From Flavobacterium sp. N502540 (GTDB lineage: Bacteria > Bacteroidota > Bacteroidia > Flavobacteriales > Flavobacteriaceae), in contig NZ_CP110012.1 of the NCBI RefSeq assembly GCF_025947365.1, positions 4,464,001 through 4,528,000 on the forward strand: DNA of 64,000 nucleotides. Direction: 5' to 3'. Of this stretch, positions 1-64,000 are shown piece after piece; position 1 is the first letter of the stretch, and every line of letters begins with the position of its first letter. The translations under genes and the position numbers were made by a program. The notes beneath the pieces were generated by a model that was not told the DNA's origin, did not search any database, and was given only the letters and a program-made list of their open reading frames with translations.

Positions 1-584
1 TCGTGTAAGAAACTAAAAGTTCTTGAACTTGCAATTTCATTCTTAAAATCAGCTATACTTTTCATAGTAGCATTCTGAGTACCTAAAACTTTAGTACCAA
101 AATCTACCATGGTAGTCACCTGATAATCGTCGCTTGGCATCACCAAGATCTCGCTTCCGGTCGTTTCGTCTGTAAATGATATTACTTCTTTTACTACATA
201 AACGTTACGTTTAGCGTCTTGCTCTTCTATTTCAGCTTTTTCAATTGCTTCCACAAAATATTTTGAAGAACCATCCATGATAGGAAGTTCTGAAGCATCT
301 AATTCTATAATAACATTGTCAAGATCACATCCAACTAATGCCGCCAAAACATGTTCAGGAGTTTGAATTTTTACGCCAAGTTTTTCTAAATTAGTACCTC
401 TTTGCGTATTAACAACATAGTTAGCATCAGCCTCAATCACCGGCTGACCTTGCAAATCTACTCTTACAAAAGTGAAACCATTATTTATTGGAGCAGGTTT
501 AAAAGTCATTGTAACTTCTTTCCCAGTGTGTAATCCAACGCCTGTTAGTGAAATTTCATTTTTGATGGTCTTCTGTTTAACCAT
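1..584 (-). CDS. lpxC: UDP-3-O-acyl-N-acetylglucosamine deacetylase, N-terminal part (LpxC or LpxC/FabZ fusion)
   Basis: Only the first 194 or so residues are inside the window; the gene runs off the left edge. Visible are the N-terminal LpxC sequence with the GVGLHTG turn, the zinc-ligand region TPEHVLAAL, and the conserved ELPIMDGSS stretch. LpxC is a zinc deacetylase that commits UDP-acyl-GlcNAc to lipid A synthesis in the cytoplasm. In Bacteroidota it is commonly fused to FabZ dehydratase, but that half would lie outside. The chosen ATG (584) overlaps the lpxD stop by 8 bases, so translation is probably coupled; an in-frame ATG three codons earlier (593) is an alternative. Last visible gene of the HD-lpxD-lpxC operon. 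Confidence 0.93.
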
Positions 585-1620
585 TATTTCCATTTTTTGG
601 GTTTATTATTTGTTTTTTTAATTCTTCTACTTCGGAAACTATTTTAGGCAGATTCTTGAAATGAACATACGATTTGTTAAAATCAGTATAACCAAGAGAC
701 GGTGTCCCTTGTAGAATTTCATCATCTTTAATGTTTCTTGCTACTCCTGATTGAGCCTGCAATCTTACATTATTACCTATAGTCAAGTGTCCTGCGATAC
801 CTACTTGTCCGCCAATCATACAGTTCTCGCCAATTTTAGTTGAACCTGCCACACCTGATTGCGCTGCAATTACGGTATTTTTGCCAATTTCAACATTGTG
901 TGCAATCTGAATCTGATTGTCTAATTTAACTCCTTGTCGAATAATAGTCGAACCAAGGGTTGCTCTGTCGATGGTAGTGTTAGCTCCAATATCAACATTA
1001 TCTTCAATAATAACGTTACCAATTTGTGGCACCTTACTGTATACTCCTTCATCATTGGGTACAAAACCAAAGCCATCCGCACCAATAATAGTTCCGGAAT
1101 GAATGGTGCAATTGTTACCAATTATAGTTTCGGAATAAATTTTAGCACCTGCAAAAATATACACATTATCGCCAATTACAACATTATCTCCAATAAAACT
1201 GTTCGGATAAATCTTTACATTGTCGCCCAGAACCACGTTTTGCCCAATATAACTAAAGCTTCCCAAATACAAATTCTCTCCATATTTAGTTCCTTCTGTT
1301 ATAAAAGACTGTGCTTCTATACCGTTTTTGTTTAATTTAACCTGATTGTAAAACTGTAAAAGTTTAGAGAAAGAAGCATAAGCATCTTCCACTTTTATTA
1401 AAGTTGTAGTAATTTCCTGTTCCGGAATAAAGCTATCATTAACAATTGTAACAGATGCTTTTGTAGTATATATGTGGTTGATATATTTTGGATTGGCCAA
1501 AAAAGTAAGCGATCCCTCCTCACCTTCTTCTATTTTAGATAACCGAGAAACTTCTACATTGGGATTCCCAACAACTTCTCCTTCTAAAATTCCCGCTATT
1601 TGTTCTGCTGTAAATTTCAT
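577..1620 (-). CDS. lpxD: UDP-3-O-(3-hydroxyacyl)glucosamine N-acyltransferase LpxD
   Basis: 347 residues, close to the usual 340-350. The N-terminal 100 residues form the uridine-binding domain, including [12 protein letters not shown]. The rest is a left-handed beta helix of hexapeptide repeats (for example [19 protein letters not shown]), with the catalytic-histidine segment IAHNVEIG near residue 240. The enzyme adds the second hydroxyacyl chain to the glucosamine made by LpxC, in lipid A synthesis. It lies between the HD hydrolase gene (39-base gap) and lpxC (8-base overlap), all on the reverse strand. Confidence 0.96.
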
Positions 1621-1659
1621 TGCGACAAAAATATAAAAAATAGATTTTAAATGTTAATT

Positions 1660-2889
1660 TTAGATAAGTTGTTTTGGGAAACAGATGTAATATTTTGTCA
1701 CCAATTTAGATAATGACCTCAAATTCAATTGATCAGATGCTTCTACAACATCCTCAATTGTTTTGTCTTTTTTGAAAATTCGTATGGGTTCAGCTTCTTT
1801 GCTATAAGCCTGATTTTTAATTTTTCCGCCAAAAATAAAATATCCGGCTTCTAATTGTGTAATATGATGTTCGTTAGCAAATTCTTCCTTCAGCGATTGT
1901 AATTCTTCGGCAGGTATTTTTTCTGCGGTAAGCTTGATTTTAAGTAAATCTCTATTAATAAGCATTTTGCTTAAAGTTGAAAGTATAAAATCATTGTGCT
2001 TTTGCCATGCTTTTAAGGCGCTAATGATATCAAAATCATCCAATTGGGAGAATAAATCTAATTTTTCAGCATCAAAATCCTCCAGAGTGACTCTGTTCTT
2101 CATAAAATACAATAGCGGCTCACTACATGGTAAAATTACGCCTTTTAGAGTAAGTTCTTTAGCTCTTTTTAGCACCTTCATCAAAATCAATTCGGCCACG
2201 AGACTTGTTTTATGCAAATAAGCCTGCCAGTACATCAGTCTTCTTGAAAGAAGGAACTTTTCGACAGAATAAATTCCTTTTTCCTCAATTACCAAAACAC
2301 CGTCAACTACATTCATCATCTGAATCAAACGTTCAGAATTTACATTTCCCTCGGCTACACCAGTATAAAAACTATCCCTTTTTAAATAATCCATTCGGTC
2401 CATGTCGAGCTGACTTGAGATGAGCTGTAACATAAATTTTCGGTGGTAATCGCCTTTAAAAACCTGAATGGCCAGACTCAGTTTTCCTTCAAACTCTTCA
2501 TTGAGTTTATTCATGAACAGCAACGAAATGGCTTCATGGTGTACGTCTTCTACAATACTCTTTTCCATGGCATGCGAAAAAGGGCCATGGCCAATATCGT
2601 GCAGTAAAATGGCAATATACAACGCATTCTCTTCTTCAGCTGAGATCGCAACTCCTTTAAAACGAAGTGTGTCTACTGACTTTTGCATTAAATGCATGCA
2701 GCCTAAGGCATGATGAAAACGCGTATGATTGGCACCGGGATAAACCAAATACGACAAACCCATTTGCGAAATACGACGTAAACGCTGAAAATACGGGTGC
2801 TGAATTAAATCGTAAATAAGTTCGTTCGGTATGGTAATAAACCCGTAAATGGGATCATTGAATATTTTTAACTTATTGATATGAGTCAC
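1660..2889 (-). CDS. HD-domain phosphohydrolase (COG1078/dNTPase-like)
   Basis: 409 residues. The N-terminal half holds the metal-binding HD signature: a first His in the NHTRFHHALG region, then LLHDIGHGPFSH, which is typical of the dGTPase-like COG1078 family that hydrolyses nucleotide triphosphates. Substrate cannot be told from sequence. It is the first gene of a reverse operon with lpxD and lpxC, an arrangement I recall in many flavobacteria. A TAnnTTTG-type -7 box lies 22 bases upstream of the start. The link to lipid A synthesis is positional only. Confidence 0.85.
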   Translation of the reverse strand: MTHINKLKIFNDPIYGFITIPNELIYDLIQHPYFQRLRRISQMGLSYLVYPGANHTRFHHALGCMHLMQKSVDTLRFKGVAISAEEENALYIAILLHDIGHGPFSHAMEKSIVEDVHHEAISLLFMNKLNEEFEGKLSLAIQVFKGDYHRKFMLQLISSQLDMDRMDYLKRDSFYTGVAEGNVNSERLIQMMNVVDGVLVIEEKGIYSVEKFLLSRRLMYWQAYLHKTSLVAELILMKVLKRAKELTLKGVILPCSEPLLYFMKNRVTLEDFDAEKLDLFSQLDDFDIISALKAWQKHNDFILSTLSKMLINRDLLKIKLTAEKIPAEELQSLKEEFANEHHITQLEAGYFIFGGKIKNQAYSKEAEPIRIFKKDKTIEDVVEASDQLNLRSLSKLVTKYYICFPKQLI

Positions 2890-2911
2890 TATTTGGTTAT
2901 TTTTAGGTGAA

Positions 2912-2919
2912 CAAATATA
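2912..2919 (-). promoter_or_regulatory. Putative Bacteroidota -7 box for the HD-lpxD-lpxC operon
   Basis: Read on the reverse strand this is TATATTTG, an exact match to TAnnTTTG, with a TTG 16 bases further upstream. It is 22 bases before the ATG of the HD hydrolase. The facing gene porX starts at 3111, so this 220-base gap should hold promoters in both directions; I see no convincing -7 box for porX. Confidence 0.45.
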
Positions 2920-3110
2920 AGTAAATAACCATAAACAACTTTGCGTTTTTTACTTAAAAATCAACAAATGTTCTCTTTGAAAATTAATATAATAACATTA
3001 TATTAAATAGATTTTCAGAAAAATTAACCATTCTTAATTCTGAATTTTATACTATATTTAATACTTTTTAAGTTCTATACTTCTAAATTGCATTAAAAAT
3101 TAAATCGTTT

Positions 3111-4664
3111 ATGGACAAGATAAAAATACTTTGGGTCGATGATGAAATCGATCTTTTAAAGCCACATATATTATTTCTGGAGAAAAAGAACTATGCTGTA
3201 ACCACTTCTAACAATGGTTTAGATGCGATTGCATTATTTGAAGAAGACAATTTTGATATTGTTTTTTTAGATGAAAATATGCCCGGAATGAGTGGCCTGG
3301 AAACACTTTCGGAAATGAAAGAGAAAAAATCAGCTATTCCAATGATTATGATTACCAAGAGTGAGGAAGAGTATATCATGGAAGAGGCCATTGGTTCTAA
3401 AATTGCTGATTACCTCATAAAGCCGGTAAATCCGAATCAGATTTTGTTAAGTCTAAAGAAAAATCTGGATCATTCGAGGCTAATTTCTGAAAAAACGACA
3501 TTAGATTATCAAAAGGAGTTTAGAAAAATATCCATGGAATTAGCTATGGTTAATTCTTTTGAAGATTGGATTGAGCTTTATAAAAAGTTAATTTTCTGGG
3601 AATTAGAACTTGAAAACATCAACGATCAGGCGATGATAGAAATTCTGGAATCTCAGAAAGTAGAAGCCAATTCACAATTCGGAAAATACATCGAACGAAA
3701 CTATGAGGACTGGTTTGCTCCAAAGGCGGACAAGCCTATTCAATCACACAATTTATTCAAAGAATTAGTAGTTCCGGAAATTAAAAAGAAGGATAAACCT
3801 ATTCTGTTTGTTGTAATTGACAACCTGCGTTACGATCAATGGAAATCTTTTGAAACCGTAGTTTCTAATTATTATAAACTGGAAAAAGAGGTTCCTTACT
3901 TTTCTATTCTTCCAACCGCCACACAATATGCCCGTAATTCAATCTTTTCAGGTTTATTGCCGATAGAGATGGAAAAACAATTTCCACAATATTGGAAAAA
4001 TGATGTTGAAGATGGTGGAAAAAACCTTTTTGAAGCCGAATTTCTATCGGCGCAATTAAAACGTTTAGGTTTAAATATTAAAGAAGATTACTTCAAAATT
4101 ACCAATTACGCCGGAGGAAAAAAACTGGCAGAAAATTTCAAAGCTTTAAAAGGAAACGACCTTGTAACCGTAGTTTATAATTTTGTTGATATGCTGTCGC
4201 ACGCCAAAACTGAAATGGAAGTGGTAAAAGAACTGGCTTCAGATGATAAAGCATATCGCTCACTCACTTTAAGCTGGTTTAAGAATTCGCCGCTGCTCGA
4301 AATTATTCAGCAGGCACAACTTTTAGGCTTTAAATTGATTTTGACAACAGATCACGGTACTATTAATGTAAAAAATCCATCGAAAGTGGTGGGAGATAAA
4401 AATACAAGTTTAAATTTGCGCTATAAAACTGGTCGTAGTTTAACCTACGAACAAAAAGATGTGTATGTTGTCAAAGAGCCCAAAACAATTGGTTTGCCAG
4501 CGATTAACATGAGTAGTTCGTTTATTTTTGCTAAAAACGATTACTTTTTGGCGTATGTGAACAACTACAACCACTATGTGAGTTATTATAAAAACACTTA
4601 CCAGCACGGAGGGATTTCGTTAGAAGAAATGATTATTCCGTTTTTGGTATTTAATCCGAAATAG
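3111..4664 (+). CDS. porX: PorX: response regulator fused to a PglZ/alkaline-phosphatase-type domain
   Basis: 517 residues. Residues 1-120 are a CheY-like receiver: acidic pair D10/D11, phospho-acceptor D54 in FLDENMPGMSG, and Lys in LIKPVNP. A helical linker follows, then from about residue 200 a PglZ/alkaline phosphatase superfamily domain with VVIDNLRYDQW, TATQYARNSIFSG and TTDHGT carrying likely metal ligands. PorX has been described in Porphyromonas and Flavobacterium as a regulator of type IX secretion, acting with the kinase PorY and sigma factor SigP; neither partner is in the window. No DNA-binding domain is present. A hairpin repeat separates it from tsaE. Confidence 0.9.
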   Translation: MDKIKILWVDDEIDLLKPHILFLEKKNYAVTTSNNGLDAIALFEEDNFDIVFLDENMPGMSGLETLSEMKEKKSAIPMIMITKSEEEYIMEEAIGSKIADYLIKPVNPNQILLSLKKNLDHSRLISEKTTLDYQKEFRKISMELAMVNSFEDWIELYKKLIFWELELENINDQAMIEILESQKVEANSQFGKYIERNYEDWFAPKADKPIQSHNLFKELVVPEIKKKDKPILFVVIDNLRYDQWKSFETVVSNYYKLEKEVPYFSILPTATQYARNSIFSGLLPIEMEKQFPQYWKNDVEDGGKNLFEAEFLSAQLKRLGLNIKEDYFKITNYAGGKKLAENFKALKGNDLVTVVYNFVDMLSHAKTEMEVVKELASDDKAYRSLTLSWFKNSPLLEIIQQAQLLGFKLILTTDHGTINVKNPSKVVGDKNTSLNLRYKTGRSLTYEQKDVYVVKEPKTIGLPAINMSSSFIFAKNDYFLAYVNNYNHYVSYYKNTYQHGGISLEEMIIPFLVFNPK

Positions 4665-4669
4665 AAAAA

Positions 4670-4731
4670 GTTCTCAGTCACGGTTTTCAATCTCAGTTTA
4701 GAGCTGAGACTGAAAACCGAAAACTAAGACT
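4670..4731. repeat. Imperfect inverted repeat between porX and tsaE
   Basis: Inner arms at 4681-4696 (CGGTTTTCAATCTCAG) and 4704-4719 pair at 15 of 16 positions around a 7-base loop; weaker pairing extends to the outer limits given. There is no U-tract, so it is a poor intrinsic terminator. It resembles the other short-period facing repeats of this window. Confidence 0.7.
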
Positions 4732-4749
4732 AATTAAAACAAACAAGAA

Positions 4750-5157
4750 ATGAACATCGTTTTTTCATTAGATCAAATTAAAGAAGTAGCAACTCAAATT
4801 TTAGCAGCAAATCCAAAAAAAATCATTCTTTTCAATGGAGAAATGGGTGTTGGAAAAACTACCTTAATCAAACAATTGTGTAAAAACCTGGGAGTTCAGG
4901 ACGCAACCAGTAGTCCAACTTTTTCTTTAGTTAATGAATATTATACTTCTAACAATCATATTGTTTATCACTTTGATTTTTACAGATTAAACAAAGAAAC
5001 TGAAGCGCTAGATATGGGAGTTGACGATTACCTCTATTCCGGAAATTGGTGTTTTATTGAATGGTCTGAAAAAATTGCAAGCTTACTCCCGGAAGAAACT
5101 TCAACCATCACAATTGAACTGCTGGCTGACGGAAAAAGAGAATTAAAATTATCCTAA
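4750..5157 (+). CDS. tsaE: tRNA threonylcarbamoyladenosine biosynthesis ATPase TsaE
   Basis: 135 residues, normal for the family. The P-loop GEMGVGKTTL is near residue 30, followed by SSPTFSLVNEYY and the YHFDFYRL strand, both family hallmarks, and FIEWSEKI near the C terminus. TsaE is the ATPase that works with TsaB and TsaD to transfer threonylcarbamoyl to A37 of ANN-decoding tRNAs. The enzyme making the threonylcarbamoyl-AMP donor is encoded at 19544-20164. It follows porX, an order I recall from related genomes. Confidence 0.95.
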   Translation: MNIVFSLDQIKEVATQILAANPKKIILFNGEMGVGKTTLIKQLCKNLGVQDATSSPTFSLVNEYYTSNNHIVYHFDFYRLNKETEALDMGVDDYLYSGNWCFIEWSEKIASLLPEETSTITIELLADGKRELKLS

Positions 5158-5209
5158 AAACTTTCAACAGAAGTCGAAAGGTCTACATTAAAGCACTAAG
5201 AATATAAAG

Positions 5210-5683
5210 ATGAATGCCCAAAATACTGTAGAAATAATCTCTTTTTCAACTGATTTAAAAGAACACATTAAGATTCTAAATCTGGAATGGCTTAAAAAGT
5301 ATTTTAAAGTAGAAGAAAAAGACGAACTGGTACTTTCTAACCCGCAAGAAGAAATTATCGATAAAGGCGGACTAATCTTCTATGCCAGATATAATGGTGA
5401 AATTATTGGAACCGTTTCCTTAATGAAAGTTGATAACACTACTTTTGAATTGAGTAAAATGGCTGTTTCAGATCAGGCACAAGGCCTGGGAGTTGGGAAC
5501 AAACTGTTAACACATTGCATGACTGTTGCAAAAGAAAACAATATTAAAAAGTTGTTTTTGTATTCTAATCGCATACTGCTTCCTGCACTTCATTTGTACC
5601 AGAAATTTGGTTTTACTGAAGTTCCTTTGGGTGACGTCAGTTATGAAAGAGCGGACATAAAAATGGAGAAAATTCTGTTGTAA
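5210..5683 (+). CDS. GNAT family N-acetyltransferase
   Basis: 157 residues, a single GNAT fold. The segment ELSKMAVSDQAQGLGVGNKLL carries the acetyl-CoA pyrophosphate loop (QGLGVG), followed by the LYSNRILLPALHLYQKFGF strand-helix typical of the family. Substrate unknown. It lies 52 bases after tsaE; the two may be co-transcribed. A GNAT next to tsaE could suggest RimI, but this protein lacks the usual RimI features, so I do not make that call. Confidence 0.85.
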   Translation: MNAQNTVEIISFSTDLKEHIKILNLEWLKKYFKVEEKDELVLSNPQEEIIDKGGLIFYARYNGEIIGTVSLMKVDNTTFELSKMAVSDQAQGLGVGNKLLTHCMTVAKENNIKKLFLYSNRILLPALHLYQKFGFTEVPLGDVSYERADIKMEKILL

Positions 5684-5766
5684 TTCTTAAACAACTATTA
5701 GCAGAATTTTTACATTGATTTTAAAACTTTTTACGTAATTTGTACTCTTAATTTTTTGCACAACCC

Positions 5767-6966
5767 ATGTCAATTACCTTAACTCCATTTACGAAACAGC
5801 AATTGTTGCCACAAGAAGAAAAACTTGAAATTGGCCGATTCAAAAGTGAGCTTTTTATAGGAATTCCTAAAGAAACAAGTTATCAGGAACGTCGTATTTG
5901 TCTGACTCCGGATGCTGTTAGTGCGTTGACATATGAAGGACATAGGGTAATGATTGAATCAGGAGCCGGAGAAAGCTCCAGTTACACTGATAAAGAATAC
6001 TCTGATGCAGGAGCTGAAGTAACAAATGACACAAAGAAAGTCTTTGGCTGTCCCATGCTTCTTAAAGTAGAACCTCCTACAACAGCCGAAATTGAAATGA
6101 TCAATCCGGAAACCATCATAATTTCGGCCATTCAATTAAAGACTAAGAAGAAAGCATACTTTGAAGCTTTAGCACAGAAAAAAATAACAGCACTAGCTTT
6201 TGAATACATAAAAGATGAAGATGGCTCGTATCCTGCCGTAAAATCACTAAGTGAAATTGCCGGAACAGCTTCTATTCTTATCGCTGCCGAATTAATGATT
6301 ACGGACGAGTTTGGAAAAGGCCTTTTGTTTGGTAATATTACCGGAGTTCCCCCTACTGATGTCGTTATTCTGGGTGCCGGAACCGTTGGGGAATTTGCTG
6401 CAAAAACTGCCATAGGACTGGGTGCAAATGTGAAAGTTTTTGACAATTCAATTACCAAATTACGCCGTTTGCAGAACAGCCTTAACCAACGTATTTTTAC
6501 TTCAACTGTACAGCAAAAAGCGCTACTAAAGGCTTTAAGGCGTTGTGACGTGGCAATTGGTGCCATGCGCGGTAAAGAGCGTTGCCCTATTATTGTTACG
6601 GAAACAATGGTTGAACACATGAAAAAAGGTGCTGTAATTGTAGATGTGAGTATTGACACCGGAGGTTGTTTTGAAACTTCGGAGGTTACCACTCACGAAA
6701 AACCGACCTTTATAAAAAGCAATGTGCTGCACTATTGTGTACCTAACATTCCTTCCAGATATTCTAAAACAGCTTCATTATCCATAAGTAATATCCTTAC
6801 TCCTTATTTGCTTCAAATTGCAGAAGACGGTGGTTTAGAAAGTGCTATACGATGCAATAAAGGATTAAAAAACGGAATTTACATGTATCACGGAATCCTG
6901 ACCAGCAAAGCAATTGGAGAATGGTTTGATTTACCGGACAACGATATTAATTTACTTGTATTTTAA
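5767..6966 (+). CDS. ald: Alanine dehydrogenase
   Basis: 399 residues, longer than the 370 of Bacillus Ald because of about 30 extra N-terminal residues, as in other Bacteroidota. The N-terminal domain has the substrate-side motif GIPKETSYQERRI with conserved Lys/Glu/Arg, and a Rossmann NAD site GAGTVGEFAAKTA lies near residue 205. It interconverts L-alanine with pyruvate and ammonium using NAD. Transhydrogenase alpha is related, but no partner subunit is nearby. Confidence 0.88.
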   Translation: MSITLTPFTKQQLLPQEEKLEIGRFKSELFIGIPKETSYQERRICLTPDAVSALTYEGHRVMIESGAGESSSYTDKEYSDAGAEVTNDTKKVFGCPMLLKVEPPTTAEIEMINPETIIISAIQLKTKKKAYFEALAQKKITALAFEYIKDEDGSYPAVKSLSEIAGTASILIAAELMITDEFGKGLLFGNITGVPPTDVVILGAGTVGEFAAKTAIGLGANVKVFDNSITKLRRLQNSLNQRIFTSTVQQKALLKALRRCDVAIGAMRGKERCPIIVTETMVEHMKKGAVIVDVSIDTGGCFETSEVTTHEKPTFIKSNVLHYCVPNIPSRYSKTASLSISNILTPYLLQIAEDGGLESAIRCNKGLKNGIYMYHGILTSKAIGEWFDLPDNDINLLVF

Positions 6967-6979
6967 GGGAACTTTAGTG

Positions 6980-6987
6980 TACCTTTG
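6980..6987 (+). promoter_or_regulatory. -7 box for the DUF4258 gene
   Basis: TACCTTTG matches TAnnTTTG, with a TTG at 6956-6958 giving a 21-base spacer. It decides the downstream start: an upstream in-frame Met codon at 6985 lies inside the promoter, so ATG 7003 is preferred. Confidence 0.5.
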
Positions 6988-7002
6988 CAAAAATTATATT
7001 TC

Positions 7003-7389
7003 ATGAAGTTCGTACATCGTTTTGCATATTATTTGATTGGTTTGGTTATGGGATGCTTTTTTGTAGCCCTTGTGTTCAGTGGAAAAGATACACGTTGCAA
7101 TTACTTTCCAAACGCCAGAGTTTTAAATAATTTACGCACTAAGCCTTTTCAGTATTCCGAAAAAGCAATTCAGACTTTAAATGAAAAATGGGTTGACACC
7201 GCAGATATTAAAAGCACACTGACATTTGGTGATGTTGATTTTGACAATAGCAATGTGCCAGTAAACAAAGGAAAGCTTTATATTATTGAAGGTAAAACAG
7301 CTAAAAATCAAGAGATTATTTTAAAGGTAATCAACTACGAGAACAAAGCTATTCTGGAAGAGATCATTAAAAAAGATACTAAAGAATAG
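7003..7389 (+). CDS. Small membrane-anchored DUF4258 protein
   Basis: 128 residues from ATG 7003. One N-terminal hydrophobic segment (YYLIGLVMGCFFVALVF) precedes a soluble domain with KPFQYSEKAIQTL, GDVDFDNSNVP and KLYIIEGKTAKNQEIILKV, which I recognise as the DUF4258 pattern. Function unknown. It sits right behind ald, but has its own likely promoter overlapping the ald 3' end. Confidence 0.7.
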   Translation: MKFVHRFAYYLIGLVMGCFFVALVFSGKDTRCNYFPNARVLNNLRTKPFQYSEKAIQTLNEKWVDTADIKSTLTFGDVDFDNSNVPVNKGKLYIIEGKTAKNQEIILKVINYENKAILEEIIKKDTKE

Positions 7390-7457
7390 GTCTGCCGTTG
7401 TAACAAGCAGAGACATTTTTTTTGTACTAAAATCTGATTCTAACTAGTCATCCGTTT

Positions 7458-8129
7458 CTACAACCAGTCGATTTCTTTGATTGCTTTGGATTTCAAAAAA
7501 TCATTAGTTTTGCTAAAATGTTTGTTTCCGAACCATTTTCCCTGATTAGCACTCATAGATGAAGGATGTCCGGATTCTAAAACACAATGTTTGGAACGAT
7601 CAATTTTAGCGCCTTTTTTGTGAGCAAAGCTTCCCCATAATAGGAACACAACATTCTCTTTTTGATCTGAAATGGCTTGAATTACGGCGTCTGTAAACAG
7701 ATTCCACTTCAAGTGTTTATGACTATTTGGGCTGTCTTTGCGAACCGTCAAGGATGCATTTAAAAGTAGAACACCTTGTTTTGCCCACTTTTCAAGATTG
7801 CCTGATGTTGGCATAAAGATCGAATCGAGATCGTCATTTAGTTCCCTGTAAATATTTCGCAGTGAAGGCGGAATTTTAACGGAATCATTTACAGAAAAAC
7901 TCAATCCATTCGCTTCTCCTTCCCCATGATAAGGATCTTGTCCTATGATGACAACTTTTAAGTTTTGAAAAGTACAGGTATTAAAAGCAGAGAAAATCAA
8001 TTCTGCAGGTGGATAACAAGTATGTGTTTGATACTCAATTTCCAAAGTTTTCATTAGCTCAGAAAAATAAGTTTTTTGATTTTCATCTTTTAACACCGTT
8101 TCCCAATCAGGAGAAAGATTGATTTTCAT
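7458..8129 (-). CDS. ung: Uracil-DNA glycosylase (family 1)
   Basis: 223 residues, the usual length. The catalytic water-activating loop GQDPYHGEGEANGLSF is intact, the uracil-specificity segment VVFLLWGSFAHKKG follows, and the leucine-loop region reads GHPSSMSAN (commonly HPSPLS in enterobacteria). It removes uracil from DNA to start base-excision repair. Single gene facing mutS2 across a shared upstream region. Confidence 0.95.
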   Translation of the reverse strand: MKINLSPDWETVLKDENQKTYFSELMKTLEIEYQTHTCYPPAELIFSAFNTCTFQNLKVVIIGQDPYHGEGEANGLSFSVNDSVKIPPSLRNIYRELNDDLDSIFMPTSGNLEKWAKQGVLLLNASLTVRKDSPNSHKHLKWNLFTDAVIQAISDQKENVVFLLWGSFAHKKGAKIDRSKHCVLESGHPSSMSANQGKWFGNKHFSKTNDFLKSKAIKEIDWL

Positions 8130-8207
8130 TTTTTAAATTTTATCACAAATTAAGCAAAGTTTTCTTCAAACTACTAATTAATAGTACTATTTCGTTTCAA
8201 AACTTTG

Positions 8208-8215
8208 TAACTTTG
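8208..8215 (+). promoter_or_regulatory. -7 box for mutS2
   Basis: TAACTTTG matches TAnnTTTG. It overlaps the first possible Met codon (8213), which argues for translation starting at ATG 8240. Confidence 0.5.
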
Positions 8216-8239
8216 AACCTTTACAACTTACGATATATA

Positions 8240-10405
8240 ATGATATCTATAACCGAAAAAACATTACAAGATTTACAATTTCCTACGGTACTCGAAACCA
8301 TTTCAGCAGGCTGTAATACTGATATAGGAAAAGAAAAAGCTTTACAAATAACACCTTTTAGAGATCAGGAAACTTTGATGCAGGCTTTAATGCAAACATC
8401 AGAATATGTTTCCTCCTTTCAAAATAATAACGCTATTCCCAATCACGGGTTTGACGCTATAACTCACGAGATTAAGTTTCTGGCAATTGAAGATAGTTTT
8501 CTTGAAGTGGGAAGCTTTAGAAAAATTGCTACACTCTCTTCTACCTCAAACTTTTTACTAAATTTTCTTAAAAAGTTTGATGATTATTATCCAAATCTAA
8601 ATGCGAGAGCTTCACGTGTTGAATACACAAAAGATATTGTGACCACTATTGATGCTATTGTAGACAAATATGGTGAAATAAAAGACAATGCTTCGCCAGC
8701 TTTATTAAGCATTCGTCAGGGCATGAACCTGGTTCGCGGTAAAGTGAACCAAAGTTTTGGAGTAGCTCTTACACAATACAATAGTCTTGGTTATCTAGAT
8801 GATATAAAAGAAAGTTTTGTGCAAAACCGAAGAGTTTTGGCGGTTTTAGCCATGTACCGACGAAAAGTTAAGGGCTCTATTTTAGGAAGTTCGAAAACCG
8901 GAAGTATTGCTTATATCGAACCCGAAGCTACACTAAAATACTCCAGAGAATTAGCCAATTTAGAATACGAAGAGAAGGAAGAAATTACCCGAATTTTGAA
9001 GCAATTATCCAATGTAATTCGTCCGTACTTGCCTTTATTAATTGAATATCAGGATTTTTTGAGTGATATTGACGTTGTTGCCGGAAAGGCTAAGTATGCG
9101 AATCGAATCAACGGAATCTTACCCACTATTACAGAAGAAAGAAGATTGTTTTTCAGAGAAGCGTATCATCCGATTTTATATCTGAACAACAAACAGAAAA
9201 ACGAAGTTACCCATCCACAAACCATTGAACTAAAGCAAGATAATCGTATCATTGTGATTTCGGGACCTAATGCGGGTGGAAAAACAATTTCGCTAAAAAC
9301 AGTAGGTTTGTTACAGTTAATGCTGCAATCCGGAATGCTTATTCCGGTTCATGAACGAAGCGAAACATTCTTGTTTGACAGGATTTTAACAGATATTGGA
9401 GATAATCAATCTATTGAAAATCACTTGAGCACCTATAGTTACCGATTAAAGAACATGAACTACTTCCTGAAAAAATGCAACAAGAAAACTATGTTTTTAA
9501 TTGATGAATTTGGTACAGGGTCTGATCCGGAATTAGGAGGTGCTTTGGCAGAAATATTTCTGGAAGAATTTTATCATCGTGAAGCTTTCGGAATTATAAC
9601 CACTCATTATTCCAATCTAAAGATTTTGGCTAATGAATTGCCATATGCAACCAATGCCAACATGATGTTTGATGAAAAAACTTTGGAACCTATGTACAAA
9701 CTGGCTTTAGGTCAGGCCGGAAGTTCATTTACTTTTGAAGTAGCTCTAAAAAACGGAATTCCTTTTGGATTGATTAATCGCGCAAAAAAGAAAATTGAAG
9801 TGGGTAAAGTTCGTTTTGATAAAACGATTGCAACCCTTCAGAAAGAGCGCTCCAAGCTTGAAAAAACTTCTCTTAATTTAAAAGAGGAAGAAACCAGGGC
9901 TCGTGAAGAAAGCAAAAAGATGGAAAACATCAATGTAAAGATCAAGCAAAAACTCGAAAGTTATCAGGAATTGTACGATAGCAATCAGAAAACCATTTAT
10001 ATCGGTCAGAAAATCGAAGACATTTCAGAGAAGTACTTCAACAACAAAAACAAAAAGGAACTTATTGGTGAGTTTTTAAAAATAGTTGAGATTGAAAATT
10101 CAAAACGTAAAAAGGCGACTCCAAAAGAAACAAAAGCAATAATTGAAAAGAAAAAAGAAGTAATTGCTGAAATCACAGTTAAAGTGGAGGAAATTCGAAA
10201 AGAGAAAAAAGAAAAGAAACTTAAACCTGTAGTTGAAAAACCTAAACCCATTCTAAAAGTTGGCGATCGTGTAAGAATGCTCGACGGAAGATCTGTTGGA
10301 AGTATTGATGCTATCGAAAAAAATAAAGCGACCGTAAATTACGGCATTTTCACTTCGAAAGTAAGTTTAGATGAGTTGGAGTTGGTTGAAGCGGTTAAAA
10401 AGTAG
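8240..10405 (+). CDS. mutS2: MutS2-type DNA mismatch/recombination ATPase, no Smr domain
   Basis: 721 residues from ATG 8240. The N-terminal core (LSIRQGMNLVRGKVN, YIEPEAT) precedes the ABC-ATPase with Walker A GPNAGGKTISLKT near residue 345 and Walker B FLIDEFGTGSDPELGG. A long charged coiled coil follows, then a KOW-like end (LKVGDRVRMLDGRSVGSIDAI). Bacillus MutS2 is about 785 residues and ends in an Smr nuclease domain; this protein stops before it. MutS2 proteins act on recombination intermediates and, in Bacillus, on stalled ribosomes. A role without the nuclease domain is not predictable from sequence. Confidence 0.85.
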   Translation: MISITEKTLQDLQFPTVLETISAGCNTDIGKEKALQITPFRDQETLMQALMQTSEYVSSFQNNNAIPNHGFDAITHEIKFLAIEDSFLEVGSFRKIATLSSTSNFLLNFLKKFDDYYPNLNARASRVEYTKDIVTTIDAIVDKYGEIKDNASPALLSIRQGMNLVRGKVNQSFGVALTQYNSLGYLDDIKESFVQNRRVLAVLAMYRRKVKGSILGSSKTGSIAYIEPEATLKYSRELANLEYEEKEEITRILKQLSNVIRPYLPLLIEYQDFLSDIDVVAGKAKYANRINGILPTITEERRLFFREAYHPILYLNNKQKNEVTHPQTIELKQDNRIIVISGPNAGGKTISLKTVGLLQLMLQSGMLIPVHERSETFLFDRILTDIGDNQSIENHLSTYSYRLKNMNYFLKKCNKKTMFLIDEFGTGSDPELGGALAEIFLEEFYHREAFGIITTHYSNLKILANELPYATNANMMFDEKTLEPMYKLALGQAGSSFTFEVALKNGIPFGLINRAKKKIEVGKVRFDKTIATLQKERSKLEKTSLNLKEEETRAREESKKMENINVKIKQKLESYQELYDSNQKTIYIGQKIEDISEKYFNNKNKKELIGEFLKIVEIENSKRKKATPKETKAIIEKKKEVIAEITVKVEEIRKEKKEKKLKPVVEKPKPILKVGDRVRMLDGRSVGSIDAIEKNKATVNYGIFTSKVSLDELELVEAVKK

Positions 10406-10616
10406 TAAAATTGATGTTTTTAGTACCGAAAATTAAAACAAGACAATTTAAGAGGCTAAATCTTTAAAAACAAACAAGAAGGGCGATATATTTTAAAATT
10501 GCTGTAAAATCGCTTTATTAAAGCCATTTTTAATCTTTAAATACTATTAAAAACAGAATCACAATAGATAAAACAAATAATTAGATTATTCCCTCAAAAT
10601 ACCACATGTTTAAAAA

Positions 10617-11030
10617 ATGATTGATCTACCCGCAAATAAAAAAATAATTCTCTTTGATGGCGTCTGCAATCTCTGCAACTCTGCCGTGCAATTCATAATC
10701 AAGCATGACAAAAAAGACGTTTTTAGATTTGTGGCTTTGCAATCAGAATTAGGAATTTCGATTTGTAAACATTTGGGGATTAGTTTTGCAAAAATGGACA
10801 GTATTCTATTATTCAATCCTGACTCTGCATACTTTTACAAATCATCTGCAGTAATAGCTATCGCAAAAGAATTTGGTGGTCTTTGGAGACTATCAGAAAT
10901 TTTTAGAATTGTTCCCATTTTTATCAGCGACCGTATTTATGATTATGTTGCCAAAAATAGATACAATTGGTATGGTAAAAAAGAAAGTTGTATGATTCCA
11001 ACAGCGGAATTGAAAGCTAAGTTTCTTTAG
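10617..11030 (+). CDS. DCC-family (DUF393) thiol-disulfide oxidoreductase-like protein
   Basis: 137 residues. The defining motif FDGVCNLCNSAVQF, with a CxxC in a thioredoxin-like setting, is at residues 12-25, followed by FVALQS and the C-terminal YDYVAKNRYNWYGK typical of DCC proteins. Substrate unknown. In many bacteria DCC domains occur with HTTM membrane proteins; an HTTM gene is in this window at 49746 but far away. It stands alone after a 210-base gap in which I see no other feature. Confidence 0.85.
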   Translation: MIDLPANKKIILFDGVCNLCNSAVQFIIKHDKKDVFRFVALQSELGISICKHLGISFAKMDSILLFNPDSAYFYKSSAVIAIAKEFGGLWRLSEIFRIVPIFISDRIYDYVAKNRYNWYGKKESCMIPTAELKAKFL

Positions 11031-11089
11031 AAAATTTCAATTTTTAAATTCAAATTTCAATTTGATACGATATTGTTATTGCGTAATAT

Positions 11090-11117
11090 TTGTCATTTCG
11101 AGGAACGAGAAATCATA
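11090..11117. repeat. Short REP-like intergenic element
   Basis: The sequence around GTCATTTCGAGGAACGAGAA has self-complementary ends (ATTTCG/CGAGAAAT). It looks like the short palindromic elements widely scattered in Bacteroidota genomes; a related element is at 33870-33899. Identification is by resemblance only. Confidence 0.4.
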
Positions 11118-11160
11118 TTTGCAAATCGACAAAGATCGAAGAAATGCTTTATATAATAAT

Positions 11161-11202
11161 AAAAAATCCCAAATTCACAATAACTGGAATTTGGGATTTT
11201 TT
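11161..11202. terminator. Bidirectional terminator between the DCC gene and ettA
   Basis: Perfect 16-base arms at 11161-11176 and 11187-11202 (AAATCCCAAATTC type) around a 10-base loop, with A-runs on the left and T-runs on the right. It can end transcripts from both converging genes. Confidence 0.85.
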
Positions 11203-11222
11203 TATTGAAAGTTTAGATTTTA

Positions 11223-12914
11223 CTATCTAATCAATTTTCTGTATTTCAGACGTTTTGGAGTTAAATCACCACCAAGACGTTTCTTTTTATTTTCTTCATA
11301 ATCTGAGAAACTTCCTTCAAAGAAATAAACTTCTGAATCACCTTCAAAAGCAAGAATGTGAGTACAAATTCTATCTAAAAACCATCTGTCGTGCGAAATA
11401 ATTACAGCGCAACCAGCGAAGTTTTCTAAACCTTCCTCAAGTGCACGTAGTGTATTTACGTCAAGGTCATTCGTAGGCTCATCCAGTAAAAGTACGTTTC
11501 CTTCTTCTTTCAATGTCATCGCTAAGTGCAAACGGTTACGCTCTCCACCAGACAACATCGATACTTTTTTGTTTTGCTCGCCACCTCCAAAGTTGAAACG
11601 TGACAAATAAGCTCTTGAATTTACCTGCTTACCTCCCATCATTACCAACTCCTGACCGTCGGCAAAATTTTCCCAAATTGATTTGTTTGGATCAATGTTA
11701 GAATGTGACTGGTCAACGTAAGCAATTTTTACCGTTTCACCAACTGAAAATTCTCCACTATCGGTTTGCTGTTCTCCCATGATCATTTTGAAAATAGTCG
11801 ACTTACCAGCACCATTTGGTCCAATAATTCCAACAATTCCGGCCTGTGGCAAAGTAAAGTTCAAATTATCGTACAATAATTTATCCCCAAAAGCTTTTGC
11901 TACATTTTTAGCTTCAATCACATTGGTTCCTAAACGCGGACCGTTCGGGATATAGATTTCCAGATTTTCATCCAGTTGTTTTTGATCTTCATTCAATAAT
12001 TTGTCGTAGTTCTGTAAACGGGCTTTTTGCTTTGTTTGACGACCTTTTGCTCCCTGACGAACCCACTCCAACTCACGTTCTAAAGTTTTTCTTCTTTTAG
12101 AAGCCACTTTTTCTTCCTGAGCCATACGGTTTGATTTTTGATCCAACCATGAAGAATAATTTCCTTTCCATGGAATACCTTCACCTCTGTCTAACTCTAA
12201 AATCCAACCCGCAACATTGTCTAAGAAATATCTATCGTGCGTTACCGCAATTACAGTTCCGGAGTATTGTGCTAAATGTTGCTCTAACCAAAGAACACTC
12301 TCAGCATCAAGGTGGTTGGTAGGCTCATCCAAAAGCAATACATCAGGCTGTTGCAATAACAAACGACATAATGCTACACGACGGCGCTCCCCTCCTGAAA
12401 GGTTTTTAATTGGTGTATCTCCTTCCGGTGTACGCAAGGCATCCATTGCAATTTCAAGTTTTGTATCAATTTCCCAGGCACCAAGAGCATCAATTTTGTC
12501 TTGCAAAGCTGCCTGACGATCCATCAACTTGTCCATTTTATCCTGATCTTCATAGTTTTCAGGAAGACCAAACAAATCATTAATCTGATTGTACTCTTCT
12601 AAAACTGCCATCGTTTCAGCTGCACCTTCACGAACAATTTCGATAACTGTTTTAGAATCATCAAGTATTGGTTCTTGCTCTAAGTAACCAACAGTATAAC
12701 CCGGTTGAAAAACAACATCGCCCTGGTAGTTTTTATCAACTCCTGCAATAATTTTTAAAAGTGAGGATTTTCCGGAACCATTAAGTCCCAAAATACCAAT
12801 TTTAGCTCCATAGAAGAAACTCAAATAAATATTTTTAAGAACTGGCTTGTCTGCTCCCTGATAGGTTTTACTCAATTTTTGCATTGAGAAAATTACTTTC
12901 TTATCGTCTGACAT
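11223..12914 (-). CDS. ettA: Energy-dependent translational throttle protein EttA (ABC-F ATPase)
   Basis: 563 residues, typical of EttA. Two ABC domains: Walker A GLNGSGKSSLL near residue 43 and GPNGAGKSTIF near residue 363, signatures LSGGERRRVAL and LSGGERNRLHL, and Walker B LLLDEPTNHLD and LLLDEPTNDLD. The linker has the ABC-F arm with KSNRMAQEEK and many basic residues. No transmembrane segments. In E. coli EttA binds the ribosomal E site and gates the first elongation step depending on the ADP/ATP ratio. Single gene bounded by a terminator. Confidence 0.93.
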   Translation of the reverse strand: MSDDKKVIFSMQKLSKTYQGADKPVLKNIYLSFFYGAKIGILGLNGSGKSSLLKIIAGVDKNYQGDVVFQPGYTVGYLEQEPILDDSKTVIEIVREGAAETMAVLEEYNQINDLFGLPENYEDQDKMDKLMDRQAALQDKIDALGAWEIDTKLEIAMDALRTPEGDTPIKNLSGGERRRVALCRLLLQQPDVLLLDEPTNHLDAESVLWLEQHLAQYSGTVIAVTHDRYFLDNVAGWILELDRGEGIPWKGNYSSWLDQKSNRMAQEEKVASKRRKTLERELEWVRQGAKGRQTKQKARLQNYDKLLNEDQKQLDENLEIYIPNGPRLGTNVIEAKNVAKAFGDKLLYDNLNFTLPQAGIVGIIGPNGAGKSTIFKMIMGEQQTDSGEFSVGETVKIAYVDQSHSNIDPNKSIWENFADGQELVMMGGKQVNSRAYLSRFNFGGGEQNKKVSMLSGGERNRLHLAMTLKEEGNVLLLDEPTNDLDVNTLRALEEGLENFAGCAVIISHDRWFLDRICTHILAFEGDSEVYFFEGSFSDYEENKKKRLGGDLTPKRLKYRKLIR

Positions 12915-12980
12915 TTGATTTATTTTTTATTTTTATGTTTATTTTTTTGATTCTTTAGAGAAATCTACTTAGATATATTT

Positions 12981-13163
12981 TTAAACTCTTCCTTTCAAAG
13001 CGTTAAAAACCCAGGCGTTTGCAATAAAACCAACTCCGGTCGCAGCAAATCCCCAGCCCGAAACGTCTCTGTATCTAAAAGCGCCAAGACCTATAAGTAA
13101 CAAGCCCATAAGTACCATTATAAAAGTAGCCCATCCCAGAATGGTATTTTTATTCATTCCCAT
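12981..13163 (-). CDS. Small two-helix membrane protein (CAL67264-like)
   Basis: 60 residues with two hydrophobic segments, WATFIMVLMGLLLIGLGAF and GFAATGVGFIANAWVF, joined by RYRDVSGW. I recall this as a small conserved flavobacterial membrane protein family (CAL67264). Function unknown. It lies 66 bases upstream of ettA on the same strand and could share its transcript. Confidence 0.65.
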   Translation of the reverse strand: MGMNKNTILGWATFIMVLMGLLLIGLGAFRYRDVSGWGFAATGVGFIANAWVFNALKGRV

Positions 13164-13232
13164 AATTGCGTTATTAGTATTTTAAAAGTAGTAATTTTTT
13201 AGAGATGCAAATATCGTGAATTTCCATAGATC

Positions 13233-15497
13233 TTAAAGTGTTTTTTGTGCAACATATTTTAAAATTGTTTCATACAAAATATCTGGATCTACCGGCTTAT
13301 CAAGTTTTTCTAAAATTTTAGCCCTTTGAAAATCGTCGTTACCTATATTTTCGCAAATGGCCGTTAAAGCTACGATTGGTATTTCAGGTTTTAAATTACT
13401 AATAATTGCCGATGCCTCAAAACCATCCATAACAGGCATCATTATATCCATCAATATTATAGCATAATTTTTAGCTTTAACTTGCTCAACTGCTTCAAGT
13501 CCATTATTAGCTACATCACATTTAAAACCTTTATTTACTAAAATTTTCTTAGCGATCAGCTGATTCATTTTATTATCCTCAACCAATAAAATCTCGATAT
13601 TTGAAAGTTGCTCTATTTGTCTTTCAGTAGTACTAATAAGGGTTTCATCATTGCTTTCTTTAGAAATCTCAAAATCAATCACAAATGAAAAAGTAGTTCC
13701 ATTACCTTTTTTAGATTTAACATTTATCTGACTGTCAAAAAGTTCTAACGTTCTTTTAATAATTGACAACCCTAAACCACTTCCGCCGTAATTCATATTG
13801 ATGTCTGTCGATTCCTGTATAAATGGTTCAAATATTTTATTTTGAGCATCTTCTGAAATTCCAATTCCCGTGTCAGAAACTTTAAATTTAATACTTTCTT
13901 TACCATTAACAGAAGCAATTAATTCTGCTTTTAAAGTTATTTCGCCATTTTTAGTAAATTTCGCAGCATTCGTCATCAACTCCATAATTACCTGAGTAAA
14001 TCTTATCTCATCACACTTTAAAGTCGGTGAAATTTTATCATCAAAATCAAGTATGATCCTATTGTGGTTCGAATTATTGATTCTAAACATTTCACTGATG
14101 GAGTTTAATATTATTTCCAGGTTAATGTCTTTGTGTTCTAAGCTAATGGTATCATGGCGTTTTAGATTTTTAAAATCTACCATGTTATTGATAAAACCAA
14201 GAAGATAATCTGAAGAAAAATTCAAATTTTTAATATACTCTTCCTTTAGAAGTTCTGATTTTTCACTTTTAAGCAAATATGCTGTTCCTTTAATTGTATT
14301 CAAAGGAGTTTTCAATTCATGTGTTACCACATCAAGAAAAGTATCTTTTATTTTTGATGCCTCATTTAGCTCTCTATTTATTTTTTTTAACTCTAAGTTT
14401 TTCTTCTGTAGAATTAAATTGACCTTCATTTTATAGTTATATGCTCTAAATTGAATTATAAACAGCACTGTCAATATCAGAACAATCAAAAATGCAAAAA
14501 TCAGCAAATAATTTTTATACGATTCACTTACACTTTCAAGTCTGGCTTGATTAATTTTTCCTTTATTCTCAATGTTTTTTATTTTTAAAGTACTATTTAA
14601 CTTGTTTGATTTTTGAACAAGCCTCATCCTAAACTGATTGAGTCTAACATACTCTGACACTGAAATTTGATAGAATTTTGCAGCCCTTTCCAGATCCCCT
14701 ATATTGTAATAATACATTGCTTTTAACTCATTCAGCTTAGCATCATAGGGAGTTCTTCCGTCTGTGGCAGGCGTTTTGGTTTGTTCTACAAGCGTCAGAT
14801 ACTTATTTACGCTGTCATTTTCTTTTAGATGGTAATAATCTTCAGAAATGAAGAGATATAGATTTGGTATCTTAAAATTATTCTTCTCAGCTGTGTTGCT
14901 TTTCTTGATATTTTCAAGCGAGGTCATCGCAAAATCAATAGATTTCTTGTAGTCTTTAGAGGTTTTATAATAAACGGAGAGGTTGTAGTTTATATTAATA
15001 TTATCCTCATGGTTGCCATATTTTTTTATTAATCTCTGCGCTTTCAGATCATATTCATGCGATAATAACTTACTGCCTTCATAATATCTCAAATCGCCAA
15101 GAGCTTCATACAGTAAAGCTAACTCCCGCTTATCATTATAATTTTTTAAGATCTGAAAATTTTCAAACAGATAAGCATTTGGAGTTCCAAAACTTCGCAA
15201 ATAGGAAATTAGCTTAATACTCTCTCTGTGAAAAAACAAAAGACTTGCCGTGTCTTTTTTTGTTTTTAGATAAGCTTTTGTTTTATTTAAGATTTTAAGT
15301 CCTAAAAGATGATTTTCAACATTCTCCGTTTGGATTAACTTTTTTACACTATCAATCTTTGACAGAATAATGTCTGAGTTTGCTTTTGACTGAATTTGAG
15401 ACTGCGAATGACTCTTAAAACCAGTAGAAATACAAACGAATAGCACAAGAATAATCCTTATTCTTGAAATGCATAAATTTAAAGTAGATGGGGCCAC
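13233..15497 (-). CDS. TPR-containing hybrid sensor histidine kinase
   Basis: 754 residues. A hydrophobic N terminus (IRIILVLFVCIST) looks like an export signal. Residues 50-300 are helical repeats of TPR type, presumably periplasmic, and one transmembrane segment (330-350) leads into a coiled coil. The HisKA H box VVTHELKTPLN puts the phospho-acceptor at His393. The ATPase has the N box (MELMTNAAKF, N510), G1 (SDTGIGI) and G2 (GGSGLGLSI). A C-terminal receiver (633-754) has acidic residues VEDN, phospho-acceptor D684 and Lys in LDKPVD. All catalytic residues are present. No cognate output gene is adjacent; signal unknown. Confidence 0.9.
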   Translation of the reverse strand: MAPSTLNLCISRIRIILVLFVCISTGFKSHSQSQIQSKANSDIILSKIDSVKKLIQTENVENHLLGLKILNKTKAYLKTKKDTASLLFFHRESIKLISYLRSFGTPNAYLFENFQILKNYNDKRELALLYEALGDLRYYEGSKLLSHEYDLKAQRLIKKYGNHEDNININYNLSVYYKTSKDYKKSIDFAMTSLENIKKSNTAEKNNFKIPNLYLFISEDYYHLKENDSVNKYLTLVEQTKTPATDGRTPYDAKLNELKAMYYYNIGDLERAAKFYQISVSEYVRLNQFRMRLVQKSNKLNSTLKIKNIENKGKINQARLESVSESYKNYLLIFAFLIVLILTVLFIIQFRAYNYKMKVNLILQKKNLELKKINRELNEASKIKDTFLDVVTHELKTPLNTIKGTAYLLKSEKSELLKEEYIKNLNFSSDYLLGFINNMVDFKNLKRHDTISLEHKDINLEIILNSISEMFRINNSNHNRIILDFDDKISPTLKCDEIRFTQVIMELMTNAAKFTKNGEITLKAELIASVNGKESIKFKVSDTGIGISEDAQNKIFEPFIQESTDINMNYGGSGLGLSIIKRTLELFDSQINVKSKKGNGTTFSFVIDFEISKESNDETLISTTERQIEQLSNIEILLVEDNKMNQLIAKKILVNKGFKCDVANNGLEAVEQVKAKNYAIILMDIMMPVMDGFEASAIISNLKPEIPIVALTAICENIGNDDFQRAKILEKLDKPVDPDILYETILKYVAQKTL

Positions 15498-15755
15498 CGA
15501 ATTCTTTTATGTAAATAATATTCAGGTAATATAGTAAATTTAGATTGTTTTTACCAAAATTTTAATAAATTATATACTACTATTATGACAAATCATTCCT
15601 GTAACCGTATTAATTTTATGCATTTAGTAAATGAAAAACTAAATATTCCTTGTCAGTAGCGATTTTAAAAATCAAAATTTAAAGTGAACAAATCAGGGTA
15701 AATTGATACATTTATTACACATGAAAGCATTTGTAATAAGCTAGTATTGAGTTGC

Positions 15756-16760
15756 TTAATTAAATATTTTATATAGCATTTCTTTTAATAAATCGGATTG
15801 TGGTAATGCATTGGCTCCTACTCCTTTGCTTTTAACGTCAACATCACGCAGTGCGCCTACAATCTGGCTCACTTTTCGCATGGGATAGTTTTTTATTGCT
15901 AAATCATACTCCTTTAAAAAATAAGGATTGACCCCAATGGCTGCTGCAACATTTTTAGGATTTTTATCTTTAAGTCCATGGTATTTTAAAAGTTGAACAA
16001 AGAAACCGAATACTAATCCCGTCGTCATTACTAGTGGATATTCTTTAGGATTATGGGCGAAATTCTCCGCAATCTTATAGGCTTTCAACTGATTTCGTTC
16101 ACCTATCGCTTTTCGCAATTCAAAAACATTATAATCTTTGCTGAAGCCAATATTTTCCTCGATATGTTGTGGCGTAATAACGGTTCCCTGTGGCAGAATA
16201 ATTTGTAATTTTTCTAATTCATTATTAATTTTACTCAAATCGGTACCCAAAAATTCAACCAACATTGCATTGGCTTTTGGGTCTATTGTATATTTTTTTC
16301 CGGCGAGTACACGTTTGATCCAGTCACCGACCTGATTTTCGTATAATTTTTTACTTTCATAAACAATTCCTTTCTGAGCCAGTAATTTGGTTACTTTTTT
16401 ACGTTTGTCCAACGTTTTGTATTTATAACAAAAAACCAACACTGTCGTTTCCATCGGATTGCCTACATAAGACTCTATTTTATCAATTGTTCGCGATAAA
16501 TCCTGTGCCTCTTTCACAATAACAACCTGACGATCAGCCATCATAGGATAGCGCTTGGCCGTTGCTACAATATCTTCAACCGATACATCTCTTCCGTATA
16601 AAACAGTCTGATTGAATCCTTTTTCTTCCTCAGCGAGCACATTCTGTTCAATATACTCCGATAATTTATCAATATAATATGGCTCTTCGCCCATTAAAAA
16701 ATAGATCGGTTTTATATTTCCGGCTTTTATGTCATTAACAATTTTTACAACTTCGTCCAT
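15756..16760 (-). CDS. holA: DNA polymerase III delta subunit
   Basis: 334 residues, usual length. The N-terminal domain has IYFLMGEEPYYIDKL, the HolA version of the nucleotide-binding region, followed by QVVIVKEAQDL and a C-terminal helical domain (ENIGFSKDYNVFELRKAI, LKYHGLKDKNPKNVAAAIG). Delta opens the beta sliding clamp within the clamp loader. It is divergent from the HsdR-N gene and separated from the kinase gene by a 258-base gap with no clear feature. Confidence 0.88.
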   Translation of the reverse strand: MDEVVKIVNDIKAGNIKPIYFLMGEEPYYIDKLSEYIEQNVLAEEEKGFNQTVLYGRDVSVEDIVATAKRYPMMADRQVVIVKEAQDLSRTIDKIESYVGNPMETTVLVFCYKYKTLDKRKKVTKLLAQKGIVYESKKLYENQVGDWIKRVLAGKKYTIDPKANAMLVEFLGTDLSKINNELEKLQIILPQGTVITPQHIEENIGFSKDYNVFELRKAIGERNQLKAYKIAENFAHNPKEYPLVMTTGLVFGFFVQLLKYHGLKDKNPKNVAAAIGVNPYFLKEYDLAIKNYPMRKVSQIVGALRDVDVKSKGVGANALPQSDLLKEMLYKIFN

Positions 16761-16766
16761 TAAATT

Positions 16767-16797
16767 AAGTTTTCAGTATACAGTATCAGTCTTCAGT
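16767..16797. repeat. Short CAGT-type tandem repeat upstream of holA
   Basis: The word TCAGT/ACAGT recurs four times at 6-7 base spacing in a 30-base stretch. It belongs to the short-period intergenic repeats seen elsewhere in the window. Confidence 0.45.
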
Positions 16798-16848
16798 TTA
16801 ATTCAAAATAAATAAGTGGTTAATTTTCAAATTGACTAATTTTCAAAT

Positions 16849-16856
16849 TATATTTG
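16849..16856 (+). promoter_or_regulatory. -7 box just before the HsdR-N gene
   Basis: TATATTTG matches TAnnTTTG only 5 bases before the ATG at 16861, so the transcript would begin at or within the start codon. A TTG at 16832 gives only a 14-base spacer, which lowers confidence. Confidence 0.35.
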
Positions 16857-16860
16857 CTTT

Positions 16861-17307
16861 ATGCTTAAACTTAATTTCCCAACCTATACTTTCCGATTCA
16901 AAAATAGCGAAAATAAAGTGTCTATTTTTGATGAAATCAGGAAAAAATTTATCATTCTTACTCCGGAAGAATGGGTTCGTCAACATGTAGTTCAGTTTTT
17001 AATGATTGAGAAAAAGTATCCTAAATCACTTATAAACGTTGAAAAAGTACTTACTGTCAATGGTTTAAGAAAGAGGTATGATGTGGTAGTCTTCAATTCT
17101 GATGGCTCTATACATATATTGGTAGAATGCAAAGCGCCCGAAGTTAAAATCTCACAGGCAACTTTTGATCAGATTGCCCGTTATAACATGACAATGCAGG
17201 CACGGTTTTTGAACGTCACAAACGGACTGAGTCATTTTTACTGTCAGATGGATTTTGAGAATGAAAAGTATCAGTTTCTAAGAAGCTTGCCCGATTATAA
17301 AGAATAG
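16861..17307 (+). CDS. Stand-alone HsdR N-terminal (restriction-nuclease-like) domain protein
   Basis: 148 residues. The sequence EEWVRQHVVQFLM, then VNGLRKRYDVVVFNSDGSIHILVECKAPEVKI, shows the PD-(D/E)xK nuclease core of the type I restriction N-terminal family: D in RYDVVVF and ExK in VECKAP. It is far shorter than an HsdR protein, and there is no methylase or specificity gene near it, so it is not a restriction system. I recall this small form being widespread in Bacteroidota beside holA. Substrate unknown. Confidence 0.75.
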   Translation: MLKLNFPTYTFRFKNSENKVSIFDEIRKKFIILTPEEWVRQHVVQFLMIEKKYPKSLINVEKVLTVNGLRKRYDVVVFNSDGSIHILVECKAPEVKISQATFDQIARYNMTMQARFLNVTNGLSHFYCQMDFENEKYQFLRSLPDYKE

Positions 17308-17336
17308 AATAATATTAAAATAAATAAGAATTACTT

Positions 17337-18356
17337 TTGGATAAAATAGCTGTTGTAATTTTAAACTGGAATGGCGTAAAATTGTTAGAACAATTTTTAC
17401 CTTCTGTTATCCGATTTTCTGAGGGAGCTGAGATTTATGTTGCTGACAATGCTTCAACGGATGATTCTATAGACTTTGTTAAGAATAATTTCCCTTCCAT
17501 AAAAATAGTTCAAAACAATGGTAATCATGGCTTTGCTAAAGGTTACAATGATGCTTTGCAACATATTGATGCCGAAATTTATGCTTTGGTAAATTCAGAT
17601 ATTGAAGTTACTGAGAACTGGCTCACTCCTATCCTTGAAACTTTTGAGAATGAAAAACTAACCGCAATCATTCAGCCAAAAATTCTGGACTATAAAAATA
17701 AGGAGTACTTTGAATATGCAGGTGCAGCTGGTGGTTTCATTGATAAATATGGATTTCCTTTTTGTCGTGGTCGTATTTTTGATGCAATAGAGAAAGATAA
17801 TGGGCAGTATGATGATAATTGTGAATTGTTTTGGGCTTCCGGTGCTTGTTTCTTCATCAGGAGTGAAGTTTATCATGAACTTGGAGGTTTTGACGAGACC
17901 TTTTTTGCTCATCAGGAAGAAATCGATTTCTGCTGGCGTGCTGCAAATGAAGGTCATGTGATTAAGTACGTCTCAGGTTCTACTGTTTATCATGTTGGAG
18001 GGGCAACTTTACAACAAGGAAATCCAAGAAAGACTTTTTTGAATTTTAGAAATTCATTATTAATGCTTGTTAAGAATTTACCTAAAAAGAGACTATTCTT
18101 CGTGATTTTCTTCCGAATGGTTTTGGACGGAATAGCGGGTATCCGTTTCCTTACTCAGGGCAAGTTTGGCCATACTTTTGCTATCCTGAAAGCTCATTTC
18201 TCTTTTTATTGCATATCTTTAAAGTACCTTAAAAAGCGTAAAGATTTCCAGATACAAGAATACTATATGGTTAAAAGTATCGTTTACTTGTATTACCTGA
18301 AGAAATTACAGGTATTTAAAGAAATCTTTAACATTAATCAAAATATTAAGAACTAA
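17337..18356 (+). CDS. Family 2 glycosyltransferase (rhamnosyltransferase-like)
   Basis: 339 residues, starting at a TTG codon (17337); the product then reads MDKIAVVILNWNG, the expected family start. GT-A features are the nucleotide-binding strand, ADNASTDDS, a DxD-like NSDIEV, and the acceptor-side FFAHQEEIDFCWR. The C-terminal 90 residues are hydrophobic and basic, consistent with membrane association. Likely adds a sugar to a surface polysaccharide; donor and acceptor unknown. It starts 30 bases after the HsdR-N gene. Confidence 0.85.
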   Translation: MDKIAVVILNWNGVKLLEQFLPSVIRFSEGAEIYVADNASTDDSIDFVKNNFPSIKIVQNNGNHGFAKGYNDALQHIDAEIYALVNSDIEVTENWLTPILETFENEKLTAIIQPKILDYKNKEYFEYAGAAGGFIDKYGFPFCRGRIFDAIEKDNGQYDDNCELFWASGACFFIRSEVYHELGGFDETFFAHQEEIDFCWRAANEGHVIKYVSGSTVYHVGGATLQQGNPRKTFLNFRNSLLMLVKNLPKKRLFFVIFFRMVLDGIAGIRFLTQGKFGHTFAILKAHFSFYCISLKYLKKRKDFQIQEYYMVKSIVYLYYLKKLQVFKEIFNINQNIKN

Positions 18357-18361
18357 ATTTG
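18354..18361 (+). promoter_or_regulatory. Possible -7 box for the OmpA-type gene
   Basis: TAAATTTG matches TAnnTTTG and overlaps the stop codon of the glycosyltransferase gene, 30 bases before the next ATG. No clear -33 TTG is seen. Confidence 0.35.
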
Positions 18362-18390
18362 TAATCAACGTTTAATTAAATATAATACCT

Positions 18391-19224
18391 ATGAGAAAAA
18401 TAGTTATCGCACTATCAGTACTAATGGCCTTAACTTCGTGTGTATCGAAGAAGCAATATGCTGCTTTAGAAGCTAAGAACAAAGAGATACAAGATTTATT
18501 AAACTCTTGCACAGTTAAATTAAATACTTGTTTGGAAGAAAAAGCAGGATTAGCAGCAACTGCTGAAAGCTATAAGCAACACAATCAGGATTTAATCAGT
18601 ACTTCTAAGGACTTAACTGTTTTAACTACTAAAGGAGCTGAAAATCTTGAGAAATCTTTAGAAAGTTTAAAAGAAAAAGATTTAAAAATATCTAGACTTC
18701 AGGATGCATTAACTAAGAAAGACAGTGTGACTTTAGCTTTAGTTACAAGCTTAAAAGGAGCTGTTGGAATCAATGATCCGGATATCGAAATCAACGTAGA
18801 AAAAGGAGTTGTATTTATTTCTATCGCTGATAAATTATTATTCAAAAGTGGAAGTTATGACGTAAGCGACAAAGCAAAATCTGTTTTGGCTAAAGTTGCA
18901 AAAGTAGTAAACGACAAGCCTGATTTTGAGTGTATGGTTGAAGGTCACACAGATGACGTTCCTTACAAAAGCAATGGAATTATCTTAGACAACTGGGATT
19001 TAAGTGTTAAGCGTTCTACTTCAATCGTTCGTGTATTAAGTAATGAACTTGGTGTAAACCCTGCTAAATTAATCGCTGCCGGTAGAAGTTCTTATGTACC
19101 ATTAGTAGCTAATGATAGTGCTGAGAATAAAGCCCGTAACAGAAGAACTCGTATTGTGGTTATGCCAAAAATCGATCAGTTCTACGATATGATTGAAAAA
19201 GAAATGAAGAAACAAGCGAAATAA
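18391..19224 (+). CDS. OmpA-family outer-membrane lipoprotein
   Basis: 277 residues. The signal peptide MRKIVIALSVLMALTSC ends in a lipobox-like LTSC with Cys17. Residues 20-120 are a coiled coil (ALEAKNKEIQDLL onwards). The C-terminal 130 residues are an OmpA peptidoglycan-binding domain: LLFKSGSYDVSDKAK, VEGHTDDVPYK, NWDLSVKRSTSIVR and RNRRTRIVVMPK. It probably links the outer membrane to the cell wall. A strong terminator follows. Confidence 0.9.
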   Translation: MRKIVIALSVLMALTSCVSKKQYAALEAKNKEIQDLLNSCTVKLNTCLEEKAGLAATAESYKQHNQDLISTSKDLTVLTTKGAENLEKSLESLKEKDLKISRLQDALTKKDSVTLALVTSLKGAVGINDPDIEINVEKGVVFISIADKLLFKSGSYDVSDKAKSVLAKVAKVVNDKPDFECMVEGHTDDVPYKSNGIILDNWDLSVKRSTSIVRVLSNELGVNPAKLIAAGRSSYVPLVANDSAENKARNRRTRIVVMPKIDQFYDMIEKEMKKQAK

Positions 19225-19543
19225 TCTCGTTTTTACATACTTTATTAAACAGAAAAAGCAGGTCAATTGACCTGCTTTTATGTATCCTTAATTTTTTAAT
19301 AACCAATTAAATATAAATCAAGAATAGCATTATCTTTAAATTAACTAACTAAATTTTAACAAACCTAAAGTTAATTAATTATTTTAGATAATTATATCAT
19401 TTAAGTTTTTTTTTACAAATGGCCTTTCGAGGGCTTTTTTTGTTTCAAAAAGATCCTGATTTTGAGGTATGAAAATCCTTGCAACTAAAACGATAATAAC
19501 GAATAAAACCCTTCTGGATATTGAAAGAGGAGTGCTTTTTCTT
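19225..19543. other. Intergenic gap with one terminator
   Basis: The 319 bases between the OmpA-type and Sua5/YrdC genes hold a perfect palindromic terminator at 19254-19279. The rest is very AT-rich with T-runs, including a weak GGCC/GGGC hairpin followed by TTTTTTT near 19420-19441 that could end the OmpA transcript a second time. A short open frame here has no recognisable features. Confidence 0.6.
19254..19279. terminator. Palindromic terminator after the OmpA-type gene
   Basis: A perfect 26-base palindrome with half-site AAAAGCAGGTCAA, A-rich on one side and T-rich on the other. It lies 30 bases after the stop codon. Confidence 0.85.
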
Positions 19544-20164
19544 TTACAAAATATCAAGATCACCTTTTCCTTCTCTTACAATGACTGGCTCGTGCTCAGA
19601 CAAATCAATAATTGTAGAGCCTACGTTATCGCCATACCCGCCATCAATAACCAAATCGACTAGATTTTGCCATTTTTCAAAAATCAATTCAGGATCTGTG
19701 GTATACTCAATTACGTCATCTTCATCACGAATAGAGGTTGACACCACTGGATTTCCAAGCTGACGAACAATTTCAAGAATAATATTATTGTCCGGTACAC
19801 GAATCCCTACCGTTGTTTTCTTTTTAAACTCTTTAGGAAGATTATTGTTTCCGGGTAAAATAAAAGTATAAGGTCCCGGTAATGCTCTCTTAAGAATTTT
19901 AAACGTTGATGTATCAATCTGGCGTACATAGTCTGATAAATTACTTAAATCGTGACAGATGAATGAGAAATTTGCTTTCTCTAATTTGACACCTTTTATT
20001 TTTGCAATTTTTTCTAAAGCACGCGAATTGGTAATATCACAACCTAAACCGTAAACAGTATCAGTTGGATAAATCACCAAACCACCACTCTGAAGTACTT
20101 TTACCACTTTGGCTATTGCAGCTTCATTGGGTTTGTCAGGATATATTTTTATGAACTCAGCCAT
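19544..20164 (-). CDS. Threonylcarbamoyl-AMP synthase (Sua5/YciO/YrdC family)
   Basis: 206 residues, a single YrdC domain without the Sua5 C-terminal extension. Recognisable are LVIYPTDTVYGLGCDI, IAKIKGVKLEKANFSFICHDL, the PGPYTFIL segment and VGIRVPDN. It makes threonylcarbamoyl-AMP from threonine, bicarbonate and ATP for the t6A modification; TsaE at 4750-5157 acts in the same pathway. The FSFICHDL variant also occurs in YciO-like members whose activity is less sure. Confidence 0.85.
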   Translation of the reverse strand: MAEFIKIYPDKPNEAAIAKVVKVLQSGGLVIYPTDTVYGLGCDITNSRALEKIAKIKGVKLEKANFSFICHDLSNLSDYVRQIDTSTFKILKRALPGPYTFILPGNNNLPKEFKKKTTVGIRVPDNNIILEIVRQLGNPVVSTSIRDEDDVIEYTTDPELIFEKWQNLVDLVIDGGYGDNVGSTIIDLSEHEPVIVREGKGDLDIL

Positions 20165-20190
20165 TTTATTATTTTGTTAAAAGTTTAATT

Positions 20191-20242
20191 AGTTTCAGGT
20201 TTCAGGTTACCGAATAGCAACTTGAAACTTAAAACTTGGAAC
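20191..20242. repeat. Facing TTTCAGG / CTTGAAAC repeats
   Basis: Two tandem GTTTCAG heptads are followed 20 bases later by the complementary-type words TTGAAACT and TAAAACTT. This is a small example of the short-period facing repeats between genes of this window. Confidence 0.5.
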
Positions 20243-20247
20243 ATTCA

Positions 20248-22599
20248 TTATCCCACAACATCTAATTTAGCAAATCTTAACAACAATTTCTTGATTCCAC
20301 CCACTTCAAATTTTATTTCAGCTTTTTTATCAGCACCAACACCTTCCATATTGACGATTTCACCCTTTCCAAAACGTTCGTGCATCACTATATTTCCAAT
20401 GGTGAGCTTATTATCAAATAAATTGGCAGCTCCATTGTTTGGACTGGTGCCGGTAACGGGTTTTAATTTTCGAATATTCAAATCCGATTTTGGTTCGTTG
20501 GCTGTAACATGTTTAGGCGGTGTACTTCCTACAGGTTTCACCAATCGTAGTTTCGACTTATCGATATCTCCAAAAATATCTCCGTCAATTGGAGATTTAT
20601 AGCGATAATTGGTTTCGGCCGGTGTTAAATATTCCAGATACTGCCCGTCAATTTCTTCAATAAAACGGGATGGTTCGCTGTCGGTCAATTTTCCCCAACG
20701 GTAACGTGATTGTGCATAGGTCAAATAAGCCTGATGTTCGGCACGAGTAAGCGCTACATAAAATAAACGGCGTTCTTCTTCCAATTCACTGCGTGTACTC
20801 ATACTCATCGCACTTGGGAACAAATCTTCCTCCATTCCTACTACAAAAACGTGAGGAAATTCTAGCCCTTTCGCAAGGTGAATGGTCATTAATGCCACAC
20901 GATCTTCATCAGAAGTATCTTTATCTAAATCTGTCGCCAATGCCACATCTTCCATAAACTCAGACAAAGCTCCTCTTGCACCATCAACCTCTTTTTGTCC
21001 CTCAGTAAAATCTTTTAAACCATTTAAAAGCTCTTCAATATTTTGAATTTTAGCCATTCCTTCCGGCGTGGCATCTTTCTTTAATTCCTGAACAAGTCCT
21101 GTTTTCTTAGCGACATGATCTGTAACATAAAAGGCATCCTGATTTTGATCAATAACCTGAAAACTCTGGATCATTGTAACAAAATCTCTGATTTTGTTCT
21201 TTGTTCCGGCATTTAATTTAAGATCAATTTTATCAATATTAACCATTACTTCCCAAATCGAACGTTTGTAATGATTTGCCGCAATCGTAAGTTTTTCAAC
21301 GGTTGTATCTCCAATTCCACGTGCCGGATAATTGATTACACGAATCAAGGCTTCTTCGTCTTTCGGATTGATTACCAAACGAAGGTAGCACAAAACATCT
21401 TTAATTTCTTTACGTTGATAGAAAGATAAGCCTCCGTAAATTCGATACGGAATATCTCGTTTGCGAAGTGCATCTTCCATTGCACGTGACTGTGCATTGG
21501 TACGGTACAGGATTGCAAACGAACCGTTATGCAATTGATTCTGCATTTTTTGTTCAAAAATCGTACTGGCTACAAAACGTCCTTCTTCGGCATCTGTTAA
21601 ACTTCTGTGGACTTTAATTTTTCCGCCAAAATCATTTGCTGTCCAAACTACTTTATCAAGTTTGGTTTTATTATGTTCCATCACCGTATTTGCGGCTTCC
21701 ACTATATTTCGGGTGGAACGGTAATTTTGCTCTAAACGAAACATGATTACACCTTCGTAATCTTTCTGGAAGTTCAGAATATTATTGATATTCGCTCCAC
21801 GGAAAGCATAAATACTCTGAGCATCGTCTCCAACCACACAAATATTCTGAAATTTATCAGATAACGCTCTTACGATCAAGTATTGAGAGTGGTTCGTATC
21901 CTGGTACTCATCCACCAGAATATAACGAAAACGGTTTTGATATTTTGCTAAAACTTCGGGAAATCTGGTCAATAACTCATTTGTTTTCAATAACAAATCA
22001 TCAAAATCCATAGCACCGGCCTTAAAACAGCGCTCTACATATTGCTGATAAATCTCTCCTAAACGCGGTCTTTTTGCCATAGCATCGGCTTCAACCAATT
22101 CAGGATTATTGAAATAGGCTTTCACTGTTATCAGACTGTTTTTGTAATTTGATATACGACCTAAAATCTGTTTTGGTTTATAAATGTCTCTATCCAGCTG
22201 CATTTCTTTTATAATAGAAGAAATCAGTCGGGCAGAATCCTGAGAGTCATAAATCGTAAAATTAGAAGGATACCCCAAGTGATCTGATTCTGCACGAAGA
22301 ATACGTGCGAAAATCGAGTGAAAAGTTCCCATCCAGAGGTTTTTTGCTTCAGAAGCTCCCACAATATCTGAGATCCTGTGCTTCATCTCACGGGCTGCTT
22401 TATTGGTAAAAGTAAGCGACAAGATATTGAAAGCATCAATACCCTGAGCCATTAAATAGGCAATTCTAATTGTTAAAACACGGGTTTTTCCCGAACCTGC
22501 ACCAGCAATAATAATCATTGGCCCGTCTTTTTTCAAAACAGGCTGTCGTTGCGCTTCATTGAGCTGGTCAATGTACTTTTGCATGAAATTTTTCTCCAT
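20248..22599 (-). CDS. UvrD/PcrA-type superfamily 1 DNA helicase
   Basis: 783 residues, full length. Helicase motifs in order: Q motif NEAQRQPV, Walker A AGAGSGKTRVL, Ia SLTFTNKAAREMK, II LVDEYQDTNHSQY, III GDDAQSIYAFRGA, IV QNYRSTRNIV, V TIHLAKGLEFPHVFVVG, and VI YVALTRAEHQAYL. The C terminus has the small Tudor-like domain (HERFGKGEIVNMEG) seen in UvrD/PcrA. Role: 3'-5' unwinding in repair and removal of obstacles. A -7 box lies 8 bases upstream, so the leader would be very short. Confidence 0.93.
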   Translation of the reverse strand: MEKNFMQKYIDQLNEAQRQPVLKKDGPMIIIAGAGSGKTRVLTIRIAYLMAQGIDAFNILSLTFTNKAAREMKHRISDIVGASEAKNLWMGTFHSIFARILRAESDHLGYPSNFTIYDSQDSARLISSIIKEMQLDRDIYKPKQILGRISNYKNSLITVKAYFNNPELVEADAMAKRPRLGEIYQQYVERCFKAGAMDFDDLLLKTNELLTRFPEVLAKYQNRFRYILVDEYQDTNHSQYLIVRALSDKFQNICVVGDDAQSIYAFRGANINNILNFQKDYEGVIMFRLEQNYRSTRNIVEAANTVMEHNKTKLDKVVWTANDFGGKIKVHRSLTDAEEGRFVASTIFEQKMQNQLHNGSFAILYRTNAQSRAMEDALRKRDIPYRIYGGLSFYQRKEIKDVLCYLRLVINPKDEEALIRVINYPARGIGDTTVEKLTIAANHYKRSIWEVMVNIDKIDLKLNAGTKNKIRDFVTMIQSFQVIDQNQDAFYVTDHVAKKTGLVQELKKDATPEGMAKIQNIEELLNGLKDFTEGQKEVDGARGALSEFMEDVALATDLDKDTSDEDRVALMTIHLAKGLEFPHVFVVGMEEDLFPSAMSMSTRSELEEERRLFYVALTRAEHQAYLTYAQSRYRWGKLTDSEPSRFIEEIDGQYLEYLTPAETNYRYKSPIDGDIFGDIDKSKLRLVKPVGSTPPKHVTANEPKSDLNIRKLKPVTGTSPNNGAANLFDNKLTIGNIVMHERFGKGEIVNMEGVGADKKAEIKFEVGGIKKLLLRFAKLDVVG

Positions 22600-22606
22600 A
22601 GTGATG

Positions 22607-22614
22607 CAAAATTA
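22607..22614 (-). promoter_or_regulatory. -7 box for the UvrD/PcrA helicase gene
   Basis: Reverse-strand TAATTTTG matches TAnnTTTG, 8 bases before the ATG at 22599, implying a near-leaderless transcript. Confidence 0.4.
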
Positions 22615-22633
22615 AGAATTATAGCTTTAATAA

Positions 22634-22860
22634 GCTACTAAGAATCTAAGGTTCTGAGGTGCTAAGTTTTTTGTTTTTTCTAATGATAAAGATTATCAGG
22701 CACTAAACTATTTAGTGGACATGTTTATCTAAACTTTCAAGAGAATTAGCTATTACAATGTATGAAATATATTAGTAGTAATTTATTAGAAACTAAATGG
22801 ATACCAGAAACCAAAAGTAATGAAAAACTTAGACCCTTAGAATCTTAGCAACTCAGCACC
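22634..22860. repeat. Facing pair of 8-base-period repeats (CTAAG type)
   Basis: The left arm (22634-22666) reads CTACTAAG, AATCTAAG, GTTCTGAG, GTGCTAAG. The right arm (22824-22860), read in reverse, gives GTGCTGAG, TTGCTAAG, ATTCTAAG, GGTCTAAG. About 160 bases lie between. Every eighth position keeps the pattern NNNCT(A/G)AG. The right arm runs up to the stop codon of the permease gene. Confidence 0.8.
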
Positions 22861-23627
22861 TATTTATAAAACACATCGTAAGAAAATCGGATTAACGTAC
22901 CAATTACGACCACTAAAAAGAAAACGCGAATAAAACCATTTCCTTTATTAATGGCGAGTTTTGCACCAAGCCACCCGCCGAGTCCGTTGCTTATCGCCAT
23001 TGGAATTGCGATTGTCCAGATTATTTTCCCTTTTATCATAAACAGACAGATCGAACCGAAGTTGGTAGCGAGATTTACCATTTTGGCATTTGCGGACGCG
23101 TGAAGAAAATCAAATCCTAAAAGCGCTATAAAAGCAACCACAAAAAAACTTCCGGTTCCCGGACCGATAAAGCCATCATAAAACCCAACAATTATACTGA
23201 TAACAACGGCATATAATATTTGTATTCCGGCCGAATGATCTTTAGCTTCGTGTTGTCCGAAGTTCTTCTTGGCATAAGTATAAATCAGTAAAAGTGATAA
23301 CACAACCAATAAAAGAGGTTTCATAAAATCATTGCTCACGTAGGTTAGCAGTGTAGAACCCAGAAATGCAGAGGGAACAGCTAAACACATCATAATTATT
23401 AAAAGTCTCCATTGAATTACAACTTTTTTGAGGTATTGAAAGGCTGCGAAAGAAGTTCCGGTAAAAGCGGGTAACTTCAGAGTACCTATAACGGTAGAAA
23501 CCGGTAAATTTGGCAATAGAATCAAACCCATTGGTGTTTGAATTAATCCACCTCCGCCTACTATAGCATCAATAAATCCTGCTGCAAAAGCAGCTAAACA
23601 AAGTAAAATTATAATGTAGGTGTCCAT
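22860..23627 (-). CDS. TauE/SafE-family (TSUP) membrane permease
   Basis: 255 residues, almost entirely hydrophobic, with about eight membrane helices. The N-terminal motif FAAGFIDAIVGGGGLIQTP and the duplicated mid-protein motif VGFYDGFIGPGTGSFF are diagnostic of the family formerly called DUF81. Members export sulfite, sulfoacetate or related anions; the substrate here is unknown and no sulfur genes are nearby. Confidence 0.88.
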   Translation of the reverse strand: MDTYIIILLCLAAFAAGFIDAIVGGGGLIQTPMGLILLPNLPVSTVIGTLKLPAFTGTSFAAFQYLKKVVIQWRLLIIMMCLAVPSAFLGSTLLTYVSNDFMKPLLLVVLSLLLIYTYAKKNFGQHEAKDHSAGIQILYAVVISIIVGFYDGFIGPGTGSFFVVAFIALLGFDFLHASANAKMVNLATNFGSICLFMIKGKIIWTIAIPMAISNGLGGWLGAKLAINKGNGFIRVFFLVVVIGTLIRFSYDVFYK

Positions 23628-23726
23628 TCAGGCTGTATTTGAATTGATTTTAAAATCTCATCACAAAAGTATGCTACCAGTTTGTTTATTACAATAATTT
23701 TAAAGTGGATTTCTCCCTGAAAAGTA

Positions 23727-23734
23727 TATTTTTG
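23727..23734 (+). promoter_or_regulatory. -7 box upstream of the 173-residue protein gene
   Basis: TATTTTTG matches TAnnTTTG, 18 bases before the ATG at 23752. Confidence 0.4.
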
Positions 23735-23751
23735 CTAAAAATTTAAACCCA

Positions 23752-24273
23752 ATGGATTTTACAAGAATTATAGAATTAGCCAGTTACACTTTACCTGCTG
23801 TCGTTACCGGATTTGTGGCCTACAGTTTTTTTGAACTGCACATTAAGAATTTCGATAAAAAGCGTAATTTTTTACTAAACAAAGAAGCACATAAAGAATC
23901 TTTGCCTATACGCTTACAAGCTTACGAGCGTATGACTTTATACTTAGAGCGAATCAATCTGACCAAATTACTGATCCGAATCGCTCCAATCTCAAATGAA
24001 AAACACGATTACGAGAATTTTGTGATCGATCAGATCGAACAAGAATTTGAACACAATTTAACCCAACAAATTTATATGTCGGATGAATGCTGGACTATTA
24101 TTACAACAGCAAAAAACTCAACCATACAAATCATCCGTAAAACTGCAATGAGCGATCGTGTAGACAGTGCTGATAAATTGCGTGAAGTAATTTTAAATGA
24201 TTTATTGGAAAAACAATCCCCAAGCAATGCAGCTTTGGCGTATATCAAGAATGAAGTAGCGGAACTTTTCTAG
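23752..24273 (+). CDS. Conserved membrane-anchored protein of unknown function
   Basis: 173 residues. One N-terminal membrane segment (YTLPAVVTGFVAYSFF) is followed by a basic stretch (NFDKKRNFLLNKEAHKES) and a helical soluble domain (LQAYERMTLYLERINLTKLLIR, EQEFEHNLTQQIYMSDECW). No enzymatic motif. I recall similar proteins across flavobacteria but no function. Topology would put the domain in the cytoplasm. Confidence 0.7.
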   Translation: MDFTRIIELASYTLPAVVTGFVAYSFFELHIKNFDKKRNFLLNKEAHKESLPIRLQAYERMTLYLERINLTKLLIRIAPISNEKHDYENFVIDQIEQEFEHNLTQQIYMSDECWTIITTAKNSTIQIIRKTAMSDRVDSADKLREVILNDLLEKQSPSNAALAYIKNEVAELF

Positions 24274-24413
24274 ATTTTTGGATTGTTGGATCTTTAGATT
24301 ATTAGACTGGCTTAGAATGCTTTGATTTTGAAACTAAACCATATAAGGAGTGTTTTTCGAATGATCTAACAATCTAACAGTCTAATAATCTAAGCAAGTC
24401 TAAAATGTCTAAT
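24271..24413. repeat. Facing pair of 8-base-period repeats (TTAGA type)
   Basis: The left arm (24271-24312) is a run of TAGATTTT, TGGATTGT, TGGATCTT, TAGATTAT, TAGACTGG. The right arm (24361-24413) in reverse reads TAGATTAT, TAGACTGT, TAGATTGT, TAGATCAT. The arms fill the gap between two converging genes and can form a long imperfect stem. Confidence 0.8.
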
Positions 24414-24418
24414 AGAAA

Positions 24419-25318
24419 CTATCTATTATCACTCATAACTTCAGATTTATTCTGGGCATATTCATAGCCTTGTTCCCACCACTCCTTCATGACTTCCTGA
24501 TTGAAGATAAGGGCATTATCGGTTAGCTTTGTCGGTGTGTAATACAGGTTAAGCTTCACATTTTTATTGTTTGCCAGAAGCTTTCCAATAGTAATATCAT
24601 GTTTTTCGACCTGATCTAAAGCAATTCGGAACAAATCGATCATTAAAGAAAACGGATTCTTACCGATAACCGTTTTGTCCATATTTACCTCGGTTTCCAG
24701 AATAATAACGTCAATTTCCGTTGCCCCGCGATTAATGGCTTCACGGATTGGAACTAAGCTTGCAAAGCCTCCATCCCCGTATTCGTAGTTGTTTTTCTCA
24801 ACAAGGCTCATAAAAGGAACATAATTACTGGAGATCCAGGACCATTCACAGAATTCTTCATAGGTACAATCTTTCACCGATTTGTATTCTGCTTCATTTT
24901 TCGTAAAATTAGTTACCGTTATAACAATATCACTGTCAAGCTTTTTTAGTTTATTGAAATCTGATAAAGAAAAATTATTTTTTATGTATCTCTTTAAACC
25001 TTTACTTTCACCAAAAGTCCTTTTTCCCTTGAAAAACTGACGTAATACGTTAAAATGATTTATGGTTACAATGTCTACACCATCTTTATTTTTCACAACA
25101 AATGGGCAAATATTAAAAATACTGGCCATGGTAACATTGGTATAAACAGAGTGAATTTTCTTAATGTGACCCAAGGCCAAATGAGGTATCAGCAAACTAC
25201 CAGTCGAAGTGCCTATAAACAAATCATACTCGTGATTTTTCTCTTCGATCAGATATTGTGCGACACCGCCGGCAAATGCCCCTTTACTCCCTCCACCAGA
25301 AATAACCAATGCTCTCAT
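24419..25318 (-). CDS. Patatin-like phospholipase
   Basis: 299 residues. Starts MRALVISGGGSKGAFAGG, with the oxyanion-hole glycine motif; the nucleophile elbow GTSTG has the catalytic Ser near residue 39, and the catalytic Asp is in YGDGG near residue 188. No signal peptide, so a cytoplasmic acyl hydrolase is expected. Substrate unknown. Confidence 0.88.
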   Translation of the reverse strand: MRALVISGGGSKGAFAGGVAQYLIEEKNHEYDLFIGTSTGSLLIPHLALGHIKKIHSVYTNVTMASIFNICPFVVKNKDGVDIVTINHFNVLRQFFKGKRTFGESKGLKRYIKNNFSLSDFNKLKKLDSDIVITVTNFTKNEAEYKSVKDCTYEEFCEWSWISSNYVPFMSLVEKNNYEYGDGGFASLVPIREAINRGATEIDVIILETEVNMDKTVIGKNPFSLMIDLFRIALDQVEKHDITIGKLLANNKNVKLNLYYTPTKLTDNALIFNQEVMKEWWEQGYEYAQNKSEVMSDNR

Positions 25319-25408
25319 ATTTTTTTAAGTTGTGCGTTTTGAATTAAAATATTCACTTGCACTTTTTTTACAATTATTCAACTCTGTTTTTGTTACTACT
25401 AAAAATTG

Positions 25409-27481
25409 CTATTTCTTTACTTCCTCTGCCAACAAACGTTTTAGTTGGAACTGTTCCTCGGGGTTTAAATTAGTCAAAATTCTTTCAAACGAAGCACGCA
25501 AATCTGTATTTTTTAGCAAAAGACGGATCGTATCTCTCCCAAACTTCGAAAATTGCCACATGTGATGTGTTGTTGCGGAAACTAAGTTGGTCAAAACAGC
25601 ATCGTTTATTATCTTAAAAGCAACTAGCTTCTCAAGAGCGTTTTGCCTGGTTGTAGCTTCGTATTTTGTTGAAGAAAAAGCTATTAACTCTGAAATTAAA
25701 ACTTCTGAATTATTTGTATAATTAGGTGTTGAAAGTGCTAATGAAAGCCATAGTGTTCTTAAATTATAGTCGTTGAAACCAACCCAATTTTTTGATTTGT
25801 CCAAATATCGGGTACGGTGCTCGGGAAAGTTTCTCCACAACCAATACAAAGCAACTTCCTGTGTTTGATATGATTTGTCGTCAAGCAAACTTTCATATTC
25901 CACCCTGAAGTCTTCAGGGATTTTAGTCAAAGAAGCTGCAACTGCCTGCCGAACCTGAAGGTCATTAGTTTTCAGAGCTTGCAATAATAATGCTTTTTTT
26001 GATTCGTACTTTTCATTTTCTAATTGATTGACAATTGATTCTTTTACAGAATAGTAAATATCTGAATCTAAAGTTTTACTTAAAAATGATTCTTTCTCTG
26101 CTAAAGCTGTTTTTTTTAATTTATCAACTTCTAATCGAACCTGAATCGATTTGTTTTTACTCAATAAAGTATTGGCTGTTGCTGTGTCAAAAACAATTGA
26201 TTCCAGCCAGGTTTTCTGAAATTTATCCAAATCAAAGTCGGAGACCTTTTTTATTTCATCGAAGAAGTTTTGTGTATTTACCGTTTGATAAGCGTACTTT
26301 TTAAGATAACTCTTTATTGCTTTTTTGAATGCTTTATCACCAATAGATTCATGCAATACAAATAATGCCCAGGCACCTTTTTCATAAAAAGTTAAAGAGC
26401 TGGCTTTTGCATTTAATACCGGAATAGAATCGGTCCTGGAGGCAAATTTTATTTGTTGTGCGGTATCGTATAATTTGGAGTAGAAAAAATCATCACCATA
26501 AATTTCTCTTTCGGCCAGAGCTGCAAAATAAGTAGCAAAACCTTCCTGAAGCCAATGATGTGTACTACTTTCGGCTGTAATAAGGTCACCAAACCAATGA
26601 TGTGCTAATTCATGAGCGTCTACATTTGTATAATTTCGATCTTCAAAACCAATAGAATCCACGACATAACGGGTAGCAAAAAGTGTTGAAGTGGTGTTTT
26701 CCATACCGGCATATAAAAAATCACGTACCGGAATTTCGCGATAGACTTCCCATGGGTATTTAACTCCTATTTCTTTCTCCAAAAAATCAAAAATACGTTT
26801 GGAGTAACGGTACGTTGGTTCAAAACGATCTGCATCTTTGTTTTCCAGATAATACTCTAACGGGATTCTGGATTTTGCTTTCAGCTCTTTCTTATCATAC
26901 TTTCCGATTGCAAGCATTAGAAGATAAGAACTCATTGGTTTATCCATTTTATACTGCCAGTGTGTTTGATTGGCGTTTACTTTTTTACTTTCTAAAGTAC
27001 CATTCGAAATTACCTGATACGCGCTATCGTAGGTTACTTCTAAACTAAACACTACCTTTTCATTTACATCATCAAAACTTGGAAACCAATTGCTGGTATA
27101 CCTTCCCTGCCCTTGTGTCCAGATTTGTACTTCCGAGTTATCGATATTCACAAAATACAAAGCCTGTTTTGGCTTGGCACTGTACTGAAAAGTAAGATGA
27201 TTTTCTCCCTTTTGGAAATTACCAACAATCTTCAGTTCTTTATCTGTACTTATAAAAACAGCTTCTCTGTTATCTATCTGAACATTAGAAAATGCCATAT
27301 TTTTTGCATCAATCGTGATCGTATCAATCGGTTTCAGAATCTCAAATTGATAATCGACTGTACCTGAAATTGTTTTTTCGAGAGCATTTACAGTCAATTG
27401 TCCGGAAACGGTTTTAAAATCAACAAATTGTGTTTGCTGTGCAAAAGTAAAAGCGGTAAAAAATAAAAGAGTATATTTCAT
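25409..27481 (-). CDS. M1-family zinc aminopeptidase, secreted
   Basis: 690 residues. A short signal peptide (MKYTLLFFTAFTFAQ) is present. The substrate-recognition segment AGMENTTSTLF corresponds to the GxMEN exopeptidase motif. The zinc site is HELAHHWFGDL with the third ligand Glu in LQEGFATYF, 18 residues on. The C-terminal half is a helical ERAP-like repeat region. Probably a periplasmic or surface aminopeptidase that feeds on peptides. Confidence 0.92.
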   Translation of the reverse strand: MKYTLLFFTAFTFAQQTQFVDFKTVSGQLTVNALEKTISGTVDYQFEILKPIDTITIDAKNMAFSNVQIDNREAVFISTDKELKIVGNFQKGENHLTFQYSAKPKQALYFVNIDNSEVQIWTQGQGRYTSNWFPSFDDVNEKVVFSLEVTYDSAYQVISNGTLESKKVNANQTHWQYKMDKPMSSYLLMLAIGKYDKKELKAKSRIPLEYYLENKDADRFEPTYRYSKRIFDFLEKEIGVKYPWEVYREIPVRDFLYAGMENTTSTLFATRYVVDSIGFEDRNYTNVDAHELAHHWFGDLITAESSTHHWLQEGFATYFAALAEREIYGDDFFYSKLYDTAQQIKFASRTDSIPVLNAKASSLTFYEKGAWALFVLHESIGDKAFKKAIKSYLKKYAYQTVNTQNFFDEIKKVSDFDLDKFQKTWLESIVFDTATANTLLSKNKSIQVRLEVDKLKKTALAEKESFLSKTLDSDIYYSVKESIVNQLENEKYESKKALLLQALKTNDLQVRQAVAASLTKIPEDFRVEYESLLDDKSYQTQEVALYWLWRNFPEHRTRYLDKSKNWVGFNDYNLRTLWLSLALSTPNYTNNSEVLISELIAFSSTKYEATTRQNALEKLVAFKIINDAVLTNLVSATTHHMWQFSKFGRDTIRLLLKNTDLRASFERILTNLNPEEQFQLKRLLAEEVKK

Positions 27482-27506
27482 TGAACCAAAATTGAGGGCG
27501 AAATTC

Positions 27507-27514
27507 CAAAGTTA
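27507..27514 (-). promoter_or_regulatory. -7 box for the M1 aminopeptidase gene
   Basis: Reverse-strand TAACTTTG matches TAnnTTTG, with TTTG 16 bases further upstream, 25 bases before the ATG. Confidence 0.5.
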
Positions 27515-27575
27515 CAAAGGTTTGACAAACAAATCGAATGAAAGTTGTAAGTTTACCATACAAAATTACAACAGC

Positions 27576-28313
27576 ATGCCAATACCTAAAAAAGCTTTAT
27601 TTAACTGGAGCAGTGGAAAAGATTCTGCTCTTGCCCTACATAAAATTTTACAAAATCCTGATTTCAAAATTGAATGTTTATTGACAAGTGTTAATCAGCA
27701 ATACCAGCGAATTTCAATGCATGGTGTTCGTGTAGAATTGTTGGAAGCGCAAGCAAAAAGTCTCGGTTTACCTTTGAAAATCATGCAAATCCCGGAGATG
27801 CCCACGATGGAGACGTATGAAGGGGTGATGAATGAAACCTTAGCTGAATTAAAAAATCAGGGAATCACACATTCCATTTTTGGGGATATTTTTCTGGAAG
27901 ATCTACGGAAGTATCGCGAGACTCAATTGGCTAAAATAGGTTTTGAAGGGGTATTCCCTCTTTGGAAAATTCCGACTCAGGATTTAATACAAGAATTCAT
28001 TGCACTTGGATTTAAAACGATTGTGGTATGTGTAAACGAACGGTTTTTAGATAAAAGTTTTGTGGGAAGAATTATCGATCAGGATTTCATTAACGACTTA
28101 CCTCAAAACGTTGACGTTTGTGGTGAAAATGGTGAATTTCATACTTTTACATTTGATGGTCCGATTTTCTCAGAACCTGTTTCTTTTGAGATTGGTGAAA
28201 TCGTTTACCGCAAGTATGAAAAGCCTAAGACTCAGGAAACCTCAAATACTGCTTGTGATACCAATTCCAGTGATGCTTTTGATTATGGATTTTGGTATTG
28301 CGATTTGATTTAA
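27576..28313 (+). CDS. Dph6-related ATP pyrophosphatase (diphthine-ammonia ligase family)
   Basis: 245 residues from ATG 27576; an open frame continues upstream, but the product MPIPKKALFNWSSGKDSALALHK starts as the family does. The PP-loop SSGKDS is at residues 11-16, followed by the Dph6-family segment SMHGVRVELLEAQAKSLGLPL and FGDIFLEDLRKYRE. In eukaryotes Dph6 amidates diphthine; bacteria lack diphthamide, so the real substrate is unknown. Nine bases separate it from the next gene. Confidence 0.82.
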   Translation: MPIPKKALFNWSSGKDSALALHKILQNPDFKIECLLTSVNQQYQRISMHGVRVELLEAQAKSLGLPLKIMQIPEMPTMETYEGVMNETLAELKNQGITHSIFGDIFLEDLRKYRETQLAKIGFEGVFPLWKIPTQDLIQEFIALGFKTIVVCVNERFLDKSFVGRIIDQDFINDLPQNVDVCGENGEFHTFTFDGPIFSEPVSFEIGEIVYRKYEKPKTQETSNTACDTNSSDAFDYGFWYCDLI

Positions 28314-28322
28314 AACGAGAAT

Positions 28323-28826
28323 ATGTTCACGAAAGAAAATTCAGAAATAAAGAAAATTTTATCTTTTCTTACAGAAATTGGAATAGATATAATTGAGAAG
28401 GAATTGAATGATACTTTTCTGCCGGGTTTAGATTTAGGTCCGAATTGTGTTATTATTGATTATGATAAATTATTATATCCGGGTGATATTTTGCACGAAG
28501 CGGGGCATCTTGCCGTAACCACTTCTTCCGACAGAAAACTTGTTGGGACCGAAAAAATAGCCTCCAACTGGCCCACTGAAGCCGAAGAAATGGCTGCTAT
28601 ATTATGGTCTTTTGCCGCATGTTCTCATTTAGAATTACCACTCGAGCTGGTTTTTCATCCTAATGGTTATAAAAATGATGCTGAATGGCTAATCTCCAAT
28701 TTTACTTCAGGAAATTTTATTGGTCTGCCTTTTCTTGAGTGGATCGGTCTTACTTTAGGAAGTGATAGTGCCACTAAGGAAGGAAAACCCGCTTTTCCGA
28801 TGATGTTAAAATGGATGAGAGATTAG
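28323..28826 (+). CDS. HExxH-motif protein, possible zinc metallopeptidase
   Basis: 167 residues, no signal peptide. The segment GDILHEAGHLAV contains HEAGH, a classical zinc-binding motif, near residue 60. Acidic residues follow in WPTEAEEMAAILWSFAAC, and E93 or E94 might serve as third ligand. I do not recognise the family. It begins 9 bases after the Dph6-like gene and is almost certainly translated from the same message. Confidence 0.6.
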   Translation: MFTKENSEIKKILSFLTEIGIDIIEKELNDTFLPGLDLGPNCVIIDYDKLLYPGDILHEAGHLAVTTSSDRKLVGTEKIASNWPTEAEEMAAILWSFAACSHLELPLELVFHPNGYKNDAEWLISNFTSGNFIGLPFLEWIGLTLGSDSATKEGKPAFPMMLKWMRD

Positions 28827-29054
28827 TTTAGATAATGTGTCAATGTGTCAATGTGTCAATTAGATAATCAGATTGTTAGATTATAGAATTGTTTCATAGT
28901 GTAATTTACTTACCGGTAGGAAATTAAAACAATTAAAAAATATTTAAACTAATCAACTCTTCAATTATCAAATTACTACATTATCTAATTATCTAATTAT
29001 CTAATTATCTAATTATCTAATTATCTAATTGACACATTGACACATTCTCTAATT
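28826..29054. repeat. Facing 8-base-period repeats, including six perfect ATTATCTA units
   Basis: The left arm has three TGTGTCAA units (28837-28860), then TTAGATAA, TCAGATTG, TTAGATTA. The right arm has six perfect ATTATCTA copies (28980-29027), then two ATTGACAC (29028-29043). Read in reverse, the right arm matches the left arm word for word in order, so the RNA could form a stem of 50 or more bases. The right arm runs into the stop codon of the DUF1697 gene. Confidence 0.85.
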
Positions 29055-29591
29055 AACATACATGTTCAGCAAATTGGTAACGGTATTCCAGTTCCTGATC
29101 GTTGCTGTTACATTTAATTTTTTCTCAATATATTTCTGATCAAATCTGGTTTTACCTGCACCAACAGCATATTTAATAAAAATCCTGTTGCCGTCAATAT
29201 TGGCTTCATCCGGCTTAAACTGACTGATTTTAAGGTCATTTATATTTTCACTTTTTAATGCAATGGATACAAAAGCCACATAAAGCTTTTTGGTATCAAT
29301 ATCTTTTTCTTTTAAAAATGGATTGTTGGAAAAGCACAATTCCAGGTCTTCTTTAGTAATTACAATCACAGGAACTTCATGTCCAAAAACTTTAAAAATC
29401 TCCTGTTTGATCATAAAACCTACTTTTGAAGCACTTTCTTCTTCTGTATCCACAAATACATTTCCGGACTGCAGATAAGTGCGTACGTTTTGAAAGCCCA
29501 TGTTTTCAAGCATTGTCTTCAAAGCTTCCATTTTTATCATGTTGTGACCGGAAACGTTGATCCCGCGTAAAAGTGCTAAATGTGTAGTCAT
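29049..29591 (-). CDS. DUF1697 protein
   Basis: 180 residues, usual for DUF1697. The start MTTHLALLRGINVSGHNMIKM, then YLQSGNVFVDTE, and the C-terminal VGAGKTRFDQKYIEKKLNVTATIRNWNTV are the family signatures. Function unknown. A good -7 box precedes it, so it is probably a single-gene unit. Confidence 0.88.
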   Translation of the reverse strand: MTTHLALLRGINVSGHNMIKMEALKTMLENMGFQNVRTYLQSGNVFVDTEEESASKVGFMIKQEIFKVFGHEVPVIVITKEDLELCFSNNPFLKEKDIDTKKLYVAFVSIALKSENINDLKISQFKPDEANIDGNRIFIKYAVGAGKTRFDQKYIEKKLNVTATIRNWNTVTNLLNMYVN

Positions 29592-29607
29592 TTTTATAAA
29601 TTTTATT

Positions 29608-29615
29608 CAAAGATA
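29608..29615 (-). promoter_or_regulatory. -7 box for the DUF1697 gene
   Basis: Reverse-strand TATCTTTG, the same word as in the tRNA-Arg promoters, 16 bases before the ATG. Confidence 0.5.
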
Positions 29616-29654
29616 GAAATTTCGATTTTGTAGAGACCTTGAAGCCTCTGAGAA

Positions 29655-31430
29655 TTACTCGTCGTCTTCGCCAATTTCAATATCAAAACTGATTAAGAAA
29701 TCATTCAGTCGTTTTTTGTATTTCTTTTGAGCCTCGCTTACGATTTCTTCTGTTTCTTCATTGGTTTCTAAGGGATCAAGACTGAACTCCTTTTTAACCC
29801 ATTCCTGAAACTCTTCCTTGTTTTTATTCTCTTCATAATACTCTTCGTCTTTGTAAAAATAAGCCGAATCGAAATCAACTGAAATTTCAGTGTCTAAAGT
29901 GAGAAGATGAATTAATTTACTGGTGTTTTCGGCTACTATATGAATGCCTCCTTCATCGCCGAAAACGACTATTGGGCAATCGTTTAAATCCTCATTTATC
30001 AGCCAGTAAGCATACGAACTTCCGGAACCGTTTGCTCCTGCAAACTCGATAAAGCTATTGTAAAACGCTTCTTTTTCCGACCATGTTTTTATACCGGTCT
30101 TGTCTTCTGTAATCGTCAAACCAAAACATTCCGAATAAGTTTCTGGGTCATATTTTTGCTCAAACTCGTATAGCTTTACTAAATCTGCCGGCAAAGCATA
30201 CTTGCCAAACTGGACAGCAAATTCTTGCAATGAAAAACCATTATCGTATTCTTCATCCTCCTCCATTTCTTCATTTTCATTTTCCTCTTCCTCTTCAGCC
30301 TGTGAAGTCAGAAAATAAAAAGCTTCTATTACAGCACGTTTTACGCAATAAAACTCTATTCCGTTTGTTGCTTCATCATTCATCCATTGGTATTTCGGAT
30401 TTCCTTCTTCATCCAGATATTCGAGAATGAGTGTAATTTCTTCAGTTTCATGACACCATAAGCCACGCATTCTAATATTAAATCCGTTTCCAATTTCTTC
30501 TGAAAGCTGACTGTATTTCTTTCCTTCGTAATCAAAAGAAACAAACAAATGTGTGGTATTTTCAATATTGCTGTAAAGTCTTTCCTCTGTTTTGAATTTT
30601 TCCATCTCAGATGCAAACTCTACGGCTTCTTTAAACTGAGCGCGAAAATCAGTATACAAATACTGATCTGATTTGCTTTGATCGACAATTGAAAGTCCTT
30701 TTTTAAAGCAATCATCATAGTAATTATTACCCAGGATCTCCGTTCCATCATCTGAAAATTCAATAAAAGAATCATTTACGATATCACTCAATCGGTGTGT
30801 TGAAGGAAGATAATTTTCAATGGTTACGATTGACCCGTCAGTATCAGTCAGATTGCTGCAAATCAAAACATCAGGTCTGCCCACATTAACAATTGTCTGA
30901 ACATTGGTAAAACGTTCAAAATGCATCCACATATCATCACTGTAGATTAACCAGGCTGTAACATCACCTTTCACAAAAAGTTCTCCATGATTGTATTCTC
31001 CTAAAAGCGAATCGCATTTTAAGCCGCCGCCTAAATAATGTACACTTCCGAACAAGGTAATGTTTGTAGTGGTTGTTTCTCCTAAAACAATCAGAGCGGG
31101 TGAATTATCCGTATCAAAAGAACTAATAAGTTTTTTAACCGTTAGATTACCTTTGAAAATAAATCCGAGTATAAAAACATCCGGATTTTCATCTGTGCTG
31201 TAATCCATTTCAAAAGAATCGATTTCGACATCATTTTCCGCTAAAAGAAATATAGGATTGTCTTCGTAATCCGGAAAACGCCAGGTATCTTCAAAAATAT
31301 TGTATATTTTTTGGTTGTTAAAATCAGTAAGATCGCCAATAATAGTGTGTGCTTCATGTCGGTTAATCACCTTGAAAGCGACACCTGCAAAATTCATAGT
31401 TTCAAAAGGAATTTTTTCTTCGTTAGTCAT
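29655..31430 (-). CDS. Large acidic cytosolic protein with repetitive N-terminal half and SMI1/SUKH-like C-terminal half
   Basis: 591 residues, no signal peptide. Residues 1-250 have short beta-strand repeats (GNLTVKKL, GETTTTNITLFGSVHYLG, KCDSLLGEYNHGELFVKGDV) that suggest a beta-helix. Then comes an acidic linker with EEEEENENEEMEEDEEY near 390. Residues 410-520 (LVKLYEFEQKYDP, ANGSGSSYAYWLIN, VVFGDEGGIHIVAEN) resemble the SMI1/KNR4 (SUKH) fold found in many immunity proteins. Function unknown; no toxin is adjacent. The family assignment is by eye only. Confidence 0.55.
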   Translation of the reverse strand: MTNEEKIPFETMNFAGVAFKVINRHEAHTIIGDLTDFNNQKIYNIFEDTWRFPDYEDNPIFLLAENDVEIDSFEMDYSTDENPDVFILGFIFKGNLTVKKLISSFDTDNSPALIVLGETTTTNITLFGSVHYLGGGLKCDSLLGEYNHGELFVKGDVTAWLIYSDDMWMHFERFTNVQTIVNVGRPDVLICSNLTDTDGSIVTIENYLPSTHRLSDIVNDSFIEFSDDGTEILGNNYYDDCFKKGLSIVDQSKSDQYLYTDFRAQFKEAVEFASEMEKFKTEERLYSNIENTTHLFVSFDYEGKKYSQLSEEIGNGFNIRMRGLWCHETEEITLILEYLDEEGNPKYQWMNDEATNGIEFYCVKRAVIEAFYFLTSQAEEEEENENEEMEEDEEYDNGFSLQEFAVQFGKYALPADLVKLYEFEQKYDPETYSECFGLTITEDKTGIKTWSEKEAFYNSFIEFAGANGSGSSYAYWLINEDLNDCPIVVFGDEGGIHIVAENTSKLIHLLTLDTEISVDFDSAYFYKDEEYYEENKNKEEFQEWVKKEFSLDPLETNEETEEIVSEAQKKYKKRLNDFLISFDIEIGEDDE

Positions 31431-31461
31431 TTTATAGGATTTTGGTCTAAAAAGATCTGAA

Positions 31462-31469
31462 CAAATCTA
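31462..31469 (-). promoter_or_regulatory. -7 box for the SMI1/SUKH-like gene
   Basis: Reverse-strand TAGATTTG matches TAnnTTTG, 31 bases before the ATG at 31430. Confidence 0.35.
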
Positions 31470-31538
31470 CTCAATATCTTTATTTATTAAAATAGCCAAT
31501 GAATTATTTCAGACTTTCAAATTTCCTAATTAAAATCT

Positions 31539-31680
31539 ATCTTCGCAATTATGAAAGCGATTCGAAGATAGGAAATAGAACAAAGAGTCAAGATTTTAGA
31601 TTTTACTTTAAAATCTTGACTCTTTGTTCTCTGCTCTTTATTCTTTGCTCTATACTCTAAAAATCTAAAATCTACAATTA
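31539..31680. repeat. Perfect 22-base inverted repeat and 7-base-period TCTTTGT-type run before recG
   Basis: Arms at 31577-31598 and 31609-31630 are perfectly complementary (AGAACAAAGAGTCAAG...). The run continues as heptads TCTTTGT, TCTCTGC, TCTTTAT, TCTTTGC, TCTATAC. A smaller inverted repeat (TATCTTCG/CGAAGATA) lies at 31539-31570. It fills the divergent gap upstream of recG. Confidence 0.8.
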
Positions 31681-31685
31681 CCAAA

Positions 31686-33794
31686 ATGTCCAACAATCTC
31701 CTTGAAACCCCCATTGAATACCTAAAAGGCGTTGGCCCCAGTCGTGGGCAGCTGCTTCGAAAGGAACTTGGAATTCATAAATATGGAGATTTGGTTAATT
31801 TTTTTCCGAACAGATATATAGACCGAACGCGTTACTATAAAATTAACGAACTTCAGAATACAGGTTCTGAGGTGCAAATTATTGGAAAAATAGTCAACAT
31901 TAAAACCGTCGAATTTGCAAAGAATAAAAAGCGGCTGGTCGCTACTTTTGTAGACGATACGGGGCAAATGGATCTAAACTGGTTTCAGGGGCATAAATGG
32001 ATTCGCGAAAGTCTGAAACTGAATGAGGTTTGTGTTATTTTTGGAAAATGTTCTCTGTACGGAAGTCAATTTAGTATGGCACATCCGGAAATTGAATTGT
32101 GGAGCGAACATGAAAGAAGTCTTCGTTCGGCCATGCAGCCCGTTTATCCTTCAACGGAAACACTGGCTAATAAAGGGATTTCAAACCGTACCATTAACAA
32201 ACTAATGGAGCAGCTGTTTCTGGAAACTCAGGCTTTATTTACCGAAACTTTTCCAGCTTATCTAATCGAAGAATTAAGGCTTATTTCTAAAAGAGCCGCT
32301 TTGTTCAATATTCACTTTCCCAAAAGCACTGATGCTTTGGCGAAAGCGCAATACCGACTCAAATTCGAGGAATTGTTTTTTATACAACTTCAATTAATCA
32401 CTAAAAACCTTATCCGAAAGCATAAAATAAAAGGACATCCTTTTACCATGGTAGGAACGTTTTTTAATGAATTTTATCAGAATCATTTACCGTTTAGCCT
32501 CACAAATGCTCAAAAAAGAGTAATCAAAGAGATTCGTTCCGATATGGGAAGCAATGCCCAGATGAACCGATTGCTACAGGGAGATGTGGGGTCCGGAAAG
32601 ACAATTGTAGCTTTTATGAGTATGCTTTTGGCGATAGACAATGGTTTTCAGGCGTGCTTAATGGCTCCTACAGAAATCCTTGCCAATCAGCATTTTATTG
32701 GATTATCTGAATTGGCTAAAACGCTAAATATAAATATAAAACTCTTAACAGGTTCAAGTAAAACTGCAGCACGAAAAATAATTCACGAAGAACTGGAAAA
32801 CGGAAGTTTGCAAATCTTAATTGGCACACATGCGCTACTAGAGGACAAGGTGAAATTTCAGAATCTGGGACTTGCTGTAATTGACGAACAGCATCGTTTT
32901 GGCGTAGAACAGCGTTCGAAATTGTGGAAGAAAAACGAAATTCCTCCCCACGTTTTGGTTATGACCGCTACCCCTATTCCGAGAACTTTGGCTATGAGTT
33001 TATATGGGGACTTAGACATTTCTGTAATTGACGAATTACCTCCCGGACGAAAACCGATTCAAACGGTTCATCGATACGACAGCAATCGTTTGAAAGTCTG
33101 GAAATTTCTACGTGATGAAATCGCTTTGGGAAGACAGATTTATATTGTTTATCCGTTGATTCAGGAATCGGAAAAAATGGATTTTAAAGATCTAATGGAC
33201 GGTTACGAGAGTATTTCCCGTGATTTTCCATTACCTCAATACGCTATCTCTATTCTGCACGGCAAAATGAAACCTGCTGATAAAGATGCTGAGATGAAAC
33301 GTTTTTCTGAAGGTAAAACCAATATCATGGTAGCAACCACCGTAATTGAGGTTGGTGTTAACGTTCCTAATGCCAGTGTAATGATTATTGAAAGCGCAGA
33401 ACGTTTTGGCCTGTCACAACTGCATCAGCTGCGTGGACGTGTAGGACGTGGAGCTGAACAGAGTTATTGTATTCTGATGACGAGTTTTAAACTAAGCTCG
33501 GACAGTAAAACACGAATGGAAACAATGGTTCAGACCAACGATGGTTTTGAAATCGCCGAAGTAGATCTTAAACTGCGTGGCCCGGGTGATTTGATGGGAA
33601 CACAACAAAGCGGCGTTCTGAATCTTCAAATTGCCGATATTGTTCGCGATAGGGATATCCTGGGTCTGGCCCGTAATTATGCCATGAAAATCCTAAAAGA
33701 AGACGGACCGCTGCAAAAACCGGAACACGCCATACTAAAGGCTGTTTTTATTGAACTGACCAAGAAGAAAAACATTTGGAATTATATTAGTTAA
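31686..33794 (+). CDS. recG: ATP-dependent DNA helicase RecG
   Basis: 702 residues. The N-terminal wedge/OB domain (VQIIGKIVNIKTVEFAKNK) is followed by a helicase core: LLQGDVGSGKT (Walker A), MAPTEILANQH, VIDEQHRFGVEQR (DExx box), MTATPIPRTLAMS, VATTVIEVGVNVPNA and QLRGRVGRG. The C-terminal TRG-type loop is in GPGDLMGTQQSG. RecG remodels stalled forks and Holliday junctions. Confidence 0.96.
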   Translation: MSNNLLETPIEYLKGVGPSRGQLLRKELGIHKYGDLVNFFPNRYIDRTRYYKINELQNTGSEVQIIGKIVNIKTVEFAKNKKRLVATFVDDTGQMDLNWFQGHKWIRESLKLNEVCVIFGKCSLYGSQFSMAHPEIELWSEHERSLRSAMQPVYPSTETLANKGISNRTINKLMEQLFLETQALFTETFPAYLIEELRLISKRAALFNIHFPKSTDALAKAQYRLKFEELFFIQLQLITKNLIRKHKIKGHPFTMVGTFFNEFYQNHLPFSLTNAQKRVIKEIRSDMGSNAQMNRLLQGDVGSGKTIVAFMSMLLAIDNGFQACLMAPTEILANQHFIGLSELAKTLNINIKLLTGSSKTAARKIIHEELENGSLQILIGTHALLEDKVKFQNLGLAVIDEQHRFGVEQRSKLWKKNEIPPHVLVMTATPIPRTLAMSLYGDLDISVIDELPPGRKPIQTVHRYDSNRLKVWKFLRDEIALGRQIYIVYPLIQESEKMDFKDLMDGYESISRDFPLPQYAISILHGKMKPADKDAEMKRFSEGKTNIMVATTVIEVGVNVPNASVMIIESAERFGLSQLHQLRGRVGRGAEQSYCILMTSFKLSSDSKTRMETMVQTNDGFEIAEVDLKLRGPGDLMGTQQSGVLNLQIADIVRDRDILGLARNYAMKILKEDGPLQKPEHAILKAVFIELTKKKNIWNYIS

Positions 33795-33836
33795 GGTTCT
33801 GAGTTGCTAAGATTCTAAGGTACTGAGATTCTAAGA
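33794..33836. repeat. 8-base-period CTAAG repeat after recG
   Basis: Five consecutive 8-base words, GTTCTGAG, TTGCTAAG, ATTCTAAG, GTACTGAG, ATTCTAAG, start at the recG stop codon. Same word family as at 22634-22860. No complete second arm is seen. Confidence 0.75.
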
Positions 33837-33869
33837 TTGGGATCGTTACCGACATTATAAACAAGAACA

Positions 33870-33899
33870 CTACGGTCACCCTGAGCTAAGTCGAAGGCT
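33870..33899. repeat. REP-like element (CACCCTGAG...GTCGAAGG)
   Basis: The core TCACCCTGAGCTAAGTCGAA matches the short element I recall as common between genes in Bacteroidota. Assignment by resemblance. Confidence 0.5.
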
Positions 33900-33922
33900 T
33901 ATGGCAATGTATAGAAAAAAAA

Positions 33923-34036
33923 TATACTTCATTGTGGTAAAGACCAAGCTCTCAACTACTGATGTTTTTGGTGATTTGAATTCGTTGGGGGACAAATTCT
34001 TCTAAGTTGAGTGCTTATCTATTACAATGAAGTATA
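33923..34036. repeat. Long imperfect inverted repeat between converging recG and PAS genes
   Basis: The outer arms TATACTTCATTGT (33923-33935) and its complement (34024-34036) are perfect. Weaker pairing continues inward through CTCTCAACT and AGTTGAG, enclosing about 45 unpaired bases. It may serve as a bidirectional RNA 3' end. Confidence 0.7.
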
Positions 34037-34054
34037 TGTAGCCTAGTGAATATT

Positions 34055-34657
34055 CTATTTTTTAGGAGCGGCTTTCTTTTCAAACAGACCACTAAAAAGT
34101 CCTTTACTTATTTTATTCTTGTCGTCTTTTCCGGTAGCAATCAAATGATCGATATACTCCATGTACGTTTTTTTGCGTTCTTCTAAAAAGCCAATCAAAT
34201 AATCTTCGGCAGCACCCATTCCGCTTACTTCTTCAATATGCAGCAGTTTTTTATACAGAGGGTCAATAAACTTGGTAATGATTTCCTCGGGTACTGATTT
34301 TCGGGTTCCAAAGTAACCAACAATTTCACCATCACCATCTGCAATAATTTTAAAATCGGTTACCACCCAATAGAATCGTCCCGTTTTAGACATATTTTTG
34401 ATAATGACATGGATATTCTGGCTTGATTTAATACTATCCCATAGAAATTTAAAAATTACTTTCGGCATATCCGGATGACGGACAATATTATGAGCGTGAC
34501 CGATTAATTCATGCTCATCATATCCCGAAACATCAATAAATGCCTCATTTGCATATAAAATGGTTCCTTTTGTATCTGTTTTACTTAATAATACTTTTGT
34601 TTTGTTCCAGTCGACTTCTCTGTCGGATGGAGTCGGGCGGGTAATTCTGTTGTCCAT
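34055..34657 (-). CDS. PAS-domain protein (Aer-like PAS)
   Basis: 200 residues. Residues 20-130 are a PAS domain of the aerotaxis type: TDTKGTILYANEAFIDVSGY, ELIGHAHNIVRHPDMP, and FYWVVTDFKIIADGDGEIVG. The remaining 70 residues are helical and basic (LFEKKAAPKK at the end). There is no kinase, methyl-accepting or output domain, so it would have to signal through a partner. It is the last gene after the pseudo-kinase-like membrane protein, 102 bases downstream. Confidence 0.8.
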   Translation of the reverse strand: MDNRITRPTPSDREVDWNKTKVLLSKTDTKGTILYANEAFIDVSGYDEHELIGHAHNIVRHPDMPKVIFKFLWDSIKSSQNIHVIIKNMSKTGRFYWVVTDFKIIADGDGEIVGYFGTRKSVPEEIITKFIDPLYKKLLHIEEVSGMGAAEDYLIGFLEERKKTYMEYIDHLIATGKDDKNKISKGLFSGLFEKKAAPKK

Positions 34658-34759
34658 AAATCCTGTATTTAAAATTAATAAGCAATACCATTTTTTATCT
34701 TAGGCCTGTATTTTAAAATCATTAAATAACTGATTTAGAATACACTACGAGTAATTATC

Positions 34760-35614
34760 TTAATTCCTGCTATCAGTAGATTTCACATGAATATCGTTTA
34801 CCAGATCATCAATTCTCTTGGCACTTTCACGCATCATCTCCAAATAGTTTAATAATTTATCATTGTCTGTATGCCCTTTCGAAACGTCAATAAGTTTAAG
34901 CACGGAGCTTACCGGTAATTTTAAATCCAGTGTCGTTCTGTGAATGAAATCATTATAATCTTTAGTAGCGGTTAGTGAACTGTACTTTGCAGAAGCCAGT
35001 TTCATGTTCTCTAATTCGTATTCGTCTGAAATTTTAGAAATGTGGTTTTGACTGTGTTCTTTAAAATAATACGCCCAATACCCGTTCATAAAAAACACCA
35101 CTGCCGCCAAAACAACATGAACAATAAAGGTTTCTACATCAAAATTAACCTGCGAAAAATACAATTGTAATCCTTTTGGGTCGTTGAAAACCTGATTTTG
35201 CAAATACGCCAAAGCCCCATGATGCAAGACCACCAAAAGTGTCAAAGGAATCTGAAGCTTCCAGTTTTGATAGATAATTAAAATCGTACTGGCAATAAAA
35301 ACGGTAAAATGCATCTCAAACAAACCATGCATTTGATAGATATACTGTGCCATAAATATAGCTAAAACAATAGCCAGCACATACTGATAAAAATTAGATT
35401 TTTTAAAGAAAAACTTTGCTGAATAGTACAACAGCAAATTTAAAACCCCTACTCCTGCTCCTATTTCAAACGTATCATATTTAAAAGCTAAAGCAATCCC
35501 AAACAGAAAATAAATCGCTAAAACATAATTGACAATGGTGTCCGATCGTTGGGTCATCGTAGACATGAAATTGTGCAAATAATCTTGTTCATTCAAACTG
35601 GCTCTTGTTTTCAT
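34760..35614 (-). CDS. Multi-helix membrane protein with a degenerate histidine-kinase dimerisation segment
   Basis: 284 residues. About six membrane helices between residues 25 and 195 are followed by a cytoplasmic helical tail. The tail DYNDFIHRTTLDLKLPVSSVLKLID resembles a HisKA H box (HD-L-K-x-P), but the phospho-acceptor position holds Leu (LDLKLP), and the protein ends at the second helix (YLEMMRESAKRIDDLVNDI) with no ATPase domain. It may be a sensor scaffold rather than a kinase. It lies between a thioredoxin-like gene and a PAS gene on one strand. Confidence 0.6.
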   Translation of the reverse strand: MKTRASLNEQDYLHNFMSTMTQRSDTIVNYVLAIYFLFGIALAFKYDTFEIGAGVGVLNLLLYYSAKFFFKKSNFYQYVLAIVLAIFMAQYIYQMHGLFEMHFTVFIASTILIIYQNWKLQIPLTLLVVLHHGALAYLQNQVFNDPKGLQLYFSQVNFDVETFIVHVVLAAVVFFMNGYWAYYFKEHSQNHISKISDEYELENMKLASAKYSSLTATKDYNDFIHRTTLDLKLPVSSVLKLIDVSKGHTDNDKLLNYLEMMRESAKRIDDLVNDIHVKSTDSRN

Positions 35615-35645
35615 AAATTAAAATGATTTTGGTTAAGAATTTGGT

Positions 35646-36248
35646 TTATTTATTGCATTTTGGTAACGAACATCCATAAGCTCTTAGAGCTAAAGCATCA
35701 AACGAAGGAGAATGATTTTGTTTCAATAAGGAATCAATTGCCATTTGAGCATAATTACTGTCAGCATTGGTACAATACCTGGTTTTATTATAGTTCCCGC
35801 GATAGTACAAATTCTGAGAATCGTCCAGAAGAACAGCTTGCGGGGTTGAGAAGACGCCACAGCTTTTCGCTAGTGCCGGATCGAAATAAACCGGAATTTT
35901 TGCATCAAATTTTTTCTGGATTTCGGCTATCGTGAAAGATCTCTCTTTGTTGAGCACCACAATTTTGAAATTAATCCGGTCGCCATACTTTTTAATGAGT
36001 TCTGAAACATGAGGAATGTTAAACCGAGAACAAGGACAATCGGGATTAAAGAAATGGATAAAAATGGGTTTTCGATCTGTCAAGCAGCATTTTAAATCAA
36101 TCTTACTTCCTACGGCTATCGCTTTGTAATTTTGAGGAACCGGCGTAGGCAGACTGTATTTAAATTCATTCTGCCAGAAGAGAAATGAGATAGCAACAAC
36201 CAACAATGCCATCCATAAACCAACAAGTAATTTTTTCAGCATAAACAA
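35646..36248 (-). CDS. Membrane-anchored thioredoxin-fold protein with a CPC motif
   Basis: 200 residues. An N-terminal membrane anchor (LLVGLWMALLVVAISFLFW) is followed by a thioredoxin-like domain facing the periplasm: FIHFFNPDCPCSRFNIPHV at the usual active-site position, and a cis-Pro loop CGVFSTPQAVLLD. The active site is Cys-Pro-Cys rather than CxxC. The tail ends RAYGCSLPKC with two further Cys. Probably a redox protein; partner unknown. It is the first gene of a reverse cluster with the pseudo-kinase and PAS genes (31-base gap). Confidence 0.65.
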   Translation of the reverse strand: MFMLKKLLVGLWMALLVVAISFLFWQNEFKYSLPTPVPQNYKAIAVGSKIDLKCCLTDRKPIFIHFFNPDCPCSRFNIPHVSELIKKYGDRINFKIVVLNKERSFTIAEIQKKFDAKIPVYFDPALAKSCGVFSTPQAVLLDDSQNLYYRGNYNKTRYCTNADSNYAQMAIDSLLKQNHSPSFDALALRAYGCSLPKCNK

Positions 36249-36845
36249 GTAAATTTGGGGTTGAAACTTAAAAAATGTCTAAACAATTGTTAACTACACT
36301 GTTTATTTATTTAACTATTTTAACTTTAAATCAAATAAAAAACCTACACATTTTAACGCTTAACCCTCAGATACATTATTATTCTCAAAAAAAACAGATC
36401 ATTTTGTTTAAGCCTATCAATGTTACGAATAAAATCGATAAAGTGCAAATAAAATCGGACAAAATGCATCGAAAAATATCTTTGTCGGATTTTTATGATT
36501 CGAGGAACCCGTAATTCTACCCTTTTTGTGGGTAAAACCACAGGAAAGAAGTTCTTAAAAGACCTAAACTTTAACTAATTGAACTCGTTGGGTGCGATTA
36601 TTTTTTAACAGATAAATCTCCAGATGTAATACTCACTAATAAGAGGTTTCTCTTATTTTGAACAAACAGAAGCTGCTATGATTTCTTTCAACATCCATTA
36701 AATAGGCATAAAATCGATGTTTCTATGTTTTAAATGATATTTTATATTGGTTACAATCAACGGGTTGATTAATTATTTTTATTTTTTTTAGTTCTGTATT
36801 AAACCTTGGTTCAGAAAAAGAGTCTAAGTTTAGTTTTATGTAATG

Positions 36846-36859
36846 TTTGTACGTACAAA
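36846..36859. promoter_or_regulatory. Palindromic candidate operator of the RND efflux operon
   Basis: TTTGTACGTACAAA is a perfect 14-base palindrome about 45 bases before the likely -7 box of the efflux operon, a shape suited to a dimeric repressor such as TetR. No regulator gene is adjacent. Confidence 0.45.
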
Positions 36860-36902
36860 TGTTAAATAAAAGCTAAGCTCTCCAGATTTCACAACAAAAA
36901 GT

Positions 36903-36910
36903 TAAATTTG
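36903..36910 (+). promoter_or_regulatory. Possible -7 box of the RND efflux operon
   Basis: TAAATTTG matches TAnnTTTG, 49 bases before the adaptor gene. No clear -33 TTG at the right distance. Confidence 0.35.
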
Positions 36911-36958
36911 TGTGCTTACTAAAAACATACACCAAAAAAATACCTTTACCTCAAGTTT

Positions 36959-38020
36959 ATGAAAGTAAAAAACTTAGTTTACGCCCTACTGATCATTGTA
37001 TTAGGAGGTTTTATTGCCTACAGAGTCGTGTCGAATAAAAAGAAAAACGACGAATCGAAAAAGTTTGGAGACAAAGACACTCCTACTACAGTAACCGGAA
37101 TAGTTGTTAAAACCGCTACCTTCGACAACAACCTGTCACTATCAGGTTCTATTGAAGCCAATGAACAAATTGAGATTCGAAGTGAAGTTTCCGGAATTGT
37201 TGAAGGAATTTATTTCAATGAAGGCAGTTTTGTAAACAAAGGACAGGTACTTTTTAAAGTAAATGACATCGAACTAAAAGCGCAACTCAGACAAGCCGTA
37301 ACCCGTGAAGGTCTGGCTGCGGAAAATGAGAGACGAGCAAAATTATTGCTTCAGAAGGAAGCTATCAGTCAGGAAGAATTTGACGTTGCGAAAGCCGATC
37401 ATGCCTCTGCACAGGCGCAAAGTCAGCTGATCAGAGCTCAAATCGCTAAAACTTCAGTTAAAGCTCCATTCTCAGGAAAAGTTGGTTTGCGTTCAATTTC
37501 TCCGGGAACCTACATCACTCCTACCGTTCTGGTTGCAAAACTGGTAAATACCGGTAAACTAAAAATTACATTTTCGATACCTGAAAAATATGCCGCACAA
37601 GTAAAATCGGGATCTGTTATCGATTTTAGCGTTTCAGGTTCTGATAAAGTCTATACAGCAAAAATATACGCCATCGAACCGGAAGTCGAAGTAGCTACAC
37701 GTACACTACAAGTTCGTGCTATTGCGGATAATGTTGACGGAAAGCTTTTCCCGGGAACTTTTGCGGATGTCAAACTACCTCTAAACATTGTAAAAGATGC
37801 TATTGTAGTGCCTTCAGAAGCTATAATTCCGGTACAGAGCGGTAAAAAGGTATACATTGCTAATATGGGTAAAGCCAAAGAAGTTATGGTTGACGCTACG
37901 ACAAGAACAGACTCTTCTATTTTAATTCTGTCAGGATTAAAGGCCGGAGATACTCTGATTACCAGTGGCGTAATGTCTCTTAAAAATGAAGCACCAATAA
38001 AAGTGAATGTAAAAAAATAG
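36959..38020 (+). CDS. RND efflux periplasmic adaptor (membrane-fusion) protein
   Basis: 353 residues. The N-terminal hydrophobic anchor VYALLIIVLGGFIAYRVV has no lipobox. Then come a split lipoyl domain (IEIRSEVSGIVEGIYFNEGSFV), a short helical hairpin, the second lipoyl half (VKAPFSGKVGLRSISPGTYI), beta-barrel and membrane-proximal domains. It bridges the inner-membrane pump and the outer-membrane channel encoded next. First gene of a three-gene efflux operon. Confidence 0.9.
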   Translation: MKVKNLVYALLIIVLGGFIAYRVVSNKKKNDESKKFGDKDTPTTVTGIVVKTATFDNNLSLSGSIEANEQIEIRSEVSGIVEGIYFNEGSFVNKGQVLFKVNDIELKAQLRQAVTREGLAAENERRAKLLLQKEAISQEEFDVAKADHASAQAQSQLIRAQIAKTSVKAPFSGKVGLRSISPGTYITPTVLVAKLVNTGKLKITFSIPEKYAAQVKSGSVIDFSVSGSDKVYTAKIYAIEPEVEVATRTLQVRAIADNVDGKLFPGTFADVKLPLNIVKDAIVVPSEAIIPVQSGKKVYIANMGKAKEVMVDATTRTDSSILILSGLKAGDTLITSGVMSLKNEAPIKVNVKK

Positions 38021-38173
38021 AAGATGTGAAATGTATGTTGTTAGTTGTAAAATGTATGACGTCTAACGTGACCATTAACACGCTCCAATCTATTTTCTTT
38101 ATTCTTATGACTCTTTTTTTCTGCTTATTCAAAAAAAAACTAAAATCTAAACTCTAAAATCATAAATAACATT

Positions 38174-41100
38174 ATGAGTTTATCAACAACCAGTATAAAA
38201 AGACCTGTTTTAACCATCGTACTGAATCTTTTAATTATTCTGTTCGGTTTCATTGGTTATACCTTTTTAGGTGTTAGGGAATTTCCTTCGATCGACCCTG
38301 CGCAGGTTTCTATCCGAACCAATTATACCGGAGCTAACTCCGACATTATAGAATCTCAGATTACAGAGCCTCTTGAAAAAGCGGTCAACGCAATCGATGG
38401 GATTCGAAACATAACTTCTTCCAGTAATCAGGGAAGCAGTAACATCACCATTGAATTTAATCTGGACAAAAATCTGGAAGAAGCAGCAAACGACGTTCGT
38501 GATAAAGTTTCTCAGGCCATCAGAAGTTTGCCTCAGGATATCGACGCCCCGCCGGTAGTCTCCAAAGCAGATGCCGACAGTGATGCTATTATTTCGATGA
38601 CGGTACAAAGTGACACCAGAAGTTCTCTGGAATTGAGTGATTATGCCGAAAATGTGATTTCACAACGTTTGGAAACTATTCCCGGAGTCAGCGGTGTTCA
38701 AATATGGGGGCAAAAACGCTACGCCATGCGTTTATGGATTGATCCTGTAAAACTTACCGCTTATAAATGTACTGTATCTGATGTTCGTAATGCCTTAAAT
38801 GCTCAAAATGTTGAATTACCTTCAGGAAAACTAACCGGAAACAATACCGAATTAACTGTAAAAACGGTTGGTAACCTTTCAAAACCGGAAGAATTCAACA
38901 ACATTATCATTCGTACCAATGGAGATAAAATTGTTCGTTTAAGCGATATTGGAGGAGCCGAATTAGGTCCTGAAAACATCGAAACAAAGCTTAGTCAATC
39001 CGGTTTACCTATGATTGGTCTTGCTATAGTACCGATGCCGGGAGCCAACTATCTGGATATTTCATCTGAATTTTATAAAAAGTATGAAGCCTTAAAAAAG
39101 GATCTTCCAAAAGATATTAAACTTAATATTGCCTTGGACAATACGATCTTTGTAAAAAAATCAGTACTAGAAGTAGCCGAAACTTTAGGGATATCGATTA
39201 TTTTGGTAATCATTATTATTTATTTGTTTTTCAGAGACTGGGCCATTGCATTTAGACCATTAATTGATATTCCCGTTTCGTTGATTGCGACGTTTTTCAT
39301 TATGTGGCTTTTTGGGTTCTCGATCAACGTATTGACTTTGCTTGCAATTGTTTTAGCCACCGGTCTGGTGGTCGACGACGGAATTGTAGTGACCGAGAAT
39401 ATCTTCAAAAAAGTAGAAGAAGGCATGTCGCCAATTGAAGCCGCGATTAAAGGATCTAATGAAATATTCTATGCCGTAATCTCAATTTCTGTAACCCTTG
39501 CGGCCGTATTTTTGCCGGTAATATTTTTAGAAGGATTTGTCGGCCGACTCTTTAGGGAATTTGGCGTCGTCATTGGAGCTGCCGTTTTAATCTCGGCTTT
39601 TGTATCTCTGACTTTAACACCAATGCTAAATGCCTATTTGATGAAAGGCGGAGAACAGAAAAAATCTAAATTCTACGTAAAAACCGAACCTTTCTTTGAG
39701 AAACTAAACAGCGGTTATGCCGACTCTTTGAATCGGTTTATCGCAAAAAAATGGCTTAGTTTCCCTATTCTGATTGCTTGTTTTGGATTGATCTATTTGT
39801 TTTTCACCATACTGCCAAAAGAAACTGCACCTTATGACGATCGTAGTTCTGTGACCATGCGTATGACTACTCCTGAAGGATCCTCTTACGAATATACGGA
39901 TCGTTTTATGCAGGAGATTTCCAGATTGGTAGACGACTCTATTCCGGAGAAAAAAGTGAGTCTGGTTATCACTGCACCGGGCTTTGGAGCTTCGGCCACT
40001 AACTCTGGTTTTATCAGACTTTCATTAGTCGAACCGGATCAGAGAAAGAGATCTCAGAAAGATATTGCGGATCAATTGACCAAAATGACCAAACGTTACC
40101 CTGATGCTAAAACATCCGTAATTCAACAGCCAACCATTGCGGTAAACCGTCGTGGAGGATTACCGATTCAGTATATTATTCAGGCTCCGAATTTTGAGAA
40201 ACTGAGAGAAAAAATTCCGGTTTTTATGGAAGAAGTCGGCAAAAGTGACGTTTTCTCGGTTACCGATGTGAATTTAAAATTCAACAAACCCGAAATCAAC
40301 GTAAGTATTGATCGTGAAAAAGCAGAAAGTTTAGGGATTTCGATCCTTGACATCGCACAAACGTTACAGCTTTCTTTAAGTGGTCAGCGTTTTGGATATT
40401 TCATTAAAAACGGAAAACAATATCAGGTAATTGGTCAGTTTGATCAAAAAGACCGTTCGAAACCTCTGGATCTGACTTCAATGTTTGTAAAAAATAAAAG
40501 TGGAGAATTGATTCAGATGGACAACGTGGTTAAAATTGAAGAACAAAGTAATCCGCCTCAATTGTACCACAACAACCGTTATATGTCGGCAACAGTTTCT
40601 GCAGGTTTGGCACCGGGAAAAAGTATTAGCGACGGTATTCAGGAGATGGACAGAATTAAAGCAAAAGTACTTAACGATACTTTTACCACTGATTTAAGTG
40701 GAGAATCGAGAGACTTTGTTGAAAGTAGTTCAAATACTTCTTTCGCCTTCGGATTGGCTTTATTACTAATCTTTTTAATTCTTGCAGCACAGTTTGAGAG
40801 TTTTATCGATCCGCTTATCATCATCTTAACCGTACCAATGGCGGTTGCCGGAGCGTTATTTTCACTATGGCTCTTCAATCAGACCTGGAATATCTTTAGC
40901 CAGATCGGAACGGTAATGCTTATCGGATTGGTGACGAAAAATGGTATTTTGATCGTGGAATTTGCCAATCAGCTACGCGAACAGGGAAAACCAAAACTGG
41001 AAGCTATTTTAGAAGCCTCAGAAGCCCGTTTGCGTCCAATTTTAATGACAAGTTTGGCGATTGCTTTAGGAGCTTTGCCAATTGCAATGTCACTTGGTGC

Positions 41101-41269
41101 TGCTTCCACGAGTAGAATTGGTATGGGGGTTGTAATTGTTGGAGGAACCATTTTTTCGTTGGCCTTAACCCTATTTGTGATTCCTGCTATTTATTTAATG
41201 TGGTCTAAAGCAAGAAAACATTATCCTGAATTTGATCATATCGATGAATATGAAAGAAATACGAAATAA
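38174..41269 (+). CDS. RND multidrug efflux permease
   Basis: 1031 residues, the usual size, with twelve expected membrane helices. The start SLSTTSIKRPVLTIVLNLLI, the TM4 proton-relay segment ATGLVVDDGIVVTENI with adjacent Asp residues, and FLPVIFLEGFVGRLFREFG identify the AcrB/HAE1-type family. The C-terminal half has the repeat counterpart (LIGLVTKNGILIVEFANQL). It exports drugs or metabolites with proton influx; substrate not predictable. It lies 153 bases after the adaptor. Confidence 0.94.
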   Translation: MSLSTTSIKRPVLTIVLNLLIILFGFIGYTFLGVREFPSIDPAQVSIRTNYTGANSDIIESQITEPLEKAVNAIDGIRNITSSSNQGSSNITIEFNLDKNLEEAANDVRDKVSQAIRSLPQDIDAPPVVSKADADSDAIISMTVQSDTRSSLELSDYAENVISQRLETIPGVSGVQIWGQKRYAMRLWIDPVKLTAYKCTVSDVRNALNAQNVELPSGKLTGNNTELTVKTVGNLSKPEEFNNIIIRTNGDKIVRLSDIGGAELGPENIETKLSQSGLPMIGLAIVPMPGANYLDISSEFYKKYEALKKDLPKDIKLNIALDNTIFVKKSVLEVAETLGISIILVIIIIYLFFRDWAIAFRPLIDIPVSLIATFFIMWLFGFSINVLTLLAIVLATGLVVDDGIVVTENIFKKVEEGMSPIEAAIKGSNEIFYAVISISVTLAAVFLPVIFLEGFVGRLFREFGVVIGAAVLISAFVSLTLTPMLNAYLMKGGEQKKSKFYVKTEPFFEKLNSGYADSLNRFIAKKWLSFPILIACFGLIYLFFTILPKETAPYDDRSSVTMRMTTPEGSSYEYTDRFMQEISRLVDDSIPEKKVSLVITAPGFGASATNSGFIRLSLVEPDQRKRSQKDIADQLTKMTKRYPDAKTSVIQQPTIAVNRRGGLPIQYIIQAPNFEKLREKIPVFMEEVGKSDVFSVTDVNLKFNKPEINVSIDREKAESLGISILDIAQTLQLSLSGQRFGYFIKNGKQYQVIGQFDQKDRSKPLDLTSMFVKNKSGELIQMDNVVKIEEQSNPPQLYHNNRYMSATVSAGLAPGKSISDGIQEMDRIKAKVLNDTFTTDLSGESRDFVESSSNTSFAFGLALLLIFLILAAQFESFIDPLIIILTVPMAVAGALFSLWLFNQTWNIFSQIGTVMLIGLVTKNGILIVEFANQLREQGKPKLEAILEASEARLRPILMTSLAIALGALPIAMSLGAASTSRIGMGVVIVGGTIFSLALTLFVIPAIYLMWSKARKHYPEFDHIDEYERNTK

Positions 41270-41346
41270 TTGATATAAAATCTGAAACCATATAGAAGCT
41301 GCGAATCTCTTCTAAAAAAGTCGAGTCGCAGCTAATCCTTCATCAC

Positions 41347-42657
41347 ATGAAAGCTAAAATAATAGTAACAAGTCTCGTTTTATTGTTGTTCTGTACAGCA
41401 AAAATCAGTGCGCAGAAAGTCTTAACCATCGAAGATGCCATGACGATCGCCTTAGAGAATAATTTCGAAATTAAGATTGCCAAAAACAGCCTTAAAATAA
41501 GCGAAACCAATGTAACAGTTGGAAACGCCGGAATGCTGCCAAGAGCTACAGCTTCGGTAACCGACAACAACAGTGTTACCAACTCGTCACAAACACGTCA
41601 GGACGGAACCACAACCTCTTTAAGAAATGCCAAAAATAACAGTTTAGCCTACGGTGTTAGTTTGGGATGGACCGTTTTTGACGGAATGAAAATGTTTGCC
41701 AAACTGGATCAGCTTAAAGAACTGCAAAAACTGGGTGATTCTGAAATGAAAAGAGTAATATTGATCAAAATCGGACAGGTCAACAGCGCTTACTTTGATT
41801 TGGTACAGCAACAGCAACAATTGTCTGCATTAGACACTACAATTGTAATTTCGAAACAAAGATTAACATTGGCACAAAACCGTTTCAGCATTGGAAAAGC
41901 ATCAAAGCTGGAAGTTTTAAACGCTCAGGTTGATTTAAATTCCGATCAGGTTGCTTTGCTGAGACAAAAAGAATCCTATGCCAATGCTAAAATCTTGCTC
42001 AACCAATATTTGGCACGTGATCCTAAAATAAATTTTACCGTAACCAATGTAGTTGCTGTAGATAATAAACTCGTTTTGGTTGATTTAATAGAATTGGCTC
42101 ACAAACAAAATCCCGCTTTAGAATCTCAGATTATCAACAAACGTATTGCCGAACTTCAGCTTAAACAAGTAAAAGCAGATCGTTATCCGGTGGTAAACCT
42201 GACTTCAGGATATAACTTTAATGAAAGTCAGTCCAGTCTTGGATTTACAAGTCAGAACTCTTCTAAAGGTTTTAACTATGGCTTTAATGCCACTTTAAAT
42301 ATTTTTGACGGGTTCAATCAACACCGAAATGAAAAGGTTGCGAAACTGCAGATCGAAAACTCACAAATTGCGATTGAACAGCAAAACATGATCCTGGATA
42401 CTCAGTTAAGCACCGCTTTTCAAACGTATTTAACCAATTTAGAATTGATTGGACTAGAAGAAGACAACGTAACGATTGCCAAACAAAATTTAGATATTAC
42501 TTTAGATAAATTCAGAATTGGAACTATCACAACGCTGGATTTCAGAACAGCTCAATTAAACTATGTAAATGCTAAAGTACGCTATAGCAATGCGCAGTTT
42601 CAGGCAAAATTATCTGAGATTGCTTTGAAAGAATTGGCCGGGAATATCAATTTTTAA
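41347..42657 (+). CDS. TolC-family outer-membrane efflux channel
   Basis: 436 residues. Signal peptide MKAKIIVTSLVLLLFCTAKISAQ. Two repeats of long helices and strands, each beginning with TolC-type phrases (LTIEDAMTIALENNFEIKIA; IELAHKQNPALESQIINKRI) and ending in the AQLNYVNAKVRYSNAQFQAKL region. It forms the outer-membrane exit duct for the pump just upstream. Confidence 0.92.
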   Translation: MKAKIIVTSLVLLLFCTAKISAQKVLTIEDAMTIALENNFEIKIAKNSLKISETNVTVGNAGMLPRATASVTDNNSVTNSSQTRQDGTTTSLRNAKNNSLAYGVSLGWTVFDGMKMFAKLDQLKELQKLGDSEMKRVILIKIGQVNSAYFDLVQQQQQLSALDTTIVISKQRLTLAQNRFSIGKASKLEVLNAQVDLNSDQVALLRQKESYANAKILLNQYLARDPKINFTVTNVVAVDNKLVLVDLIELAHKQNPALESQIINKRIAELQLKQVKADRYPVVNLTSGYNFNESQSSLGFTSQNSSKGFNYGFNATLNIFDGFNQHRNEKVAKLQIENSQIAIEQQNMILDTQLSTAFQTYLTNLELIGLEEDNVTIAKQNLDITLDKFRIGTITTLDFRTAQLNYVNAKVRYSNAQFQAKLSEIALKELAGNINF

Positions 42658-42684
42658 AGTAAATTTGTTTCAAAACAAGTCTAA

Positions 42685-43548
42685 ATGATCTCATACAACA
42701 CCAAAGATTGGTTCGCTTTTATTTTTCACTTTCATAAATCGGATACCGTTAGAAAACTACTTCCAATCATGATTGCGATCGGAATTTATTCTTCGATTGT
42801 TGGATATTTGGAAGTCTCGTATTTTAAAATTGGTAAAAACGACTATATCCACAACATCCCGATCATGCACGGGATGTTGGGTTTTGTAATCTCATTATTA
42901 TTGGTTTTCCGAACTAATACGGCCTACGATCGTTGGTGGGAAGGCCGGAAACTTTGGGGAGGTCTTGTGAACAACAGCCGAAATCTGGCCATTAAACTTT
43001 CGGCGATGCTGAAAGAGGAAAACGATAAAAAATTCTTCAGAAAATTTATTCCTGCCTACGCTTCCGTATTGCACAAACACCTGCACGATTCCGATACCGG
43101 AAAGCAGCTTTTTGAAGATGTAGATTTAGAAATTGATCATCACAAACACAAACCGAATCAGGTTAAAAGAATAATTTTTCAAAAAATAAACGATCTGTAC
43201 GAAGATAAAAAAATCAGCGGAGAACAGCTTATTATTTTAAACGAAGAGTTACAATCATTTACAGACATCTGCGGCGCGTGCGAGCGAATCAAAAATACCC
43301 CTATTCCCTACTCTTACAGCGCTTTTATTAAGAAGTTTATCTTTTTTTATACGATGACACTGCCTTTTGGTTATTCGGTAAGTTTGGGGTATTATGTGGC
43401 TCCGGTTGTGGTTTTTATCTTTTATGTACTGGCAAGTTTGGAACTTATTGCCGAAGAAATCGAAGATCCGTTTGGCGATGATGAAAATGATTTGCCAACA
43501 AAAAAGATCTCTGAAAATATCAAAAAACACATTGAAGAGTTAATTTGA
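42685..43548 (+). CDS. Bestrophin-family anion channel
   Basis: 287 residues. The family signature LLVFRTNTAYDRWWEGRKLWGGLVNNSRNLA, given here in part, lies near residues 72-100; a second membrane pair (FFYTMTLPFGYSVSLGYYV, VVVFIFYVLASLELIAEEIE) ends in the acidic EDPFGDDEND loop conserved in bestrophins. Bacterial members are pentameric ion channels. Its position 27 bases after the TolC gene suggests read-through from the efflux operon. Confidence 0.9.
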   Translation: MISYNTKDWFAFIFHFHKSDTVRKLLPIMIAIGIYSSIVGYLEVSYFKIGKNDYIHNIPIMHGMLGFVISLLLVFRTNTAYDRWWEGRKLWGGLVNNSRNLAIKLSAMLKEENDKKFFRKFIPAYASVLHKHLHDSDTGKQLFEDVDLEIDHHKHKPNQVKRIIFQKINDLYEDKKISGEQLIILNEELQSFTDICGACERIKNTPIPYSYSAFIKKFIFFYTMTLPFGYSVSLGYYVAPVVVFIFYVLASLELIAEEIEDPFGDDENDLPTKKISENIKKHIEELI

Positions 43549-43865
43549 TCAAATAACAGCATAAGTACTTAAAAACTTACCCTATAAAATTCTGCAAAAA
43601 AACTAAACAGATAGAGACATAGTTTTTATCTACTGAGAAAACATATAAAAGAAATACATTTCTGTCACATAAGCTATGATGCGATTTACTCCAAGTGAAA
43701 CGCCTCATTTGAAGATGTAAAACTATGTTTCTCTGTGTTAAAAAGAAACTTACATATTCTAAAATTTCTCCCTGAAAGAATAGCCCGAAAAAAGCAAATA
43801 AATTGTTTCTTACTACAATGTGCAATTCTTATATTTGTAACCTCATACAAGAATAAAAAAGCAAA
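43549..43865. other. Intergenic gap with a facing repeat, before pheT
   Basis: 317 bases. An imperfect inverted repeat (CAGATAGAGACATAGTTTTTA at 43608-43628 against the reverse of 43718-43737) brackets about 90 bases. A -7 box (TATATTTG, 43830-43837) precedes pheT. The open frames here look accidental. Confidence 0.6.
43830..43837 (+). promoter_or_regulatory. -7 box for pheT
   Basis: TATATTTG matches TAnnTTTG, 28 bases before the ATG; a TTG at 43804 gives a long, 23-base spacer. Confidence 0.45.
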
Positions 43866-46286
43866 ATGAAAATATCTTACAATTGGTTAAAACAATTTAT
43901 TAAAACGGACTGGCCATCTGATCAAACTTCAGAACTACTAACAGATTTAGGGCTTGAAGTAGAAGTTGTCGAAAAATACCAGTCGGTAAAAGGCGGCTTA
44001 CAAGGTGTTGTTGTGGGGCATGTATTGACCTGTGAAAAACATCCTGATGCCGACAGATTAAAAGTTACCACTGTAAATATTGGTTTAGAAGCTCCTATTC
44101 AAATTGTTTGCGGGGCTGCTAATGTTGCTGCGGGACAAAAAGTACCTGTTGCTACAATAGGAACTGTTCTATACGATAAAGAAGGCGCCGAATTCACCAT
44201 TAAAAAAGGAAAGATTCGTGGAATGGAAAGTCACGGAATGATTTGTGCCGAGGATGAATTAGGTTTGGGAACAAGTCATGACGGAATTATGGTTTTGGCA
44301 GAAGGATTAGTTCCGGGAACTCCTGCTGCGGAAGTCTTCAAAGTTGTGAATGACGAAGTTTTCGAAATTGGATTGACTCCGAATCGTGCAGATGCTATGA
44401 GTCACCTGGGTACTGCCCGTGATCTAAGAGCCGGAATGCTGCAGCGTGGTGTAAACATCGAATTAATTACACCATCTGTGAGTAATTTCAGAGTTGATAT
44501 GCGTACTTTGAAAATTGACGTTACAATTGAAGAGCCTCTTTTGGCACCTAGATACTGTGGAGTAACTATTTCAGGAATTACCGTTAAAGAATCTCCTGCC
44601 TGGTTACAAGATCGTCTTAAAGCAATCGGACTGACTCCTAAAAATAATATTGTCGATGTTACTAATTATGTTTTACACGAATTAGGACAGCCTTTGCATG
44701 CTTTTGATGCTGCAAAAATCAATGGGAAAATAATTGTAAAAACACTACCTGAAGGAACTAAATTTGTAACTTTAGACGATGTGGAAAGAACCTTACACAA
44801 AGAAGATTTAATGATTTGTGATGAAAAAGGACCGCTTTGTATTGCTGGAGTTTTTGGAGGTAAAAAATCCGGAGTATCAGAAGGAACTACAACTGTATTC
44901 TTAGAAAGTGCTTATTTTGATGCTGTAAGCGTGCGTAAAACCGCTAAACGACACGGACTAAACACAGATGCTTCTTTCAGATACGAAAGAGGAATTGATC
45001 CAACCATTACAGAATATGCCTTAAAACGTGCAGCACTTTTAATTCAGGAAGTAGCCGGAGGTAAAATCACTTCTGATGTGATAGAGGTATACCCTAAGAA
45101 GGTAGAAGATTTTTCTGTTTTGTTGAATTTCAGTCACGTTTCAAAAATTATCGGACAGGAGATTCCAAAAGATACAATTAAAAAAATTCTGGTTTCTTTA
45201 GATATAAAAGTAAACAGCGTTTCAGATTCAGGTTTAGGTTTAACGATTCCTGCTTACCGTGTAGATGTGCAGCGAGAAATTGATGTGATCGAAGAAATCC
45301 TGAGAGTTTACGGATACAACAACATTAATTTTTCTAAAAAATTCAATGCAACCGTTGCTAATTCTCCTAGAACAGAAGATTATAAGGTTCAAAATGTCAT
45401 TGCCTCTCAACTGAACTCACAAGGGTTTCACGAAATGATGGCCAATTCATTAACCACAGCGGCATATGCAAAATTATCTTCTGCTTTAAAAGAGGAGCAC
45501 AATGTTACCATACTGAACCCTTTAAGCAGTGATTTATCGACTATGCGTCAATCTTTGCTGTTTTCAGGTTTAGAAGCTATTTCGTATAACATCAACAGAA
45601 GGAATTCAGATTTAAAATTATTTGAATTTGGTAAAACGTATCATAAATACCTTAACGGATATGAGGAGCACAAACACCTTACTTTGTTAATTTCAGGAAA
45701 CAGAAACAAAGAAAGCTGGACGAATCCTCAAAAAGCAACTGATTTCTTTTTATTAAAAGGATATGTAAGAGGTGTATTATCACGTTTAGGAATTGATAAA
45801 ATTACCAATGCTCCGGTACAATCGGATGTTTTCGCAGAAGGAACGGCAATTTGCTACAATAGCGAGACTTTAGTAGAAATAGGAGTTGTTAAAAAATCAA
45901 TATTGAAACATTTCGGAATCAAACAAGATGTTTACTTTGCTGATTTTAACTGGGATTTGATTCTAAAAATCATTACCGGAAAAATTAAATATACCGAAAT
46001 TCCAAAATATCCTGAAGTTCGAAGAGATTTGGCTTTACTGATTGATAAAAGTACCACTTACGAGAGTATTTTCAATCTTGCGAGACAAACAGAGAAGTCA
46101 CTTTTAAAAGATATCAACCTGTTTGATGTCTATGAAGGAAACAAACTTCCGGAAGGCAAAAAATCGTATGCTTTGAGTTTTACCATTCAGGATAACACTA
46201 AAACGCTTACAGATGCTCAAATTGACAAAATCATGTCGAAATTACAGCAGACTTTCGAAACTGAACTTGGAGCAACCTTGAGATAA
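43866..46286 (+). CDS. pheT: Phenylalanine-tRNA ligase beta subunit
   Basis: 806 residues, full length. Domains in order: tRNA-binding OB fold (VVVGHVLTCEKHPDADRLKV), the B3/B4 editing domain (PLHAFDAAKI, SFRYERGIDP), B5, the catalytic-like core (HNVTILNPLSSDLSTMRQSL) and the C-terminal anticodon-binding domain (PKYPEVRRDLALLIDKS). Works with PheS, which is not in the window. A strong terminator follows. Confidence 0.97.
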   Translation: MKISYNWLKQFIKTDWPSDQTSELLTDLGLEVEVVEKYQSVKGGLQGVVVGHVLTCEKHPDADRLKVTTVNIGLEAPIQIVCGAANVAAGQKVPVATIGTVLYDKEGAEFTIKKGKIRGMESHGMICAEDELGLGTSHDGIMVLAEGLVPGTPAAEVFKVVNDEVFEIGLTPNRADAMSHLGTARDLRAGMLQRGVNIELITPSVSNFRVDMRTLKIDVTIEEPLLAPRYCGVTISGITVKESPAWLQDRLKAIGLTPKNNIVDVTNYVLHELGQPLHAFDAAKINGKIIVKTLPEGTKFVTLDDVERTLHKEDLMICDEKGPLCIAGVFGGKKSGVSEGTTTVFLESAYFDAVSVRKTAKRHGLNTDASFRYERGIDPTITEYALKRAALLIQEVAGGKITSDVIEVYPKKVEDFSVLLNFSHVSKIIGQEIPKDTIKKILVSLDIKVNSVSDSGLGLTIPAYRVDVQREIDVIEEILRVYGYNNINFSKKFNATVANSPRTEDYKVQNVIASQLNSQGFHEMMANSLTTAAYAKLSSALKEEHNVTILNPLSSDLSTMRQSLLFSGLEAISYNINRRNSDLKLFEFGKTYHKYLNGYEEHKHLTLLISGNRNKESWTNPQKATDFFLLKGYVRGVLSRLGIDKITNAPVQSDVFAEGTAICYNSETLVEIGVVKKSILKHFGIKQDVYFADFNWDLILKIITGKIKYTEIPKYPEVRRDLALLIDKSTTYESIFNLARQTEKSLLKDINLFDVYEGNKLPEGKKSYALSFTIQDNTKTLTDAQIDKIMSKLQQTFETELGATLR

Positions 46287-46307
46287 AGAATAATTCCAAT
46301 ATACTAT

Positions 46308-46344
46308 AAATCCCAATTCTGAATCTAATTTAGAATTGGGATTT
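46308..46344. terminator. Terminator after pheT
   Basis: 13-base perfect arms AAATCCCAATTCT (46308-46320) and complement (46332-46344), followed by a T8 run. Confidence 0.88.
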
Positions 46345-46404
46345 TTTTTATCTGTTTTTAAATTTTACTCTTTAGACAATTTTACTAGTTTGAGAGAGGA
46401 TATA

Positions 46405-46520
46405 AGATTTTTGATTAACGATTGATGATTTCGGATACCAAGGACGATACAAAACCGACAGCCTTACCGCTAGCAGCATAAAATCAGAAATCAAAAATCG
46501 TTAATCTAAATTCTAAAATC
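46405..46520. repeat. Facing 7-base-period GATTxxx repeats
   Basis: The left arm is GATTTTT, GATTAAC, GATTGAT, GATTT (46405-46432). The right arm (46479-46520) in reverse gives GATTAAC, GATTTTT, GATTTCT, GATTT: the same heptads in a different order. This lies between converging pheT and apt. Confidence 0.75.
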
Positions 46521-46523
46521 TAC

Positions 46524-47036
46524 TTAATAGTTGATCGCAGCAAATATTGGATAGTTGCTAATTTTCTCTCTTCCGTTTAAAAAGCCAAGCTCCATCAGGA
46601 AGTTGCATTGTACGATCTCCCCTCCTAGTTGTTCTACCAATTCACAAACGGCTTTTGCGGTTCCTCCTGTGGCCAAAACATCATCGTGAATCAAAACCCT
46701 GTCTCCTTTCTTTATGGCGTCTGTGTGCATCTCTAAACTGTCTGTGCCGTATTCGAGTTCGTACGAAGCCGAAATCGTGTCGTATGGCAGCTTATTTGGC
46801 TTCCTTACGGGAACAAAGCCCGCGTCTAATTCCTGTGCCAGTAATATCCCAAAGAAAAAACCACGACTTTCGGCTCCCACCACTTTATCGATTTTTTGCC
46901 CTTTTAAAGATTCCGCCAGAATATGAACGGTTTCTTTTCTCGCAATTGGGTCATTTAGCAACGGAGTGATGTCTTTGAACAAAATTTCTTTTTTCGGAAA
47001 TCCTTGAATATCACGTATATATTTTTTAATCTGCAT
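46524..47036 (-). CDS. apt: Adenine phosphoribosyltransferase
   Basis: 170 residues, the usual length. The start IKKYIRDIQGFPKKEILFKDITPLL, given in part, and the PRPP loop VLIHDDVLATGGTAKAV are classic; the flexible-loop region ESRGFFFG is also present. It salvages adenine to AMP. A single gene divergent from the tRNA pair. Confidence 0.95.
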   Translation of the reverse strand: MQIKKYIRDIQGFPKKEILFKDITPLLNDPIARKETVHILAESLKGQKIDKVVGAESRGFFFGILLAQELDAGFVPVRKPNKLPYDTISASYELEYGTDSLEMHTDAIKKGDRVLIHDDVLATGGTAKAVCELVEQLGGEIVQCNFLMELGFLNGREKISNYPIFAAINY

Positions 47037-47086
47037 TTTTTTTTATTTTTATATTATTTCATGCTTGCATATCTCACATTTATGCC

Positions 47087-47094
47087 TATCTTTG
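47087..47094 (+). promoter_or_regulatory. -7 box of the first tRNA-Arg gene
   Basis: TATCTTTG with TTG at 47065-47067 and a 19-base spacer, a textbook Bacteroidota promoter. An identical box serves the second tRNA. Confidence 0.75.
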
Positions 47095-47152
47095 CACCCG
47101 CAATAAGCAATCAACAAAGCTACTGAAAAATAGCCAGATTGAAAAGCAAAAA

Positions 47153-47226
47153 GGCCTCGTGGCGCAACTGAATAGCGCATCTGATTACGGCTCAGAAGGT
47201 TACTGGTTTGAATCCAGTCGAGGTCA
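47153..47226 (+). tRNA. tRNA-Arg (anticodon ACG), copy 1
   Basis: 74 bases. Acceptor stem GGCCTCG pairs with CGAGGTC (one G-U), D arm GCGC/GCGC, anticodon stem TCTGA/TCAGA around loop TTACGGC with anticodon ACG, and T arm ACTGG/CCAGT around TTTGAAT. CCA is not encoded. A34 would be edited to inosine, decoding CGU/C/A. Confidence 0.95.
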
Positions 47227-47231
47227 CTAAT

Positions 47232-47268
47232 AAAGGCAAAGGATAAAAATTATCTTTTGTCTTTTTTT
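47232..47268 (+). terminator. Terminator after tRNA-Arg copy 1
   Basis: AAAGGCAAAGGATA pairs with TATCTTTTGTCTTT using two G-U pairs, followed by a long T-run. Confidence 0.75.
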
Positions 47269-47306
47269 TTCTCTTCAATTCCTTATTGATGAAATAGACA
47301 TATGCT

Positions 47307-47314
47307 TATCTTTG
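47307..47314 (+). promoter_or_regulatory. -7 box of the second tRNA-Arg gene
   Basis: TATCTTTG with TTG at 47286-47288 and an 18-base spacer; the following leader is near-identical to that of copy 1. Confidence 0.7.
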
Positions 47315-47374
47315 CGCCCGCAATAAGCAATCAATAAAGCTACTGAAAAATAGCCAAATTGAAAAAAATAAAAA

Positions 47375-47448
47375 GGCCTCGTGGCGCAACTGAATAGCGC
47401 ATCTGATTACGGCTCAGAAGGTTACTGGTTTGAATCCAGTCGAGGTCA
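47375..47448 (+). tRNA. tRNA-Arg (anticodon ACG), copy 2
   Basis: Identical to copy 1 over all 74 bases. The duplicated unit includes the upstream leader (CCCGCAATAAGCAATCA and following), with a few differences, showing a recent tandem duplication. Confidence 0.95.
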
Positions 47449-47456
47449 CAAACTTA

Positions 47457-47484
47457 AAATCCCATTTCTAATGAAATGGGATTT
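47457..47484 (+). terminator. Terminator after tRNA-Arg copy 2
   Basis: AAATCCCATTTC and its perfect complement around a 4-base loop, then a T9 run. Degenerate copies of this hairpin appear at 49648-49685 and 52118-52147. Confidence 0.88.
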
Positions 47485-47558
47485 TTTTTTGACCTTTTTA
47501 TATCGATTTAATCAGTTAATACCTCTAAAAACAAATGGTTTGGTTGTCCTGTAGAGTT

Positions 47559-47580
47559 GACCTTACTGGATTCAAACCGC
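47559..47580 (-). repeat. Inverted fragment of the tRNA-Arg 3' end
   Basis: Read in reverse: GCGGTTTGAATCCAGTAAGG followed by TC. It matches the T arm and acceptor 3' side of the tRNA-Arg genes, with only the bases after CCAGT changed. A tRNA remnant, not a functional gene. Confidence 0.65.
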
Positions 47581-47854
47581 TCCTCAACACTGTAAAACAT
47601 TAGACTTACAAATTTCTTATCTTTATGTTAACAATAATTTTAGTTTTATGGAATTTGACAATGAAAATCTCAAATGAAAAATTACACCTCAAAAGACAAA
47701 AATGCTTTATAATGAAGGAATGAATATAACTTGTACTCTCAATTTTGCTTGAAATTCAGTAAGGCATTTTTATTTGTAATCTTTTATTATAATTTTACCC
47801 AACTGTCACAAAGGGCAAACCGGTAGTTAGAATTCAATAAAAAGTCAAAAAAAC

Positions 47855-49465
47855 ATGAAATCAATTCAATCAATCACTTTTATTTTATTATTTATAACAC
47901 AATTGGGTATTGCTCAAAGTAAGAAAGAAAAATTAGAACAACTTTTTGAATTTTACAATCAGCAAAATCTATTTAACGGTTCTGTTTTTATTTCTGAAAA
48001 AAGAGAAACTTTACTAAATAAAGGTTACGGATTATCAAATGTAGATTTAAAAAAGGAAAATAACGCTAACAGCATTTTCCAAATATATTCCATTACAAAA
48101 ACTTTTACAGCAACGGTAATTTTAAAATTAGTAGAAGAAAAAAAACTTTCATTGCAGGATAAACTTTCAAAGTTCTATCCAGATTATCCAGATGCAAGTG
48201 CTATTTCAATTGAAAGTTTGTTAACTCATACCTCTGGAATTTATGACTATACAAGAGGAAATGATATGAAAGACCAAACGGAAAAATCATTTGTTGAATT
48301 TCAAAAAACAAAACCTTTGGATTTTCCAGTTGGAACCGATTGGAGTTATTCTAACTCGGGATATTATTTTCTAGGCTATGTAATTCAAAAAGTTACTGGA
48401 ATGAGTTACGAAAAAGCAGTTGAAAAATACATATTCAAACCATTGAAAATGAAGCAAAGTGGTTTTGCTTTTAAAAATCTAAAAAGTGAAAATAAAACCA
48501 CTGGCTATGAAATTTTTTCTGAAAAAGAACAAAAACCATCGATTGTTTATGATCCACCTATGCCTTTTGCAGCTGGTGGAATATACTCAACTGTTGAAGA
48601 TTTAAACAAATATTATAATGGCCTAAAAAATTACAAAATTATCTCCAAAGAAAATTTAGAAAAAGCATATACACCTTTCAAAAACAATTATGGCTATGGT
48701 TGGATTACAAGACCAATGTTTAAAAAAATGACAGTTGGCCATAGTGGTTATGCAGCCGGTTTTTGCAGCAATTTTGTTCAAATTCCCGAAGATGATATCT
48801 GCATTATACTGCTTACAAATACAGAAAGAGGTTTAGACACTGCCACTTATGCTATTATGAAAACTTTGTATAATTTATACGATAAAGATTACAAAATTCC
48901 AATTGTAGCCAACATAAGCTCAGAAACTTTAAAGCAATATGAGGGAACTTATCAAGTTGAAAACAATTTTGTAATTTACCTTACAGTTGAAAACAATAAA
49001 TTAAAATTGCAAAGTGGAAACGGCCCCACAACTATTCTATATCCTGTAAAAGAAAATTTATTCTTCGCTGAAGAATTAATGGGTGATGTAATTTTTGAAA
49101 GAAACAAGACTTCACAAATAGAGTCATTAAGTTTTCATGTAGGAAATCAACTAAAAAAAGCAAATAAAATATTTCCTTCTTGGGGAATTGTAGGAAGTGC
49201 CACAGAAAAAGGCTGGGAAGGTCCTGATGCAAAACTTTTTGAAACTGAAACAAAAGGAATTTGGACAATTAAAAATGTGACTTTAAAAACAGGAGAGCTT
49301 AAATTTCGTTTTAATGACGATTGGACTTTAAATTTTGGAAAAGATATGAGCGACGGAATAATGCCAAAAGGAAATAATATAGAAATTTTAACAGGCGTTT
49401 ATGATATTATTTTGGACATAACAGATTACGAAAAACCTAAATACAAAATTTTTAAGAAAAGTTAA
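47855..49465 (+). CDS. Secreted serine hydrolase (class C beta-lactamase family) with a SusE/SusF-like C-terminal domain
   Basis: 536 residues. Signal peptide MKSIQSITFILLFITQLGIAQ. The catalytic domain (30-345) has SxxK (S79-ITK), the YSN tyrosine motif in GTDWSYSNSGYYFLG, and HSGYAAGF in place of KTG. Residues 350-430 resemble a DUF3471-type lipocalin-like domain. The last 100 residues (SWGIVGSATEKGWEGPDAKL, GELKFRFNDDWTLNFG, GVYDIILDI) look like the carbohydrate-binding fold of SusE/SusF proteins. The combination may tether a peptidase or esterase to glycans. It lies between tRNA-derived repeats in likely acquired DNA. Confidence 0.78.
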   Translation: MKSIQSITFILLFITQLGIAQSKKEKLEQLFEFYNQQNLFNGSVFISEKRETLLNKGYGLSNVDLKKENNANSIFQIYSITKTFTATVILKLVEEKKLSLQDKLSKFYPDYPDASAISIESLLTHTSGIYDYTRGNDMKDQTEKSFVEFQKTKPLDFPVGTDWSYSNSGYYFLGYVIQKVTGMSYEKAVEKYIFKPLKMKQSGFAFKNLKSENKTTGYEIFSEKEQKPSIVYDPPMPFAAGGIYSTVEDLNKYYNGLKNYKIISKENLEKAYTPFKNNYGYGWITRPMFKKMTVGHSGYAAGFCSNFVQIPEDDICIILLTNTERGLDTATYAIMKTLYNLYDKDYKIPIVANISSETLKQYEGTYQVENNFVIYLTVENNKLKLQSGNGPTTILYPVKENLFFAEELMGDVIFERNKTSQIESLSFHVGNQLKKANKIFPSWGIVGSATEKGWEGPDAKLFETETKGIWTIKNVTLKTGELKFRFNDDWTLNFGKDMSDGIMPKGNNIEILTGVYDIILDITDYEKPKYKIFKKS

Positions 49466-49620
49466 AAAACAACCTACAACAGCTAAGGGATTCCTTGCCG
49501 TGAGTAGCACGAACATTAAACCTCTACGATACATACAAACCACTTTTTGATAAAACCTAAAATAATTATCTTACAAATTCACTTGAAACCAGGCTAATTT
49601 CTTTAAATCATTCATAAAAT

Positions 49621-49687
49621 GGTTTGTAAATTGTTCAGTAAGGGTCACAAAAAAATCCCATTTCTTAAGAAGTGGGATTTTTTTTTA
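49621..49687. terminator. Terminator shared by the serine hydrolase and HTTM operon, inside a degenerate tRNA-end copy
   Basis: AAATCCCATTTCTT pairs with AAGAAGTGGGATTT (one G-U), with A-runs and T-runs on either side. The preceding bases GGTTTG...CAGTAAGGGTCAC mirror the tRNA 3' end, so the whole stretch resembles the tRNA-Arg copy 2 terminus. Confidence 0.7.
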
Positions 49688-49745
49688 CTTTTAAAACTAC
49701 CAATAGACGCAGTATCCTTTGATAAATTCAAATAGAGTCCAAACT

Positions 49746-50702
49746 TTATGATGCTTTACTTAGGAACCACCGTTGGTTGCCAGATCTGCTTTTAGACCGA
49801 ATATCATTTAAAACATCACTGCCAAAAGCAAAAGTATTAAGAAATATCATTACAAAAGCAAAGAACCACATTCCCATGATAACTCCTATGTTTATATGTA
49901 ATAGTATAATAAAGATATACCATATTGTTCTGGTCTTCGGATACCAGATAAATACAGAATAACCTATCTCAATTATCAGAACAAATATTCCAAGCGTAAC
50001 AGGAATGAATGGGTAATTAGAGATCCAGGAAAAATCGTATGTCTTAAAAATCGGCATCATCAAAGTTCTCCAAATCGCTTCTCCGTTTAACCATTGTTTT
50101 CCCAAACTTTTCTCAATACCCGTCGAGAGATATACGATGCACATTTGTATCTGAATCATTCTAATTGAAATACCAGACCATACTGATGTTTTTTTAAATT
50201 TACTAATTCCAATACTTGAATCGATTGAATAAGTAGCGTTTAAAGGAAAAAACATACCATAAAACAATGCTAACTGCGTAAAAACATCAACACCATAAAT
50301 AAAACCATTACCGGTATTTATAAAGGCTAAATGTAAAAAGAAACAAATAACAGTACTTATTCTTGTAAACAAGCCAATCATCAGAAAACAACAGGCGCAG
50401 AAAAAAAGTTCTAACAGTAATGTTGTTGCCTGATCATGAGAAATACTAAAGCATTTGCTTAATGCAAAAACAATATTACCTATATGTGGCAAAAAATTAT
50501 AATTACTTAATTTTGATATACTCCACTGTATAAGTCCGTACTGCCCGTAAAACTCATTAAAATTTGATTTTAGAACAACGAATTTACCTATACAGATCAT
50601 ACTTAACCCAACTCTGAAAAAAAATAAAGGATAAGTCGGTTTTTCAACTTCAATAAAGTTAAAAAACTTACTAGTTAATTTATAAAAAATACTAATTGGC
50701 AT
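49746..50702 (-). CDS. HTTM-domain membrane protein (vitamin K-dependent carboxylase-like)
   Basis: 318 residues with about eight membrane helices. The start PTYPLFFFRVGLSMICIGKF, then NEFYGQYGLIQWSI, match the opening of the HTTM domain, and the segment IYGVDVFTQLALFYGMFFPL with IRMIQIQMCIVYLSTGIEKS resembles its middle. HTTM is the membrane domain shared by vitamin K-dependent gamma-carboxylases and many bacterial proteins of unknown substrate. The start overlaps the preceding gene by 11 bases, so the two products are probably made together. Confidence 0.7.
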   Translation of the reverse strand: MPISIFYKLTSKFFNFIEVEKPTYPLFFFRVGLSMICIGKFVVLKSNFNEFYGQYGLIQWSISKLSNYNFLPHIGNIVFALSKCFSISHDQATTLLLELFFCACCFLMIGLFTRISTVICFFLHLAFINTGNGFIYGVDVFTQLALFYGMFFPLNATYSIDSSIGISKFKKTSVWSGISIRMIQIQMCIVYLSTGIEKSLGKQWLNGEAIWRTLMMPIFKTYDFSWISNYPFIPVTLGIFVLIIEIGYSVFIWYPKTRTIWYIFIILLHINIGVIMGMWFFAFVMIFLNTFAFGSDVLNDIRSKSRSGNQRWFLSKAS

Positions 50703-51177
50703 ATATCGTGGTTTGATAATAAAGGGTTTTACTAATTTGTTTGCCTAATCTAAAATCTTTCATCGTAGGTATATTGTTTTTATATACACTAACCTTAACG
50801 CTTGTAATCAAACTGTCTTTATTCATACAATAAATTGCCCAGGATCTGGCATATAAGTCCATTTGTGAGTTACTATTTCCTTCGGCAAAATGCCATAGCA
50901 TAGTTGAAAGTCTTATTTTATTTTCAGAATTTGATTCGTTAAATAAAATCTTTCGCCCTATTTTTTGATTGTTTTTAAACGCTATTAAGTCTATAGAGAA
51001 GTCATCATTTACTGTCGGGGCAAAGAACCCGAAGTTTCTATTGGTATATGTAAATGATGAATAAATTTCGAATAAAGATTTTACCGGATTCCAATTAACT
51101 AATTCGTACAAATGTGATACAGTCAATATTACTATAAGAAAATGTACAACGATAAAAGTTCTGTAGGTTTTTTTCAT
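50692..51177 (-). CDS. Membrane-anchored partner of the HTTM protein
   Basis: 161 residues. One N-terminal membrane segment (FIVVHFLIVILTVSHLYEL), then an extracytoplasmic domain with FEIYSSFTYTNRNFGFFAP, NENKIRLSTMLWHF-like sequence and a C-terminal strand region. No family recognised. It lies between the repeat protein gene (36-base gap) and the HTTM gene (11-base overlap). The Tyr/Phe-rich stretch resembles partner proteins often encoded beside HTTM genes, but this is inference. Confidence 0.65.
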   Translation of the reverse strand: MKKTYRTFIVVHFLIVILTVSHLYELVNWNPVKSLFEIYSSFTYTNRNFGFFAPTVNDDFSIDLIAFKNNQKIGRKILFNESNSENKIRLSTMLWHFAEGNSNSQMDLYARSWAIYCMNKDSLITSVKVSVYKNNIPTMKDFRLGKQISKTLYYQTTIYAN

Positions 51178-51213
51178 AGAATTAAAACGGACTATTTTAA
51201 TTTTAATAAAAAT

Positions 51214-51666
51214 TTATTGGTATTTATTTAAAATATGATAAAGCTTATCAAGCTGGCTTAGCTGCTCGTTGTTAAACTTACCTGTTTTGAAGATATTGAT
51301 ATTGGTATTAGTAGCTGCTGCATTAGACTTGAAAATATTAATATTGGTATTTGTTGCAGCCGCCGCCGATTTAAAAATATTAATATTTGTGTTTGTTGCA
51401 GCTTTAGTTCCAACCGATTCCGGTCTAACAGTTTTACCCTGTTTAACATCAGCTAAACCTACTGCTTTACCGGATCTTAAAGTACCTTTTTCTGTTTTCA
51501 CATCAATATTGTACGAATTAGAATCAAAAGATTTTAGAATGGTCTGAATTTCTGCTTTGTCCTTTTCGGCAATTGGTTTGTTAATTTTTAAATTTACCTG
51601 GCCATAGGTTACTACCGAGAATAGAATTGCTACTATTAGCAGTGTTGTGGTTCTTAAATTTTTCAT
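51214..51666 (-). CDS. Secreted protein with three 14-residue Asn-rich repeats
   Basis: 150 residues. Signal peptide MKNLRTTTLLIVAILFSVVTYGQ, then about 60 residues without clear motifs, then three tandem repeats at residues 89-130: AATNTNINIFKSxA, the third ending KTGK. The 42-base DNA units differ at many third codon positions while the core ATNTNINIFK is unchanged, which implies selection on the peptide. A helical tail (NNEQLSQLDKLYHILNKY) follows. Alternating Asn/Thr/Ile suggests beta strands. It could be a modified peptide, an adhesin or an amyloid-like protein. First gene of the HTTM operon. Confidence 0.75.
   Translation of the reverse strand: MKNLRTTTLLIVAILFSVVTYGQVNLKINKPIAEKDKAEIQTILKSFDSNSYNIDVKTEKGTLRSGKAVGLADVKQGKTVRPESVGTKAATNTNINIFKSAAAATNTNINIFKSNAAATNTNINIFKTGKFNNEQLSQLDKLYHILNKYQ
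51277..51402 (-). repeat. Three in-frame 42-base tandem repeats
   Basis: They encode the AATNTNINIFK repeats of the secreted protein. Differences among copies are mostly synonymous (AAT/AAC, ACA/ACC/ACT, ATT/ATC, TTT/TTC, AAA/AAG). Confidence 0.9.
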
Positions 51667-52415
51667 AGTTTATAATTTTTATGATTAGCGCTTACTTTTA
51701 AATGGGTTTTCAGCTAATACCCTTTTATTAAAATAGTCCATTTTAACTTCTGCTAATTAAATATTATATAATGTTTGCTATTAAGTCACAAATAAATACT
51801 GGAATACTGATGTGAATGTATAAATTATCTTACAATTAAAAAACCGTATAAACACCTGTTTTTCAAATAAATAACAAGATCACCCACAGCTTATCATCTT
51901 GCCTCGTTCAGATTAAAAAGAAAAATTCCTGATGCAAATTTGTTAGTGTTAAGATCAACATATCTCAGTAGACGCAAAAAAGACCACTTCTTGCAAAATG
52001 AGGTCTTTTATACTTTTGTGTGATAACTTTCCAGAAGTATCCAATTCTGTTATTGCTTATTAATAACAAAAAATTAATGGTGAAACTTCATATTTAGTCT
52101 TGATTACAAGAATTACAGTCCCATTTCTTACGAAGTGTGATTTTTTCTTGCCTTTTTTCTAATTCCTTAAATTAACATATTAGAGTCTTTTCTTTATAAT
52201 AAATCTTACAAATTAGTTTGTGCATCCAAAATACTGTTGTATTTTCGTTCATAACTGTATTTCGATATTCTTCTTCCTACAAGAAATAAAGTAAAATTAA
52301 TGTATTTACAAAAAGCTATGACCATATCATTCTTAAAGTAATAGCATTTGACAGCAAATAAGTAAGCCCCAAAATAGAAGAGAAGTGCCAAATAATTAAG
52401 CAACACCTACTAAAT
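51667..52415. other. Non-coding gap upstream of the Rhs gene
   Basis: 749 bases. It contains a terminator hairpin (AAAGACC 51979-51985, GGTCTTT 52002-52008) and a degenerate copy of the tRNA-Arg terminator (52118-52147). A 66-codon reverse open frame (52206-52406) is hydrophobic and Lys/Tyr-rich but has no recognisable family. No clear promoter for either flanking gene. Confidence 0.5.
52118..52147. repeat. Degenerate third copy of the tRNA-Arg terminator
   Basis: GTCCCATTTCTTACGAAGTG then TGATTTTTT keeps the CCCATTTCT core and the T-run of the hairpins at 47457 and 49648, but the stem is damaged. Confidence 0.5.
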
Positions 52416-55400
52416 ATGCTATTAACCGATAACCATTTAACCATTGTAGTGGGGATAGACATCCATTTTACTACCCTACCCCCTTTTAATCCTTTTCATC
52501 CTTATATAGGTATTGTCATCGATCCATTTGATTATATTCCGTTTTTAGGTGCCACTGTGCATGTAAATGGATTTAAACGTGGAAACTCAGACACCAGCGG
52601 TATCATAATACCTCTGATGCACATTCCTCTTTTTACACCGCCCTGGCTGCTAACTCCTATTATCGGCCATGAAAGCATGAACTTTTTTGCTTCTAAAACT
52701 GTATTCTCAGATGGTACCCGAATGAGTCCCAAAGGACACATGTTAATGACCTGTAATGATATTGGGATTCCACTCTCGATGTCTTTAGGGAAAACCAAAG
52801 TAGGAAAAAAAATGCTCCCGTTTGCCCCAACCCTTTTTGCTCCTACCTCATTTTCATTGCCTATCCCTACCGGAAAACCCGTAATGGTTGGTGGCCCCTA
52901 TCCTCCCGATTGGGGAGGAGTCCTTACAGGATTATTAGCTAGTATTGGTTTTAGTACCTTAATGAAAAAAGTTAGGGGACTTGTTAAAAAGATTAACCTT
53001 AAAGGATCGAAAACTCCTAAAGGGCTTAAAGATGGACTCCGAAAATGTGTTAATGACCCCGTAAATGTGGTCAATGGCGTGGTGATTTATGAAGGCAGTG
53101 ATTTTGATCTGGCAAGTCCGATTCCTCTAAATTGGAAACGCAGCTGGTATTCAGATTCTCCTTATGTGGGATGGCTCGGTCATGGAACACATAGTGTATA
53201 CGACAGAGCGGTAGAATTATACTCCGAGGACGATGCCTTAGGACTTCGCATGGACGACGGACGACTTGTTGCTTTTCCTATCCTGATGCCCGAGGAAGAA
53301 TTTTACCTCCGTGAAGAAAAAACAACTCTGAAAAGAACTCCCGACGGCTATCAGGCTTACGATCATCAAAGCAAGCTTTTTTACGATTTTACCCTTTTTG
53401 ACGGTAAAAAATACCAACTTACCCAAATTAGTAATGTTAGCGGACTTAACATCGTTTTCGAATTTACAGCCAATCGTCTGAAAAAAATCATCGATGTTGC
53501 AGGCAGAGAAATCAAAGTAAGCACTAAGGACGGATTCATTCAAAAGCTGGAACTTGTCGGACCGGAAGAGGACGAACTTTTAGTAGCCTACGAGTACGAT
53601 AAGCAAGGTAACATAAGTGCTATTATTGATGCACTTCAAAAGCCGACAGCCATTGAATATGAAAATCATTTAATGGTTAAAAAAACTGACCGTAACGGAC
53701 AAGCTTTTTACTGGGAATATGATACCCAAAACCGCTGTATCCACACCTGGGGTGATGGTGGCTGGCAGGAAGGCTGGATGGAATACCACCCCGAGGAAGG
53801 TTATAATCTGATAACAGACTCCAACCTAGCTGTAACCACTTATTATTACGAATCAAGCCAGTTGATTACACAAGTAAAAGACGCCATGGGCAACAGTACC
53901 TTTTACGATTATACCGAGTTTATGGAACTCTATCGCGAGATTGATCCCGAAGGACGCATCCTGGGCTTTAACTACGATGACAGAGGAAACAAAACCGGTA
54001 CCGTTTACCCGGATGGCACAGAAGAAATCATGATTTACGATGAGGAAAACCGCCCATCAATAGCCATAGATCCCGAAGGGAATAAGACCGTTTATCTGTA
54101 CAAAGAAGACAGAGAAGATCAGCTCAAAACGATTATTGCTCCCGATAAAACCACTACTCACTTTAGTTATCACGATAATGGACTATTGGCGACAGTGGCC
54201 AAAAACAACAACAAACTCGAATTGATTTATGACGATCAATTCAATCTGATAGAATGGCGTGAGAACAACCAAAAACTAAAATCATGGGAGTACGACCATC
54301 GCGGACGCGTACAGGCGATCTACACCCCAATGCAAATGGCCGATTATTTTAGCTACGATGCACTGGACCGCGTAAGACAAATTGTAGAGAAAGACAGCAA
54401 TGTCATACAGTTTACCTACAACAATTACGATGAAGTCATAGCGCTAAAAGACAATAAAAACAAGATTAAGTTTAGTTATACCCCACTGGGAAGCCTTGCC
54501 ACACGCGAGCAAAATGGTGTGAAAGTGCGTTTTGATTACGACAAGATGGAACAGTTGCAAGCCATCAAAAACGAAGACAACGAAGTCTACTATTTTAGCC
54601 GCAACAAAGCCGGGCAAATAATCAAAGAAACTGCCTTTGACGGTATGGTCAAAAAATACCAGCGCAATCTCGCAGGTGAAGTGACCAGAATAGATCATGG
54701 CAACGGCAGATTTACCGAATACGAGCAGGATGCACTGGGACGCATCACCAGAGCCGATTATCATGACGGTACCTGGGAAACCTACACTTACAACAAAAAC
54801 GGACTTTTAACAGAAGCCGTGAATCAAAATGTAAGCATCCTTCTGGAACGTGATGAAATGGGCCGTATCGTAAAAGAAACCCAAAAACAACAGCTCGACA
54901 AAGATGATAATGCCATTACAATTACCTCGACTTACAACAAACTGGGACAACGCACCCATATAAACACTAGTTTAGGAGCAGAGATCAGTACGCATTACGA
55001 CTCAAAAGGACAGTTGGAACGCATCGAGGCACAAAGCAACGAACTCAAAGAACAGCATCAGAAGTGGGAAACCACCCTGAAACGTGACGAGTTGGGAAGA
55101 GAAATAGAGCGATTTACTACAGGCGGACTCCACATAAAAACCAGTTACAACAACAGCGGAAAACAAAAAGAACAGGAAGTATTTGCCAATGGGAAACGCA
55201 CCGGATCACGCTTTTACAACTGGGATACCAACCAGCAATTGCGCAGTGCCGTAAATCAAATGACCTCTAATATCACCTACTTTGATTATGATGATTTTGG
55301 TAATCTGGCAAAGGCAGATTATAATGGTAAAGAACAGCTTTACAAAACCCCGGATGCAGTAGGGAATCTTTATAAAACTCCCGATCGCAGCGATCGTAAG

Positions 55401-56618
55401 TATGGTAAAGGAGGTAAACTGTTACAGGACGAAAAGTATCATTATAAATACGACGAACTGGGTAATCTGATACACAAAAGTACCAGAAACATTAATGAGG
55501 AACTAAAATTCGAAGAACCCACCAACTGGATCGATAAATTGGCAGGCAACAAAGGCGAAGAAACTAGATTACAGCAAGAACATGAACAGTGGCAGGAAGG
55601 TGATACCACCTATAGCTGGCTGGCGAATGGTATGCTCGAGAGCATTACCAACCCGGATGGAAAAACGGTACATTTTGAGTACGATGCCCTGGGCAGACGT
55701 ACCGCAAAAATTGCAAACCAAAAAATAAATCGCTATGTTTGGGATGGAAACGTTTTGATTCACGAATGGAAGTACGATTTAAAAGATCGTCCTAAATTAG
55801 TTGCTACCGAAGATGACTTGGTTTACGACAAGCCAGAACCAATTAGCAATTTAGTTACTTGGGTGTATGAAGGAGGTTCTTTTGTACCAAGTGCTAAGAT
55901 TGTTGGAGATGAAAAGTTCTCTATCATTAATGATTATATTGGACGTCCTATACAGGCTTATACTGAAAAAGGTAAGTTAGTCTGGGAAACGGATTATGAC
56001 ATTTACGGAGATCTCCGTAATCTAAAAGGTGATCGGAATTTTGTCCCTTTTAGGCAGTTGGGGCAGTATGAAGATATGGAGACCGGCCTTTATTATAATA
56101 GGTTTAGGTATTATAATCCTGACAGTGGACTTTATTTAAGTCAGGATCCGATCGGGCTTTTAGGAAGTAATCCGAATTTTTATGGGTATGTACATGATAA
56201 CAATGCACTTGTTGACGCATTTGGATTAGACGAGTATTTTTTCAGAACGATATCTAAGGAGCATGCTCAAATTTTAGAGAAAACAAAAAAACTACCTGCC
56301 ACAACAGAAACGTTTACATCTCCAACAGCAGCATTTTCAAGTAATTATGATGGCGTTACTTATAAATTTACGATGAAAGATGGTACCACTGATTCTTTGT
56401 CCAAAATAGGAGTTAGGGATCAATCAAAGTTAGTAAAAGCAACTTATCCAGATATGCCAGAGGTTAAATCAGGTTGGAATCAAGATTCAGCTTATTTTAA
56501 ACAAGAAAAGGTAGGTAAAAAAGCTCAAATTAATATTGGATTGGGACAAGGTAAAGGTCTGAATACATTTAACAGTAATATTGTATCCTTTGAAAAAATG
56601 GAATTTGAATGTCACTAA
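52416..56618 (+). CDS. PAAR-like/Rhs polymorphic toxin
   Basis: 1400 residues. Residues 1-180 form a Gly/Pro-rich PAAR-like head (FVGI-type start, GKPVMVGGPYPPDWGG). The DUF6531-like segment NDPVNVVNGVVIYEGSDFDL follows near 210-230. About 950 residues of YD repeats (YEYDKQGN, FDYDKMEQL, YDALGRRTAK) lead to the Rhs core RYYNPDSGLYLSQDPIGLLG near 1225, ending NALVDAFGLD. The variable tip (about 1272-1400; YFFRTISKEHAQILEKTKKL onward) is the toxin. Its FRT-I-S start and spaced FTSPTAAFSS are compatible with an ADP-ribosyltransferase fold. Likely delivered by a contact-dependent secretion system; none is in the window. Confidence 0.88.
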   Translation: MLLTDNHLTIVVGIDIHFTTLPPFNPFHPYIGIVIDPFDYIPFLGATVHVNGFKRGNSDTSGIIIPLMHIPLFTPPWLLTPIIGHESMNFFASKTVFSDGTRMSPKGHMLMTCNDIGIPLSMSLGKTKVGKKMLPFAPTLFAPTSFSLPIPTGKPVMVGGPYPPDWGGVLTGLLASIGFSTLMKKVRGLVKKINLKGSKTPKGLKDGLRKCVNDPVNVVNGVVIYEGSDFDLASPIPLNWKRSWYSDSPYVGWLGHGTHSVYDRAVELYSEDDALGLRMDDGRLVAFPILMPEEEFYLREEKTTLKRTPDGYQAYDHQSKLFYDFTLFDGKKYQLTQISNVSGLNIVFEFTANRLKKIIDVAGREIKVSTKDGFIQKLELVGPEEDELLVAYEYDKQGNISAIIDALQKPTAIEYENHLMVKKTDRNGQAFYWEYDTQNRCIHTWGDGGWQEGWMEYHPEEGYNLITDSNLAVTTYYYESSQLITQVKDAMGNSTFYDYTEFMELYREIDPEGRILGFNYDDRGNKTGTVYPDGTEEIMIYDEENRPSIAIDPEGNKTVYLYKEDREDQLKTIIAPDKTTTHFSYHDNGLLATVAKNNNKLELIYDDQFNLIEWRENNQKLKSWEYDHRGRVQAIYTPMQMADYFSYDALDRVRQIVEKDSNVIQFTYNNYDEVIALKDNKNKIKFSYTPLGSLATREQNGVKVRFDYDKMEQLQAIKNEDNEVYYFSRNKAGQIIKETAFDGMVKKYQRNLAGEVTRIDHGNGRFTEYEQDALGRITRADYHDGTWETYTYNKNGLLTEAVNQNVSILLERDEMGRIVKETQKQQLDKDDNAITITSTYNKLGQRTHINTSLGAEISTHYDSKGQLERIEAQSNELKEQHQKWETTLKRDELGREIERFTTGGLHIKTSYNNSGKQKEQEVFANGKRTGSRFYNWDTNQQLRSAVNQMTSNITYFDYDDFGNLAKADYNGKEQLYKTPDAVGNLYKTPDRSDRKYGKGGKLLQDEKYHYKYDELGNLIHKSTRNINEELKFEEPTNWIDKLAGNKGEETRLQQEHEQWQEGDTTYSWLANGMLESITNPDGKTVHFEYDALGRRTAKIANQKINRYVWDGNVLIHEWKYDLKDRPKLVATEDDLVYDKPEPISNLVTWVYEGGSFVPSAKIVGDEKFSIINDYIGRPIQAYTEKGKLVWETDYDIYGDLRNLKGDRNFVPFRQLGQYEDMETGLYYNRFRYYNPDSGLYLSQDPIGLLGSNPNFYGYVHDNNALVDAFGLDEYFFRTISKEHAQILEKTKKLPATTETFTSPTAAFSSNYDGVTYKFTMKDGTTDSLSKIGVRDQSKLVKATYPDMPEVKSGWNQDSAYFKQEKVGKKAQINIGLGQGKGLNTFNSNIVSFEKMEFECH

Positions 56619-56632
56619 TTTTAAACTAAGCA

Positions 56633-57163
56633 ATGATAACAAAAGAAGAAGAAAAATTAATCTATGATTTAATTTTAAACAAACTTGATGAAGAACAATT
56701 TTACCAAGCTTATCCTATAGATTTGGAAAAAAACAAAGAATATTTTTGGAATGAATTAAATAATTCTATAACTGAAAATGATTCTGAAAAAACAGAAATG
56801 TATTTTGATATAATTGAATATTTATATGATGATGAGCTATCTGAAATTAAATTGACGGCATTATATAAAAAAGCAATCTTAAAAAATTTTTCTTATCATT
56901 TAATTGAAAGATTGGTAGATTCTTTAGAAAAAACACCTTCTGCAATTAAGTATTTTGTACATGTTTTAACTCAAAATTATTTGGAAAATCAGTCAAAAGA
57001 AAATACAGAAACTTTTATGGTACCTATATGGAACAAATGTCTATGGGCGCTATCTAAAATAGATACCGACGAAACAAGAAAAATTATTTCTGAATATAAA
57101 AGTTCCGAATATACAGATATAAACGATACAGTTAATAAGCTTAAGTCTAAAATGATTAAGTAG
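56633..57163 (+). CDS. Probable immunity protein for the Rhs toxin
   Basis: 176 residues, acidic and helical, no signal peptide (MITKEEEKLIYDLILNKLDE). Helical pairs such as LSEIKLTALYKKAILKNF and HLIERLVDSLEKTPSAI suggest a HEAT-like fold, common in immunity proteins. Starts 14 bases after the toxin stop codon and is strongly AT-rich like the toxin tip. Function is inferred from position; no family recognised. Confidence 0.65.
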   Translation: MITKEEEKLIYDLILNKLDEEQFYQAYPIDLEKNKEYFWNELNNSITENDSEKTEMYFDIIEYLYDDELSEIKLTALYKKAILKNFSYHLIERLVDSLEKTPSAIKYFVHVLTQNYLENQSKENTETFMVPIWNKCLWALSKIDTDETRKIISEYKSSEYTDINDTVNKLKSKMIK

Positions 57164-57758
57164 CATTAATAGTTAATTTAATATTATCAGGTAAAAGATA
57201 AATTTCTTCTTTAGGAAGCTTATCTTTTACCATTTCGAGATTGTTATTCAAAATAAGTTGGTGTATTTCTTTAGATAAATCAGTGATATCATCAATCTGT
57301 ACAATCCATTCATTTACATATTTTTTTATGGCCTCTTCTTTTAAGCCAATTTGAATAGACTTATAACTTAATCTATCTAAAAAAAGATTTTTTTCAGGAT
57401 CCCATTGTATACGTACAGAAGTACTATTTAATTTTTCTTTCCAGTTTTCCTGCGTTTTATAAATATGTTCTTTATAAGTAGATAGACAAGAATTTTTCAA
57501 TGCCCATTCAAATCCTTCACGTTTAATTTTGATAGCTAAAATATGTTCTTGCCCTTCTTTTTGAGCCCAGCCAGAACGATACATCATCCATAAAAAAGAA
57601 GGTTTAATCCAAGTCATCCTCTCAATTTTAAAAGGACTAACAAACGTTTGAGATTTTACTGCCGACAAAGCTATTTCCTTTCTAAAAGCCTGATAAACAA
57701 TTATTGTGTCGTTATCATATAAGGCTCTAATTTCTCTTTCTTTTAAGGCTTGTGTCAT
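57156..57758 (-). CDS. DUF4291 protein
   Basis: 200 residues. DUF4291 hallmarks: REIRALYDNDTIIVYQAF, RMTWIKPSFLWMMYRSGWA, AIKIKREGFEWAL, and RIQWDPEKN with LSYKSIQIGL. Biochemical function is not certain; I recall the family being linked to ADP-ribosyltransferase-type folds, which I could not check. It overlaps the immunity gene tail-to-tail by 8 bases. Confidence 0.85.
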   Translation of the reverse strand: MTQALKEREIRALYDNDTIIVYQAFRKEIALSAVKSQTFVSPFKIERMTWIKPSFLWMMYRSGWAQKEGQEHILAIKIKREGFEWALKNSCLSTYKEHIYKTQENWKEKLNSTSVRIQWDPEKNLFLDRLSYKSIQIGLKEEAIKKYVNEWIVQIDDITDLSKEIHQLILNNNLEMVKDKLPKEEIYLLPDNIKLTINAT

Positions 57759-58054
57759 ATTTTTATTTATAAAAACTTTTTGGATTCTAAAGTCAATATT
57801 TACTGATTTAAGAATTAAAAAAAATTATTCTTAGAGAACGAGTAAACTCAAAGAAAAGCATTAAAATTAATTGTATTTATTAAATCAATAATCAAATATA
57901 CAAAAAAACAGATATGGTAAAATTTATCTATATGAACTAGAAAAAATCGAGATAGTACCTTATGAATTTCCTGTTATAACAGATTCTTAGTATTGTATTT
58001 TAAAGTTTGTATAAGAATTTCATTCCCTCGTTCTGTAAATTATGCTTCACAAGC

Positions 58055-58081
58055 GCTGCGCAAACGTCTCTGACTTTGAGC
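58055..58081 (-). repeat. Cassette-edge motif, copy 1
   Basis: Reverse reading: CTCAAAGTCAGAGACGTTTG then CGCAGC. Same core as the other copies (CAAAGTCxGAGACxTTxGC), opposite orientation. Confidence 0.65.
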
Positions 58082-58130
58082 CAACTTGCAAACGTCTAAA
58101 TTCTAGACAAGCAAGATCAAAATAATATTA

Positions 58131-58250
58131 AGAAATAAATATAAAAAGTCGGGAGACTTTTATAAACTATAATAATTCAATAAGTATAAAAAAAAAACGC
58201 AAAGTCAGAGGCATTTGCGCAGCTTTTCAGTTGAACACTTCGGAAAGCTG
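58131..58250 (+). repeat. 120-base direct repeat, copy A (contains edge motif copy 2)
   Basis: About 90% identical by eye to 60394-60513: both start AGAAATAAATATAAAAAGTC, include the inverted-repeat motif CGCAAAGTCAGAGxCATTTG, and end GTTGAACACTTCGGAAAGC. The pair brackets about 2.1 kb of toxin/immunity-like genes. Confidence 0.8.
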
Positions 58251-58266
58251 GGTAATTTCCTTGCGG

Positions 58267-58345
58267 GTGCGAAGTCAGAGACGTTCGCACAACATACACG
58301 ACAAATTTGCTCTTTAATTAAGAACTCTTCGTAGAGCGGGTACTA
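58267..58345 (+). repeat. 80-base repeat, copy A (contains edge motif copy 3)
   Basis: Begins GTGCGAAGTCAGAGACGTTC and ends with AGAACTCTTCGTAGAGCGG. A matching copy is at 59214-59290. Each ends at the stop codon of a reverse-strand immunity-like gene. Confidence 0.7.
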
Positions 58346-58834
58346 ACTGTCCGAAGGGTTCATATTTATTAGATCTTCCCTCCAAGACTCATCTCCCCTC
58401 TCTAACTTTCTATAAATTTCTGTATCAAAAATCATACTTGTTCCTAAAGTTTTAACGATTAAATTAAAATCATTATTGAACTTGTTAATTATTTCAAAAT
58501 TCTCATAATTACCATTTATGATATGTAACAATTTTTGAAATATTATTTGTACGTACTGCTTTATATAGCTTTCTTCTTCTACAGAACTATATTCATAGTA
58601 TAAATTAGAAGTATCAACTTTATTAGCCTTTAGTAATGTTTCCAAATTAGATTTATATTCCTTGTGATTTATAACTTCAAACGTACATTCAACACTTCTA
58701 TATTGTAAATTTCTATAAAATGTAATTATGACATTTGGAAAAATTATGTCATAAAATGGATTATGTTTATTAATAGTAAATTTGTATCCCCAACTATACT
58801 TATTCAATTCCTTTTCTAATTTTTCTAAAAACAT
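58343..58834 (-). CDS. Probable orphan immunity protein
   Basis: 163 residues, acidic, no signal peptide (MFLEKLEKELNKYSWGYKF). Mixed alpha/beta with IIFPNVIITFYRN and SVECTFEVINHKEY. No family recognised. It lies 48 bases after the frame-shifted toxin tail on the same strand, the usual toxin-immunity order, and its stop codon abuts an edge repeat. Confidence 0.55.
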   Translation of the reverse strand: MFLEKLEKELNKYSWGYKFTINKHNPFYDIIFPNVIITFYRNLQYRSVECTFEVINHKEYKSNLETLLKANKVDTSNLYYEYSSVEEESYIKQYVQIIFQKLLHIINGNYENFEIINKFNNDFNLIVKTLGTSMIFDTEIYRKLERGDESWREDLINMNPSDS

Positions 58835-58882
58835 AAAAATTATTTTGATTTATACCAATAAACACCTCCATCAATCCAATCA

Positions 58883-59217
58883 CTACCAGGAGAGTATCCG
58901 TTTTCTTAAAAAATCTAATTCTCTAGCAAAATGTGTAGGATTCCCATCTTTATTAATTAAATTTCTAGGTATTTCTTCAGAAATTACTTTAATTCTGTCT
59001 CCTCTACTAATAATCTTCTGTAACCAAGGAGTATTATACCTTTCAAACCATTCATTATTCACTTTTAGCCATTTCACTTTTTCGTCTAAAATACTAGAAT
59101 ATTTTTGAATTAAACCATTCCAAGCACATTATTACTTAATCTTGAGTAACTTCCAGGATTTTTAATGTTTTTTAGCACTAAAGCCGATTCTGCTACCCGA
59201 TCAATATCAGCAGCGTG
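58883..59217 (-). pseudogene. Frame-shifted toxin C-terminal fragment without its carrier
   Basis: From 59217 the reverse strand encodes HAADIDRVAESALVLKNIKN, then PGSYSRLSNN. The frame then breaks near 59125, and the next frame reads WNGLIQKYSSILDEKVKWLK on to the end, including ERYNTPWLQKIISRGDRIKV and THFARELDFL. Together this resembles the tail of a polymorphic toxin. There is no start codon or Rhs core; the fragment begins exactly at an edge repeat (59213-59241) and is followed by a candidate immunity gene. Orphan tips like this are known from Rhs loci in other bacteria. Confidence 0.6.
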
Positions 59218-59290
59218 CAAAGTCGGAGACATTCGCACAGCACACGCGACAATTTATCTATTCACTAGAACTCTTTGGAGGGCGGAGTTT
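59214..59290 (+). repeat. 80-base repeat, copy B (contains edge motif copy 4)
   Basis: GTGCAAAGTCGGAGACATTC, then CGACAA and AGAACTCTTTGGAGGGCGG, aligns with 58267-58345. It separates the toxin-tail fragment from the next module. Confidence 0.7.
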
Positions 59291-59639
59291 AATTCTCGCA
59301 TTTTTTGAAATTTAAAGTAACTATTTCATTAACTGATTCTCTCATTTTTTTGTAATAATATCTTATTTTAATTTCATTCTTTTTTTTATCTATAAAAAAT
59401 ATTTCGTCATTCATCTTAAAAGATGATTTCCTTGTATTTATTTTATAAGTATAATTGTATATACTATCAATGTTAATAATTATAAAATCATCCTTAAATT
59501 CTAATTTATAGTACTTGTTCTTAAATCTAGAATCGTTATAATTAGTCCAGCAATCCCAACAAGTTGTTTTTAGTTCTGTTTGAGGATATATTTTTAAAAA
59601 AAATAGTAGTAAAAAAATAAGCAACAAATACTTTCTCAT
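59289..59639 (-). CDS. Small secreted protein
   Basis: 116 residues. Signal peptide MRKYLLLIFLLLFFLKIYPQ, then a small beta-rich domain with a Cys pair (TTCWDCWTNY) and a Lys-rich end (KKNEIKIRYYYKKMRE). No family recognised. It follows the frame-shifted gene by 26 bases and may act with it, for example as a periplasmic immunity protein; that is inference. Confidence 0.6.
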   Translation of the reverse strand: MRKYLLLIFLLLFFLKIYPQTELKTTCWDCWTNYNDSRFKNKYYKLEFKDDFIIINIDSIYNYTYKINTRKSSFKMNDEIFFIDKKKNEIKIRYYYKKMRESVNEIVTLNFKKCEN

Positions 59640-59665
59640 ATTTTTAAATTTTAATTAGAACTTTA

Positions 59666-60312
59666 TCAGTTAGTCTTGGGCACTTCAATTGTTGTATTGA
59701 CATTTTCTCTTCTGTCTACTTCGATAGTAATATTTGTTGGTTTATTTGCTTTTTTTAATTTTTCTTGTCTAGAGTCTATATCCGCTTGTAGTGTAGGTAT
59801 ACCTTCATTCCCACCACACACCGTAAAACATCCTTCAGAGCCGGTAACATTTCTAAAACCAGGTTTAGTTTTTGATGTAGTGTATCTGCCTCCAACATTT
59901 ATATTAATTGATTCTGCCGCATCTTTATCTTTTCTCCAAGGACTTTCAATTGGCTCAGCAGGGTAATCCAATTTATTCTTATAATCAAAAAACTTCTCCT
60001 CTTTAATTTTCAACGTCTCTCTGTCGTATGATAATTCCAATAGGGCAAATAAAGCAAAATGGTTGATCTTATTAATCTGGGCATAAGAAATCAAATTAAA
60101 GATTTTGACTTTATCAGCTCTACATGATTCTTTTTTATTTACCAGATCTACAATATCCATGTATATGGAGCTGTCTAAAACCAATAGGGGACTTTCTTCC
60201 GCATCGTTATTTTCCAGATCAATATCGGACCAGTTTTCAAGTTTTATCTTTCCATTTTCAGAAATAAAAAATAATGGGTGGCGGAAGTGAAATTAGTAGT
60301 TTCGCTAGTCAT
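59666..60312 (-). pseudogene. Toxin-locus protein interrupted by one frameshift in an A6/T6 run
   Basis: The open part encodes 172 residues from LVLDSSIYMDIVDLVNKKES. Reading back, an ATG at 60312 opens MTSETTNFTSATHYF and leaves frame at the run 60266-60271; one extra base there joins it to FISENGKIKLENWSDIDLEN, giving 215 residues. The C-terminal half (NINVGGRYTTSKTKPGF, NVTGSEGCFTVCGGNEGI) has an SxGCxxV pattern resembling L,D-transpeptidase-like sites. Could be an assembly error, a decayed gene or a phase-variable one. Upstream of the small secreted protein. Confidence 0.6.
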
Positions 60313-60393
60313 GTTCAAAGAGTTGTCAGGTTAATTACTTAAATTTATAAGTTTGTTTTTCAGAGATGCAAATATAAAACTAATTGCATCCTG

Positions 60394-60513
60394 AGAAATA
60401 AATATAAAAAGTCGGGAGACTTTTACGGACTTTAATAATTCAATAAGCATAAAAAAAGCGCAAAGTCAGAGACATTTGTGCAGCTTTTTAGTTGAACACT
60501 TCGGAAAGCGGGG
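60394..60513 (+). repeat. 120-base direct repeat, copy B (contains edge motif copy 5)
   Basis: Same sequence as 58131-58250 with a 2-base gap and about ten changes. It lies between the frame-shifted gene and the Cys-rich SH3 gene. Confidence 0.8.
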
Positions 60514-60565
60514 ATATCTAATTACAATCCACTTTTTAATAAAGAGCAACTATTAAAAAAGTGCC

Positions 60566-61129
60566 CTAAGTCCTATATACATATTTCATATTCACATATC
60601 CAAAATTACCTGATTGAATTACCTTTACCTGTAACCACTCTCCGTCAATAGCAATAACCATTAATAGATCATATCTTTTAAGGTTTTCTATTACTTCATA
60701 TTCATTTCCTGGTCCTTCACGCAACTTAAGGATTTCAGTATTTACAGCCAACATATCTTCAGGACTATAGGTAACTACTTTTTTTATTGTAGATTCTTTC
60801 TTTGTTTTGGATTTAAGCGACGTCCCGGAAGTAAAAGAAACTGTTGCAGCTTTTGCAGAAGAATTTACAGTCCTGCTCTTTGTTGCTTTAGGTGGTGCCG
60901 TATACCTGACAGGCTGCGAATATGAAGCACATACCCCACAACTTCCACCGTTAGAACAATGTGCACACCTACTGCAGTTCGAACAGGCACTGCAGTACGC
61001 GTTGCCAGTACATCTGCCCGCTTCCTTAAACTTTGTAAGACAACAGCTTGCCACGAGCCTATTGCTCTGTGCACTTGAGGTTAGTGCTGTAAAAATGAAA
61101 AGTGTATAAGCAAATACTATTTTAATCAT
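60566..61129 (-). CDS. Secreted Cys-rich protein with SH3-like domain
   Basis: 187 residues. Signal peptide MIKIVFAYTLFIFTALTSSAQ. Residues 28-68 are extremely Cys-rich with CxxC spacing (CTGNAYCSACSNCSRC, CSNGGSCGVC), then a Ser/Thr/Lys linker. The C-terminal 65 residues are a bacterial SH3 domain (ILKLREGPGNEYEVIENLKR, WLQVKVIQSGNFGYV). SH3 domains of this type bind cell-wall peptides. The Cys region could bind metal or form disulfides. It lies between edge-motif copies 5 and 6. Confidence 0.72.
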   Translation of the reverse strand: MIKIVFAYTLFIFTALTSSAQSNRLVASCCLTKFKEAGRCTGNAYCSACSNCSRCAHCSNGGSCGVCASYSQPVRYTAPPKATKSRTVNSSAKAATVSFTSGTSLKSKTKKESTIKKVVTYSPEDMLAVNTEILKLREGPGNEYEVIENLKRYDLLMVIAIDGEWLQVKVIQSGNFGYVNMKYVYRT

Positions 61130-61150
61130 AATAAATCATTTTATTTCAGA

Positions 61151-61158
61151 CAAACCTA
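61151..61158 (-). promoter_or_regulatory. -7 box for the Cys-rich SH3 gene
   Basis: Reverse-strand TAGGTTTG matches TAnnTTTG, 21 bases before the ATG. Confidence 0.4.
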
Positions 61159-61293
61159 AAGAAAGCTTTTCAAAAAAATATACGGTTTCCCGTAATTATG
61201 ATACTTTACTTTCTATGCTAAGTATACCTCGTAAGTATTTTTATTTTATGATAAAGCCTGCTTCGCAGAGTATACCTCAGAAGTACTACGTAA

Positions 61294-61318
61294 ATGTCTC
61301 CGACTTTGCGTCAATTTG
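61294..61318 (-). repeat. Cassette-edge motif, copy 6
   Basis: Reverse reading: ACGCAAAGTCGGAGACATTT then ACG. It marks the right end of the toxin-locus repeats. Confidence 0.65.
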
Positions 61319-61348
61319 TAAACATGTAATTTAAAACATAAACTCATA

Positions 61349-61382
61349 AAAAAACCAGTGAAGTAAATTCACTGGTTTTTTT
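61349..61382. terminator. Terminator after the META-domain gene
   Basis: 14-base perfect arms (AAAAAACCAGTGAA and complement) with a 5-base loop. It faces both ways; for the reverse META gene it lies about 40 bases after the stop. Confidence 0.85.
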
Positions 61383-61422
61383 ATTTATGATCGTCTATTT
61401 TAAGATGACTTGTAGAACAAAT

Positions 61423-62445
61423 TTATCTTATAATACCAAACATCATGACCAATCTATCATTAAGATAAAAATTAAGAGTTTGATCGGCTACATCAAAACG
61501 TAAGTCTTTGTTGTTTAAATAAGACAGCATTTTTTGCTCTGTTTTGTTTCCTTCTTCACCGATACATGCCATAGCTGTAGCCGCTACCCTATCAAAAGAA
61601 ATACGATCACCGGTAGTTGCATAAGTTCCAGTGAAGTTGTTGCAACCTGTACTTCCACTCACTCTCTTTTCTGCAGGATTAAACTTAATAGACGCCTTTC
61701 CGTAATCCTGTCCAACATTTTCAAGTGCGATTAGTTTCCAATTGTTCTTTGCAATAAAACTCCACAATTGATTTTGAGTTGGTATCGAAAATTCCATAAC
61801 AATTTTGTTCTTCCCATTTCTAAACTGCACTTTGTTGTTTTTCTTTACAATTTTGAACTTTTTCTTTGTGATCGCAGCGCTAAAATCTTGTTCCAATTTC
61901 ATGCCTTCGCCTTCACAAGCCATTAAAGTTCCAAAAGGAGAATCGGTCTTAATTTGATTTTTGGCAGAAAGCTTTGTATACTTTACATTGAAGATATTAC
62001 ATCCGTTGTTACCGTTTATTGTTCCGGTTTCATCATTAATCGTAATAAATGCTTTCCCGTTAGTTATCTTTTTTCCGTTTAACTGGGTCAAGATCATTTT
62101 GGTATTATAAATTCCTTTTTCGGCATTTACAGGAGTTTTCGAAACAATGCTTTTCAGTTTGTACTGGTATGCAGAAGCATCGGCAGGAATAGGCTCTTGT
62201 CTTTTTGTTCTTGTAACCAATATCTCGTATCGATTTCCTTTTTCAAAATTAAAACCTTCAATATGATCGTAAAATAACTGCCATTCTTTGTCTTTATCAT
62301 ACTTTACCTGCAGACATTCCATCGGGCCAACACCCATACAGGACACTTTACTTTCTTTTACAAACATTTTTAAACTTTCCTGGCCATATGTAATTGTTGA
62401 TAATAATACCGCTACAAAAACATAAATACATTTAAATCTTTTCAT
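61423..62445 (-). CDS. Secreted DUF4377/META-domain protein
   Basis: 340 residues. Signal peptide MKRFKCIYVFVAVLLSTITYGQ. Residues 25-105 match DUF4377 (CMGVGPMECLQVKYDKDKEW, FEKGNRYEILVTR). Two META (HslJ-like) domains follow: the first with NGNNGCNIFNVKY and GTLMACEGEGMKLE, the second with VSGSTGCNNFTGTY and ATAMACIGEEGNKTEQ. META domains occur in periplasmic proteins linked to envelope stress or drug resistance; the precise role is unknown. Confidence 0.85.
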   Translation of the reverse strand: MKRFKCIYVFVAVLLSTITYGQESLKMFVKESKVSCMGVGPMECLQVKYDKDKEWQLFYDHIEGFNFEKGNRYEILVTRTKRQEPIPADASAYQYKLKSIVSKTPVNAEKGIYNTKMILTQLNGKKITNGKAFITINDETGTINGNNGCNIFNVKYTKLSAKNQIKTDSPFGTLMACEGEGMKLEQDFSAAITKKKFKIVKKNNKVQFRNGKNKIVMEFSIPTQNQLWSFIAKNNWKLIALENVGQDYGKASIKFNPAEKRVSGSTGCNNFTGTYATTGDRISFDRVAATAMACIGEEGNKTEQKMLSYLNNKDLRFDVADQTLNFYLNDRLVMMFGIIR

Positions 62446-62652
62446 TATTTTAATTTTTTAGAATACCGATTAAGTATTCAGATTATTCAATGTTTTCCTT
62501 TCAAGCACGAACTGTGCCACTTTAAAATTAAGAATGTTTTTAACATTTTTTTATCACCCCTCCTGCTCTGTGAAGTACCCTGCAAGCCATTGGATCATAT
62601 TTTCGACTTTGCATTCTCCATTCAATTTTGCGTCAGTATCGCTTTTACTAAG

Positions 62653-63018
62653 TTAAGAAAAAGAATTGAATACTAGAATCTCTTGCAAAACCGGTTTGAT
62701 ATAACTGGTATTTAGCTCTTCAACAGGATCTGATTTACTGAATACTTTTAACGATTTCTGGTCCTTAAACCGGGCTGCTTCTGCACGGGTAAATCCTTTT
62801 GCTATATCTGTCACGTTTTCTCCAAAAGAAATATCTATAAGTCCTGAAACTGTACTTTGCTTTTTAAGCATTTCACTTTTAAAGTTTTGCTCCTGCTCCA
62901 ATGATGCCTCCGATTTGAATTTGAATAACACCACATTTACCGCTTTTGGATTGTTCGATTTACACTGGTTTTGCCCTGGGTCTGCACAAATGGCCAGACC
63001 TAAAAATAAATACTTCAT
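62653..63018 (-). CDS. Dabb-like (stress-responsive alpha/beta barrel) protein
   Basis: 121 residues from ATG 63018. A hydrophobic start (MKYLFLGLAIC) precedes a Dabb-type ferredoxin-like domain: AVNVVLFKFKSEAS, MLKKQSTVSGLIDISFGEN, and the C-terminal YIKPVLQEILVF. Dabb proteins are small dimers of varied or unknown function. The start is 3 bases from the stop of the VOC gene, so the two are one transcript. Confidence 0.7.
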   Translation of the reverse strand: MKYLFLGLAICADPGQNQCKSNNPKAVNVVLFKFKSEASLEQEQNFKSEMLKKQSTVSGLIDISFGENVTDIAKGFTRAEAARFKDQKSLKVFSKSDPVEELNTSYIKPVLQEILVFNSFS

Positions 63019-63020
63019 CT

Positions 63021-63476
63021 TTAATTCGCTTTTTCTGCCAAATCCCAGATGTAACCAAACGGGTCCTGAATTCTTGCTTTTAAATCTCCCCAAAACTGCA
63101 TTTCCGGCTCAGCAATAATTTTAGCCTCTTTATCTTTTCTAATTTCGGCAACCAATGTTTTTACATCGTCTACATACAAGTAAAAAACAAAAGGAGATAC
63201 CTGCCCTGAAGTAATTGGAGCAACTGCCTGAAAATCCCAATGTTCTTTATTGAGTACAAAATTGTTTCCGCGATAGCGAATTCTTGCAAACAATAGTTCT
63301 CCATTGTTTTGATCTTCCAACTCAGAAATGGAAACCATTTCCATTACTCCGGTATAAAAATCTATTGCTCTGGCTACGTCCGGTACGCTTAGAGTGGCTG
63401 TTAGCCAGTTTAATCCGGGATGTGGATGAGTACGATGTTCTACATTCTTAAACCAATTTAATTTATCTTTTTGCAT
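63021..63476 (-). CDS. VOC-family (glyoxalase-like) protein
   Basis: 151 residues. A single VOC unit pair: LTATLSVPDVARAIDFYTGV, LFARIRYRGNNFVL, VSPFVFYLYVDDVKTLVAEI, and RIQDPFGYIWDLAEKA. The likely metal ligands are in the repeated strands; substrate unknown. Co-transcribed with the Dabb gene; both small proteins are of the type often induced together by stress. Confidence 0.85.
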   Translation of the reverse strand: MQKDKLNWFKNVEHRTHPHPGLNWLTATLSVPDVARAIDFYTGVMEMVSISELEDQNNGELLFARIRYRGNNFVLNKEHWDFQAVAPITSGQVSPFVFYLYVDDVKTLVAEIRKDKEAKIIAEPEMQFWGDLKARIQDPFGYIWDLAEKAN

Positions 63477-63545
63477 GTCTTAATTATTTAGTACTGCAAA
63501 GATCGCAAGCAAAAAGATTGTATTTTTTGATGTAGGTCAAAATCG

Positions 63546-64000
63546 TCAGCGTTTGCGTATTCTGCTTAAAGTTTCCTGTGTTACACGCAAAAAAGAAGCA
63601 ATATGCCCCAGATTAATACGCTGTACTAAACTAGGCTGTTGTTCCATAAGTGATTGATAACGCTCTGTAGCGCTTTCGGTATGCAACGAAGTAATTCTAT
63701 CCTCGAGAATAACACACAGTTCTTCGGCTATTTTTCTGCCGATACGATTTAACTCCGGGTACTGTTCGTATAAAATATCTAAATCATCTACTGCAATGGC
63801 ATATACTTCTGAATCTTCTAAAAATTGTATGTACTCTGGTGAAGGTTTATTGGCATACATAGGCATTATGGCCCCAAAAATTTGATTTTCTTCTCCAAAC
63901 CATACGTTTATTTCTTTTTCATTCCGATTAATATAAGCTCTGAAAACACCTTTCTTTACCACAAAATAACTTGTTAGTAGCTGTCCCTGCTTCAAAAAAT
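63546..64000 (-). CDS. Crp/Fnr-family transcriptional regulator, N terminus missing
   Basis: Runs off the right edge; about 150 residues are visible. The cyclic-nucleotide-binding fold (YFVVKKGVFRAYINRNEKEI, VWFGEENQIFGAI) is followed by the dimer helix and the C-terminal recognition region GHIASFLRVTQETLSRIRK, a helix-turn-helix. Short members of this type are common in Bacteroidota. It may regulate the adjacent VOC-Dabb unit; same strand, 69 bases upstream. Confidence 0.85.
   Translation of the reverse strand, partial: FLKQGQLLTSYFVVKKGVFRAYINRNEKEINVWFGEENQIFGAIMPMYANKPSPEYIQFLEDSEVYAIAVDDLDILYEQYPELNRIGRKIAEELCVILEDRITSLHTESATERYQSLMEQQPSLVQRINLGHIASFLRVTQETLSRIRKR

Follow-up and report, generated by a model that had tools for sequence, protein, structure and literature searches.

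A predicted SdpABC-like operon with a repeat-bearing exported protein, a membrane partner and an HTTM-type protein in Flavobacterium sp. N502540

Three genes on the reverse strand of contig NZ_CP110012.1 of Flavobacterium sp. N502540 were analyzed within a stretch of 64,000 nucleotides, here called the window (Table 1). They encode an exported repeat protein (gene 1), a membrane partner (gene 2) and an HTTM-type membrane protein (gene 3). The ORF coordinates confirmed the tight packing reported in a preliminary description of this DNA: genes 1 and 2 are separated by 36 nt, and genes 2 and 3 overlap by 11 nt. The sequence likewise confirmed the three ATNTNINIFK repeats with a period of 14 residues. 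The G+C content of the operon was 30.5%, compared with 34.6% for the window. The terminator-like stem 3' of gene 3 was almost symmetric and had T runs on each strand, and the scan detected two terminator-like sites in the region, where 1.2 were expected. No immunity gene, of the sdpI type or otherwise, was recognized beside the operon. The gene upstream of the operon is divergent (52416-56618, forward strand) and encodes a 1400-aa protein with YD/RHS-type repeats that, judged by eye, looks like an Rhs-type polymorphic toxin. Two tRNA-Arg (ACG) genes (47153-47227 and 47375-47449, forward strand) were located about 2.3 kb beyond the operon end, possibly a site where genes may be gained.

Table 1. 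Coordinates of the operon features within the window
Feature	Position	Strand	Basis
Gene 1, exported repeat protein, 150 aa (putative precursor)	51214..51666	-	ORF
Signal peptide, about residues 1-23 of gene 1	51598..51666	-	sequence, hydropathy; end set by eye
Leader region, residues 24-88 of gene 1	51403..51597	-	hhalign A1 vs A4
Repeat 1 ATNTNINIFK, residues 90-99 of gene 1	51370..51399	-	sequence
Repeat 2 ATNTNINIFK, residues 104-113 of gene 1	51328..51357	-	sequence
Repeat 3 ATNTNINIFK, residues 118-127 of gene 1	51286..51315	-	sequence
Tail, residues 129-150 of gene 1, end ILNKYQ	51217..51282	-	alignments
Gene 2, partner, 161 aa	50692..51177	-	ORF
FGFFAP motif, residues 49-54 of gene 2	51016..51033	-	sequence comparison
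Gene 3, HTTM/SdpB/GGCX-type membrane protein, 318 aa	49746..50702	-	ORF
K198 of gene 3, counterpart of GGCX base K218	50109..50111	-	invariant in 23 sequences; mapping
W204 of gene 3, counterpart of GGCX W223 (quinone pocket)	50091..50093	-	conservation, mapping
H269 of gene 3, counterpart of GGCX H287	49896..49898	-	conservation, mapping
Terminator-like stem 3' of gene 3	49649..49684	. (listed on +)	scan, sequence

The N-terminus of the gene 1 protein was hydrophobic (maximum KD19 hydropathy 1.83), and the mature part, with a maximum of 0.38, contained no hydrophobic segment. The protein has no Cys, and no Glu occurs in residues 89-129. Family searches for a name returned chance-like matches only. 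The cores start at residues 90, 104 and 118, and pairwise comparison of their ten codons revealed four, seven and five synonymous differences and no non-synonymous one, in agreement with the previous claim that the repeats are kept at the peptide level despite synonymous drift. The cores encode the same peptide with differing synonymous codons, which indicates that selection maintains the repeats and that they did not arise by a recent duplication. The leader of gene 1 was also found in substrates without the repeats. Alignment A1, comprising 23 of the 26 repeat proteins (P0016, P0019 and P0026 were omitted), matched A4 over 49 columns in hhalign with a score of 34.8, which none of 150 shuffles reached (shuffle maximum 19.5). 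Tails resembling that of gene 1 were seen by eye at loci L018 and L030-L032.

A shared-word search of about 5.8 billion proteins detected 26 proteins of the gene 1 family at E ≤ 0.001, its own product included. Together they displayed 81 TNTNINIF units. The scan demanded agreement with TNTNINIF at only four of eight positions, none of them prescribed, and all 81 units agreed at six or more, compared with 0.03 such units per residue-shuffled set; therefore, the units are not a product of chance. Asn at core positions 4 and 6 and Phe at position 8 were present in every unit, and Asn at position 2 in 80. Three copies were carried by 19 proteins, six by two, four by two, two by one and a single copy by two, one of which (P0026) has an end that looks cut off; in P0016 and P0019 the entire leader-repeats-tail module was present twice. 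Unit spacing inside a run was mostly 14 or 12 (range 11 to 16) and the residue after the core was Lys or Arg in 67 of the 81 units (60 Lys, 7 Arg), both tallies being based on a pattern that requires Asn and Phe at fixed places, with which an unbiased recount of the units agrees.

This repeat family is rare. It was identified solely in its own genome among 199 genomes of the genus, and likewise among 395 genomes of the phylum, so that Asn-rich repeats, which the preliminary description proposed to count upstream of HTTM genes, belong to one family and do not characterize these substrates in general. Among GTDB contigs one of 234 pattern matches was confirmed, in Pedobacter sp. MC2016-15 (L019), where the order of repeat gene, partner and HTTM gene recurred, in accordance with the conserved gene order suggested before. 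No member was found in viral contigs or plasmids. Contigs of equal length suggest that the repeat protein occurs together with a partner in six further cases, and with an HTTM protein in one more case besides its own locus and L019. Among the matches listed, the titles and abstract beginnings of the open-licence PMC literature described neither TNTNINIF repeats nor such an HTTM operon.

Gene 3 matched no Pfam model (E ≤ 1; repeat search at E ≤ 0.01), and its match to the NCBIfam SdpB model TIGR04033 (E 1.5e-6) scored 28.1 bits, below the curated cut-off of 178.4. The HTTM identity given in the preliminary description was upheld by this sub-cut-off match, by family profiles and by the predicted fold, and not by Pfam. 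Sequence comparison showed homology of the gene 3 family to both SdpB and GGCX, clearly so for the SdpB family, and the membrane fold was predicted to be of the GGCX type. A PDB profile search with A9 found GGCX, followed by cytochrome b6 chains (E 0.005-0.033) that were taken as chance matches; A3, a smaller HTTM profile, gave no PDB match. The residues Y211, K218, W223, G226, H287 and F299 of GGCX have counterparts in the HTTM profile, whereas N159-H160 and K217 were not kept and F286 and F294 were not kept as Phe; this numbering rests on a shared motif, the column count being 314 against 310 for the profile. N159 and H160 of the Glu pocket correspond to a Gly and to a position that varies. 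The quinone pocket with W223 and the role of N159-H160 are taken from PMC12589487. The alignment supports that gene 3 has retained several quinol-site residues of GGCX. Kinship with gamma-carboxylases is thus better founded than a reading of the sequence alone could show, and the earlier remark that classic gamma-carboxylation does not fit repeats devoid of Glu now agrees with a Glu pocket that is not kept.

The predicted structure of gene 2 (pLDDT 81.3, pTM 0.59) comprised an N-terminal helix (residues 3-21) followed by an alpha/beta domain. This fold has no clear counterpart, as Foldseek gave no match at E ≤ 0.001. No Pfam family was matched at E ≤ 1, PF19136 (DUF5819) and PF17418 included. 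Assignment as a curated SdpA was rejected, since neither TIGR04034 nor PF17418 matched, and the NCBIfam SdpA model matched none of the 25 members of the clade profile A2. The gene 2 relatives amounted to 25 proteins, one with 99% identity, in which the stretch TNRNFGFFAPTVNDD was strongly conserved. The FGFFAP motif compares with WAFFTK in SdpA and WKLFAP in a DUF5819 protein. Profile A2 was marginal, with the score against SdpA reached by one of 80 shuffles and that against DUF5819-like partners by one of 60. A7, a broader partner profile, matched SdpA at E 2e-4 (0 of 80 shuffles) over 39 columns around the motif and DUF5819-like partners at E 6e-4 (0 of 60 shuffles) over just 24 columns around it; SdpA and DUF5819-like partners matched each other at E 1.9e-5 (0 of 60 shuffles). 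These comparisons hint weakly at homology of gene 2 to SdpA and DUF5819. A role of gene 2 as chaperone or reductase, as first proposed, received no support in the analysis.

A total of 33 loci were compared, 17 from one search (own locus included), 15 of the 30 from another, in which places already covered by the first and long GGCX-like proteins were omitted, and L019. After removal of the own locus (L012), L019 and seven loci without a short HTTM ORF by the rule, 24 were counted; L013, a triad by eye, fell outside because its HTTM ORF has 356 aa. Among these 24 loci, which were picked by high score and are therefore biased towards SdpB-like genes, and which are not independent (near relatives: L005/L006, L010/L011 and L030-L032), a partner with the motif was located beside the short HTTM gene in 22, and 17 also had an exported-looking small protein before the partner. 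The substrates of L010 and L011 were cut by the locus end and scored as misses, and the upstream ORF of L014 is an HTTM gene, hence 17 and not 18. The preliminary description had tied its reading to how often HTTM genes have such neighbors, and according to these counts they usually do.

The partners of other short HTTM genes share FFAP, FFTK or LFAP, for example WSFFAP at L008 and the related WHLFAT at L035. The L002 partner is a curated SdpA (PF17418, E 2.6e-13), and that of L036 is a DUF5819 protein (E 1.1e-21). The substrates were diverse. Those of L030-L032 are tandem proteins with the gene 1 leader and ends KYQ or RF, in which a different core replaces TNTNINIF. Other substrates, judged by eye, were hydrophobic (L008, L034 and L036), contained Cys (L010, L011, L013 and L018) or were Thr-rich (L037).

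SdpABC-type operons in the same order as in the window (exported precursor, SdpA-type, SdpB-type) were observed at L002, L003, L005-L007 and L046, two of them in the genus itself (G049 and G338). Beside DUF5819-like/HTTM pairs, three loci encode small exported proteins whose hydrophobic stretches are rich in Gly, Ala and Val (L036:3150-3772, L034:403-792 and L008:301-609; two in tandem at L036); these look like undescribed bacteriocins. Another such pair adjoins an exported protein of 77 aa that contains a long run of Thr (L037:3075-3308). Two partner/HTTM gene pairs were arranged in tandem at L014:107-2708, with no substrate recognized there. The substrates at L010:19-558 and L013:2991-3581 displayed an apparent internal duplication of the leader-core-tail module with Cys in the core, and end in IIQQYR or VLMNYK.

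With moderate confidence, we interpret the locus as an SdpABC-like operon for maturation of a secreted peptide with a repeated core. SdpA and SdpB are both required for active SDP. The gene 1 product would be exported by Sec, and its anatomy of leader, several TNTNINIF cores with short linkers and tail is consistent with a precursor. Genes 2 and 3 would form an inner-membrane pair like SdpA and SdpB, which may hold the precursor at the periplasmic face via the leader and/or the tail. Each core would then be matured by a menaquinol-dependent step in the GGCX-type site. In this way a single precursor would give rise to multiple identical short peptides, modified or released, that most likely would serve as an antagonist or as an intercellular signal. 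Several observations speak against this reading: gene 3 lies far below the SdpB cut-off, the gene 2 clade profile is marginal against SdpA, gene 1 has no C-terminal hydrophobic domain, GGCX F286 and F294 are not Phe, no immunity gene was recognized, and most contexts came from high-score loci. The interpretation in the preliminary description was thus partly supported.

The repeats might instead be structural: TNTNINIF strands would stack into a surface fibre of amyloid-like or beta-solenoid type, and the products of genes 2 and 3 would assist only in secretion or display. Although the alternating Asn pattern and the identical repeats suit stacked strands, a solenoid would not usually vary in spacing from 11 to 16 or fall to one or two copies. 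The repeats are also missing from substrates encoded next to related HTTM genes, and a fibre has no need for a GGCX-type site with invariant residues; we regard this reading as unlikely. Even less probable, in our judgement, is that genes 2 and 3 enable cleavage or release without any chemistry, the HTTM residues serving quinone binding or structure. SDP is a cleaved peptide whose known modification is a disulfide, and Lys or Arg after most cores would suit cleavage; however, the family-model searches recognized no protease motif in genes 2 and 3, and the counterpart of K218 is invariant.

Two further readings give the site a defined reaction. The HTTM/partner pair could, like GGCX, couple menaquinol oxidation to proton abstraction, here from the peptide backbone and not from Glu, and so epimerize or otherwise modify the Asn residues that alternate through TNTNINIF. 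If true, this would turn the repeat into an alternating L/D strand, and SdpB, the HTTM proteins of DUF5819 pairs and those of linaridin clusters would form a single family of quinol-driven modifiers of peptides, with human GGCX as one specialized member. Type-A linaridins contain D-residues, but the likely epimerase is grmL rather than the HTTM gene, according to the review PMC10373908; this weakens the proposal, which we hold to be more doubtful than the two preceding ones. A true Glu gamma-carboxylase acting on a Gla-type precursor would be in accordance with the GGCX fold and the K218 counterpart. It is highly improbable, as residues 89-129 of gene 1 offer no Glu and N159-H160 fall on Gly and a variable position. 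With the base lysine kept and the Glu pocket not, the reaction is probably not Glu carboxylation, and the operon is not assigned as a carboxylase.

Both SdpB-type proteins and this operon keep, without variation, residues by which GGCX activates vitamin K hydroquinone, suggesting that SdpB-type proteins may be quinol-driven peptide-modifying enzymes. The matched open-licence PMC literature, in the parts available, made no statement on the chemical role of SdpA or SdpB, for which the SdpB-type family now offers a testable answer. The three identical, Cys-free cores are a good substrate for finding the reaction by mass spectrometry, and the leader shared by substrates with different cores points to an unexplored set of secreted peptides.

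Among known systems, GGCX, the vitamin K-dependent gamma-carboxylase (HTTM, PF05090, with lumenal PF22777), shares the fold of the membrane half and the residue counterparts named above. In contrast to GGCX, gene 3, with its 318 aa, appears to have no fused lumenal domain and a separate gene 2 is present instead; the unkept positions and the Glu-free repeats set the two further apart. The DUF5819 (PF19136)-HTTM pairs, as at L036, likewise have a partner with a WKLFAP motif beside an HTTM gene and a small exported protein, but gene 2 matches no Pfam model and its wider family is linked over the 24 columns only. Linaridin clusters also place an HTTM membrane protein (e.g., crdG, corynaridin) beside a ribosomal peptide precursor, and HTTM proteins in such clusters are mentioned in PMC9927463. 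They differ from the operon in gene content, as no linaridin precursor, hydrolase or SDR genes occur here. Identical repeated cores, variable linkers and conserved flanks are shared with RiPP-like multicore precursors.

The closest known system is SdpABC, a link absent from the preliminary description. Like SdpABC and YitPOM of B. subtilis, the operon combines an exported precursor, a single-TM partner and an HTTM protein, encoded side by side; the partner is SdpA-like by its motif only (FFAP/FFTK), and the HTTM families are homologous. A variable core on a common frame is shared as well: PMC6818787 describes YitPOM as a toxin operon and reports that the SdpC homologues of Bacillus have a shared frame with differing C-terminal domains. 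Unlike in SdpABC, the precursor gene comes first here and its product is hydrophilic and repeated, with no C-terminal hydrophobic domain as in SdpC, and no sdpI-type gene was recognized. Because genes 2 and 3 fall short of the curated SdpA and SdpB models and gene 1 lacks the hydrophobic toxin domain, the operon is likened to SdpABC/HTTM systems and is not counted as a member. Taken together, the operon most likely works like SdpABC, and the comparison suggests an undescribed kind of peptide-maturing system.
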